Below, piece by piece: positions 1-64,000 of a DNA stretch of 64,000 bases (within the stretch, counting starts at the first letter, position 1; each line of letters starts with the position of its first letter). Below the pieces are notes generated by a model that was not told the origin of the DNA, made no database searches, and saw only the letters and a list, made by a program, of their open reading frames with translations. A program made the translations under genes and the position numbers. This DNA is from Diprion similis. Taxonomy: Eukaryota > Arthropoda > Insecta > Hymenoptera > Diprionidae. The stretch covers positions 6,570,001 to 6,634,000 of the forward strand of contig NC_060105.1 in assembly GCF_021155765.1 (NCBI RefSeq), read 5' to 3'.

Positions 1-2150
1 GCATCTGACGGCTTGTTACCGATGTCGGTGCACCATTTGCGTTTAGTTATTGCCCGTTTCGAAGCGATTACCAGTACAGGCGCTAAGCTGCGATCGCGTT
101 TAACTGATAGCGTGGGCCTGACTCGCCTCGCATGGCCTCGATTCTCCATCCCGTCCAACGACACTCTGTACCAAGCTCGCCTATCAAACACGTAGAAACG
201 TAATGTCACACCGAGTTGCTTGGCGGAAATTACGATGACTGAAATCTCACCGTGACCCGAGGGAAGAGCCTTATAACCTTTTCTCGAACCTAGTCCTGAT
301 GCAGCGCGCAACTTTATCGACGAATTCTTGTATATGTAATATACATATATACATGGATTTATATTGTATATAAAGTTGGGCAAGTGATTTGTTCACCAAT
401 GTCAGTTGTTGGTTTGAACAGGAATTCACGGGATTTGAAGACCGCGATTACGGCTTATCCTGGAAATTGCTTCTTATTATAAGATGAAAATTGACGCAAA
501 TCGATTTTTAAGTGCCGAATGGATTTCCTCTGAACTCCACTTAGATGCCGAAATGTTTGAGTCATAAAGCTATGCGATCGAGATATGGTTCCGACTATAA
601 TATATAACTGCTTTTACTTTCACTGTCTCGAACCATGAGCGATATACACGTTGCATCAAAGCTGGCCGCAGATCAGCTGTTGCAATTCAAGAATGCCATT
701 GTTGAGAGATTCCAGGTCACGAGATTTTCACGCCAAAAAACATACCTACATCTATATAATACGTACAGCCTTATGAAATTCTACGCTTGCACTTGATTCA
801 GCCACGAATTTAAGATTGCTATTTTGCCGCGTGGGGCAGTGTGGTGAATAAGGAAAAGAGAGAAAGAGAAAGAGGATGATGAATGCGGTGCGACGAAAAG
901 ACAGGTAGTTTCTACACGCAGCAAATAAATCAGGCGGAACCATGATGCGCCGTAGGTTCGTCTCGCTTAAGTCCCGCCTGTAAATCATTCCTGCTTTGAA
1001 ATATACTAGCAGAAGGAAAGAGAAAGAGGAAAAATGGGAGAAAAAAAAAAATAAATTGGCTACAGAGATGCGCGCAAGATGTTCAGGGGCTAACAACAAT
1101 GAACGGGTCTTATACCGCAGGCAAATAAAGCTCAGCGTTGTGTCGAGCTTGTGCAAAAACAACGCAAATACGATCTCCGATGCTATCCGTCATTCTAACA
1201 CCTCGACAACCACTAAGATCGGCGTTGCTATTTTCGCCGAGTGAAATGTGAGGCTCTTAGTCAGGATTAGCGAAAATCGATATAGAATTGCGAAAATTTG
1301 TCTTGGACGCTTATTTGCGACGTAGTTTCTCGAATTTTTTTAGAAGATCTTTAAGAAGAGAACTTCAATCTAATCGGAATTAAAATTTTGTATTCTGCAA
1401 TGAATGGAATCAAATTTGAACAATGCGTTACTCATGCGTAGATGCAGATTATTTAATTTTTATATAATATTCGGAGTTTCATATTCGATTTCAACTCGCA
1501 AATTGGCTCTTTAAAATGTCCGAGGTCTGGCAATCACTCAACTTAGCTCAGTATCTTCATAATTTTGACCGATGAGACAATCGCGGTGAAATTCCATGAA
1601 AGAAGCAGATCTGAGTTGATAATTGCAATCTCTTTTTATCTCTCTCTCTCTTTCTCTCTCTGAATAACATGACGCAAGAGCCTCGCGCGCGTTGAAACGC
1701 CGACATCATCATCCGTAGACGTGTAGAATAATTCCGGGTGTCAACAATGTCTTACCATATACGAATAAATAATTGACGAGTAAATATCGTCGATCAGTAA
1801 CGTTTTGAACGGCATACTTGCAGAGTACAAAACGTTTCGAAGGACGCGCGGAAGTGTCTGATGTATAATAATGCGGAGTGTGATTTTATTGACATTCAAA
1901 TATAATTATCGCGGCTAACCGGAGTTGATCGTGGCTGAACCGAAATCGTAGAAATTTGTCAAATACGGAGAAGAATTAATCATCGAGAGAAAAAGTAGAA
2001 AAAGACACTGTCTTGTCTTCTTCCTGCGCATTTTGACACCTATTATTACCGGATTAATTAACAAGGAAACGAGAAAGACAAGTTGAAAAATTGTCGTATT
2101 CGAAACCCTGCAAAGTTTGCGACCAAAATAAACTGGGTATACTCGTACTT
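1..2150. other. Intergenic, no gene recognised
   Basis: No open frame here has recognisable domains or convincing splice context. The longest minus-strand frame (752-1162) translates to phenylalanine-rich low-complexity sequence produced by an A/G-rich tract at 1010-1060. A CT dinucleotide run lies near 1630-1662. Nothing else can be supported. Confidence 0.6.
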
Positions 2151-2597
2151 GGAGGGGCGAGGTTCAAATTATGAAAAGTTTTGAAAGCGCTAAATTCAAA
2201 ATTTTTTGGTGGTGAAACTTAAAGTGAAGACAGGGTGAAATTCCGAATGGATAAAGTGAGGAAAAAGCGTAGCTTCGACAAGTCAAAATGCCGGAAGTGC
2301 GAAAAAGAGAAAATTGAAAAATCTGTAACATCGAAATTCCGGATGATCGAAGATTTTGAGTACCGTGAATTTTTGCCTCGGTGAAATTTGACCACTTTGA
2401 TCTTTCCTCGTTTTGGATTTTCGATATCTTTACGTTCGGAATCCTGGTCATTCTGATTTTCGGTTTTTCTGATTTTAGTAGATTTTAACCTTCATAATTT
2501 TAATCCATCGAAACTCTATTTTCGGAATTTCGCTCTATCGTGACTTGAATTTTCAGAACATTGCATTTCAAATTTGGAATTTCAACCCCACCCCGAC
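2151..2597. repeat. Foldback (inverted-repeat) element, copy 1
   Basis: The left end reads GGAGGGGCGAGGTTCAAATT. The right end, read on the minus strand, gives GGGGTGGGGTTGAAATT. Between them, A-rich sequence with recurring GAAATTCCG and GTCAAAAT-type motifs in the left half is mirrored by T-rich sequence in the right half, so the unit can fold back on itself. The same arrangement (G-rich inverted ends, A-rich then T-rich arms) recurs at 51421-51832. No transposase is visible, so this would be a non-autonomous MITE or foldback element. No clear target-site duplication was identified. Confidence 0.5.
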
Positions 2598-5500
2598 TTG
2601 CAGTGCAAGAACGAAGGGAATTTCCACACTTTACGTAATTGCACGCACAGCGTGCGTAGGTCTTGCGTTTAACGCACCGCCGCTGACTCATTAAAGTCGT
2701 ATTAGGCGACTGGTCTACGATTAATGCAGTCGTCATTACATCTTCCGTTACCCGATTTGCTCCCAGAGACCGTAAAAGACTCGCGTGGCCAACTGCAGAT
2801 GCCGAGGCATCGCGCAGGAATTATATTCACTTCCCTGGATGATCGATGATCGCGGTGGACTTCGGATATAAAGCATCCCGGGAATCGTTGTCGTCGTTGA
2901 ATAAATCTCGTTGTATATACGAGATATATGTTTGAGAAATTTGCGGAAGAATTGAATTCCTGCTCGCAGTTTCTCTGCCAACGGATCGACCGTTCGAATT
3001 TATTTTTAGCCACCATTCAGCGGCTTGTTTCAATCGCGTCATCTTTAAACCGCAGGGAAACAACCGGCCTGGCATTTCTGATTGGTGTTAGTAACCTGTT
3101 TAGGATATACATACGGACAATCGGACGATCTAGACGGAACTGTGGATCTTATTTTAAACATCGGGGATTTCAGTCCCTGGAAATCCCATTAACGTACTTC
3201 AGGATCTACGCAAGGAAAATTTCTGAATCATCATAGATGAAGAATTTTTATCGTTCTTGCAGTTACCTTCAAACTAATTTATTTTCCCCGATTTATATTC
3301 CCTAATTACGTTCATTATTTTTCAATTTATTTAATCGAGCTAAATTTCGTTACTAATTTGTTCTATTATGCTTACGAATATAGAAAAGATGATAGATATT
3401 AGAATAAAAAAAATAAAAAAAAAATAATAATAATAACAGTCAAGACTGGAAATAGAAAAATTTTCGTACAAATGGTTGAATTTTCAGATTCGTATCTAAG
3501 TTCGTAGACGTTGAAAATTATAGTTTCAAATTGTGTAGAGTGAAAAACCCGATGCCTGCAGCGAAATCAATTCCTCAAATTTGTAAATCACATTAAATTA
3601 ATCTCAATTTCAAAACCAGCGTAGAACTAAGAATTTCTCGCAACAAATTTTCAATCCCAAGTATAGAGCAACGTCTCTAATGACGTTTGACATGTGACCG
3701 CGAATTTTCGCTCGCTAAATTCGTTGACTTCAGATGCAACCATCCAATCACCGTCATCGAGGGTCGTTTCGTCCGCCCCAGAAGCGAGGAGATAAAATTG
3801 AGACCAACATCCGGTCCGACGAACGAGTCACTTCCCGTTTTGCGACGGGCTTCCTACTTGACGCAGCCGATTTCCCGTCATTGAGCAATTAACTCGTCAC
3901 TGAAATAAATTGAGCCATTCATTCGAGCGTGTCGAGTGGTTATAGTACAATAACATTGTAAACTCGTCGGTGAAAGATGATCGCTGGTATTATCGGCTCC
4001 GAGAATCTGGTCGACTTGAGGTGACCCGATCGGTTTCGAACGGCTCTTTTTGCCGAGTGGCTGACGGTTCGAAAAAATACGGGACCAATTTTGTCCGAGT
4101 GGAAAAGAGAGGCTGCCGCAGAGACTTGACGCCGGATCGTAAAGCATCGGATCAGACCAATTCATTTGAGGATTTCGCCAAAGCACCTTGTGCGAGCCTC
4201 CGAATCCGGCTTGATAAGCTCACGCTTGTCAGCGCTTGTGGGCTTTATTTCTGGTGATTTATTATACCCGATGAGCATTGGGCGGGTCGTTTAAGCGGCT
4301 ATTTGCAAAAGTTATTTCACGATCACAGAATTATTCACCCCCTCAGAAAAGCTAATGACTCGTAATAAATCCCCACGTTCCTTAACTAGTATTACAAGAG
4401 GTGAAAAAAGGAAAAGGAGCAAAATTGTCTTCTGCGTTTACCTTACGGCGGATGACGACGGCCGCGGATCGGGCTTAATATAGTGGCGATTCTGAACACA
4501 GCCGAGGCGGTGATAAAACCGTTCACCCGGGAGGTCTCAACCGGTGCACGGCATCGTCGTGAGAACTCCGAAGCCGGACCGAGGAGATCGGTAAAAGAAA
4601 ATAATGCACTGCTATAAATAGGACTGAGCTTATCTCTTCGGGAGTCTATGTATAGCTAACGATGCGACGGGTTGCGAAGGTGCCGGGAGAATTTCTACCG
4701 CCGGTTTCGCGACCCCCGTTTTAAACATAAACATCATCCCGTAAATACCGCTGAGAATATACCCTCGTGAAATTTTCCAAGTGCCATAGATTCCTTCGAT
4801 CAGATCGGGTCGTTCGGTCAAAAAGTTTTCGAATAACCGAGATTTATAGGCGTATAAAATCGTCCGAGAAGCAGAATCGATTCTAACGAGGAACATCAGT
4901 TTGGTTCATCATCAGAAACTCACGTATGTTGTAGAACATTGATAACTAAAAGACACGTTTTGTTTTTTATCTGCGGGAAAGTGGTTTAGAGGGGTGAAAA
5001 CAACCCCCAAAGATGGGCACCGAACGAGGTGATTTCTCGGTGATGCACTTGATGGATTTGAATGAAACTAACGCTGAAGTTTTCCTATTCATTAAAAAAA
5101 CATTTCAGTGACGTTGCGATCGTTCTTGAAAAATTGGTCTCGCCATGTATGCGTTGGTATAACGTTCAGCACGCAGAGACGATCTACTTTCGATTGTGCT
5201 TTTACCGAGTACGAGCCAGCTCATAGGATCATTTTACCGATGATCGTGAAAGTACTGCAATTAAAAATCACAACTGTAGATCAAATTCTCGTTTCATCCT
5301 TTTGAGCGTGTGAAAGTGACAGGTTGTCCGATCTGAAATTGGCATTTTGGGGTTGAATCCTGACCTAGCGGACGATTACGAGGATAATTGCGTTTCCTCA
5401 GAGCGGAGTTTTTTTCCCGATCGCTAATTAGCTGATCGGCTAAATTCAGTAGTAGCAGAGAAACGAGGACCTGAAGGAGGCGAGACTAAAAGAAGAAGAA

Positions 5501-8500
5501 GCCAAGAGAAAAAAAGCAAACAAAAACAAAAAAACACCCGACGAAATTACAGGGCACTCGGCGATCCTGTGCGTCATATCCGAGATCGTAAGAGAGACGT
5601 TTAAATGGTAGCCGGAGCAGGGTGCGAGAGCCTAGGGACAACCCGTGGCGTCCTTGCGAGGCCTTCTGAATATATGACGCAAGCCTTCGCGAGCTCGACC
5701 CGAGCGGTCGTAAAGCTTTTCGTCGGAGTTCCAGGAGTCATCGCCTAGGCTCCGTTCTCCGTGTATTCTTGGGTGAGATCGGCAAGGTCGAGGTGGCTAA
5801 AAACTGTGAAATACGTGCCAGGAGGACGGTGAATCGTCCTTTATGCCGGGTGCATCCTGGCCAAGTCAGGACGGGGCTTACGAGCCTTGACCATGGTGTT
5901 TATGGCTTTTGGATCCGCGTGGTTACGTCGCGTACACCGCGTTGTTGGACGCGATTTTCCCGGCTCGAAGGTCGTCGTGACGGTCCGCGTTTTTCACTCC
6001 TCGGACCCGCTGAGCCGAGCCGAGCACTTACGGAAGGTTTATCGGTCTCTCCCTACGGCTTAATTGCCTTGGCTTGGTGTGCAGCTTCAGCAGCCGTGAG
6101 GATACCTCAATTTGACAGAAGTCCCATTCGTTGGGTTGGATCGCTATTTTCTCTCGATCGTCGTCCCTCGTTCATCCTCTGTAAGCGTCTTTTTTTCGTC
6201 TCATCTTCACAGACCAGACCGTTCGAGCATCTCCTGCAGCTATACTCTGCAACGGGTTAAACAGTTAAGCCGAATGTACGGTGGTCACCTTTCCCATTAA
6301 AATGATATCTTCCAGCGATTAGCACCATTTAGATAAAACGTATCGATGGATATCACGCGTTCAGTCTCTAATGGCACGACCCTTTTATGATAAGTCTGAC
6401 CATTGAGCAGAAATTTATGATACCATCGATTTGGGAACCCGCTAGATGTGAGCTTCACACCTTTCACCTCCACTTTTTGCCATTTTTTCTCTCGTTTTCC
6501 TTGACCAAAAGGGTCTCGGACGTATCGAGCCTCGGAGAATCGCCGATCGCGAGTCACTCGAGTACTCCGTGAGTTCGCCCGAGGCCCGATTACGCGTTGG
6601 GACCGAAGTCGTCGAATGAAGAAACCATCGAGCCGGTTACTCGGCAGCTGGCAACTAACCGATGGCATTGAACGACCTTCACGCATCAGGTCCCTGCACC
6701 TTGGTACCAGGAAGAGCGAGCGGAGCGCAGGCGGATTTCGCCTGTAACGACGTTCCCGAGAGCACCTATTCGGCGTCGGATTTTTATCCCGATTCCCTTG
6801 GAAAAGTTGCGGAAAAATTGTCGAACCGATATTCTCGGCTTTTATCCAGCAACTGGAAGTTCCGAGAACCAAGTTGCGTGACTCTCGTAGCGCGGGTAAA
6901 ACGCAGCTACCGGATACCCTCGTCGTTCAATGTCGCCGCGCAATCGAGAGGCGACAATCTGTTAATTAACGAGTACCTAAGCGATTTTTCAGAAATTTCC
7001 CTCTCTAGACACCAAAGATCGCCGCTGAGTAATGGGCTTCGCTTCCAAGTCACTTCACGCTGCGATTTATCTCCGCACGATGCCGTCGAAGGCCAATTTT
7101 TTATCCCAATCTTTAAGGAGAAGAATCTTTAAAGACATGTTCTATTATGCTTTATGCTAAAAGTGGCGTTTGATTATCGACGATTGCACGCCGTTCTAAT
7201 TGTAGCAATCTCCCCGCGTCGATTTCCGCAGGAGTTTGCGCAAGAAAGTATGAACCGTCCTTAATGAAGTATAAGGCCTCTTTAAGACCTTAACTACCCA
7301 CGTTTATACGCACACCACCGTCACTCGATCCAGGGCGACTTTTATACATTCTTTCGTATCCCTCGGCCTTCGGTGAACATCAGTCGTGTAAAAATATGCG
7401 TTCAATCGTGCAAATTTATATTTGAAAATGTGAATACACCGTGATGTAACGATCTTGAATAAAAATTAATAATAGTTGAAGAATGTACGATAATTTTTTT
7501 AATATAATAAATCCCTGATGTATTAATGAAATGAAAATTGGCAAAAATTGTTATCAATAATTTTTCGAATCGTACCTTTTTCAGCATCGAAAATTTTCCT
7601 GCTCAGCGTCTGTTGGGACTCGATGCATCCGGGTTTCGCTTTGTGGTCGTTGAAGCCGTTAGGTGGAGGAGAGATAAGAGCTGAACATACGGTGTTTCCA
7701 CTTATCCCTCGGAGATGAGGTGCCACGTTAATTATGATTTATCAACGATCCGTGAGGCGTCGCGACGCCTCCTCAAATACCTGCAGCCGGCCCTCCTCCT
7801 CCTCTGGGTCTTGAATCGTATCTTCCCATTTCGCGACAACAACTCAGTCCCATATCGGATTGGAGTTATTTTTATCCAGCGAGCAGGAAGTACGCACATT
7901 TCTGTATCGGGCAGACCGCATTTCGATTAAAATTTCGATCTGCAGGCTGCAGCGCGTGTCCTCGTCCGTCTCTCTTGGAAATTACAAGACATTCGTATGG
8001 CAAGTCGGGTAATTATGGATGCAGAAATAACACAAATTATCCACTCAAAGTGCGGCGCTGCAGGCGATAAAGTATTTAAGTGCAGTAGTTGGTGATATTC
8101 TCACAGTATGTGAGCAGTTTCTACAGAGCTTTGGCGTTTCATTAGCTCATTTTCGATCGACCATGGCAAAGAAGAAGAAGAAGAAAGGACGATTTTTCCC
8201 ACGGTCATACACAAAGCGATTTTCAACTCTGCGATATATTTTTCACACAGAAAGCGGTTCGATTTCATTGGAGTAAAAATATTTCGCTAAAATTTCATAA
8301 CTCCACAAACAATATCTAAAATTCGGCATTCATGAAATGGAAAGTTTGTCAGATTTACGAGTTTTCAAGGTACGCAGGAGCGAGAATTCCTCTGATAGAA
8401 TAAGAAGAAGAAGCATTGTGTGCAGGTTTCGATCAGAATAAGAAGCACGAAGATCGCGCTCCGGTCTACGAATGAGCCTTTCACATAACTGAGCGTAAAT

Positions 8501-11500
8501 GCCAAGTCGTACGGGTTTGTTCTCGACTCTACACGAGAGAAGAGTCCTCCGCGCCCTCGCCGGCAAGGCCATAGTCCCATTTTACTACCTGCCAACAGAC
8601 AACGAATAGTTATTCGTCACCTTGTGTCGGCGGATGGGATGCGATTATTGCTCACACGAAGTCACGAAGCCTCTCGGCATTACTGGTTTTCCCCACGAGA
8701 CAAGATTCGCTCCCGAGGGATCAGAAACGTCTCTTCCAATTACAGTCTCTTCGAAAATTTTCCGGGCCCAAAAGTCTTCCGCTCTCTTCAGGAAACGTGC
8801 TCCTGTGCTTGCAAATATTGGGATTTCGTCGCGGCGAGACGTTTTCAAGGATTCTCAGACCGTGGCCGACGTTCGCCGTTTCAAGCTGACTGCACGACAG
8901 GCTTTCTCCCACGATCCTGAAACCTTTTGACCGAGCTGAAAGGTTGCTCAAGAGTCTCCGCGCATGCAGGCATATATAATACTCGGATCGACGCGCCGTC
9001 GCCCGTTTTTCGCAAAATCCAGTCTTCGCTGGAATCGCAATTACGACCCAAAGAAGACGGGATCAACCCACCGTTCCACGATTTTTGATCTATAATATAT
9101 AGTTCCTTAACACTGCAAAATCGGAATTAAGGAATGGTATTACACGCTCGTCGAGATAACGGTAATTGACGATCGACGCTCGATCCTCTCATCGATCTTT
9201 CGACCAGCTATAACGTATTTCTAGTAATTCGACCTTTAAACGTGCCTCCGATAAATCCGATGCTCCTCATATTCTCGGTTCGAGAATTGCGGCTTCCGCA
9301 ACGCTCTTACGGCGCCCGAATAAGCGATATGCGTTATCGGATTGCCCAATGGGCCAGAGGCCCCGGCGTGAATCAGGCCCAGTCGCACCTTCCTACGCAA
9401 CGCCGAATCAACGACCGGACAACCGTTGTGAATTGTTTGTTGATCGAGGCCTCGAGAGGCACGCAACCTTCAAAGTTACTGCTGCTTGGCTTAGGAGAAA
9501 GTTAGGTAACTATCGCGGGCAAAAAACGGTAATTGGTATGGGTCCGTGTAAATGTTTGGGCCTATTTTCAGACACGGGCAAGGATCGTTCTCGACCCTTT
9601 CGGAAACTTCTTTCTACATTTCGGTAATCGAAATAAATCGAGAGCTCGGCACTAAAGATTCTACCCAGAGTCAACCTTATCAATTCAAATGTCCTGAAAA
9701 TTTCTTGCAAAAGATCCCGCATCAACTTTTTTCAAAAGCCAAAAATTTATCAACACAAATTCCTCCTGGAGCACTGAAACGCGGTGCAGAAATTTGCGCA
9801 GAAAAACAAAACTCTTCGAAACAATTCAGTGTTACATAAAAAATGAATTTTCAAGTATGTGTAAAAAATTCCGAGTCTAACGATTCGAAAAACGATCTAA
9901 AAAATCGAGCGCCCGAGTCTTGTACGACGAGAAAACAATTTCAACGTGATTCGTTCTGCTTCTTATACTAAATGGGATGACGCATTCCTGCACATTTCGC
10001 GATCGTTTGATAAGAAGGATTCGCTTTCGCTTCCTGGCAAAAATTTCATCGACGGCAAGCAGAGGGCAGAATTACTCCTACAAACAAATACGCTCGCGGG
10101 TTGAAGACGTTGGTCGAAAGTGAAACTGGCCGAGTGTCCGGATCCGTTTCTCGATGTTGTGGTCCTCTTGTTGCGCAGGTCGTTACCACCAGGTCGCATA
10201 TCCGAAACCCGAATAACATTGATATTGCCGTACGTACGAACGTTGCTTTGCACCTACGCAGAAAGAAGCGGCCAAATAACGAGGCGCGATGTGCGAACAC
10301 CGAACTGCGAACGGAATCTGCTGACCTGAATTCCCCAGCTTTTACTTTCGCAGGACGGAAAATAAAGAGAGTAAAAAAAAACGAAGAAGACCGAGAACAA
10401 GGACGAGGTTTGGGATGATCGGATAACCGTGCCATGTACTGTCTTCGCCTACACTCGTCCTGGTTTTTTTTTCTTTTTCTTTTTGTCATTTTGCCAAAAT
10501 TCTTGACTGAAATTTTTCGAATTCTCGCCCACGATGATCCCTGCCCAATTTGTCATTTCATCGTGTTTTGATTTTGTTCCATAATTTTCATCTCGCTTAT
10601 TAGGCTGTAGACGCGTGGCTTCTGTGGGATTACATATTTGGAATTCGATGTACGTGATTATTAAAATGTCAGACAAGAGAGCAGCTTGGAATTTCTTGAG
10701 AACTCCCATTCCTCCACCTTTTATTTTCCTTTCTTTTTTTTTTTTTCTTGTTAGTTTATTCTCCGACCTCGCACCTACACATATATAAAACGATTTTGCA
10801 CCGAGTGGGTGCGGATTCTCCCCAAGTTATCCAACGCGCGTTGATGCAGTTTCTCAAGCTTATAAGTTACGTCAAAATTCGCGCATCGCGTATTCTTATT
10901 GAAGTGCCAGACACGTCACCTTGCTTGCGTAATCGGTATCTTTTTTCTTATACATGTTACACTCGTAATACCTACTCGTAGATATAAGCGATGAAAGTTA
11001 GCTTCGGCTAATTGATGAGAGCCTGACTCAATTTTTTGGCATCGCTACCACTTGGCTCATTTTTTTTCCTTTTTTTTCCTTTCTTCCTCTCAATGTCTCA
11101 ATATCATGTACTTTCTCAAATTGAACACTATAAATGATCCGATTATTCAGGCATGTCAAGTTTCAATTTACTTCTGAGTGTTATTGTTGACTTCCAAGAA
11201 AATCCGAACTGATTTAACAAAATTAATAATTTATTTTCTGGACGTAGATTTTTTTCTTACTTAAATTCATTACTGAATCTTTAGGAAAAAATTTTTATCG
11301 CGGTATATAGACTGTATCTTTTTTCACTATTTATGCTTCTTAGATAAACAGTTATAAATCACTATATACCGTCGTTATATTAATTCATTTGAATTATTCA
11401 CAGTTTGATTTTTTTGCATTGTCGTAAAAAAAAAAAAAAAAAAAAACGATGACATATACACTAATTAGGGTTGAATTGTACATTGCAATCAGACACTGAT

Positions 11501-14151
11501 ACGCGTCTGTGATGTGAATGATGAAAAAAAGCTGGTAATGAGCCAAAAAAAAAAAAAAAAGAATAAAAGAGAGAAAGAGAGAAAGAGAACAAAGTTTAAA
11601 GCCTAAAAAAGCGTATCACCCGGAATTTCCTACACACGTATTGAATTTACGAACAGACATTATTCGCACTGTCAATAATAATGTGGGAGATCTGAATATT
11701 CATATAAGGTATACGCTAACCGTACGTAACGCGTTGACATAAAAATTGGCACTAGTAGAAAACGTCCGTAATTAAGTATTATAATCGAATCCGACTCGCC
11801 TATATCTCAACTGCCGCTGATTGCCGGTTTCTTATATCAAAAATTTTTTTCATGACATTCCACATACTTACGAACAGGTATAACGTACCTTATATACACA
11901 CGTGTGTGTATACGTACGTGCACAATTTGAAATACCTCAGGAGGTATCGACGTACTTCGCCACACCCAACGACGACCTTGCTCTCTCGATCCTTCTTTCA
12001 TTTTCTCTTCCTTCTCCACCCATTATTGCAAATTCCGTAGAACCTGATACATCACGGGATTTCAAACTCGAATGACACGAGCATGTATCTTATACATTGG
12101 AACGATAACTCAGGCAGGAGCAACAGTTGCAACCTTGGTTTCGAGCAAAAAAAAAAAAGTAAGAGAAAGGTCAGAGGACAAAGAAATGAAACTGCACTTA
12201 AAAAAAGCCGTTTTGTTAAGCTTCTTCTGTTTCACAATAAATTCATCGAACAATATAACGTAAAAACTGCGGAGTTCTGTGAAATTGGACCATCTCATGG
12301 TCATCCGAGACAAAAAATTAGAAGATCCGCAAACTAGCGTGGAATAATTTTATCCCAAAAAACAAGAGTCCTTAACGATTTCTCCACAGAACGAAATCAT
12401 TCGTTCTATAGACCGTAAATTACAGCGACTTTGTAGAATTTGAAATAAAATTTTTTAACGAGGGTTTTATGCAGCGTCCAGCCAGGCCAAGGATGAAGGA
12501 GATAAATAGAGAAAGGATAGTCCTACGGCCGGGAGTGCAGGCCAGAATTCTGCAATTCGAGTTGACGAAGAGATGTAGTAAGGTGCGCACACATACAGTA
12601 TGCAACAGGTATACCAACCCGGGTAAGAGTTGGCGCGAGTATGAATAGCTGCGTGGCATTTTAATACCCTTTGTAGTCCTGAAATTAACGGCAATCGCGT
12701 AGCCGCATCGCGGAGCCGGTTCTAGTAAAGTCCTACGATACAAATTATCGGGCAAGATCGAGTCTGCTGGCGTAAATCAGCGCCACCAGCTATGGGATGA
12801 ACGTGGCTTAACTCCATTGCGTCGGAGACGCGTCCGGGGCACTCCTGTCTATTGTTGATCACACCGAAGGCATGCGGTCTCTGACGCAGTGTGGGTACCC
12901 GATGTCGTATAAAGATTCTAAAATTGGTCCGCGGTCTTAGTTCCGCTTGCCTACGCCAAACCTTGGACTCCGATAATCGTTGTCGGCTGAACTTCCTCGT
13001 CGGGTCAAGAGCCAAGCTTCCAAGTAGCGGACTTGGACTGAAAACAATTTCCTTCCGTCTTTGATGGGTCCTTGAGCTGCACGAATGTCGCAGTGTTGAT
13101 CACTTATGGTGTAAAAGCACTTTGCATGGTGAGAATTTGAACCATGGATAGTTCAGAGGATGCTTTTATGGCGCTATAATCCGAGCTGCGATAGGTCAGG
13201 CTGAACTGCTAAGGTCGACAGTACAGAAAGTGACCAAACTAGTTTTGATCGAAGTTGGCATAAAGTTTGAGATTTACTAATGAGGCTAGTTGTCCTGAAC
13301 CAGTGGAACGGTTTAAGTACCTAACGAATAAACAAGCAGAAATCAAGGTCGGCAAAAATCGTCGCGATCCATTAGGAAGGATCATTGAAAGAAAGAAGAG
13401 ATTAGCTGCGCGTTAAGGCCAAGGCTAGTCCAGCCTCATCGATGTTCAATTATGTAACGATCTTATCGGTGATTTAAACAGAAGCGTTTTCAGCCCGCTC
13501 TAAAGCGACGATCTCTTGTTCTTCGCCCCGTGATGCTTCTCGTTTTTTTCTTCTTTGAGCATTAGAGTTGATCTGCAGATTAACAAGACGCACTGCGTAT
13601 TCGAACGACTCATCATCGCTCCGCAAATTTGACCATGATGATTGGCACGGTAGCGGATACGTAGAGAATTGGACCATTGTTTGCAAATTGATAGTTACCT
13701 CGGAATGCGTAATTGCATACGTATCAGGCAATCGTCATAACTGCGGAGGGGCACAAAGATTCTCATGCACAGTGGTGTCACACTGAGCAGACGAAACGGC
13801 TTATCCCGTTATTCAATCTTCTTCCAGCATGGGAGGCACATCCTGTTCTCTCAACTCTTGTCTAAGATCTGCAGAGACGCAGTTTCAGCTGCATTATAAT
13901 TTGTCATTCAGTATTCTGATGACACTGTCAAAGATGATGGTTTTAAATTCAGCAAAACTGTTCAGCGAGGACTACTGGAGAACACTCTTTGTAATATCAG
14001 ATAGTATTAATTCATAGAAGTCCAAAAGACATTTTCCATACGACAAAGGTCTTTACAACAACCATCCATCTGTTCCAGGTTTTCCTCCAAGCAACATTGG
14101 TCTGGAAAGAGGGAACATCAGCTCCAGGTAAACGAGACGACGTTCTAGCAG
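2598..14151. other. Intergenic, no firmly supported gene
   Basis: Several moderately long frames occur in GC-balanced stretches (5769-6260 plus, 6297-6872 minus, 6662-7132 plus, 12722-13015 minus). They overlap each other on opposite strands and show no motif I recognise. The segment 5570-6260 is locally GC-rich and might be a transcription start region. Poly-A tracts lie at 11426-11446 and near 11546-11560. The first exon of the cuticle-type gene downstream is probably somewhere in the last kilobases of this stretch but could not be pinned down. Confidence 0.5.
5893..6063 (+). CDS. Possible small ORF, 56 residues, unrecognised
   Basis: The ATG sits in a very good context (GACCATGG), inside a locally GC-rich block, and opens a 56-residue frame. 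The frame starts MVFMAFGSAW, continues with basic residues (WLRRVHRVV) and ends at TAA. I recognise no domain, and the first stretch is too weakly hydrophobic to be a clear signal peptide. It could equally be the start of a longer spliced gene, a uORF in a 5' leader, or chance. The only support is the start context and local base composition. Confidence 0.15.
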   Translation: MVFMAFGSAWLRRVHRVVGRDFPGSKVVVTVRVFHSSDPLSRAEHLRKVYRSLPTA

Positions 14152-15473
14152 GAACGGAGTTCCTGTCAGTCTTTATAAACGGAGCGATGGCGCAGCCGCC
14201 GATAAGACGTCGAGGTTCGCGTCGAGGCGGTATAATATCGACGGACAACGTGGCGGCGGAGTCTCAACGTCAGGAGGCGTCGATCTACAGGATATCGCGA
14301 ACATCCCGAACATCAAGTGCACCACCGCCGCGACAGGATGAGGAAGACGATTCCCGGGTTTCCCCGATCAGCCAAAAGTCCGTCGAGAGTTCGGCGAGCT
14401 TCACGTCGCTGCTGGACAACCTCTCGACGGCGAGTGAGATCGGCTCGATGCTGACGCCCAGGTCGGAGCCGGTTAGCCAGAAGGTAATCGGGGTCAGTGT
14501 GACCTCGACGGTCGAAGCGACCCCGTACAAGGTTAGAGTGGAGCACCACGTCGACGACGAAATGACAACCCCGACGACGACCCCGATCGCCTTCGTTACC
14601 CCCCTTCCCGCCCTGACGGCTGCCGACGAGCTGAGCAACATCGTCTCCGAGTCAAACCGCAGCGAGTTCTCCGTCGACGAGGGCGCCCCCCGAAGTAGCT
14701 GGCGACTCCGGCCCAGAACCACTACCCCGAGGACTCGAGGCTTGCGGCCCTCCCACCGCCACCACCGCAAGGAGACGGGCGAGTCCGTCGAGGCGACGGG
14801 GCCCGACGGTAAGGCCCCCCATCCCCAGGGCCGGAAGGCGGGCCGGCACTACCAGACGCTCCTCTTCACCCAGCACCCGTCGCGGCTTTACGGAGAGGCT
14901 GAGAAGTCCTACGGCGAGCCGGCGCGGGTCTACTCGGAGCCTGCGCGGGTCTATTCGGAGCCGGCGAAGGTCTACAGCGAGCCAGCGAAGGTCTACGGAG
15001 AACCGGAGCGCGTTTACTCCGAGCCTTCGAAGGTCTATTCCGAGCCCGCAAAGGTCTACTCCGAGCCTGCAAAGGTCTATTCCGAGCCAGCGAGGGTCTA
15101 TTCGGAACCAGCGAAGATCTACGGACCTGACGGACGCCCCGTTAAACCCTCTGACGAACCGGAGGAGCAGAATTACGAGGTTGACGAGGCCGTCAGCGTC
15201 GGGAGCAACGGCAATGTCCACGGACTACAGGCCGTCACCGAACCCTCGGGGCCCCAGGACCCCGACGATGGGCATAAGGTCGGCTACGTCGTCGAGGGGA
15301 GGAACTACCGCAGGTATAGAGTCGAGGAACGCACACCCGACGGATTCATCGTCGGCGAATACGGCGTCGTTAGTCACGACGACGGATCGCTTAGAGGCGT
15401 TCGATACACCGCCGATAGCAGTATCAATCCTCAGCTCATTCACGAAACTCTTATGAAGTTTCTCGCTCTTTAG
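14152..15473 (+). CDS. Cuticle-type secreted protein with YSEP heptad repeats (5' exon missing)
   Basis: This is a GC-rich open frame that ends at TAG 15471-15473. The chosen start is a candidate 3' splice site (TTCTAGCAG before 14152); 14079 and 14170 are alternative acceptors. Just after it, the hydrophobic FLSVFINGAMA followed by QPP looks like the end of a signal peptide whose beginning lies in an unfound upstream exon. An internal Met at 14188 is a less likely start. Next come an acidic Ser/Thr-rich part, an Arg/His-rich part, about ten seven-residue repeats (VYSEPAK/R; 14907-15121), then a C-terminal region of about 65 residues (from about 15274). That region contains YRVEERTPDGFIVGEYGVVS and RYTAD and resembles a divergent Rebers-Riddiford chitin-binding domain (chitin_bind_4), known from arthropod cuticle proteins. 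A role in cuticle is inferred from this. It stands alone, about 23 kb upstream of tailless. Confidence 0.75.
14907..15121 (+). repeat. Coding 21-bp minisatellite (VYSEP heptads)
   Basis: There are about ten in-frame 21-bp units, each encoding V-Y-[SG]-E-P-[AS]-[KR] with few substitutions. Third positions vary (TCGGAG, AGCGAG, TCCGAG), so the array is not freshly duplicated DNA and the peptide pattern seems to have been kept. The regularly spaced Tyr and Pro are typical of structural extracellular proteins. Confidence 0.9.
15274..15470 (+). other. Rebers-Riddiford-like chitin-binding region
   Basis: This is the C-terminal region of the cuticle-type protein. It shows a spaced Gly/Tyr pattern: GYVVEGRNYRRYRVEE, then TPDGFIVGEYG, then DDGSLRGVRYTADS. 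The G-x-Y-x-V-x-D-x-G-x-x-x-x-V-x-Y-x-A-D layout is that of the R&R consensus. It departs from the classical RR-1/RR-2 core, because the usual Y-x-A-x-E-x-G-Y and the Pro-x-x-Pro end are altered. A profile search with chitin_bind_4 would settle the class. Confidence 0.6.
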
Positions 15474-18400
15474 GTCATACTTTGAGATTGTCGATTTTTT
15501 TTTCGCGCTGAATTTTGTGTATTTTTTTTTTAAAGGTTTCGATCTCTCATGCTTGATCGAAAAATCTTACAGTAGCGAACGAAATTGAAGATGAACGCAA
15601 TATTTGGGTATTAAATCTGCGCTGTGTCCTAATCGTAAATAACAGATTAGGATTTACTTATCCCTTAGAAATCGAGAGAAATGAAACATCGAAACTCAAA
15701 ATTGGGAAAGTAAATTTTCGGTTAAGCTTGATCGAACGAAACTCTTCGGGTAGTGATGTTTTGTCATGTTTAAAATTACGAGCCCACGGACCTCGCAGAT
15801 ATTAAAATTCTGCAAATAAGAAAGAAAAAACAAAAAAAAAACGGAAAAACAAAAAACTTTGTGCCGAATTTTTAGCGAGTTCTTTGTTGCTCTTGCCAAC
15901 TCAACTGCCTCACCCTAATTTTAAGCTTATATAATAGATTCTACACAAGTCCATTGACGTGGAATGAATCGGAGTCTCTTTGCTTCTTGTGATTTAGTGA
16001 TCGAGGCGGTCCTCGTATTAGCGATTAGAATTATTTATATGCAAGCCGCGTCTGTGATCGCTGCAAAAATTAGACAAAGGAAATATACGAAAAAAAAAAG
16101 AAATTGAAAAAATACGAGGAGGTGTGAATACCGTCATTCCAATACGCGTACTAGTATTTTCAACCACTACGAATTTCATTATTGATAATGGCAAGAATCT
16201 GACATTCATATCCAAGCTATTATCGAACCACAAACCGAAACCTCTCGCGATTATAAATAATTGCTCATTTTCTACGTGCGTGAGTTTTTTTGTTTAATTT
16301 TTTTTTCCTTACATTTTTTTCTCTTCTTGTTTATGAGCAGTCAATATAATCGTGCATCGATGGTTATATATATATATATGGATATGGATGCTTGCTGGAA
16401 AAAAATAGGAAATGTTACATTTAAAAAAAATCTTGCTTCCTCGCATTGTAATCGTAAAATGATTTGCTCATTGTAGAAAATCTTTTGCATATTTCATCAT
16501 ATCAGTTTATACGAATATAATAATCACTTATTATACAGTAACGTATATGGATTGATAAACGAATGTACCATCAGCTAACTTTAACAAGATATTATTTGTT
16601 TTTTTCTTTACGTAGTTATTTTTAGAAATATTTTCACCGCATTTCATATATTGCCTTAAAGTGGTGTGATTATTTAATTGGTTCATTATTTATGAAAAAA
16701 AAAAAAAAAAAAAAACGTACGAATAATAATTAAAATAGTTTTGTGAGATGGTCAATATCGCATCGAAGTTGAGGTAACATTGCATCAAGTTAAAAAATGT
16801 GAAATGCAATGTACTTTTCTCGTAATTATGATCTGATTGAAGAAAAAAAAAAAAAATAAGTAAAATAAAGAAAATCGTCGAGCACTCACCCTGCAAACTG
16901 AAGATCGACGAATATTGACAGTCTCTCGAAACTCGTACGGCGGTTAAGGCTTCTGTGACGAACAAGTTTCTCCGATGGATTGATCGGCGGTAGCCAGAGC
17001 CCTGAAAATCTAAGCATGTAATTTATCCTGAAGAATAATCTAGATAAACTAGATTAATTAACGACGGGCTTCGCTAGCGTGGATCCGAACCAATTTGTCA
17101 CGGCAGCAATTCCGCACCCGCCCCTCTCCCATGTAGATCGTATACGATAAACTAATTTAAGGATGTTACGCAATATGTTATAACAATTTCAACCAACGTC
17201 CGTCGTGTAATCGAAACATCTCCATCATCGAATAAAGTCTCTTCAATAATATTATAACGATAATTATCCAGAATCTTAGTTTAATTTGACATAATAAATT
17301 GTAAGAGCAATACATTTTCGCATAAATAACTTATAGTTTTATATAATCATTTTAACTTATAAGTAGCTTATTTTCCCTTTATATATAATTACCTCATTCG
17401 TTGAGACAGTTCCTCTTGCGGTTCGGATGATGACCATGTGACCAGCAGCGCCTTCAAAATATAAACGAAAAAAAAAAAATAAAAAAAATAAAGAAAGGTA
17501 TTATTTGCACTGATTTATACGTCAGTATCTCACCAGATTTTTTCACCTGTTCCACTAAATCTGCTTCTGAGATTCAAAATAGTGAAAAATCAGCGAACGA
17601 ATGGATGAATCGGGGTCTTGATTTTTCCAATATGTTTTCAGTCACTTACCATATACTCGTATATGTATGATGTACAAATGGATATACGACGCGCCGGTCG
17701 CATTGATCACTGCGAAAATACTGAATAATGCTCATTTTTCTACCGCACATATACATTATATAATAGTATGTAATTATTGTGAACGGTTTTAAGCCCCGCA
17801 TATACGGTATCGTATATATAGTCTCAGTATGCAACGTTGTACGTGTACCAAGTTGAAAGCGAGATATAGTTTTATAAGCGACACTTTTATATGCAATATA
17901 TAATACGAGTAAAACGTACAGTGTAGGTAATATTTACTGTCAAATGTATACACACATGCACACACACACACTGACAAACATACACACACACACACACACA
18001 TATATATATTGTAACGATAACACGATATAGTGCTGTGCCTTGGCCATTATTCAGATGCCGTTTTACAATAAACTCATTGTCGTATGAATAAATATGAAAA
18101 ATTATTACACGTTTACCCTGCGCACCCTGCAAATATCCTGCATTATCCTTGCCTTTGAGTTTCTGCTGATCGGAAATCAGGCCACGGTCCTTTTCCGGTG
18201 GTAATCGCGGAGAAAAACTTTCCACGATCCGTAGGCCCGCGTAATTTGGTCAAGGGAATATTTTTCCCACGATGAATAATACGATTTCCGATGAAAATCA
18301 TCATCCCGAGAGGCTAATAACAGTTTCGTCCAGTCTTTAAACGCCTCTCATTCCGCGCATAGTTTCATCATTTATGCGATTTTGACCGAGCAATGAATTT

Positions 18401-21400
18401 CACTGTAATCGTAATTGAAGCTGATAATTGACTCGAGTTTTATCGAAGTATGCACTTTGTTCGATAATAATTTACTCGTACTCAAGATCACGATCATTCG
18501 CGTCGTGAGCTTTAACCGATATTGTCTTCTCGTAGCGGAGGCGAGGAATAAAAAGAAGGGAAAATACGTGAAAAAATGAAGTAAAAAATAATCAGATAGA
18601 ACGAGACGAAACGAAACAGCCAGCGAAATTACCAATCCACCAAAGGTTTTGATTATCTCCGAATGTGCAGCGACGCGTTAAGCCCAGTTGTTACGATTAC
18701 ACTTTTCGTCACCTTTTTTTTCTCCAAATTTCTCTCCTCTTCTTTCCGATCCTTGCGCAATGGCTCGCCTCGTACACACCCGGCAACACATTACAGTACA
18801 TTATCCACTCGCGTAGAAGTCGTCCAAGAAGTCGATTCTACTTAAAAGCAGCCTGAAAACGATTGTCGGTTGCACAACTTTCACAGTGAGGCGCTGGCTG
18901 CTCACACCGATCGCCACTATCTCACGTGTTTTGTTGCCCGACGATCATCTCTGCTGCAACAAATCCAAACCACCGAGAATCACGGGCTCGAGTTGCCGGC
19001 ACTAATCGGTCAACGAATATCAGCTGCTCTTGAATCCCAGATCTCGAATCCTCGTCCGAATTCCTAGATCACGAATTCGTTTTGTCGAAAAACTTTTCCT
19101 CTCCATTATTCAAGCTTCTATTAGAGGTTTGGAAGTGATCGATTGATTCGATTTCAAGGGCTTAGCGAGATAACCGATTTTCACACTTTGGTTAAAATCA
19201 TCCAAGATTTGTCACAGACAGGAGACAAAGAAGATAAGTGAAGAAGTTAGTGATCGAAGAAACGCGGTTATTTCAATTATATTCCAGGACCTCAAATGAA
19301 AAAAAGCAAACGACGGAGAATAAATATAATAATTTACTGGCGTTTAAAAATCAGGGGTTAAACGATGCTGAATATATATATATCCCGAAGTACCCATTTA
19401 CTCGTTTATTAATATTTCCCGCCAATCGAGCGTCTTTACGATCTCGAATAAAAGATACAACAAGAAGGCGATATCTCGGCGAGGCAAGAGCCGTTTACTA
19501 CAGCCTGACCTTTGATCACCGATAGTTATTAATTGATTACTCTGTATATTCAACCAGCTGTCGTGTCGAATTAGTTCCGATGTTAAATTATAATCGGATA
19601 AGTTCAGCGGAATTTTACCTTGCTCATAACGAAGCGCCGATTAGGAAACTGTGTAATTAAGCTTCTTTGGTGATGTTTTTTACATGCTTTACAAAAGATC
19701 AGCGTTTAGCAGATTTGTGCCTCTTGTATTCAACGCAGCAAGTTCACTTGGGTTATAATTAACCCGTAATAACACCGAGTCACCGTTTCTTACACCGCGG
19801 TTTGCTCGGATTTATGATTTTGTAATTATATCTTGGAACTATATGTACCGGCTATCCATTGTTGTATCACAAGGAGTAAATTCTTTTGTCGCAAATAGCG
19901 TCGGAGTCTTGCCATAAAAATTAAAACGCAAGTTATTATTCACTACCGCAAATTGCAAAAGTGATTCGGCGATATTGCAGTCTATTTATTATCGCCAATT
20001 GGGTCAATATTGCGTCGTGGAATTATTTCCATGGTCAGAAAATAGCACGAAAGAATGGTATTGCGAAAACAGAAAAGTGCGACTGCGTTGAAATGAAAAT
20101 AACAGTAAAACGTACGAAGTAAATTCTGTTTACTCGCGTGATATTCGGAACTTTTAATTTATACGAGCGATCGTGCAATTTCCTTTCAATTTTGCTTTGC
20201 AATAAATTCGCGCAATCGGTGGGAATATTCGAAGGCCCAAGTCAATTTGGCAAGACGTAAACGACGCAGGTACGTCTCGTTGGCACGTGATAATACGCAC
20301 TCGGGATAAAACGATAATATAAACTCGACCCACGGCTCAGTCAATAAATAATACATGGATATGGTAATCGAAGACAAGCTAAGAGATGAAAACAAAAAAA
20401 AAAAACAGAAATAATGTAGAACTGGTTCGACCAGGAAGTTGAAGAGAGACTTGGTTTAAGCTTGCAATTTTATCATCGAAGGAATCTCCCGTGGTACTCG
20501 CGTCTCGTGAAAATATATATATCCTGGCAAAAAATATTGTCTTGCATGGCATGGTATGTATATGTATAAGCTCGAATTCCGACGGGAATTACAGCCGCGT
20601 TTATATTGATGCTGCCCACTTTATCTTCTTGGGATCTTTATCTTCTCTTCAATCTGCACACTGCTGAGATTAATTTTTCCCATTTTAATCTCGTATTATT
20701 GCTCGGCTTGATCGACATAATTTGACACTCGTCAGCCACCAGGTTCCCCGTCGAAGCCCATATTCTTCCCCTGCCTTTTTTTCTCAGATGCCTTAAATTA
20801 GATTAGGGCAAACACGTCGAGGACGCTGTTGGTCGGATGGAGTCAACGGCCACCCGATATTTCTGCAGTTTCTTCACCTGTCAGACAAGGTCGATAAAAC
20901 CAGTTGCAAAATCCGATCACGCACTGGAAAGAGTGAAAAAAAAACACACACACAAACACAAACTCCGATAAAAAGGGGGGGAGAGAAGATTGAGTCAAAA
21001 AAGGAGGCCTGGTAGTGAAAAATCGTCCGAGTATCTCTGCAAAAAATACGTAGTCACCTGCACCGACGTAGGTTCACTCGATTTATAGATCCTTAATTAG
21101 ATCTGGTAGATCGGCGAGAGACAGAGATCGTTAATTAGCTACAATAATTCGTCATGACTAAGTGTAAATGTAAATCGATGCTGTTGAAAAAGTTCTTTAT
21201 GTTAAAAAGGCACGTGGGATTATAAAAGGATTAATGGGAGCAAAGGATTATTTATATTGTAGCAGAAATCGAACTCTATGCTCAATAGTTTTCAAATGTC
21301 AACCAGTTATTATTCCCATCTATATTCGAGATTAATACCGATTGAATTCCGTCAATGGTTGCCATTGAGGAAATGAATGCGTTACAAGTTTTTTCTCTAG

Positions 21401-24400
21401 CAAAAAGTTGAAAAATTTATCAATCAAGCTTAGTTATCAGAGCCTACGATTCATTGGAAAAGAAGCTTCTGTCGAATGAAGACAGGAAACTTGGCTAATG
21501 TATATTTTTTGCCTGATCAAACAAAAATACTTGTTCAAATCCTTCGACTTATTTACACACTAGTACAATTAAACTGATCGTGTAACGTGTATCAGTTTCT
21601 TCAATTAAACAGGATGATAAGAATCCTGAAAATCGATCGAATCAGTGCACGAACTTTGAAATCAACGACAATCAAGCATGAAATAAAATATCTTTATTTT
21701 TTCGATATCGATCTACCGAAAATGGAATCTTCAAATTGCTTGGAAGATGAACGAAACAAACGTCGTGGCGCCAGCGTTCGGAATTTTATATCGGCGCTTC
21801 TCACGCCTGATTGTACGCAGCCGTCGACTCGCGGCTGCTCCGTCGGTAAGTTAGAAAAATACGTTGCCGGTAGTCTCAGGCGGATTGCAAGCAGAGCCAC
21901 CGCCAATCGACGAGACGTGAGCGGTAGCCGCTACGGCGGAAATCCCTGGTAGGCAACTGTCAACACCGGCACGTGTCGCCACTCGATATTGCAGGGGCCT
22001 CATCTTATTGTGCAAATAATTGAAACCCTAATCCCCGCGACGTTTAAAGTGACAACCGGGCCGTCGGTCCGTGAACAATGAGGAAGCCGACGGTTTTTTA
22101 TCTCTACTTCGAGGTCGCAATTCTGCAACCCCGAAATGGCGATCCGGCGGAACTCCCGCTTGTGCACGTCTATTATTGCGGACTTTACACACGTGCCTCG
22201 ATCCGTCCAAAGCATTTATTTATCAGCCCTCAAGCCAGGATTTTGACGACGCTTTAACGCGATCTCTTTACTCTAATCCTCCTGTCTGATATTCGATTCA
22301 CTCCATCGGAAAGGGGTGGAAGTAAGAGGTCGAAATTCAATTTCGAAATTGCCAGAACAAATGGGAAGAGACTTTTGACCACGCTGGTTTGGAGGAATTA
22401 TTCACCTTACAATTAAATGCAAGAGTTTCAATTTTTTTACAATTCTATGAACAAACAAAATAAAAAATACATTTCTTATACCAGTTAATTACCAGGGGAT
22501 TGATTCTAGTGTTTTTTAATTAATATACTCGAAGTCTAGCAGCAAGTTATCGGCATAGCAAAAGCGGTAATTTTCGGGCAGCTGATAACAAACGGAGCTG
22601 AATTTCTGCAGAAACATTCTTATTAGTCTTGTGGTTATTTTTCTTTAAAATTTTTTTTATCAAACAGAATAATCACCTGATGCTAAGATGCCTACAGCGT
22701 GCACAGATAAAGCCGAGTGCTATTTTTTCGTCCTTTGATGAGTAAATAAAAATGAAAAGAAAACTTAGAAATAAGAAGAGGAATAATGAAAAGAAAAAAA
22801 TCACAGAGTGAAAGAGACGGAGACGTCGTACCACCTGTACCTGCTCTTCGCCCCGGTCCAAGTCCAGACTCCCGCAGGATCAGCTCGCCTCGCTATCCGT
22901 ACGCGGACAATATTCCCCGGAGGCATTCAGAGAGCATCAGAGATCCTCGATAAAACATTGAATGCTCGCGGGTCCCATTCAGACACACATAATACTATCT
23001 GGCTCGTTCATTTGTGCTCGAGCAAACAAAAACCGAGCCGGAAAATGTCACCGTGTAGTGTGCCTTATGCGTGATCCCACACGGGGCTTAAGCCTCTTGT
23101 ATGACAATCGCTAAACGTGTTTCGACGATTGTTCGTCAATCGTTTCGTCCATCGTCTACTGCAGCTAACTCAACGAGGGTTATAGTGGGAGCCTCGAATC
23201 GATCTTTGATCTACCTTGTCGCTTTCGAATCACGTTTCTTTGCCGCAAACACGCTTCGGGATATCCCAAAAGATCCTCACCATCCAACGCTGCGTCGGTC
23301 TGCATCGAGTGCGCACCGTATGAGAAAGGCAAACACTTTTACCAACGAATCGCATTCTGTTCTCTTTATCCGAAAGATTTTTCACTCCGACTTCGGTAGG
23401 TCTTTCTAGAGAAACTTTGTATACAAAATAGTGAAAATACCAACACAGAGAATGTAATTCAAACGGAAAGTTACGCGGGGAAACGAAATCAACCGGAAAT
23501 CAACTTCCGTAATTAGAATCAGGAGCGTTGATGTTGCCAGGGCAATATGGCGTCGCACTGGGCAATCAGCTGACCGTATATTTGAGCGAATGGCCGAGAA
23601 ACCTCGCGCAAGTTTTGGGACTTTTATTTCTTCATTTCGTCGTTTCGAGTTGGTAGATAATAAAATCCTAGACAAAAATCCAATTTTGTGATTATATGTG
23701 TCACGGTATTTTCTCCGACTCTCAGATCACCTGAAAATTCAACAATTTGTTACAAGGATAAGGAAGACCCGTGACCTTATCGGTCTGATTTGAAAGTCCA
23801 TATTTTACCTGCGAAGACACAGCCCGGGATTGAAGGGGGTGAAAGTGCGGTGGGTGATAATTTGTCACTTTTGAGGGCATTGCCGAGTGCCAAGGGGGGC
23901 GGAACTCTCATATTCATTCTTCGCCTCGTCCTGCACCCCGAAAACGCAAACGTTCGGAGGACTGGTGTGACGTAATCACGTTAAGTGATCCGTCGCTCGC
24001 TGTCAAGTGAAACCCGGCCACCACCGCCATTAGAGTACGTTTCACCCTGCGGCGAGCGTTAAGCGTCTACATTTATACCTAAGTGTAAATGTATCTACAC
24101 TTTATGTACGTATAGTATATGTACTATATACATATACACGGGCACACTGCGAAGGCACATGGCCCCCAACGCCTTCGGTGCCCACCTATATTTATCCCCC
24201 CCAAAGCGAGCCCCACGATTTTCTTCAATGACACCCCGGGAATTCCCCACTTCTTATCCGCCCCAAACATAAAACCGGCTGTGCGCAACTTTACAGCCCT
24301 GCAAAAACAATCCGCAAACACGGAAAAGAGGGGATGTTTGAGGGTACTCGAGGGGGCAGATATGAGAGAATTTTCCCTAAATTTGCGGAAACGATATTGC

Positions 24401-26900
24401 ATTGAGAATGATTTAATTTGAGAGAGTGTTTACACTATGATTACTTATCATGACGACAAAACGTATATCGTTAAAATAACGGTTTAAATATTATTAGAAT
24501 CACAAAATGATTTGGTGAAACTAACTTCTTAGTTTGATTATAGTTGTTAATACTACAAATTCTGGTTATTGCAACATCAAATCTATTTGTTTAGTTATCT
24601 ACATTTTTTTAGTCATACTAAGACCGTAACATGAGATTATCGTTACGTCAACATGCAATTACCGCGATAGTTACAGGCAAAATGTAGTACGGGTGATCGT
24701 GATCAAAATAAATTTTTAGTTATGGTATAAAAATGAAAATGGTCATGGACTGCATCTATAGTAACCACAACTTGAAATTTTTTTTCAATAACAATGACGA
24801 TTTCGATTACTTTTTCCCCTGCCATAGGAAATCGTCCCTTCAATACACAATTCTTACCTTAAATTGAAACGAATTTTTGAAAAACATCTCCAACATCCGC
24901 TCCATCTGTTCAATTTCTGGCATAACACACACCGACTTTCTGGCAGGCAAGAAAATATTAAATTCTATGCAAAGATGAGGAAGATTCGACACTGAAGGAT
25001 CGTAAAATGAAAGAATCGAAAATTGGAATAAATTACACGGTGTGTGCGCACTTGCCTTTTTGTGTTATGTGCATTAGGCGTAAATGTGTGTATTATATTA
25101 TTATGTCTGGAGAATAGTTTCCCACAAGCTATGAAAGACGTAGAGATATGCGGGCTGACGTTGCCCGCCGCGATCCCGTTATTGTTTTTCAAGTACCTTT
25201 CATAGGAGGCCTTCTTCACTTCAAGAATGGACCAACTTCTTCACCGGCACTCTACACCGTATGCGTGTCCTGCTTTACATCCACGCATCCACGCACGAAC
25301 TTGAGTTTTGGTACAGTCGTGGCCAAATCGTGTGAGGAAATTATCGCGTATGTTGTTGACCATGTAAAGTAGAAAAAGTGTTACTTGTTTTACCCACCGA
25401 ATAGTATAATTCTTTCGTATGAAATTCGATGAAAAAAATTATACCAGAAAATTTGTAACTACGAAAAATTAGAGACATTTTTTGGTATAATGTAGAGAAA
25501 AATATCATCAGCCGAAAAATATTCTTTAATGTTTGAATTTCTTTTTCTGCAATACCGTGACGGAGAATCAAAACATTCGCAATTACTGCAACAGCTAATT
25601 TTTGACAGACTAAATCGAGGACCGATATCGTTATCGAAAATCGACGAAGATCGGTAAGTTCATGGAAATTACGTCACATCGAACTTTGGGCATCCAAAAA
25701 TGCTCCCGAAATTCTGGAGAGCTTCGGAATCGCGATTTTTATCTAGGAATCATCGATGCGCGGAATTCTATGGGTAGAAAATCGGCAAGCAATTTGTGGA
25801 TGACTGTATTGTAGGGCACGAATGCAGGTAAGCAAGTCCCCTCAAATAATGCCCCTGCAGCTACTCCCGGGCTCGATCCCTCATCTTTCACTCCCTTTTC
25901 CTCCATCGCACGCTCACCCTTGTGGGCCAAAAGGGGCCCCCAGCTCACTCCGCTCCCACTCACAAGACAAATATTTATATCGCGAGCACCCGCTGCGCCA
26001 TTGTCAAACAACTTGTAACGACGCTGCTTTGCCTCGATAATTTCTCTAGGGTTCTCGACAAGTGTTTCGCCAATTGGTTCGAGGAATGAATACAACTTCA
26101 CACAACATTCTTGCAGAGCGATCAGGACTCCGTATAAAGTGTAATAAAATTTGTGGGAAAATGAAAATGTCCGCGGAATAGTAACGAATATAGAGAAACA
26201 CAATGAAAACTAAGTGCGAATGGCAAGTTTTATCCTTTAATTCCTGCGGGAAGGAAGGGTGGGACGTGAGAAAACCTGTTCAACGGGCAAAAATCAAGAA
26301 TCAAAGAACAAAAATCACGGACAACAAACACGCAAGCAACGCGAAGAGAAAGGAGAAGAAAAAGGACTCGGGTATGGTCGACCCACCGTCGCCTGGCAAA
26401 AGGGCAGCCGAGGCAGAAAAGGGAATGAATACGCATGCGGGGGTGGCCCTTTCGACGCGATGGGCGTAGCTTCGGGAGCCCCGAAAAATCTAATGGCTCA
26501 TCGGCACCTGGTCCTGCAGGACTACACGGATGTGCGTCGTTACCGCATCTAAATGCGACGTGTTTCTACTGCGTCAATTCCGCCCCGTCACCCATTCATG
26601 GTTAATTAACGTGTTACGTATGAGTAGGCGAACAGCACAAATTTGCATTCAGTTATCGAAGAAATGAATAAATCGACACGTTATTAGCATGTTTCTGATT
26701 TTTTCAAACTTTTTAAACAGTTTAATTGATACAAACGCCTTAGTGACAAATTTTGTTATCAAAGTCTTTTGTTAGTCAAAGCAAACTAATCCTCCGAAAA
26801 TAAAATTCTTGTTGCAAATAATTTGCCAATTTTACAGGGGATTTAATAACGTGTAAAATTTCGCTTTGAAAAACGGAATTTTTTCAATAACATAGTTATC
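15474..26900. other. Intergenic AT-rich stretch
   Basis: No gene recognised. A variant polyadenylation signal ATTAAA at 15610-15615, 137 bp after the cuticle-type stop codon, may end that transcript. Poly-A tracts lie at 16695-16715 and 17469-17480, and a CA/TA microsatellite at about 17949-18010. The open frames in this stretch are short, overlap one another on opposite strands and lack motifs. Confidence 0.6.
17949..18010. repeat. CA/TA microsatellite
   Basis: Interrupted runs of CA dinucleotides (with ATG and TGACAAA interruptions) pass into a short TA run. It is a simple sequence with no sign of function. Confidence 0.85.
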
Positions 26901-27187
26901 GCGGTTCGCAACTCTTCGAAAGACGAGTAGATAAGAATGTGAAAAACTAAAAAAATAGAAGGATACGATCCTTGGAATTTTTTTTCATAAGATTTAACGA
27001 ATTCACAATTTATGAAGGTAATACGAAAATAAGGAATAACGTACTTTGGATGCCCATACCTTGACCTTCCTACGTTTTAAAATTTCATATACATACAACA
27101 GATTTTTGTCTTTAAAACTTGAATCTTGTAATCCTTCTATTTTCTGATTCTTCTTAGTTTTCAACAGAACGAGTAGTTAAAAACCGC
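26901..27187. repeat. Probable foldback element
   Basis: The left end starts GCGGTTCGCAACT and contains GAAAAACTAAAAAAATAGAA. The right end, read on the minus strand, starts GCGGTTTTTAACT and contains GAAAACTAAG and later AAAATAGAAGGATTACA. The arms match discontinuously, so this looks like an old inverted-repeat element of about 287 bp. No coding capacity is seen. Confidence 0.4.
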
Positions 27188-27381
27188 AAGCCTAAAATTC
27201 AAGCTATGTACGATTCGAGGATCTTATTTCGATTCTATAAGCCGGAGAATTACCAACGCGGAAAGAGATGGAGATAAAATCGAAATAAATAAAGTCCAAA
27301 TCAAAGACGTCCATAAATCGCAAGGTGATAATGGAATTCTCAGCGGGATAGGGAAGGAGTCGCATTGATAGGGAGCTGCGA

Positions 27382-27412
<31 letters not shown>
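27382..27412. repeat. (CGT)n microsatellite
   Basis: About ten uninterrupted CGT/ACG trinucleotides in otherwise unrecognised DNA. Confidence 0.9.
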
Positions 27413-30400
27413 CTCGAGGTAAACAGATCAGCAACGGAACGGCGCTGCGGGGGGCGAGGGGGACACGCCATACGTCAGGACGACGACGCCCGTGTGATTA
27501 GATTAGGGCAGAAGTAGGAGGACGTATATCTCGGCTGCCGTGTGAATTTTCCCATAGAGGAAACACGTGTCTCTCTTCGCGTAGTCTGTGCTACGCGATG
27601 GCCTCTTTCGCATTAGACTCGCCACCACCCCGTATATATGAATCACTATTCATCACCGCGGTTGTCGTCACCGAACACCCTGTCTACCACCTTTATCCAC
27701 CTTCCACCACACCCTGATCTGCTCCAGGAGGTGAGCATCCGTAACAGGAATCGCCTTAATAGGGAAGTTTCACGGATTTAAACATTTTTTTAAATTTATT
27801 TATTTATATTTCGGTATAGTTCAGGGAGAAATAATTTGGTCACGTGGTTTAGTTTTTCATTTGAAGTTAATGTTGAAGCGGATAAAACAGCAGGTTGGAA
27901 AATGGGACGTCGCAAACTCAAATTATATATATAATTTCTGCAATCATCGTTTTTAATGAAAATTTTTAAAATTCGACCCTAACTTGACTTTACGAGCATT
28001 TGAAGTGGTCGATTATTTTCCATGGCTATAAAACATAAAACTTCCCTGCATTTGGAAGGTGGGATCCTAGGAATCCAGGGATATTCCTCAGATCTTGGAA
28101 GTCGTGTTACTTGAACGATTTTTGTTGAATTTATTCCAATCACCCAAAAACACTCACCGAATTTTTTAACTGAAGGCGTTGATTGACTGGAATGGCGCGA
28201 AGGTATTATTTATTTCTGCATCGCTTCTCCAGTGTCTTCGATTATCCTTTTTCTTCTGTTGTGTCAGAAGTTCAAAGAATCCCAGTCTATCTCTGAAACA
28301 AACACCTTCGGAGTGATTAGTAACGCATTTATTTAGTTTATCAAGATATTGAGGCATGTGGTTTTTTTCTCGTAAGACGTAACACAACGTAAGGATTATT
28401 TTAATTTAACAAACGACTTTAATAAACAAGGATTAAAAGTTTGTTATACAAACTTCCATTCTCAGTGAACAAAGGCTTCAACGTTTCGGTGATTAACTAA
28501 AGCAGGTATAGAATATTCCGGGTGGCGAAAGGATTGCCGGTGAGATTTTTCGCAGCTGAACAGCGTTGAAGCCTGAAGCACAATAAACCTGAGAAATTGA
28601 TTTCGGCACGATTTTCAGGGTGTAAGAGAGGCAATATCTACTCGGAATTATATTACAGCTTAGTGCGAAAGCAATCTGCTGCTTTTCACAGCTTAAAGGT
28701 GTGCCATACCTGCTTACCGGTTTTCCAAAATATCGGTGATCATTTTCGCTGATAGTAATCGTGCAGCCGCGGGAAATTCCGCAATTCGATTGGCGCCGGT
28801 GTTTACGACCGGATGAAGAGCCCAAGACTATTGCGCTTTTTCTGCACCTTGTACCTTCGACCGGTACGCTGTGCTTAAGCTGACAATTTTCGTTCCCCCC
28901 GCCAGCTGTGCCCGATTTTTTTGGGAGCACGCAATAATCCGTTAATCCTTAGCACTGTCTTCCGCTATCATTAGCGGGTCTGGGAATGTATATATATTAG
29001 GGTGTTTAAGGAAAAAAAAAATAATTTTCCCTGGAAACAGGTTAAAAAGTTTCATTTAGGTATGAAAATAGACTTGTTAAAATTTTAACTCCTAATATTA
29101 ACGAGTTCTCCATAAGAATAAAGAGAATTTGTGCGAAATTACGAAACGTCGTGTTTTATCCTCATCCCTCTCGGTGGTAATGAGGCTCTTTCGATTTTTT
29201 ACCCAGTAAATCGTGAAACGAGTTGCGGTTTGCAATTGAGGGAGTTTTGACAATCGGTATATATCAATAATTCGAATGACCCATTGAGGTCAGGCTTTAA
29301 AAAGGAGTGAGATATGAGCTGCCATCGTACTGTCGGGGTAAATTCGCGGAAACAGGGTCACTCCTTGCAGCCTTCTATAAATTAGTCGCTAAAGTCAAGA
29401 GGGATCGTGGCACGTATTATATACACATGATGTAAATACTCGTGTAAATTGGTGCAGACAGCAGGCTTCGAGCAATCAGTTTCGCGCCGTATAAAGTTGG
29501 CAGAAAAGACATTTTTCCCCGCATAGCGTGAACAATCAACGGCGCTGATTGCGGCAATAAAACAAACAATGAAGAACCGACCGAGCTTAGAGCCTTGGAA
29601 CAAATAAAAACCGGACACAGTTGTAAAAGGACGGCTCAGGATTCTGATTAGACAGGAAACCGCGGGTATGGTACCTTATACCTAACTTCGAGATAATCTT
29701 TACGATTCGCGAGAAAATCTTTCTACAGATAATCGGACCGGCTGGTTCTACCCAACTTTGACTAATTAGCAAAACTCAGGGTTGGAAGATTTGATGATTA
29801 CTCACATTTTTTTCTTTCTTCAATAAAATCACGAAAACTCTCCGATAGTTTTATGTAAATGAAAAGATAAGACTAAATTCTTTTTGATAAGTGACCCTGA
29901 AGCTTGATATTGGGTGAAAAATTGTGTTTAAAATTTGAGCACAAACGGTGATATTTAGTGAAAATATATTAATTCGTTAATTTCTACCGAAGCAACTAAC
30001 AAACCTAATCCGTAAGCGTGGCTGATTTTTGACAAAACGTAACCGAAGTATTTCGTGAATTTGACTGAGCTCGGAGGGGTAAAAAGCATGGAGCACATGT
30101 GGCCCAAGCGTAGAAGCAAGTCACACGCAAGTCGAGGCAAGAGCTACCTGCTCCAGGGTAATACTATCCGCATCCGGAAGTGCATTGTGGCCAGGGTACC
30201 TACGTGGTTATGCACGGCAGGGTGAATGGCGCGGGATTCAAACGAAAGAAGCACCACGTCAAAAGGCGAAATACATGCATAAGGTTATACCTTTATGCGT
30301 CGGGGAAGAGATGCCAACGTTGAGGATATAATGGAGTCCCCCGGTAATAAGGAAACTCGAGAAGATCCTGCGGCACGGCGCAGTGCGGGTCCTGCCTCCT

Positions 30401-33400
30401 ACTATTCGCCTCCTCCTCCTCCTCCCACTTCAATGGCACAAAGACACCACTGACAGTACTGACAGCACTGACAGCACTGACAGCGGTCTCATATTACGTC
30501 ACTGGCTGCTCTGCCTTTCCTGGGCGGGCATTCACCGTCGGCACCAAGAGGCAACCATCGAGGATCCACCTACACTCGGTGTGTGCCTATACCTGCAATA
30601 AAAATAGGATGGGATAATTAACCGGGGAAACTTTTTCGCTACGGAGAATCAGTGCCTGTTTCTTTATTCGACACCGTTTTTACTCTCGGTAACTCACCTG
30701 ACGCGTAGAGAAATCGGTATGCATTCAAATATTCATTCCCTTTTTTCGCAGACCAACGATCAGGAGTTGACCAAATCTGGCGGTTTGCCCGATTCGTAAA
30801 TTGTTTGTCTTCAAGACGAAGAATATCCGATGATACTTGACGGTTTGAATTCGTCGAGATCGACAGCTCTTTAACCTCATATCTTCATCTCTTCGAAACG
30901 ATTATACTTCCGTACTTTTGATGGTCAAATACTCTCCTCATGTTCGATGGTAATCAGTTCGCTGCTTCCAACGTGGTTCTGAAAGAATACGCTGTTGAAT
31001 TTTGAGGATGTAAGAAAGTACTTACGTGACGGTGTGAAATCGTAAAAAACACATTTGCACCAAAAAGCAATGTCAAGAATATTATTTTTCACAGTTCGTT
31101 TACCCAAATTCATCTCAAGTTCTTTTGGTTTTCCGTGAGTCCAAGGCGTCAGGGTGTTCCAAACTAGATGAAAATGGATTTGAGAAGAGTAATTGCGGGC
31201 AGATGGTTTCGGCATGCATAATCGAGAGCTTACGAGTTCGCAGCTCGCACCCTGACGGTTTTTGGAAGCAAGAACCACTTTGTTCTTCGGGTTCCTCGCG
31301 GGTGCTGGAAGGACCAATTATACTTGGATGGAGAGAATGGAGTAGAATAAAACCGGGTTCCTCCGACTGGAGATGAGCACAAAAAGTTTCCCACCGTTTT
31401 CTCGTCCTTCAGTTTGCCAAGCCTGAATCCCGACGTCGAGAAACGAAACCTGAAGCCGGATGTCCACGCCCAGATTTCAGCGCAATCGCAAGGTGAAGAG
31501 GAGACCCACCTTGTGCGTACCCTCGTTGCTCCATCTCGATGAAAAAATACGTCTTCGTTACGCCTTCTTCGGGAACGTCTTCAAGACTCGTTTCAGATCG
31601 TGCAATTCAATGGCCCAAAGAGAGCTCTGATTTCTGATCTGCTGCTGCCGGTGCGGCAACTTGTCAATCCCCAGGAAACACGCCTTCGTTTCGAGGCCGT
31701 TTTGTAGCCGGAGATCGGATTCGTTGAGCGCATGAATTTTAACCGACGAATTTCGCGTTTCGTACCGTATCTTCATCCAGACAGTGAACTTCCTGTCGAC
31801 TAACGAACCTTTTGCTTCCCTCCGTCTCCACGTGTGATCCTCGAGGCTGCCAAGCAGAGTAAAGACCCCGAAGCCAACAAGTAACGGACAATCGTCGCTG
31901 GGACTTTCCTTAATGTTTTTCATGTCCAGGTGAAGAAAATCGATCAGCACGAACCATTTCGCCAGTTCTATCAACGATTTTAGTTCACATGCAGGAGTGA
32001 AATTCCCATGTCAAATCACCCTTGGCTGAGGCGGCGGAGATGAGTGAATTCTCACATCACCGGTGTGATAAAATTCACATATGGTTAAGTACGCAGAGCG
32101 TCGAGCCCGGCTCACCCTTACCATCAGGTAAAATTCGCCTCTGTGTTACTTTGTGTAGCCTCGCTTTATCCCTGTGTGCGCTAAACGCTATCTATGTCTA
32201 TGTCCAGGTATACACACCCAGTGTACAACCACCCGCTGATCGCGCACACCTTTGTACATCACTCGTCCTGGCGCCGCAATACGATGTATAAGGTACGAAA
32301 CGAGCCATATGGCTTAAAGTTCCCATACCGCTGCGCCACATCGGCTCCCCCATAAAATCGTAGGTACCGATACTCCACATAGCCACCCACAACAGGTTGC
32401 TCTGTGTCATCGTTTTAAATGCCGGATATACTCGGTGTTTTTGTATTTTATTTATTTGTCTCTGCGGCTACGTTTCCCGTATAATCTATGGCGTTTCGTT
32501 CATTTGATTTACCTGATTTTTTTTTTCAAATTTTCCGAAGACGTTATATTTTGTCTCCTTTACCATGTGAGCACAGATTTGACGAGCGACTTATACGCTG
32601 GAAATAATTTTTTATTTATCGGATGAATGAATGCAAAAAAATTTTTCGACTGAACAATATTCCGTCAGATTTTAAACGAATAATAAAATTAATTTTTGTG
32701 GTTAGAGAGCTGTAAGGATTTCTGTTTATTTCAAATATGTCATGTTTTATCAGCACGAAATGAAAATTTTCGACGTCTGGTGGGGGGGGAAAAGTAATCA
32801 AAAGTTGTACAATGGACAAAAGAATGTAACTTTTTGACAAGAAAAAAGTCCAAATTGAGAAAAAATGTGAACCATCGAACAGGTCCGCATTAAAAGGAAT
32901 CGTTTTCTCAGTGTAGCGTATATTTGGCGAGAAGCGGTGCATCGTAAGTACCTATAGCGAAATGGAAAACTCGGCTAATCCGATCGGTTAAACTGTTAAT
33001 CGGCACAAAACTGGATTTGCAGAGGTTCACGGTAATTTTGCCTGTGGTTCAGGGGTCTCATCCCACTTTCCGAGGCCGGTGCTTCGTAATTAGAACACCT
33101 TGCTCATCCGGGAGGAATTAGGAACAGGTGATCCTCGCCGCACGAGCTGGGTTGAATCCGCATAAGGAAACTGCAATGCGGCTGCGGAGTCACTCCGGAG
33201 GTCGGCTTATCCTCCATTACACGGAACTTGGCGTCCTCCACCCCCGACTCACAATTCCGGCTCTGCGAGGATCCAAGTAGTTGCAGCAGCAATCCTATAG
33301 TGCGTCCCAAGTCAACCGTGAGATAGCTTCAGGATTACACCGACTTGTCAGTTTTCATTGTACCGGCGGGCTGCAGGCAGGCAGGCGGAAATCGCCGTTC

Positions 33401-33770
33401 AAATGTCAACCTAATTTTTGCAAGATCTTTAGATAAGATTGTATCGTTACAATGAGAGAGCCATTCCTCATACCCGGAATTCGGATAAACTCAACTTACA
33501 AAACATACTGTATTGATATTTTTTTTTCTTTCGAGGCTTTGTCCAGAGAAACGAAGCTTTTTTTATCGACTTGTATGTTTTTTATAATCACAACGAAAGT
33601 TTATCTGATTCAAAGATTCCCAAATTCGTTCGTCCAATTGATAGCAGACTCTAATTTGTTGATGAAATTTTCATTAGATTTCCTTTAGATTCTATGCTTT
33701 GACATTGTTGGATTTAGGTGATTTTTTTTACAATGAAATAGATATTTCAAAATTGTGTGACAGTTTTTTT

Positions 33771-34082
33771 ATGATACTGTTTATGTATGTGCTAACTATT
33801 TTGTTTTTGGGAAATTTTTTGGTCAATCGAAAGAACGAAATACGTTTTTCCGAAGTTTGCCGCGTGCAGCCGTTGAAACAATTTCATCCTCATCAGTCAT
33901 ATCGAAAAAATAGATCGAATTTGATATATGAATTTTTTGAATCATTATCTGAGTCAATGATGAAATATAATATTTCTAATGAAGAAAAAAATTTGCTAAT
34001 GACAAAGTATAATTTTCATTCCCTTCAAATGCTTCAATCAAACATGTTGATTAACCTCTATCACATAATTTTTTACTCATAA
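33771..34082 (+). CDS. Possible small secreted or anchored protein, 103 residues, unrecognised
   Basis: From the ATG at 33771 a 103-residue frame begins with a strongly hydrophobic stretch (MILFMYVLTILFLGNFLV) followed at once by basic residues. That pattern suits a signal peptide or a membrane anchor. The rest is mixed and protein-like, with one Cys (RFSEVCRVQP) and charged helical-looking sequence. An AATAAA lies at 34088-34093, just past the stop. Codons are very AT-rich, unlike the GC-rich tailless and cuticle-type exons. The same frame is open upstream to 33699, and another frame (33452-33688) ends just before it. It may be an orphan gene, a relic of transferred DNA or chance. Confidence 0.2.
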   Translation: MILFMYVLTILFLGNFLVNRKNEIRFSEVCRVQPLKQFHPHQSYRKNRSNLIYEFFESLSESMMKYNISNEEKNLLMTKYNFHSLQMLQSNMLINLYHIIFYS

Positions 34083-37000
34083 TAGAAAATAAACCGGTTC
34101 TCCAAATTCCATTCAACTCAACTATACCTCAATTGCACGCATTACTGTAAAAGTGTTTTCGAATAAAAAATTATTTCAAAATAAAAAATATCGACCAGTT
34201 TATTTTCTGTTTAATTTCCCGAAACCCATTTCACCGTAAACCAAAATCTCCAAATAAATCTGCTGTGATAACCCTTCGGCAACGATCTAAGATTGAAATG
34301 ATGAGGAATCCCTTCGAAGAAAAAATAAAAGATATAAAAAATATCCAAGGATATGAAAAGTGAAAATAAATACATGAGGCTAACGGATGGTGAGTTGTGG
34401 ACCTCGTTAAATGGAACACCATTAAACAAGGGGCAAACAAGGGAAAGAGCCCACCGAGCTCATCAAGCATCAATGGAGGGCGGTGGCTCACCTGAACTGT
34501 AAGCTTACCCAAAGGAAAAGGAGATTTCGGACCGGAGATGGCGGTGACATAAGACGGTGCTACCTGGACAGCTATAGCAGTTTTTCTATGGGAGGAATTG
34601 GAAGTTTTAAGCCGAGGAAACACGAGCGTGAAAGACCACCCGTTGACGGAACGGGCTTCCGTTGATCACTGTTTACCTGTCGATGAATACCGATGACATC
34701 ATTGTCGACTTATATAACTGATCTGGGTCAACTCGGTAATTAGTGTGTTACGTTTGTGTTATTTCCCTGGTGAATTAAATTTCTACGATTACTTTACCAA
34801 TTTTTAGGGAAATTGGTACATGTCGTACAATTTTGTCGAAAAAAATTGTTTTCCTAAAAAATTGTAAATGTCCATAATCACTCATAAGAACTTGTAGATT
34901 TTTGTATATTTTCAGTAAAAAATTTACAAGTCACTGCAATCTTTCAACGAATATTAACAATTGTTTATGAAAAACAATTCGAATTCACAGTTTTTTACGA
35001 CATAATACAATGTTTTGCAATTTCTGTAAAAATTCATAGTAGTAGAAATTTTCAACCGGGTTGATAATGAATTTGAGTAATTTTCCGAAATCCGAAAAGA
35101 ATATGCCCAAGTTTTTTTTAAATTGTACAGGTTCTGATTGAATTTCCTTTCATCTTTGTTTTATCGCAGAGTTATTATTCAAGATTGCACTATTTCATCA
35201 ACTTCAGAGCTTAAATGCGATTCATATGTCTCAGTTTTCGGTCATTTACTTCTCAGCCTGAATGCAGTTTCAATTTATTTTTAAAACCCTCGTGCTACGG
35301 ATGGAATTCTCTATTTAGGTACCAGGTTTCTAAATAATCCTGCCTAAAAATATATACCTGGCCTACCATATACTGAAAAACCTTATACACGTGTATTACT
35401 TTTGTGCGAAGATTTTTCGCTCAGTTTCGCCCATAATCTCCTTGACGTATTGCGTCAAAGCCAAACCATTCTTCAGATCGACACGCAGTCCGAAGCTCGG
35501 ATTCGAGTGGCTGCATCGGTTTGTCTCTATTGGAAATGGACCGATAACACAGGTCTGCAAAAAAAAGTTCTATTCAGCTGCATGGGATGTTTTTGGTGAG
35601 TATTAAGTTCTCGAGTGTGCTGAATACAAAAATGACTTCCATTTGTCTCCATCACGTGCAGTTTTTGGCCCAAAATATAAGGTACTTGCACAAAAAAAAA
35701 TCGTAGCAATAACGAAAAAACTACCATTTCATTACAATGAATTAAAATGATATTTCTTATAAAATTAATTAAATGATTTCTTCATGAACTCTACTTAACA
35801 TTCCGTGTTCGTTCTATTTTGTCTATGAAAGCGTTTTTTCTTCTCTTTAATACTTTTCCGAACACGCTTCCGTTTTCCAATTTCTGTTTGCCTGTTTTTA
35901 TTTATTCTTGAGTCTCATTCTAATACGTATTGAATGAAAGTACGAAATCACTTTTGCACAGGATTTTTTACAACAATAATAGGATACCGGATTTCGAGTT
36001 AAACGGTAGTTTCAGTCTAAATGAAACTACAAACACAAGTCCAAGAAAAAACCTAACGTGACGGAACTTTTTGAGTATTTTTCCCGGTTTCAATGAGTCA
36101 AAATCTAAAAGAAACAATATAAAAAACCTGTACAGTTATTCGAATGCAGACCTATATAATCTTCCAGGAATGATCGTCAGTGTATCTTGTACATCATTAG
36201 CGAAAAAGTGCCTCAAATTTCATTCTCAAACCGATACAAACGTTTATACAGTTAACGATTCTTCAGTATTTCGGCCCCTTTTTTGAGGAAACAATTGCCT
36301 CGATCATTCATCGAAACCATACATCCCCAAACTAGCAATTGGTCTTCAACCCCCACTCCCCCAGGCGATTATTTTACAGGCAGTTAAAACGCACGGGTAA
36401 ATAAATACGGGATGATTTCTTTTTCCCTACCCCAGTTTGAATCGGAGTGGGACTAGGGATGCGTGTCGGAGTCCCAGGGATCCGGGGGAGCCGAAGAGGG
36501 GCTGAAAGAGGGATAACAGTCCGGCGCTGGAGCGGTAACGAAACGTCAGATAATTCAAGATGGAGTCACGTAGTCAGGAGCACGAGCATCTGCCCCTGCA
36601 GCACGGATCCACGTTCATGTTCGGATGATCTCCCTGAATGAGTCGAAACTCGGCCTCGGCGACCTCAAGTCCTGCAGCTTTAATGCGTGTGCATCGGGTT
36701 TATGCCATATATATACGTACCTATGTACACACTCGCGCAATACACATGCATGAATTTACCTGAATTCACCTTCGCGTACGCATCAACGAACGTCAACCGC
36801 ACCGCATAATCCAGATTCGTGAGGAACGATTCTCACTTTTGGTTGGAGGAGCTTTCAGTCGATTCTCAGGCAATGCACAACATAAGAAAAGCGTTATACC
36901 TATGCCAACTCGATTTGTTCCTCGAGCAGGAATGGAAGTGACGTCAGAAAGTATTCTTACAATTAGTTAGAGTTACTGGTTTTTCACCTTCATAGTTTCT

Positions 37001-37153
37001 TCACTGAAGCAGAAACTTTGGTTGCTTATTTGAACGTATGAAGCAACGAGAGAAATTTTTTTTCTGGAACAAAATTTTATTTCTTGGTGAATCGATGTCA
37101 ATTTTATCGAAATAAAACTTGCATATGTATATGTACCGTCATATTCATGCAAA

Positions 37154-37301
37154 TTGCTTTCGATCCGAAACAAAATGCCAGTTCGATTCTATACGAATTT
37201 TGTGACAATGACTGACGATGCAGTGGACGTCAGAGAATGGCAGTCATTATCAGACAATTCGTATAGAATCGAACTCAAATTTTGTTTCGGACCGAAAGCA
37301 A
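37154..37301. repeat. Near-perfect 148-bp hairpin
   Basis: The left arm begins TTGCTTTCGATCCGAAACAA. The minus-strand reading of the right end begins TTGCTTTCGGTCCGAAACAA. Both continue through AGTTCGATTCTATACGAATT and then through (A)ATGACTG. Roughly 65 nt per arm pair with only a handful of mismatches around a short loop. It may be a MITE remnant or a long hairpin RNA locus. It lies about 1.2 kb before the tailless start codon. Confidence 0.75.
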
Positions 37302-38060
37302 GTTAGCCAGAAAGTTAATCAAGGCATTACTGAATGTTCCTACAGATACTAAATAATAAATTTAACAGACGTTGAAATAAGAATTAAAATTCCATTGCGT
37401 CAAGCAAATTAGAAGAATTATTTCCCTATAAGCGTATTTTTCGAAGATGTATATATTTTACGTAAAATGTCCTCCAATTTCAGATCAGATTGCAAATGTG
37501 AAAATTTACTCCGTAGTCGAAAATTCTCTTTTAAGAATTATCGTTTAACCGGGGAAAAAAGAATCTGATTTTTCCGACTTATGCCAAAAAGCTAGTGAAA
37601 ACACAACGTATCAAATGAATCAAACGATTATCGATGGATCTAAATAGACGTAGACGAACCAGACGACGGATTTTCTATTCGGTACGACTGCGTAGGTAGT
37701 GACGATTCTATCTGAAGTGCCCTGCCGGCGGCACAAGGGCAATTCATTAGGCAAATCTGTACAAAGCGGGCAGCCTGCAGTCAAATTAGCCTCGTGGTGA
37801 CGAAAGGCGTACAATGAGAGGAGATAATAGTCCCAAGGGTGGCTACGGGTGCCTATGAATGGGAAGCTCGACGCCGCTTGCCGCTTCGTTGAGGAACGGT
37901 CCGTTCCCTACTCGGTGCGAATTCATCCCTTTTTACGAGGGGAGGCCCGTCGGCCAAAGCGCCGCCCCTCGAGCGACGGTGAGGGTAAATTTCGGCCAAT
38001 GGGAGTGCGGTGGAAGCTCGAAACGCCGGCAACCAGCCCATCAAAAAGTCTAGTCGACGA

Positions 38061-38101
38061 TCAGTGTCAGTCACAATTCGTTTAAGAGTTACCTCGGAAG
38101 C
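38061..38101 (+). promoter_or_regulatory. Candidate TATA-less core promoter of tailless
   Basis: Two overlapping arthropod initiator-type motifs occur (TCAGTG at 38061, TCAGTC at 38067). For the second, GGAAG sits near the +28 position expected of a downstream promoter element, though it matches the RGWYV consensus imperfectly. The position would give a 5' leader of about 300 nt containing a poly-T tract (about 38166-38180). No TATA box is evident here. This is inference only. Confidence 0.25.
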
Positions 38102-38371
38102 AATAGAGGTTCTTTCTCCTTCGCGCTCTGACACCGAGTGTCAACTCGCGTGTTTCTTTGGCCGTTTTTTTTTTTTTTTTGTTTTTGTTTTAACTCGTTG
38201 ATCCGGAGCTGGCCGTCAAACTGTGTTTAGAAATCGTCGCCGACTCGATGTTGAGATTGTTTTAATGAAACGGTGCTGCAGTACAGCGGCTATTGCAGAC
38301 TTGACGAGTGCCGGTGGAAAAATTGATAAAGCAAGAAAATAAAAAATCGTGTTATATCGGAGTTCTTCGTC

Positions 38372-41300
38372 ATGCAGAACCAGGAGACTCAACTCGGAGG
38401 CCACGTGTCGATGACGCATTTATCCTCACCGCCGCAGCCGAAAATGCCGGCTTCGTCGAGTAAGTACATAATAATCAAATTTTTTGTTATTAAAGGGGGG
38501 ACGATAGTGAAATTTTGATAATGTCGAGTTTTTGATTTTTGAAACGACTAAAAAAGATGTGATGTGTGCGCAAGGAACTTTTGCAGATTTCCAGCTTACC
38601 ATTCCTAAAAGTTCCTTGTGCGTATACAGTTTAATTGCAGAAAATTGAGTTTTTTTTTTTCAGGACACATACTACCATAATCTAAATTTTGTTGGAAGGA
38701 ATTTTTGATGACAACTTTTTTAGACATTTAAAAAACAGAAAACTCGATATCACAGAAATTTCACCGAAGTCCCCCCTTAAAAAGAACCGCACCGATTTTT
38801 CACCAACCAATTTTTACCCGTGACGCAAGAGTGAAGTATTTTGTTTGAAATTTAGCCAAAACAAACGTGAGGAAACTTTGCTAATCCGTCTGCAAAAGGG
38901 CCGGTCGAGGTGGGTGTAAAATTTAGATAAAGAAGGTTCAGAGCTGCGGGGTGCCGAACGGTAAACGATAAAAACGTGGGGAGGAAATTGCGTACGGGGC
39001 TGAAGAATTTCCTCTGTTTCTTTTCTTCTCTTTTTTTTTAATGCGCAAAAAAACTCACTTAGCTGCTTACGAAGGTTTCATGGGATTTAAGCGACGCTGC
39101 CCCCCGTGGTGGGCTCTGTCTTATAAGCGGTGATGGACGGGGGTAAAAGCGCGATTAACCCCCGTATTTGCCAGACAGATTAAACGGACCTCTTGTTCAT
39201 CCGTGTCTTAGGAGTAATACGTGGTGTTATAAACAGCCGAGGTGCAGAAAAATGGAAAAACTAGAAGCAATGCGAATGGAGAGTGAGGGAGAGAGAGGGA
39301 GAGAGCGAGGGAGGGGGGAGGAGGAAACTATCAGACACTCGGCTAACGCCAGCAGGATTATAATGGCCGGGGTGTCGGTACGTCGGGGAAGGTGAAATTG
39401 AGGGACTTGTTGCCAAATAAAACGATACCCAAAAGTTATGGCCCTCGTTAACGACAAAACCGCAGTCGTAAAACGCTCTTGACCGTTTCACAAAAGCTCA
39501 AATCCTGCACCCCCGCGTCATAGATCTTCAAAACATTCATCGGAATTATTAATTTCACCCCAGTCAATACCGCATGCACAATGTCGGAAATTGCTTTGGG
39601 TGATTAACTTCTTCGCGGAGTTGCAACGGCACAAGAAGCATAAAACACAAAAGCCTACCTTCGAATATGCATTCGCAAAATTTTTTCGCACGTGTGGAAT
39701 AAACGATTTCTTTGATCCAAAACACGTGCCCGTCGGATCTTCTTCGGTGAGAACTAATCAGACCGTGACACTGCAAATCTGGGGGATGTAGAGACGTTCC
39801 AGGTGAAGAAGGTCGATTAAGGTCAACCGAGGGCATCCCTCTGTCCTCGAGTGGGTAATTACTCGATCTCGTGTGAAATAAAGCCCATGTGGTATTTTAA
39901 ACGGCATAATTCATTCGCATGAGAAAATAACGCCAGATGTTCAAAACAGTGCAGTATGGTCAGAATCACCGTTCAACACCCGCCAACAGGTTGACGCCTC
40001 GTTCGAAAAGCGGGCTTCTGGCGCCCGCCGTTTTGTCACGTTGGGTCACGGTGCCCGAGTTTTCCGATTTTCGGGTGCCACGCTTCCCAAAAGTTTACCA
40101 AAAATTATACAATTTTACTCAGCGATCTTTAACCCTTCTTTTCTTCTGAAATAGTAATTCTTCAAGAATTAAGATAGCGAAAGTACACCCCTGAAGTTTT
40201 TCAGGAAGATCGGACTCGCACATTAGAAATGCCAACACATCAAAAATGGGACAGATTAATTTTCACCCAGAGTGTTCTCGAAAGGTGAATCGAATCTTTG
40301 GAGGCGTTTACGTATAGCTAATTGTACTTTTCAAAGCTTGGATTCATTTCTATTACACAGTTGGTACCTACATGCCTCATTAGTGCTCGCTGTGACTATA
40401 CATGTGAATAACATTGCTGGATATCACTTTGTACATTCCTTTTTTTTTTCTTTTCCTAACTTTCGATTCTATACGGTAATGAACAGATCTAGAACGTAAG
40501 TGACAAGCTCTCGCACAGATGACCATCGGAAAGGTCCTGATAAACCGAATCGTATATACAGTACAATTCCAGTTTACCGGTTGACAGAGTAAATGATCAG
40601 GTGTCGTTACAGCGAAGCATGGGAATTTCGTGACATGTGCTGTGAACTGGCCTGCTTGATGTAAACCAGACGAACTGCACGCACGTGGTCTGTGTCATAC
40701 ATACCCACTCGCGCATCTGCGTGCGCCGGTGATAGCGGATGGCACGGCTGTCCGCCCCCATTCCTCCCCCGAAATCATCATCCCCTTCTCGCTCGGGGTG
40801 CAGGAGGCTCGAAACCTCTGCGAGGGGTGGCAGGGCAGATGTACGTAGGTTACACGCGGACCCACCGAGCTCGTGTTTTGTTGTTTTAACTGATGGACTC
40901 ATTACCTGGGGATTTAGAAAAATGAATGCAAAATATCCCCCGGCAGAAATGCCCCGCGGGATTGACAGAGTTGTTTTTCAGAATGCCCATCTTCCCCGGT
41001 TCTCTCTGTTTCTTGTTTTGTTTCATTCAGCAGCCTGGTAGGTTACTGTGTGGCTATACCGTTTCACGAGTTGGCTGATCAGATTCAAAGCTTTGTCCGT
41101 CTTTCGACGTTTTCCCCCTCCTTATTCTTCTTAGAATTAAACGTTTTCAACTTTGTTTCACCCCCACACGTGACGGGGCACCGTGACCTAAAAAATACCA
41201 TGAATATTGAAGAAAGGCAGAAACACGGGCAGCAGTAATAATTGCCGGGGGATCTGCGATGCATAGTTGATAATCAAAAAGTTGAGTAAAGCAGCGGGAG

Positions 41301-43885
41301 GTATTCAGACAGTATGTAACGTTTCTCCGGGTGACGGGTGACGGGTGAAACTTTTATATCGTTGTGACCGCAGGTTCACCCTCGCGTGATTCTCCTCAGG
41401 GTTAAATTCGCCCTTATCTCCTCCCCCTTCGGCAAGTTGGCGTCCATCCGGTCCGCCGCGGTCGCGTCCCTCGAAGCTCGTTCGCCTATTAATAAACGGC
41501 TGAAATATGCATGTAAGGGATGGCCGGTACTCAGTGAGCGGTGAATTATTGACCGGGAATAAATTGTTACCTTTGGGTTAAGCGGCGTAACTTTCCTCAC
41601 GCGATACGATTCCTTCGGCGGCCGCCTCGGAGGGAGCGGAAAGAATCAGGAAGAAGCGGAAGGGTGCGAGTCCCGGCCAGTAATGCAGGTATTGTCGGGA
41701 CTCAGCGAAGCGCGGTTCAAAGATTTGGGCATAATCTGTCACAGAATGAAGTATTTTGGTAGGAACCCGTTTACCGGAGGAAAACACGCCGCGTGAATGA
41801 CGTCCCGATGAATGGATCAATTTGTCGCCAACTCGCAGCGCCTTAGCGCTCCGCTTCCAGCCTCAGCCAGCTTCGCATTATGCGCGAGCATATTGTAATA
41901 ATTCGGGGCCCGCTCCACCCTCGCTCCATTCATTCCCGTCAGCGGGTGAATTCCCGTTCCACTCGTTGAATAGACGGACCGGACGTTGCCGCTGAATTCA
42001 TTGAGCACCGCTCAAGTGAGCAGCCGAAACACGACACTCGGGTCTGTATCGCGATCTCTTGATCAGTTCCCCATTATTCCGGGCCTTAAGGTGCAGGGCC
42101 CTGCGCCTCTCTCACTTCAAGGTTAAACGCTCGTTGACGGCGAGACGGATTTCCAAAGTTACGCGTCTTTCCCGCCTCCACGTTCCTTCTAACGGTGGCA
42201 TTGTCTTCCTCTCGCAGGCAGGATCCTCTACGACATCCCCTGCAAGGTGTGCCGAGACCATTCCTCCGGGAAACATTACGGGATTTTCGCATGCGACGGA
42301 TGTGCCGGATTCTTCAAGCGCTCGATAAGACGCAATCGACAGTACGTGTGCAAGGCTAAGTCCGAGGGTGGATGCATGGTTGACAAAACTCATCGGAACC
42401 AGTGCAGAGCCTGCAGACTGGCCAAGTGCATCCAGGCTGGGATGAACAAGGATGGTAAGCGGAGAAGCATTGATTACATGAAATCGTTTTACATCGATGG
42501 TGATCCTCTTCTCGAATACTCGTGTAATGCCTTAATTGTATTCTCATTTCTCCCCCCACAGCCGTCCAACACGAACGCGGGCCCAGGAACTCGACCCTTA
42601 GACGGCAAATGGCTCTCTACTTTAAGGAGCCTGAGGCCATGATGTCGGGGGTGCCACAACCGACGCCGGCCGCTGCTCTGGACTTGGCACTCCCCAAACC
42701 GCCGGCCGAACCTCGCGTTTCCATCGCTGGTCCATCACCCCATCATCCGATGCCGCATCCCGTCTTCTGCAATGGAATGACCATGTCCAAGGTGAGAGAA
42801 AATGATATTCTTATTGAATAGGTATTCGATGTGTTTTTTTTTTGCCGAGAGAATTTAATGTGCAAGTCACTCAGAGTTAGATTTTCATTTCAATATTTCT
42901 CCGTGTTTGTAACACTGGAGTCATGGACACAAATGAAGGAATGAGACAACTTGACTGGAACACGAAATTGTCAACTCAGTTCCAAGTGATGAAAATCGAC
43001 GAAAGTTTCCGGTGTGGACCACCGTAGAGTAATCCTTGTGGCCAAATCGGTATTCCAATATATCTTACGCCTTTAGATCGACGTAAAAAAAAGACAAGTC
43101 TATACATCAGTTGAGCACTTTTTTCACAGCCTTAAAAATGCTTGTACAAAAGCAAAACTTCCAGCTTTCTCCAACCCTAACTTGGAACAAACTTCGTATT
43201 CCAGCTCCCGACGACTTTGGGCGCACTTCCAACGATGCCGATGGTGTCTTCGATAACCGCGGAATCCGTCTGCGAGCAGGCGGCTCGTCTGCTCTTCCTT
43301 AACGTCCGTTGGGCCCGAAGCGTGGCGATGGGCACGGGTCTATCGATGGAGGATCAGTTGACACTGCTCGAGGCATCCTGGCGGGAGTTGTTCCTCCTGG
43401 CGGCGGCCCAAATGTTGCCGGGTCTGGACCCGGCGCCATTGCTTCCAAGCGGCCCCCAGGGCCTTGGACTCTCGGTGGAAGTGAGTCGCTTCCGGGCGGC
43501 GCTAGGCGGGTTTCACTCGATGAACCTGGACCCCCATGAGTTCGCCTGCATCCGGGCGATCGTCCTCTTCAAGGCCGGCCTCGACAGCGAGACCGTGCCG
43601 AGCAGCAGCAGCAGCAGCAGTGGATCCGCCTCGCCAGGAACCGGAAATCGTCTAAGAGACGCCTCCTGCGTAGCAAGACTTCGCGACGGGGCCCAACTTG
43701 CTCTTGGTCAACGACTCAGTAGCGCACCTCTCGGCGCTCTGAGGTTTGGTAAATTGTTGCTACTGTTGCCCGCCCTTAGATCCGTTTCACCCCACGCCAT
43801 CGAGGAGCTTTTCTTTAGAAGGACTATCGGTATTATACCGATTGAAAAAATCATTTGCGATATGTATAAGGCGGCTGCCGTCTGA
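38372..43885 (+). CDS. tll: Nuclear receptor Tailless (NR2E1 type)
   Basis: DNA-binding orphan nuclear receptor, in insects a repressor-type regulator of terminal and brain patterning. Coding exons are 38372-38459, 42218-42454, 42562-42791 and 43205-43885, all with GT-AG junctions and consistent phases (1, 1, 0), giving 411 residues. The zinc-finger domain spans residues 36-109. Finger 1 uses C38, C41, C55 and C58 and carries the P-box CDGCAG, whose Ala is typical of Tailless. Finger 2 uses C74, C82, C92 and C95, with seven residues between the first two Cys (the enlarged NR2E1 D-box). The A/T-box [15 protein letters not shown] follows. The ligand-binding domain lies on the last exon: [13 protein letters not shown] and [16 protein letters not shown] form the family signature, and [11 protein letters not shown] leads to the terminal AF-2 helix. 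A Ser run from (AGC)n interrupts the domain at about 43601. AATAAA at 44001-44006 is a likely polyadenylation signal. Confidence 0.97.
38490..38780. repeat. Terminal-inverted-repeat element in tailless intron 1
   Basis: The left end reads TTAAAGGGGGGACGATAGTG. The right end on the minus strand reads TTAAGGGGGGACTTCGGTG. Both continue with AAATTT, TCGAGTTTT and CTAAAAAAG blocks, so arms of about 90 nt are paired. An inner palindrome, GCGCAAGGAACTTTT against AAAAGTTCCTTGTGCG, lies at about 38568-38617. With TTAA at the edge and no coding potential, it looks like a MITE of about 290 bp (piggyBac-like ends are possible but unproven). Confidence 0.65.
43601..43622 (+). repeat. (AGC)n coding poly-Ser in tailless
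   Basis: Six or seven AGC triplets plus AGT encode a Ser run in the ligand-binding domain, between the helix ending IVLFKAG and the part beginning RLRDASC. It lies where nuclear receptors have a loop, so it is probably tolerated. It is a candidate for length polymorphism. Confidence 0.85.
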
Positions 43886-44000
43886 GCCGAGCTCAGGCCC
43901 GAGCATCTTCCTTCGACGTCTAACGAAGTTTGTGTAACGAAAAAGAGGGAAAGAAATTATGAGAGTCGAGTTCTCATTAGTTTTTTTTCTTTATCCGATG

Positions 44001-44006
44001 AATAAA
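44001..44006 (+). terminator. tailless polyadenylation signal candidate
   Basis: Canonical AATAAA 116 nt after the stop codon, followed by mixed sequence with T-rich stretches near 44100. Further A-rich AATAAA-like strings occur near 45061-45090, so longer 3' ends are possible. Confidence 0.5.
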
Positions 44007-46111
44007 TTCGCGGAGCTGAGTTGAGTCGATTTTCAACAAGCTCGAGAGAATCAATTCGTATCGAAATACGAACTGTCGATTTTGTCCATCATTTCTTATC
44101 GTGCTTTTTATTTTATTTCTTTGGTTTTGTGTCGTTATCATCGAGCAAAATTAGTGCTGCTTCTTCGACACCGTCGCACGATTTGTTGTGGATAAAAAAT
44201 TCACAAACGATTGATACAAAGCGTGAGAAATTAATGGTCGAAAATGATATGCTCGTACGTAGATCTGAACTTGATATAACTGATTAACCGAATACAATAG
44301 ACGCTAGATACCTATGTATATATATACATATATATGTATATATTATCCAAAACATCAGTAGCGCAAGGGTAGATGGAAAAATATTTATATCGCAAAGGGT
44401 GATAATCGTAATAGCAAATCTCTGTGATGCAAACATATCACGTACAACGCGTATATAAATTATTATAAATGCCTTGACCGTGTATAAACTATAGAAATAC
44501 GGCCCTGAAGAAAATAATACAAAAAAAAAAGATAAACACAAGAGGCGAACGCACGGTTACGATTAATTGATTGATTGATATTTTTCTATTAAATTTTAAT
44601 ATGGGGAAACGCACAAGGTGCGTGAATTGCAATAATTCTGCTACCTTTAGTATAATAGTTATAATAGTTGCTAGATAGATTCGTAAGTTTATAAGTCGAA
44701 AGAATGATTGATATCTGTAAATTTGTAAATAGTTGCACACATACATGAACACATATTATAAAACATAGCTGTGAGTTGAAATCACAAATATATCAACAAT
44801 ATATATATTGAATAGAGATAATAACCACTTCGTTCAAAAATCAAGACTTTACCTATTTACCGTATAGAAAATGGAAAGAAACTAATCACGATAATCTAAG
44901 CCTAAGTTTATTAGAAGCATGTAAAGTTTTCACACAGTGGAAAAATTATCGCACCTTTTGAACTCGGGTTGTAGCGTTGATCTCGACAGTCGATTGATAT
45001 CGACACTGCAGTCCGCAAACGAAGCTTTAAGCCCACACCTATGTAAATAGAAGTTATACTGAATAAAATAAAAAATAAAAAAATAAAAAATCAATTCCAA
45101 GTTAACAACCTGCATTGGCGCTTCTTTACTGCATCATTGTACCCCAAGCAAAGTTCGACATTGTGTATATCGAAGATACTTTCTACTCAGGTAAAATCGA
45201 CCGCGAAACATATTGCAGATGAAGTGATTCGTGAGAGTCGTGCATCGGTTTGAAAGAGAGTGTACAAAATTTTTTCTTCCAACTTTTTTTTCTCTTCTTT
45301 TCATTGACCCAGTAGTCCCAAGGTTTCGCTAAGGCAAAGACGTGTCTTGGTAGGTATACCTATTCCAAGGGCCGAGATTCGTTCTACCTGCGGAGGAGAA
45401 CACAATGGTACTTATTTTACGGCGCATTTCATGGTGATTTGCGCGCAAATCGCCGCACAAAGCGACTCGCAAGCCCCACACCATGTCTGTCTGTCAGTAT
45501 ATTTGAGGCATTTCTATTTTCATCTTTTCCCTCTCTATTATAGGCCAATGCGTAATCACCGTCGTCAGGTTTTGTCCCGCCGCTGGATCCCCGCCTCGTA
45601 CCCTCCACCACGGTCAAAATAAATATATCCATCCTGCTCCGAAAGGACTTCTGCATCCCATCGACGCGCCGCAGTTTGCTACTTCTCGTGTTTTCGTCAA
45701 TACCTCATTGTCCGCGATTGTAACCCTCGCAGAAATATCACCAAGGGTCTATCTATGTTATTTTTAACGATCATCCTCCAATTATTATTGATGTATAGAT
45801 ATGTTATAACGTGAGGAGAAAAAAAAAAAAATGCAAATAAAAGACAGCAACTGCAGCCAGTTAAAATCAACCGGTAAATTTTTCTTTTCTTCCATCTTTT
45901 TTACTCTCGTTCCTCCGAAAAGTTTCATTGCACGAATTTATTCCCGGACAAGGATTTGCCGATCATGCGGGACGACGATGTTGGCCATTGTGGACCTCGA
46001 GTAACACTCGATCACACATGACTAGCGATAAAAACATATTGGCACTCGGTCACAGCGTGTCGCTCGTGTGGATACTCTTGGGAATAAACTCGTTACCAGA
46101 TTTTTCCTGTG

Positions 46112-46193
<82 letters not shown>

Positions 46194-49100
46194 TCTTATA
46201 CCCTGGGGTGTCCAGCCGTGAAAACGTGCTACAAATATATCGTTGAGTAGAAAATAGGGGATGATTTCTCGTTGATGGTACTTGATCCGCGGTGTATTTA
46301 TTCGATACGTCATGTTGTACAGAGAATTTTGCAGAAAGTTTTTTTGCTGCGTGATTATAAGATCGACAACAGAAAGGAAAAGAAATATATTTATATGTAT
46401 ATATATATATATATGCAATAAACGTTGTACCGGAGAAATAGCGTCGGAGAGATTAAAGGGAAAATTGTTATACAGCTGCTGGCAAAGACTTTGGCCCGCA
46501 TCACGGGGTAAGATCTTTCAAACCCCCGACAGGGTTTCGGGGTTTGGTCAGTATTATCCGCGGACAAATTACTCAGGTAAACAGTCCGCCCAGAAGTAAC
46601 ACCGAGTGTTCAAATCCGCACCAAACTGTGGGCTTCCACTTTCGTAATCCCTGCTGCAGCCCGAAACAAGTTTGAAAAACAAGAAGCGAAGCTGCGAAGG
46701 TATACATACATAAAGGTCGGGAAAGTGTCTACGTAAAACAATATATATATATATATGCACTTCATCGTCACCATTGGTAATCTAAAATATATCCGAAAAC
46801 TGAACGGGGCTGAACACAGTCGACTCATTGTGCTGGTTAATTATCGTCTCGATTAGATGAAACGAGAAGAAAAAAAATAGAAGGGAACTGAAGTGACCGT
46901 ATGCCGCGCGAGTCTTGTACCCTGGGCCTTAAAAGTCCCAGCTCGATGGCTTCTGCTCCCAGCGATCTGTAAGGCAATGGTGTAGCCTTTCCGGGTGAGT
47001 GAATAAAAAATCTTTCTCTCTTTCTCTCTCGTTGGTCTTTGGGCCATTGTGATATTTTTTGTGTTGAATTGGTCCCCGGTCAGGAATTCCTCCGGTTAAG
47101 ATAAAGGGAGTTGTAACAAATGTCGGGCCCATTAAGTGGTCATCGAGTAGTTCCCACCAGGCGTACCGACGCCATTGCGGTCGCAGCTTCTGTGCACCTT
47201 GCCTGGTCCACGAACAAAACCCCGTCGAGCAACAGTAACAAAACACTATCGATGACGCTCAACAAAGCTCAGGATGTAATTGCACCTCTGTTAACAATGC
47301 TCTCTCGATTGTGCTACATCGATTCAATGCCCACCGCTGTTGCAGCCTCGATTTTCGACGACGACGAGGACTCCACTCAAGATACGTCCAGGGCATTGAC
47401 CGCTTTGTTTTGAGGTAACAAAACAGAAAAAACGTACTCCATATGCGCCGCCATGCATTGTAGTCAATTAGTGGTATCGACTGGCTGCCACTTATTGCCT
47501 TGCTTTCGTGTTGTGCATGTATACCTACACCCAGCACGAGTACATAATCAACCTTGTGCTCATTGTATACCTTGGACTTCTCGCCGTGAATAATTACCGC
47601 CGCCCCTTCGATTTGAGGAGAGGGGGACGAAATAACGGGGTGAAAAATCACCCCCGAATCTCACGAGGGTTGATAATTAATCGTAGGTCTACGGTCAGGG
47701 CGATGAGACGTATATACATTACAAAATGATGGTCTTCGTACGTTGAAAGAAGTCGAACGTTATTTGTAAAGTTTTTTTTTTTTAGGTTAAATTTTTCACG
47801 CAGTTTCTGGAAATTCATGAAGCCGATTATCAGTCACTGTATGTATTGGGAATCGAATTCTATTCCGCAAATTTCGCATCGAGAATTTCAAGCACTCGCA
47901 GATTGAGTTCCATTAGGATAGTAGAGGTATGATTCGACATGTCGTTGTGTATTTTATTTTTAAATACCGCGAGTGTCGAGGTATGCTTGAGTCATAAGAA
48001 CAAAGTGAAAGAAGTATGGATAAAAGATTAAAACCGCCAAAGAAAGCATTTCAGAAGCGTGAATATTACGTTTCGTTTGTGGAATTTCTTGAATATTTTT
48101 CACCGCACTGCCGTAGAACGCGAATTCAGCAATTCGTACTTGGTTCGTCTTTTTACCACGGTTGAGCGTGAAAGGGAAAAAGTACAAAAAAGAAGAAAAA
48201 TATGAGGGGAAAAATACTTCCAATTGCAAGAACGTCAATTTATTCGAATAGCCCGAATCGCATCGATTGTCAAAAAAAGTTAACGATTCCTGGTCAAACA
48301 GCGAAGTGAAGAAGTTTGGCGAAGCCGATTATTTTTTCGTCAAACGTCACAGGTACGTTGTTCGAGCGAATTTGTGTGTAAGTGTAAAATATTTCGAGTA
48401 GACCGAAAATTGAGTTATCCGAGTTGCAAAGGGGGGTGGCAACCAACTCGGCGTGATTGCTTCTTAACCCCACGTTGTATTATTCGCACGTGAGGGGTTC
48501 CTCGCGTTAGGAATTTAATATATCTACCCACCCACCGACCGACACTCGTACTCTTCGGGGTGGATTGCAGTTGAAATGAGCGAAGCATCGAGACGGTTAA
48601 AGAACGGCAGAAAAATTGTCTGAAGTATATAAAACTCCGTCGAAACATTTCACCCCCCCTCCTCCCCTCATAACCGAGGGTGTCGCTTCTGCTCTGCCAT
48701 TGTAGGATCTCCGGTGATGCACCCATTATGTCTGGCTTGATGGGAACAGATTATGTTGGTTCCTGTCACCGAGGGGCTCATCACCGGTGTGACACTGATG
48801 CTTGGGGGATGGATGGATGGATCGCTTATCCGTCATTCGGACATGCTTATTATTCGTATAAATTACCCGCGGAGGCTGGCGAACGGTTCGACTCAATTTT
48901 ATATTCACTTAGGCGTTGATGGTTCGGGTGGAAACGTTACCAACGAATTAAATTTCTTACCGTCAGTGTTCTTCCGAAGAATGGTATCCGACAACTCGGG
49001 ACCAGGAATACGGTTCGTTTCACCTGACGCAGGTTAGCCTGCATAGATTAGCGAGCTTCTTTGTGCCCGAAGGAAAAACTCGAGCAAGAACCACGCCAAT

Positions 49101-51420
49101 TACCTATTCCGGACTTGAGATTTGGTTTTTCACTCGTTTTCGTCCCCCTGGGTCTTCTCTCTTGCCCAAGGATTAGCCGGCAGGAATTTTGCTGAGACAG
49201 GCAGCAAGGACGAATGCTCACCCTGGGCTCGGAGATTTTCTCGGCATACCTACCGATGTGAAAATAATTTCTTTCGCAATAAATCTGACTTCAATTGCCC
49301 TAATTAAGAGCTTCGTTCGTATACCTGCTGCGTGCTTCAAAGACCGGTTGAGCTTCACCTGTGACAGGAAGATCGAAGATACTTCGTGCCTTAGTTAGCG
49401 ATCAACGTGTTCGAAGCCGTCCTCGTTCCTCGATGGCAAAACTGTTCGAAGCGTGCGCTGAAAAAATGAAATCATAAAGTGTAAAAAAAAAAAAAAAAGA
49501 AGAAGCACGCGGCAAAGAGAGAAATCAGACGTACTTCACCGATGTAGGCAGAAACGCTTAAGGCGGGATGATGGCTCTGGATGGTGAGGCTTTGTGGATG
49601 AGACCTCGACCCTCGGGGCCACACGTGATCCCATTGTTGACGGTAAAGCAGACTAGAAAAATCCAGCATGGCCGTCAGGAAGGGCCGGCCAATCACTGCT
49701 CTTTGCATGACAGCTGCTCATCGTTTTCCTGTAGGTACCTACATGTACACGATCCGCACGCATTCACCCCGCTTTTACCCAGACTGCGGCTTGGCCCCTA
49801 GCTTTCTGATTTTTGCCTTACGGAGTCAGCCATTGTCGAAGACTGGTTTCTTGGAGCCGTGGGCACGCTCTGAGTTCCCGCACCTCAAATCGGGCGCGAT
49901 GTTGCTCCAACGATGCACCTGGAACCAATCTCGCAAAACGTTAAGAGAACATGGAAATTAACTCAAGCTTTTCGGTCCCAGCAGCTTCAAAATTCCGAGG
50001 AAAGTTTTCCGAGATTAGCCCCTCGATTTCGCCACTTGAGTTTATGCGACGACGGGCATACTAATCCGTGCATATTGCTCGGCGCACGGTTTCTTGTTAT
50101 TGAAACAAATCCCGTCATGTTATCATTAATGCACTGGAAAGCGGGTCGCGTTCGAGGGGACGGAAGAGGATCTCCGATATATCTCGACTGCAGGGGTTGA
50201 CGGGCGTCGCGACGCCGCCGCCGTCACCGCCGAAGCCACGATCCCAGCATGCCGCGTGCTCTAACCCCCCTCATGGGATTAGGCGCAATTATTGTAATCA
50301 CACTACAGACCGCAGAGCAGTTCACACGGGTCTGACTAGGTGTTTCAGAATCCGTTTCTAAACACAGTCGTGAAGAAAAAGTTTACAGAGCTCATTGACG
50401 TAGCTTCGATAATAATTGAATAAACAAAAGTATAATCAATGATAAATGCGAAAGAGAGAGGAACCAACGAAAACTACGATACCTTTAAAGCTGTGTTTTC
50501 AAACGTAGAAAAAAAAACCGTTTCCCGTTTTTTTTCCACAGCTTGACGCTGGAGAAGTGAAACGGTTAATTCCGCATATCGTTCCTCGCTTGCGATACGA
50601 GAATTCCGGATATGGCAGCACTTATTTATGGCTATAGGTATCGAGGACGCAGCTTGGCTTGTAACTCCCATAATTATGTTAGCGATGTGACGAATGACAA
50701 AGAGATCGCTCTCTGGATCGAGAAGGACGTAGGTACGGCAAACCCGCGAGGTTTGAGATGACATGGCAGGCTGGTGCCCCAGCTGCCGGTAATCCTCCCT
50801 TTGTAATCTGCCTCTATGAACCACGAACATTGGCGCGGGCTCGCCGATATTTAGATGAAAAAAAAAAACCGCTCCACTTTGTTCAGCCGCGTTGTTAAAT
50901 GATCGAATCGGAAAATCTTGAAATTTGACAAATTTTGGAAAAATGTTCATTGCCCGAGTTTTGATTACAAAAAATCGTGTTCATCTTTCTTTGGCGGTAA
51001 ATATGTGACATCTGAATCCGTGGTCAAAAAAGGAACTCGGAAAATCCTCAAGGCCTGTGCACTTCCCATTTTGCGAAATGGATTTCACCGGATTTTGATC
51101 CGGGTTTTCGGCACGTGCTCCGGGTCGACGCCACTGGGTAAGAGCGGTTGATGTCACGCTGTCGGGTACCCCGGTTAATAGAGTCCACGACTTTAATGGA
51201 CTCGCTAATCCGGCTGCTGTTTGGCAGCAGAGCAGGGGCGGCCCGAGGACCCGGTGGCAGGGTTTCGGTGGCTGCCACATCGGCGAATGCCACCGCGGAG
51301 ATACGCCCCTTGTGCGAACCCAGCGGTGCGATGATACCTTGATTCCGGGAGTGACAAATCGACACCCCTCGGGTAGCCGGGAACCAAGGTGAAGTGGGCA
51401 GGTGAGCGAGACGGAATTGT
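44007..51420. other. Intergenic stretch between tailless and the Q/P-rich cluster
   Basis: No gene recognised. It contains a long TA microsatellite (46114-46186), shorter TA tracts near 46396-46412 and 46741-46756, and a small hairpin (GAGTCCA...TGGACTC, 51181-51203). A minus-strand frame at 50474-50950 (158 residues) has no motif I can name. Confidence 0.55.
46114..46186. repeat. (TA)n microsatellite
   Basis: About 35 consecutive TA dinucleotides. The open frames crossing it on both strands (poly Tyr-Ile) are artefacts of the repeat. Confidence 0.95.
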
Positions 51421-51832
51421 GAGGGTGGGGGTAAAAGATTAGAATTTTCGATCGATGGAAGGACCGGAGTAGCGAATTTTCGTGGACGCGAAAATGTTAT
51501 TCATAAAATTTAAAAATGTCGAAAGACCAAGTACAGGAAATTGTAGATATAGAAAGTCGAAATACAGAATGACAAAATATAGAAAAGTCAAAACATGGAA
51601 CGGCGAAATCGAGGATCTGTAAGCGAGTCTATTTTCGATATGATCTATATCGAGAGGAATTCTGATCATTCTACAGTTCGATATTCCATGTTTTGACCTT
51701 TCTATTATTTTACTTCTCCATACTTTTATTTTCAAAATTTTTAAATTTTATAAAATTAAATTTTTGGCCTCTTTAAAAATTCGATATTTTGATTTTATTT
51801 TTAGTATATTTTTACCCCCACCCCATGTTGCG
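51421..51832. repeat. Foldback element, copy 2
   Basis: The left end has GAGGGTGGGGGTAAAAGA. The right end has TTTTTACCCCCACCCC, its reverse complement. Inside, ATAAAATTTAAAAAT and ATAGAAAAGTCAAAACATGG in the left arm reappear inverted in the right arm (CCATGTTTTGACCTTTCTAT). The left half is A-rich and the right half T-rich. Organisation and ends are like those at 2151-2597, suggesting one family of short foldback elements in this genome. Confidence 0.65.
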
Positions 51833-52282
51833 GATTTGCCAACTGCAGGGTGAAGTGCGGAGCTTTTTTACCCGGAAAGGAATCCCGAGTAGAATTCGCT
51901 CGGAAGTACCGCTGGAGAATTAATATGATCTAATAATAATTTCCCGGGGGGTTGAAAGAGTTTCCTCGCTCCAGGCTGCGCGGTGAGATCCGCGATTCTT
52001 TGTCACCGGAGAGTGATAACCCCTCGGTGTGCCGAGCGAGGTATATCTATTAATTCTGATCTCTCCATTAGCGCGAGAACCCGGCTTCGATGGTATCGCG
52101 GCCCTCGCAAAGTTTGACAAACATTTGTCTCCCCGCCACTTTCGAGGCAATCGCACGAGCCGCCGGGTGACACAGATTTATCGAAGATCCTGCGACGCGA
52201 CGAGAGAGGCTGAATATATAAGCGAAATAAATTTCTCCACCCCCTACGGAACTCGGCCGAGATATTCTTAGACATTTTTTCA

Positions 52283-52288
52283 TTTATT
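52283..52288 (-). terminator. Polyadenylation signal of the 166-residue Q/P-rich gene
   Basis: AATAAA on the minus strand, about 80 nt downstream of the stop codon at 52368. Spacing is normal for a short 3' UTR. Confidence 0.5.
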
Positions 52289-52367
52289 TTACTCTTGCGC
52301 GTTCCCGGGGCACCGGGAAACGCAAACACTTATGTATATAATATAGTGAAATCGTTATTCAAGGTTT

Positions 52368-53591
52368 TTAGTACAAGCGACGCTGATCGGGGTAAAACAA
52401 GCCACCAGGTGGCTGCTGTTGCTGCTGGTGATTCCTAGCCACCGAGTTCTGCGGCTGACCCTGCTGATACGGATGGGGGTTGAATTGGGCCTGAGGATTT
52501 ACTCCTGGATTGTACGCCGCCTGAGGCTGGGCCTGATACTGCTGGGGACTAGGTTGCGCGGATCCATATTGAACCTGAGGGTTGTACTGGGGTCGGTTTT
52601 GGCTCGGGGCCTTAGCCAACTGGGGCGGCGGCTGGGCCGGGATGTGGGTTATCGGTTCCCGAGCCTGTTGGAACTGCAGGAGCTGCTTGATGCCCGCTGG
52701 AACCTGGGAATAGGGTCTGTAGTTGATATGCTCGACTGGCGGCTGGGCAACGGTCACCGGATTTGAAGCCCTGACTCCGCGGATGCCTCCTGGAACAGGA
52801 AATGACGAGTCTGAGAAACGGTTTTGGACCAATCATTCGACAATGGAAACTCACCGTAAACATTGATGGCTTCCGAGGCGACGAGACTTCCGGAAAAGGC
52901 CGTCAGCACCATCAGAAGAACCTGAAAATTTGAATGCTTGTCAGTATCTGCTCGGATATACTCAATAACGGCAGGTAGAATTTTTTTCCCGTGTCTTCGC
53001 GGGGGATATATTTCATATTTCATGTGCGAATGCATATTGTTGCATACCCGTACGCACACACAGCGGGAAAAACGACTAGCTACGTTGGACGGCGGAGAGC
53101 AGTTGCATTAGAAAGTAATGCAGACAGGTAGTTGATATTAAATTGCAGACCAGAAATGCCTGCCTGCACTATCGTATACAGATACTTGACTGTAGGGCGT
53201 GGAAAAGGTCACTCAAGAAATTATTCATCATTCCCGTGAATCAAGACGGAAGTGTGGTTTCTTTTTTATTTTTTCTACACAAAATGGAAAGTCTCGGGCA
53301 AAGAAATCGGTATAAAACTCTGTGTACGAAGTTTGTTAAAAAAATGTACCAAAACGAAGAATCCATTCATCTGAGAAACTACTTTGCAATTTTTTCTTGT
53401 AATATCATAACTCCTGGTTAATAAAATAATAAGCAATTGAAAACCGTTCAAGAAATCACTAACCTATAATTGATTTGAAATGTTTTTTTTTTTTAAATCT
53501 CATATCGTAACAAACTAATTACACTTTTATCCCTATTTTAAGTAAAATGATCGACAATACGAAGGCGGATAATACTCACTGGGTAATTCAT
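52368..53591 (-). CDS. Secreted Q/P-rich protein, family member 1 (166 residues)
   Basis: Three coding exons on the minus strand: 53591-53580 (only MNYP), 52921-52855 and 52789-52368, with GT-AG junctions and phases 0 and 1. Exon 2 completes a signal peptide (MNYPVLLMVLTAFSGSLVAS), with cleavage probably near SEA. The mature part carries one family block, NYRPYSQVPAGIKQLLQFQ, also found in the two genes upstream of it. It ends in a Pro/Gln-rich tail with Q-Y-N-P-type repeats and a QQQQQPPGG run. No Cys is seen in the mature part. I do not recognise the family. A role as a secreted structural protein is inferred from the signal peptide and composition. It is the smallest, and the last in transcriptional order, of a head-to-tail trio. 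Confidence 0.8.
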
Positions 53592-53626
53592 CTTGAGAAA
53601 CGGAGCGCGTTAAACTGAACCTGCCG

Positions 53627-53659
53627 AACTGACGGTCTCCGAAGAAACTGGGCCTTATG
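53627..53659 (-). promoter_or_regulatory. Candidate promoter of member 1
   Basis: On the minus strand a TATA-like CATAAGG (53659-53653) lies about 27 nt before an arthropod initiator TCAGTT (53632-53627), roughly 40 nt before the start codon. A second TCAGTT follows at 53618-53613. The TATA match is weak. Confidence 0.35.
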
Positions 53660-55069
53660 TTGCTCCGCGTTTCTATAATATGGGCGAACCTCGAGTAGAG
53701 GGTAAAATGTAAATGACCACCTCCGGGAGGCGAAGGCGTCACGGTTAGCTGGCGACGAATATTTATACATACTTTATTAGATCCAGGTTTCACGTCGACG
53801 TGTCCTGCCGCATGCACGTAAGTCTCCTTACCTGGCGCCGTGGAACCGGGACGCGGAAAGCTGCACGACGTGGTCAATAAGAGGAGATTTCATATCTCAG
53901 TTCCTGTATTAAGACCTCATGATTTATCAACCTGGATCATTGACTGCTCGAAAACATATTTCAAAGTTTTTTTTCACATTACTTCAATTAAACCGGATCT
54001 CACCGTGTCCTTTTCTTTCCAATAATAGATATAGGAAACTAGAGAGCTGAACCGTTGCTTTTCGTTGTTTTATGCAGAAAGAGTAAGGGAATTTTTTTTT
54101 GTCATACTAGTTATTGGCTGTGATATGAAATCTTTTGATTAATAAGTAGCTACGTATTTATATATATATATATACATATAATTTTATTCAAAGGTTGATT
54201 TTTATTCAAATCGCTTATCGCAAGAAGAAATGGTTCTAGAGGACGGCCATTTTTATTTTTCAATTTTATTTTTTGCAGGGAACGTATCAGATTATAGACA
54301 GGCGTGTGACTGCTTTCGTAACCCAGAAACGCGAAACACGGTATAGGTAGACATATTATATCGCTTTCCTTCATTATGTCTGACATAATTATTATGCAAT
54401 ATTTAATGTCATACTAGACTTCCGGTCGGATAAATAGGTTTCATATTGTAAACGTGACTTTCATTATTGATCTATCTATTGATCTAATATTTGACACAAG
54501 TCAAGAATACGGTATATTTTTACGATAGATTTTCAAGTTTTTTTTTTTTTTTGTGAAATCTTACCAGCCATTATTGATGATGAATTAATTTTCATTGGTT
54601 TATTATAACCTAACTTTGTGAAAAAATATTTATTTATTTTACACTAAATGAAAAGATGATGTAGAGGAGGTGTATACAAAATTCAGTCACATGCATATTT
54701 TTTTCGGGATTTAATCTCTCCACGGTTGGAGAATCATTAAGGCTACAACACTCATCTCGTTAAGCTTAACCAGTATATAATTATGCATTTACTCTTAAAT
54801 CAAACGAATGCGAAACGCGACGAAAACTCGAGCTCCGTTTTCGGTAGTTAATTAAGGGTGCATCTAGAAGAGATTTGAAAATTGAATACTGATTGGACAA
54901 TCTATCAGACGTAATGAATATCCAGAGAGAGAAGAATTAACACAAAAATCTCGCACATTGAGGAACGCATTACGTATACAACAAATTACAAACAGTAAAA
55001 AAAAAAAAGTCCAAAAAAAAACTACACTACATAATTTAAGTAAAAGTAAAAAAAAATTGAGTGAAAAAA
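53660..55069. other. Spacer between members 1 and 2
   Basis: AT-rich spacer. It includes T runs near 54091 and 54540 and minus-strand AATAAA-type signals near 54628-54640 that could serve the gene upstream (member 2). No gene seen. Confidence 0.6.
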
Positions 55070-55070
55070 T

Positions 55071-58000
55071 TTATTTATGTTCAGTAACGGGTTTAATGTT
55101 CCCTTGATTTTGGGCCTGGTAATTAGGGACCGGTCGTGAGACGGGTTCAGGAATGTAGGGCTTATCCGGGCGGTAGATTATCTGATTGGCTATAATATTG
55201 TAAGGAGTCTCAGCCTGGAATTTGAGTATTTGTTGGATACCAGGGGGCAGGTTTGCAGAGTACTGGGGCAAAGCTTCAGGAGCCGGCTGTGGAATTCGTT
55301 TGTATTGCTGCTGATTTTGTCCCTGAACATGTTGCTGAGCTTCGCGTTTACCCCGCTGATGACTCTGAGCTCCGTTCTGAGGAGCGTGTTCAACGTTTTC
55401 CAAGTTGTATCTGTAAAATCCCTAACTTTGATTAAGATCGTCGAACAAGCAAACCAGCTCGTGTCGTCGATCGATAGATTACCTAAACTGTTCCGGAATA
55501 GCGTTAACGTATGGAATTTGCGATTGGAATTGAAGCAGCTGTTTTATCTGGGGAGGAACATTCGTCGAGTACTGAGGCTGCGACTCTGGAGCTGGCTGAG
55601 GTATCCTTCTGTACTGTTGTTGCGGCTTTTGTTGGTGCTGAGCCTGGCGTTTACCTCGATGATGACCACCTTGCTGCGGATTCTGGGCAGGAACGCTCTC
55701 CAGGTTGTACCTGAAAGATCGCGAATTTGGGACTCGTCTTCTACTTCGAGCTGTCCCAACGACTCACCTGAACTGTTCCGGAATGGCGTTCATGTACGGA
55801 ATTTGTGACTGAAATCTAAGAAGTTGTTGAATCTGCGAAGGAACATTTGTCGAGTAGTGTGGCTGGGCCTCAGGAGCAGGCTGAGGAATTCTTTTGTACT
55901 GTTGCTGCGGCTGTTGTTGTTGTTGATTCTGATGCTGCTGTTGATGGGTCTGGCGTTTTGATCGCGCGTGGCCTATTCGCGGAGTATTTTGAAGCGGAAC
56001 TTCGGTTTTGAAGGGTTGAACGGGGGCTGGAGGAGTGTCCAGATTGTACCTGAAAGTCCAGAAGCCGTGTTAAAATATATTGACGTGTTGCCAAGAATTG
56101 ATGTTCGAGAATTAAGAAGCTTCAACTTACCTGAACTGTTCAGGAATTGCGTTCTGGTACGGAATCTGTGACTGAAAGTTTAGTAACTGCTGTATCTGAG
56201 ACGGAACATTGGCCGAGTACTGAGGCGTGGCTTCGGGAGATGGCTGAGGTATCCTTCTGTGCTGCTGCTGCTGGCCCTGCTGCTTCTGGGCCTGACGTTT
56301 GGGTCTTTGATGTCCGCGTGGATTCGGCCGATACCGAGGAGGCGGCGAATCCTCCCGCGGTTGTTCCTGAGCTGAAGTCTGAGACTGAGCGTGAGCGATA
56401 GCGTCGTACCTGCACAAAGTGAATCGGCGTTGGATGCAGAGAAAGAGAGAGAGAGAGAGAGAAAGCAATGGGCAGAACAGAGAAACAGACCCTTGGCAAA
56501 GGGTAATGACGCCGATTCGAGAGTAGGTACCTCAAGTGTTCCGGAATGGCGTTGAGGTAGGGAATTTGCGACTGGAATTGAAGCAGCTGCTTTATTTGGG
56601 CCGGCGCGTTGTCGTAGGGTCTATAGCTGATCGGTTGTTGAACCGAAACTCGCTCTTCACCCTGATGAGTGGGCTGAGGTGCCGGTTGGGGTGCCGGACG
56701 AGGCGCTGGTTGCGTCGCGTACTGAGCTTCCGCCTGGCTTTGAGTGTACTGTACAGGCTCAGGTTGGGGCCGCTGTTGCTGAATTTGTGGCGACAGTTGA
56801 CCATGCGCGTAAGACTTCCAATTGAGCTTGAAGCCTGGAAAGGTTATTCGAAATGAAGGTCCGAGGTACGAATCTCCTCTGAGCTTCCGAAACGAGATCA
56901 AGTTCGGTATTTTTCGTCCCAGATCAAAAAATCTTCTCCTTCGTCTAATTGACTATCATCCCACTGCAGAAATGTTCCGAACGAAGAGACTTAACTCGCA
57001 CCTACCGTTTGGATCGTTGTACTGCAGCGACCGCTGGTTTCCTTGATTCGCATCGTATTGTCCTAATTGGATCGAGGACTGCTCATGACCGCTCGATGGT
57101 TCCTGAACCTGATAGTTGGCTTGTCCGTCTGTGGGTCCCTGTATTTGGAAGTTGGCGTTTCCGTCTGTGGCTCCTTGTATTTGAAAATTGGCGTTTCCGT
57201 CCGAAGCTCCCTGGATATGAAAGTTGGCATTGCCGTCCGAAGCACCCTGGATCTTGAAGTCGGCATTACTGTCTGTGGCACCCTGAATCTGGAAGTCGGA
57301 ATTTCCATCCGACGCACCTTGGATCTGAAAGTTGCTGTTGCCATCAGTGGCACCTTGGATAGAGAAGTCACCAGTACCCAAAGAGGCTGAAAACGCGGTA
57401 TAGGAAGATAGGCATAAATAATCAAAGAAGAAACTTGAGGAACTTTGACTTGTAGTTAAACAAAGTCTGACAGTTGCAACTACAGTCATCGACTCCTTCC
57501 TTATTCCATTTCGAATTCCTCTCTATTCACACTCACCACTTTGATCGCTGTACTCAATCCCCTTCTCCTCGCTGTACCTGAGACTCTGAGCTGCACGGTT
57601 CCCGTCACTCGGGCCCTGGATGGAGAATTGGGCCAGGCATAAGGGTAGGGTGGATAAAAACAAAAACTGAAATCAAAAAAAACTATGATCAAATAGGAAC
57701 AAACGAGTTCAATGCTTCGTTCCGATGGTTGTGCACGATGAATTAATTATCAATAGCAGGTTGTTTTATCTCGCGTATCTTTGCCAGTTACCAGCTGCAC
57801 ACATCAACGGGGTACACATACCTTTCCAAGAAAAACGAAAACAAGACGTTAGATTTCGAAGCGAAAGGTAAGTGGGCTATATGTATACACATGGCTGCAG
57901 GATTGCGGATGGCTGAATTTGCAGGCACGACAGTCGTGCAAACAGATACGAGCAGGTATGCGTATAGATTATACACACTCAACTACGCTCGAATAGAAAG

Positions 58001-58554
58001 TGATATAACCGCCTATGCAGCCACTTACTTTGCTGCAACGTTTCCTCGTTCCAGTTTTGACCGAAATATAGCTCACTACACTAGAAGCTGTGTTGCTATC
58101 GACACGAAGAAAAGCCTGACAAAGAATCTAAGTAGTTTACGATGTGTGGAAAACCATAGAAAACCACTTTTCACGAGTGTATCAAGACTTTTGACGCTAA
58201 AGGGTAGTAAATAATGTCCAGTACATTGATCAGATACTCGATCTTTTGTCGAATGGCTTTTTCCCGTAAAACTCTAAGCCCTGACCATTAGAAGGCTGAT
58301 TTTACACCCGTCAATAGTATTAAAAAACAACTTTCTTTTGTTCTGTAGTAAGGACTTTATCCCTTCCTTCAACACTGTTTCACGTTCCGCAAGGCAGCAA
58401 GATTATCAATCCCGATTATCGTTTCCTGGGGGTTTTTCACCATCTGATAACAATGTGAACTAAAGCTGGTTCCCCGCACCTCGAGATGTTGCACAATGAC
58501 TGTGCGTGCACGATTGCTAGAGAGTGGCAAGGTACTTACGTGCAATGGAGCCAT
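55071..58554 (-). CDS. Secreted multi-cassette Q/P-rich precursor, family member 2 (652 residues)
   Basis: Eight coding exons on the minus strand: 58554-58540, 57666-57537, 57386-57006, 56834-56531, 56409-56131, 56049-55768, 55710-55483 and 55410-55071. Every junction is GT-AG and the phases close on a TAA stop. Exons 1-2 encode the signal peptide (MAPLHFLFLSTLPLCLA). Exons 2-3 carry 12-residue repeats (ANFQIQGATDGN). Exon 4 opens with GFKLNWKSY and ends with the first QLLQFQSQIPY...IPEHLR block. Exons 5-7 are duplicated cassettes of 93, 94 and 76 codons, all phase 2-2, each running from R-Y-[ND] through a Q-rich part, [KR]RIPQP and Q-Q/K-LL-x-F-Q-S-Q-I-P-Y to A-I-P-E-Q-F. Exon 8 is a variant with a C-terminal PYNIIANQIIYRPDKPYIPE block. 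R-X-K-R sites occur in exons 5-8. No Cys is seen in the mature part. Family unknown to me. AATAAA overlaps the stop. Confidence 0.82.
55344..55355 (-). other. R-G-K-R convertase-type site, exon 8
   Basis: Encodes RGKR followed by EAQ in the last cassette. It matches the furin consensus R-X-[KR]-R. It is one of four at equivalent positions in successive exons, which argues that the site is part of the repeated unit and not a chance basic cluster. Confidence 0.6.
55483..55710 (-). repeat. Duplicated exon cassette (exon 7, 76 codons)
   Basis: It begins R-YNLES, carries HRGKRQAQ (site at 55647-55658), then YRRIPQPAPES and NVPPQIKQLLQFQSQIPY, and ends VNAIPEQF before a phase-2 donor. It is the shortest cassette. 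It is flanked by introns of only 72 bp (55411-55482) and 57 bp (55711-55767). Confidence 0.85.
55768..56049 (-). repeat. Duplicated exon cassette (exon 6, 94 codons)
   Basis: It begins R-YNLDTPPAPVQPF, carries ARSKRQTH (site at 55953-55964), then Gln-rich YKRIPQPAPEAQPHYSTNVP, then IQQLLRFQSQIPYMNAIPEQF. Its borders match those of exons 5 and 7 at the same codon and phase. Confidence 0.85.
56131..56409 (-). repeat. Duplicated exon cassette (exon 5, 93 codons)
   Basis: It begins R-YDAIAHAQSQ, carries QRPKRQAQ (site at 56295-56306), then HRRIPQPSPEATPQYSANVP, then IQQLLNFQSQIPYQNAIPEQF. Its first part (about 30 residues) is unlike the other cassettes and acidic/proline-rich. Confidence 0.85.
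56295..56306 (-). other. R-P-K-R convertase-type site, exon 5
   Basis: RPKR followed by QAQ. The P at the second position is acceptable in the R-X-[KR]-R consensus. It is the first of the four sites in protein order; cleavage here would separate the 12-residue-repeat and W-K-x-Y part from the cassettes. Confidence 0.6.
57102..57380 (-). repeat. 36-bp tandem repeats encoding 12-residue units
   Basis: About seven to eight in-frame units of the form [AS]-[ND]-F-x-I-Q-G-[AP]-[ST]-D-G-N. A further single copy of the motif (QFSIQGPSDGN) is in exon 2, so the repeat spreads across an intron. The invariant F-x-I-Q-G and D-x-N positions alternate hydrophobic and polar residues, which would suit beta-strand stacking. 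That structural idea is inference. Confidence 0.9.
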
Positions 58555-58593
58555 GGCGAGAGACCCGCGTCGACGGAGTCGAGGGTGGAGTTG

Positions 58594-58631
58594 ATCTGAG
58601 AAGGCCGCGCGATACCCCCAGCTAATTTATA
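58594..58631 (-). promoter_or_regulatory. TATA plus initiator promoter of member 2
   Basis: On the minus strand TATAAAT (58631-58625) is followed about 31 nt later by TCAGAT (58599-58594), the expected spacing of a TATA box and an arthropod initiator. The resulting leader would be about 43 nt to the start codon at 58554. Confidence 0.65.
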
Positions 58632-59864
58632 GCCGAGGGTTGCCTCGAGCCACCTCCAGGCTCTGTGAGTAGCGTGGTCCGGTGGCTTGGAACTTTTAAA
58701 TTCTGCCTTCTTGCTCCCTCCAGGATCGTGACTGGCAAGAGGGCGCCGATAGGTGCAGAGGAACCATTTCACCCCCCACCTGCAGTGGTCATCCCAACCT
58801 TTCAAGTCCTGAAAATTGTTGCATCGTACACAAATAGATACAAATAGATCTGGAAATTTTACACTGTCGAAATCGAGTGAGACCATGGTGATAAGAATCT
58901 GTACAACTTACCACGGATAATGGCTTTTTGATATCTAGCCCTAGCCTTGCAGTGTCCAAAATAATTATGTCTATGATCAAATTGTACCTGGCTATTCTAA
59001 AATTTCACATAAATTGTTGGTTAAAAAATTATACTGAGGATTTTTCAAACTACACACCGTGACTTTGATTCCAATCCAGCAGCTGGATTCCCATCAACCA
59101 TAATCTTGGTGCTTTGGTGAAGGTTGTTTTTATCCGTTCATCGTTTTCTGCCCGCCAACATTCGTGCGCCCCGTTCAACTTGGCGAAAGATTGAGAACCT
59201 GTTTCACATGTAACTGCGAGAAGTTTGCTTCATCGGTTATACCTTCTGGGCTGTGTGACTGTAGGGTTACGTTTCCGTGCGTAAGAACGTTGCGCCTTAA
59301 GCTCGTGCAGTTCAGTGCATGTATATGGAGTATCAGGAAATTGACGAGTTACCTGAACGAAACAACTTTCCTGATCCGGAGAAATGTATGCTGTATACTT
59401 AAATCCCGGTGAAATCCGAAGCGATCTGCGTTAGATAAACGGCCCACGTAGGACTGCGTGTCTCGCATCACGACAAACGCATAACGATTTAATTTATGGT
59501 TACGAGTTAGCCTCGGAAGTTTTTGTCAGGCGGGTAGTTGAATAGAAACAAATTAATTGACGTATGTACCTCTTCAACATGAAAACTGGCTTTCATATCA
59601 AAAAATATCTGAATATACTTTATGTTAACAATTTCTTCGAAATATACTGTCTATATTTACTATAAGAAAAATTGAATATCAGTTGAGCCACTACAGTTAA
59701 ACATTTGTGAATTTTATTCATTTTCCAGTTTATTCATTACTTTATCCATAAGGAATTCCGACTCTACACGAATTAAACAATCGAAGCTTGATAATGGGGA
59801 GAAAAAATTTTAATAATAACGAATCGAATTAAAAAAAAAAAAAACTGTAACTTAAATAAATTTT
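58632..59864. other. Spacer between members 2 and 3
   Basis: No gene seen. A minus-strand AATAAA at 59718-59713 is 147 nt past the stop of member 3 and is its probable polyadenylation signal. An A run lies at 59831-59844. Confidence 0.6.
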
Positions 59865-60818
59865 CTACTTTACCGCAGCAGTTAAATACGAAGATTTGCG
59901 ATCAGATTCTTCGGAAACAGGCTCAGCCTGATCCTCCTTGTAATTTGGTCGGTACGCGTAATAAACTCTGCTGCGATATTTGTACGGACCAATTTCGTCA
60001 TCAGGTAAGGGTTCGGGTACGAAAGGGGTTTCGGGTTTATAAACTATGTGATTAGCAATAACGTTGTACGGTATTTGAGCCTGGTACTTTAGCAGCCGTT
60101 GAATTTCCGCGGGAACGCTCTTGTCGAAGAAGAGAGATTGATGTGCACTCGATGTTCTCGCTTCCGATATAATTTCACTTTGCTGGTCACGAGTTTCCGG
60201 CCTGACGATCTCCGATTGGTACCCAACTCCCTGTCTCTCCGGAGGAACCGATTGCTGCGGAACCGGAAGTCGGTGAAAGAAGGCCTCGTGATCAACGTAG
60301 GGCGCCTGGGCTTCGTAAGACTCCATGAGGAGCTGCTTTAGCGGGTTTGGAACTTGCGAGAAAGGCTTGTACCGCACAGGCTGCTCCTGTTCATGCCCCA
60401 GAAGCTCGGCTCGAACTCTGGCTTGATTTCCGGTCGGCCTGACGACCCTCGGTTCCACTTTTGCCGTTGCTTTTCCCTCGTCCCTTCGCTCGTAGTGACG
60501 CTGAATTTGGGACTTGAACTGAGTGTAAGGAGCGTACAGCTTCCAGTCAACTTTGATCCCTGAAACATTACATCAAGACGCAGTTGGCGTGAAAAAAGTG
60601 ACCAAAAAAAGTATTCGGTGCAACAGAATGTTCAAAAGATTTATCCACAAACCGTTATCGTCGCTGTATTTGATGTGCCCTGGTCTCAACGGCGCCTCTG
60701 CCAAAACATTGGAAACCAGAACCAGGACGAGTACCTGTAAGAAACAAGGAAAATTCACAGTTAGTTTATGGAATGAGGATACTGCTCCGCAAAGATAAAT
60801 CAGACTCACTCGAAACAT
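59865..60818 (-). CDS. Secreted Q/P-rich-family protein, member 3 (261 residues)
   Basis: Three coding exons on the minus strand: 60818-60810 (only MFR), 60734-60653 and 60559-59865, with GT-AG junctions and phases 0 and 1. The exon 1-2 splice builds the signal peptide MFRVLVLVLVSNVLA. The mature chain starts EAPLRPGHIKYSDDNG, then GIKVDWKLYAPY, matching member 2's GFKLNWKSY block at the same exon border. It then has one RYKPFSQVPNPLKQLL block and, after an acidic/polar linker, KSVPAEIQRLLKYQAQIPY. It ends with NVIANHIVYKPETPFVPEPL, close to the end of member 2, plus a Tyr-rich, then acidic tail. It has no R-X-K-R array and no 12-residue repeats, so it looks like a less elaborated relative. 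No recognised domain; function unknown. Confidence 0.82.
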
Positions 60819-60873
60819 GTTGAACCTATCGTAGGACGGAGGAAACTTGGCGAAGAAAGAGACTTGAGGAGTT

Positions 60874-60880
60874 CTTTATA
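60874..60880 (-). promoter_or_regulatory. TATA box of member 3
   Basis: TATAAAG on the minus strand, 56 nt before the start codon. Transcription would begin near 60850, giving a leader of about 30 nt. No strong TCAGT initiator is seen at that point. Confidence 0.6.
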
Positions 60881-63800
60881 GGCGGACACCGGGCATGATC
60901 TGGGCAGAGCCGAGTTGGACGGACTTAAAAGTACAGGTCGATGGTTGGTGCATGGAACTCGATGAACCCGCACCACCGGGAGCAATACTTGGACTCCGAG
61001 AGTGCCAATAAAAGGCACGTCTTTCTTTCCTTCTTTCCAGCATAATGTCCAATCACGAACGTAACGACTGTTATAAAATACTGGGCAGGAAATGGGGGCA
61101 CCGGATTCCAGTCACGCGACATGCGCGTTGATTACCTCGCCAATTAATCCACGGGTTAAGTGCAATCGGCTAGTCTAAGTTTATTTTGACAATGGGAATC
61201 GATGCGGTCTTTGCGATTTTTATTCACATTGTTTAATCCTTAATTATGATTTACTAACAATGGATGGATATTTTTCTTCTATAAGTATCCTCAGGAAACA
61301 AACTCCACGCTAATTATGCTGTATTGCGAAGTATTGTTATTACGGTATAAACTGAACTTCAATTTTATGTAGGTATAATAGTCCGCTGCAGGTAAACTGC
61401 GCATCGTAAATTCTATTACACATCGAATCGTGTGAAACTGAACGGATTATCTGTGGCGCGGTACGTTCGCCTTTTCTGTACACCATTTATCGAGGGAAAG
61501 CAAGCCGTTCAATTTTTACTTTTCCTTATCGAGACACTCTCGTATAATAATAAACGAGCAAGCGTTGCACCGATTTTCCACTGTTTATTACTGGCTCAAT
61601 GATCGGAAAGTTTTCTCTCAAATTCGGAAGTATAATCTCAAGATTCGTCATCGTTTCGGTAGTAAAGTTACGTAGCAGATCGAGGGTGAAAAATATCTCC
61701 TCGATTATCATTGCTAGTTGATTTTATTCCTGCTGAATGTCAAGAATTTAAAACTCCCGCGTCACCCTCGGTAACGCATCGACACGTGATTAATTTTCTT
61801 ACAACTTTCTTGCGGTAAACTGATTCGACGTTTCAGTTAGCGACCGAAGATAATACCGATCTTACCATCGATGTAAGCTCAGTTACTGAGGCAGGTTCCG
61901 TTATTAAAGACAATCGTTGAAGACCAATTTATAGATGGCTTCAGGCTATGCTGTCTATGAATATGCATAAGTATACTTGTAACGAGTTCTATTCAAAATA
62001 ACTGCGCAGATAAGATAATATATTGCATCTGATATTTGCATTGAATCGACTGGTCTAAACGCGAAATTTATAATGTCACAATAGAGCTGAGCTGTTTTAC
62101 AGAAGTGAAATTTATACAATAAAACAGGTCGAAAGTATATTCCGATAATTGTTGAAAATAAAAATTATTCAGGGGTCGGAAATATTTTCTCCCCAAAAGC
62201 ATAAATATTTGCTAAATACTTCGTTCCAGCATTTGAAAAACTCTCCAGCAAAATATTGACAATATATTATATATTGCATGTCATGGTCAACAAAATTTTT
62301 CAGGAAATTCCCTAATATATACTGTAAAGAATTCGATTGTTTCAAGTCACAAGAAAATTAAATAAGACAGAAAAACGGAGAGAATTTTGTTTATTAAAAC
62401 GGATTTGCAGCGAGTCGTTTTTTTTTTTTTTTTTTTTTTTTTTTTTGTTTATCTTTTTCAATTCAAACTGGCATTTAATGAAACTGTCTTTGTTTTTGCG
62501 TTGCAACGTTAACTTGATGCGCGACTGATAATTCTCCGCGTATAACGTTGGCCGAGTAAAACGTTCTTGATATCAATGCCATTTAAGTCAGTCACTCAGC
62601 AATAAAACAAGCCATGCAGTTTACTCTAAAGCCCAAACATCGAGTTCTAAGCCATTCGTCCAGTGGACAGAGAGTGCTCCGGGTCTTCGGGCCATCCGCG
62701 AACCTCAGTTAACGTTCTTACCTCCAAGAGGGAACTACTGCGAGGCACTCGGTCACTTACTTCCAAAGTGCCCTCAATCAAGGAATTTCCTAGCCAGACA
62801 CACGTATCTACGATTGCATCGCGCACTTATCATCTAACTCGCTTCCGAGTTGATTAAAGTGATTAAAGGCCCCTGCGTTTTCTCAACAACAAGTGTATCA
62901 AAGTAAGTCGAGTGCACTGCTTCGAGTTATCCCTTCGTGGTTACATCGTTGTAATAATAAGTTCAGCCACGTTTGCCAAACGTTTATTTATAAATCCAGG
63001 ATTAAATTCTTTTTTTCGAAGATTATAAAAACCGAAAGTTTTTAACCGCATTGGTTGCAACTTTTCTTGAAATCAATATTCGCCGTCCAAGTGTCGAATA
63101 TTCTTCCGAGCGGATTATTACCGTACGCAACGCAATCCCAATACTTGTATATATTTTCAAGTCTTGTATTACCATGTAATTCAGCGTCGTGGACAGTGAT
63201 CTGTGGAAATTTTGCTTGCGAAGCACTTAAACGCATGCCCGAGATTTGTTTGCTTTAGCCTGAGTATATAATGAAAAAAATCTTATGCATACATGCAACG
63301 TCTGACTGGAGTAGTAAAAAATAATGAATTTGCAATGGTAAGTTTTGTCGAGTGGAAGTTGTACTTGAAAAAATTTTATCATCGTCGCATATGTACATAT
63401 ACACTGTTAAAAATTTCACATGTTTCTTATCCAGAAGCATAAAATTCTTTCTTTTCATTTTTTTTCAATCTCATTCCATATGCATTCCTGCAAGATTTGC
63501 ACCAAGTGGTGTAAAGTTCACTTCGTATCTATATAGATAAAACGAAATTTGCATGACATTTTTCGACAGTATAATACGTTTGATACGAAACTTCCTTATT
63601 ACTGTTATTTTAGAAACTTTGATTTTACAAATATTTTTGTCTTCCAAATACCTCTTAATTACATATGAATATATATAATAATACAGGTATATTATGCGTA
63701 CGCGATTCTGAGAAAAATATCTATGCAACGATTATAACGGGCTTCTTGTATTCTTTCGGCCAACCGCTTCGAGAGATGTGGGACAGGGAAAACAAGCATT

Positions 63801-64000
63801 GATAAAACACAAGTCTCAATGCAAATTAAGCAAATCTTTGAAGGCAACTACGAGATGTATCTCATACAAACTGCTGATTACTGTCTTTAATATTTTGTTA
63901 TCGTCGCGAGACAGTGAAGAGGGTAATTAATTCGTGACCGAGTTCCCGAAAGACTTTGAATGTTATATAACATAGCCAGCGCCATAATGACCAATGAATT
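60881..64000. other. Intergenic, no gene recognised
   Basis: AT-rich sequence with a 29-nt poly-T tract at 62418-62446. The open frames are short and overlap on both strands. No further member of the Q/P-rich family is visible up to the window end. Confidence 0.6.
62418..62446. repeat. Poly-T tract
   Basis: Twenty-nine consecutive T. It could be the tail of a retroposed minus-strand sequence, but no source sequence is recognisable next to it. Confidence 0.9.

Follow-up and report, generated by a model that had tools for sequence, protein, structure and literature searches.

A glutamine-rich, secreted-type protein gene with an R-x-K-R site in each of four duplicated exons: a candidate precursor of several structural chains

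The window analysed here, a single 64,000-nt stretch of Diprion similis DNA, contained three related genes on the minus strand, designated members 1 to 3. Member 2 was modelled as an eight-exon gene at 55074–58554 (−) with a 652-aa product; all of its junctions were GT/AG, and the open reading frame was continuous over the eight exons. The proposed start was in exon 1 (58540..58554, −), which encoded MAPLH and read as ATG plus 15 bases plus GTAAGT, and a TATAAA box (58626..58631, −) preceded this ATG by 77 bases. The scan for exon 1 (6–30 coding bases, certain donors, up to 60000) returned two candidates, and the MAPLH candidate was chosen because it combined the GTAAGT donor, the TATA box, and a signal-peptide-like start; this proposed start is the least certain part of the model. 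Exon 2 (57537..57666, −) carried the signal-peptide core FLFLSTLPLCLA followed by QFSIQGPSDGN, and exon 3 (57006..57386, −) encoded 12-residue tandem repeats of the F-x-IQG-A-[ST]-DGN type, the underlying array of 36-base units spanning 57114–57360 (−). Exon 4 (56531..56834, −) started with FKLNWKSYA and had one core unit (see below) at its end, without R-x-K-R. It was followed by four cassettes, namely exon 5 (56131..56409, −), exon 6 (55768..56049, −), exon 7 (55483..55710, −), and exon 8 (55074..55410, −), the last having a divergent C-terminus and the stop codon. This stop codon, which was overlapped by an AATAAA, ended at 55074, so the end of the region is corrected from the 55071 given in the preliminary description.

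Exons 5–8 had AG acceptors, with GT donors in exons 5–7 and the stop codon closing exon 8, and all four were entered in phase 2; being homologous as well, they bore out the exon duplication proposed in that description. The hydropathy maximum of the protein was FLFLSTLPLCL at residues 6–16 (by hydropathy only, and with exon 1 as proposed). The N-terminus was accordingly classed as signal-peptide-like, in agreement with the signal peptide assumed earlier, and would direct member 2 into the secretory pathway; a nuclear-localisation role of the basic motifs was set aside in view of this start. Glutamine made up 128 of the 652 residues. A short first coding exon and clustering are habits of cuticle genes. 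The proposed first coding exons comprised five codons in member 2 and three in member 3, and member 2 showed the secreted-type, biased-composition, clustered-gene profile of low-complexity cuticular proteins.

Member 3 (59865..60818, −; exons joined by eye) displayed an MFR start, GIKVDWKLYA, two core units within one long exon, and the end NVIANHIVYKPETPFVPEP, while member 1 (52368..52921, −; exons joined by eye, first exon missing from the model) was a short relative rich in Q and P that had a single core unit (YRPYSQVPAGIKQLLQFQ). Both were without R-x-[KR]-R, and each had one R-x-x-R (RVVR in member 3 and RGVR in member 1). The first core unit of member 3 resembled that of exon 4, and its second resembled that of exon 8, including NVIANHIVYKPETPFVPEP compared with NIIANQIIYRPDKPYIPEP, the latter being found in exon 8 in place of the IPEQFRY block. 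The simplest history would be a two-core ancestor from which member 2 gained its cassettes, together with the site-bearing linker, via phase-2 exon duplication. As for the origin of the sites, either a gain in member 2 or a loss in member 3 would account for the pattern.

The genome searched for further relatives comprised 269 Mb in 60 contigs. The cassettes gave seven matches: six fell in the window (exons 4–8 and member 3), and the seventh, at E = 1.93, lay elsewhere. Member 3 gave three, all within the window; since neither search recovered member 1, distant members may be missed by this approach. The relatives seen in the genome were the two neighbouring genes, members 1 and 3, the former having been missed by the searches. 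Within 20 kb beyond the window, three loose motif matches were present, and by eye they were unlike the family. The Pfam comparison of members 1–3 yielded no family over the cut-off (best, Ino80_Iec3 for member 2 at 13.7 bits vs 27) and no match to the chitin-binding cuticle domain (R&R). PDB sequences compared with the member 2 cassettes gave 0 matches; the exon 7 pattern occurred in 20 and 124 stretches of viral and prokaryote contigs, respectively, none of which was a relative by tblastn; and none of six peptide strings, of which three were taken from the window and three were guessed as related wordings, occurred in the literature text searched.

Three further features were recorded in the window: (i) at 14915–15122 (+), about ten 21-base units encoding PAKVYSE-type heptapeptides in a 492-aa open frame, with a weak, below-cut-off Pfam match to Cuticle_3 (pupal cuticle protein); (ii) at 42196–43882 (+), exons of a nuclear receptor that matched zf-C4 and a ligand-binding domain, with a DNA-binding stretch resembling that of tailless; and (iii) at 46112–46186, a long TA dinucleotide run of 37.5 copies.

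Each of the four member 2 cassettes harbored one R-x-K-R site: (i) RPKR followed by QA in exon 5 (56295..56306, −; residue 312), (ii) RSKR followed by QT in exon 6 (55953..55964, −; residue 399), (iii) RGKR followed by QA in exon 7 (55647..55658, −; residue 482), and (iv) RGKR followed by EA in exon 8 (55344..55355, −; residue 559). These motifs, each with its Q/E-[AT] continuation, had been listed in the preliminary description, and all were in frame with consistent splice sites. There was no R-x-x-R in the 652-aa protein besides these four, and a non-basic residue (Q or E) stood after R-x-[KR]-R at four of four sites, as for furin/PC-type substrates. When the protein was shuffled 20,000 times (shuffled part from residue 20), no shuffle held at least four R-x-[KR]-R motifs, and the chance of one such motif in the shuffled single linkers was 0.16, 0.02, 0.04, and 0.01. 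When the stop-free stretches of at least 60 aa in all six frames of the 64,000-nt window (36,708 aa in total) were scanned, the pattern R.KR[QE][AT] had five matches, four of which were the cassette sites; the fifth, RRKKREA at 13551 (−), belonged to an 86-aa open frame unrelated to the cassettes. An AlphaFold model was made for exon 5 alone among the cassettes, from an alignment with six relatives; its pTM was 0.19, it contained a single helix at residues 70–80, and it placed the site in a coil with a mean pLDDT of 60 (low confidence). Our main reading, to which we assign a probability of roughly 55%, is that member 2 is a precursor cut by a furin/PC-type convertase at the four sites into several structural chains.

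A second dibasic motif, reading HRR, YKR, YRR, and YKR in exons 5, 6, 7, and 8, respectively, abutted IPQP in all four cassettes. The pairs were RR at 56253..56258 (−) in exon 5, KR at 55890..55895 (−) in exon 6, and RR at 55605..55610 (−) in exon 7, these coordinates being hand counts, and KR at 55296..55301 (−) in exon 8, a hand count verified against the sequence. This motif is not of the furin type, because Q occupies P4. Together with the R-x-K-R sites it brought the [KR]R pairs of member 2 to eight, two per cassette and zero elsewhere in the protein. The [KR]R-IPQPxPE stretch was situated 12–19 residues downstream of R-x-K-R and was followed by a conserved core of the form QIQQLLxFQSQIPYxNAIPEQFR. 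The earlier statement that everything around the sites varies in length and sequence thus applied to the linker, and failed for [KR]R-IPQPxPE and the core.

Two other explanations of the basic motifs were weighed. One is that the protein stays whole, and that R-x-K-R and [KR]R-IPQP are basic patches binding acidic partners or taking part in cross-linking in the matrix. This would fit the acidic N-terminal part that adjoins the basic cassettes, the retention of the second dibasic in four of four cassettes with Q at P4 (basic pairs can evidently be kept without a furin-type role), and a retention of R and K for their charge; however, a charge role predicts neither the exact R-x-K-R spacing, nor the Q/E-[AT] that comes after it, nor the absence of R-x-x-R elsewhere, and we regard this explanation as rather unlikely. 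The other is that member 2 is a bioactive or signalling peptide precursor, in which both site classes would be cut to give Q-rich spacers and IPQP core peptides, with G-K-R amidation in two cassettes. The confinement of the basic pairs to the cassettes, two in each, and the G-K-R contained in the RGKR of exons 7 and 8 are in its favor, but PKR in exon 5 and SKR in exon 6 are without the amidation glycine, the units released by R-x-K-R cutting would be 77–90 aa long, and the neighbouring relatives share the core without having these sites. It is considered improbable; an amidated neuropeptide precursor was dropped as the main reading, the amidation glycine being absent at two of four sites.

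The sites could also be a by-product of duplication, a single R-x-K-R having been copied with its exon too recently to decay, and the cassettes are indeed copies in the same phase. The gap-aware dS of the core (39–40 codons) was 1.25 for exons 5 and 6, 1.89 for exons 5 and 7, and 1.45 for exons 6 and 7, with wide errors, the bootstrap lower bounds of 0.55, 0.70, and 0.66, respectively, leaving this explanation some room; in contrast, the core dS of exons 5–7 against exon 8 was saturated. The corresponding dN was 0.12, 0.13, and 0.08, and 0.25 against exon 8. On these estimates the exon 5–8 cassettes are old. Synonymous differences were found at both arginines of the site (first R codon AGA/CGA/CGA/CGG and last R codon CGT/CGC/CGC/CGC in exons 5–8), while the K codon was AAA in all four cassettes, and the introns between the cassettes looked unlike one another by eye. 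In star-tree runs with no selection, the four sites were kept in 819, only 103, and 8 of 100,000 runs at d = 0.4, 0.6, and 0.8, respectively, in 2 of 200,000 at d = 1.17, and in 0 of 200,000 at d = 1.61 and at d = 2.18, the counts at the last three distances being the same for each of two start sequences. The survival at d = 0.6, the saturation of exon 8, the unlike introns, and the synonymous differences all argue against the by-product explanation, which we consider very improbable; recent duplication as the cause of site retention was rejected on the no-selection runs together with dS.

The linkers were compared with the sites and the core. Columns invariant across exons 5–8 amounted to 3 of 3 for the site R, K, and R, 6 of 24 for the other aligned linker (1 of 11 when Q-holding columns were left aside), and 22 of 41 for the core, and pairwise identity of the linker outside the site block was 0.46. 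The linkers are thus themselves partly constrained, and the no-selection runs exaggerate the contrast. Judged by the invariance of the linker itself, the probability that a given set of three columns stays fixed by chance is about (6/24)^3, or about 2%, a figure to be read with the motif having been chosen after being seen. Moreover, the four sites do not count as four independent events, because the cassettes are homologous; what counts is their survival through divergence. When the site letters were masked, the sites of exons 5, 7, and 8 shared one column, and that of exon 6 was seven residues off because of a Q-rich insert. All these retention data came from a single gene and its four paralogous exons. 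A recheck with the gap-aware dS and the runs at d = 0.4, 0.6, and 0.8 weakened the no-selection contrast without altering the odds, and selection on the four R-x-K-R sites is likely, as the preliminary description had suggested from their retention, the synonymous codon differences between old cassettes pointing the same way.

Cutting at the four sites would produce (i) a predicted chain of residues 18–315 (298 aa, 32.7 kDa, pI 5.2, net charge −9), which would start with Q provided that residue 17 is the last of the signal peptide, and (ii) four predicted basic chains with net charges of +2 to +5, comprising residues 316–402 (87 aa, pI 10.3), 403–485 (83 aa, pI 10.0), 486–562 (77 aa, pI 9.9), and 563–652 (90 aa, pI 9.0). 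The chains after the cuts were predicted to start with Q, Q, Q, and E. Cyclisation is possible for either residue at an N-terminus, and in the basic chains it could yield pyroglutamate. The chains had previously been thought to end with the IPEQFRY block, which has to be revised: 37, 31, 20, and 21 residues lay between the IPEHLRY/IPEQFRY block and the end of the next R-x-K-R, and the last predicted chain (563–652) was without an IPE[QH][FL]RY block altogether. A more specific proposal is that the acidic chain and the four basic chains, coming at a fixed 1:4 ratio from one convertase-cut precursor, condense on secretion; the cut would free oppositely charged partners that condense together, and one transcript would thereby make a two-component extracellular material. 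This proposal is a long shot.

Insect structural precursors cut into several chains are known from the eggshell, where the Drosophila dec-1 precursors are processed in this way. In the genome, P_proprotein domains were located at four places (six matches, two pairs of which were neighbouring pieces), so convertase-type genes are present. A multi-unit precursor of structural peptides larger than hormones had been called unusual, and a precedent exists in the human basic proline-rich proteins, described in PMC10454625 as 'completely cleaved by convertases'. Like member 2, PRB1, PRB2, and PRB4 are secreted, P-/Q-rich repeat precursors, and the convertase cutting of PRBs gives several chains (PMC10454625). 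The human salivary basic proline-rich proteins belong to vertebrate saliva and are taken here as a functional analogue; unlike them, member 2 has its units as separate exons, each with its own conserved core. Cuticle collagens of C. elegans, which are cuticle structural proteins, also have R-x-x-R sites, present in 109 of 173 predicted ones and linked to the convertase BLI-4 in the excerpt of PMC10538796; the collagen site is N-terminal, whereas member 2 is non-collagen and has four sites, one per repeat unit. Tribolium TcCP30, as portrayed in the excerpt of PMC4440208, resembles member 2 by description in being secreted, of low complexity, and without the R&R motif, but it differs in being 171 residues long, with Glu at 36%, His at 21%, and Arg at 19%, and a multi-unit layout is not described in that excerpt. 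The literature search, which covered titles and abstract openings among the best of longer lists with subscription journals sparse, returned no cuticle protein of an insect in which convertase sites are repeated.

Taken as a precursor cut at its R-x-K-R sites, member 2 would be a structural protein rich in Q and P, secreted and probably disordered, that belongs to an epithelial matrix of the insect; we infer both the matrix role (cuticle or other apical matrix) and the tissue. It most likely grew from a two-core ancestor like member 3 by phase-2 tandem exon duplication, and the linker of each duplicated cassette carries a furin-type H-x-R-x-K-R|[QE]-[AT] site. A furin/PC-type convertase in the secretory pathway most likely cuts at the four sites. 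The products would be an acidic N-terminal chain, made up of the exon 3 repeats and exon 4, and four basic 9–10 kDa chains, each probably with a single short helix, as predicted by the model of exon 5 alone; the released chains would then be incorporated into the matrix. If the cutting is true, an ordinary matrix protein would have become, through exon duplication, a polyprotein releasing several structural chains in a fixed ratio, a design documented for vertebrate saliva would be extended to an insect matrix, and there would be a direct route to ask if the material is tuned by unit number or by the release of the units.
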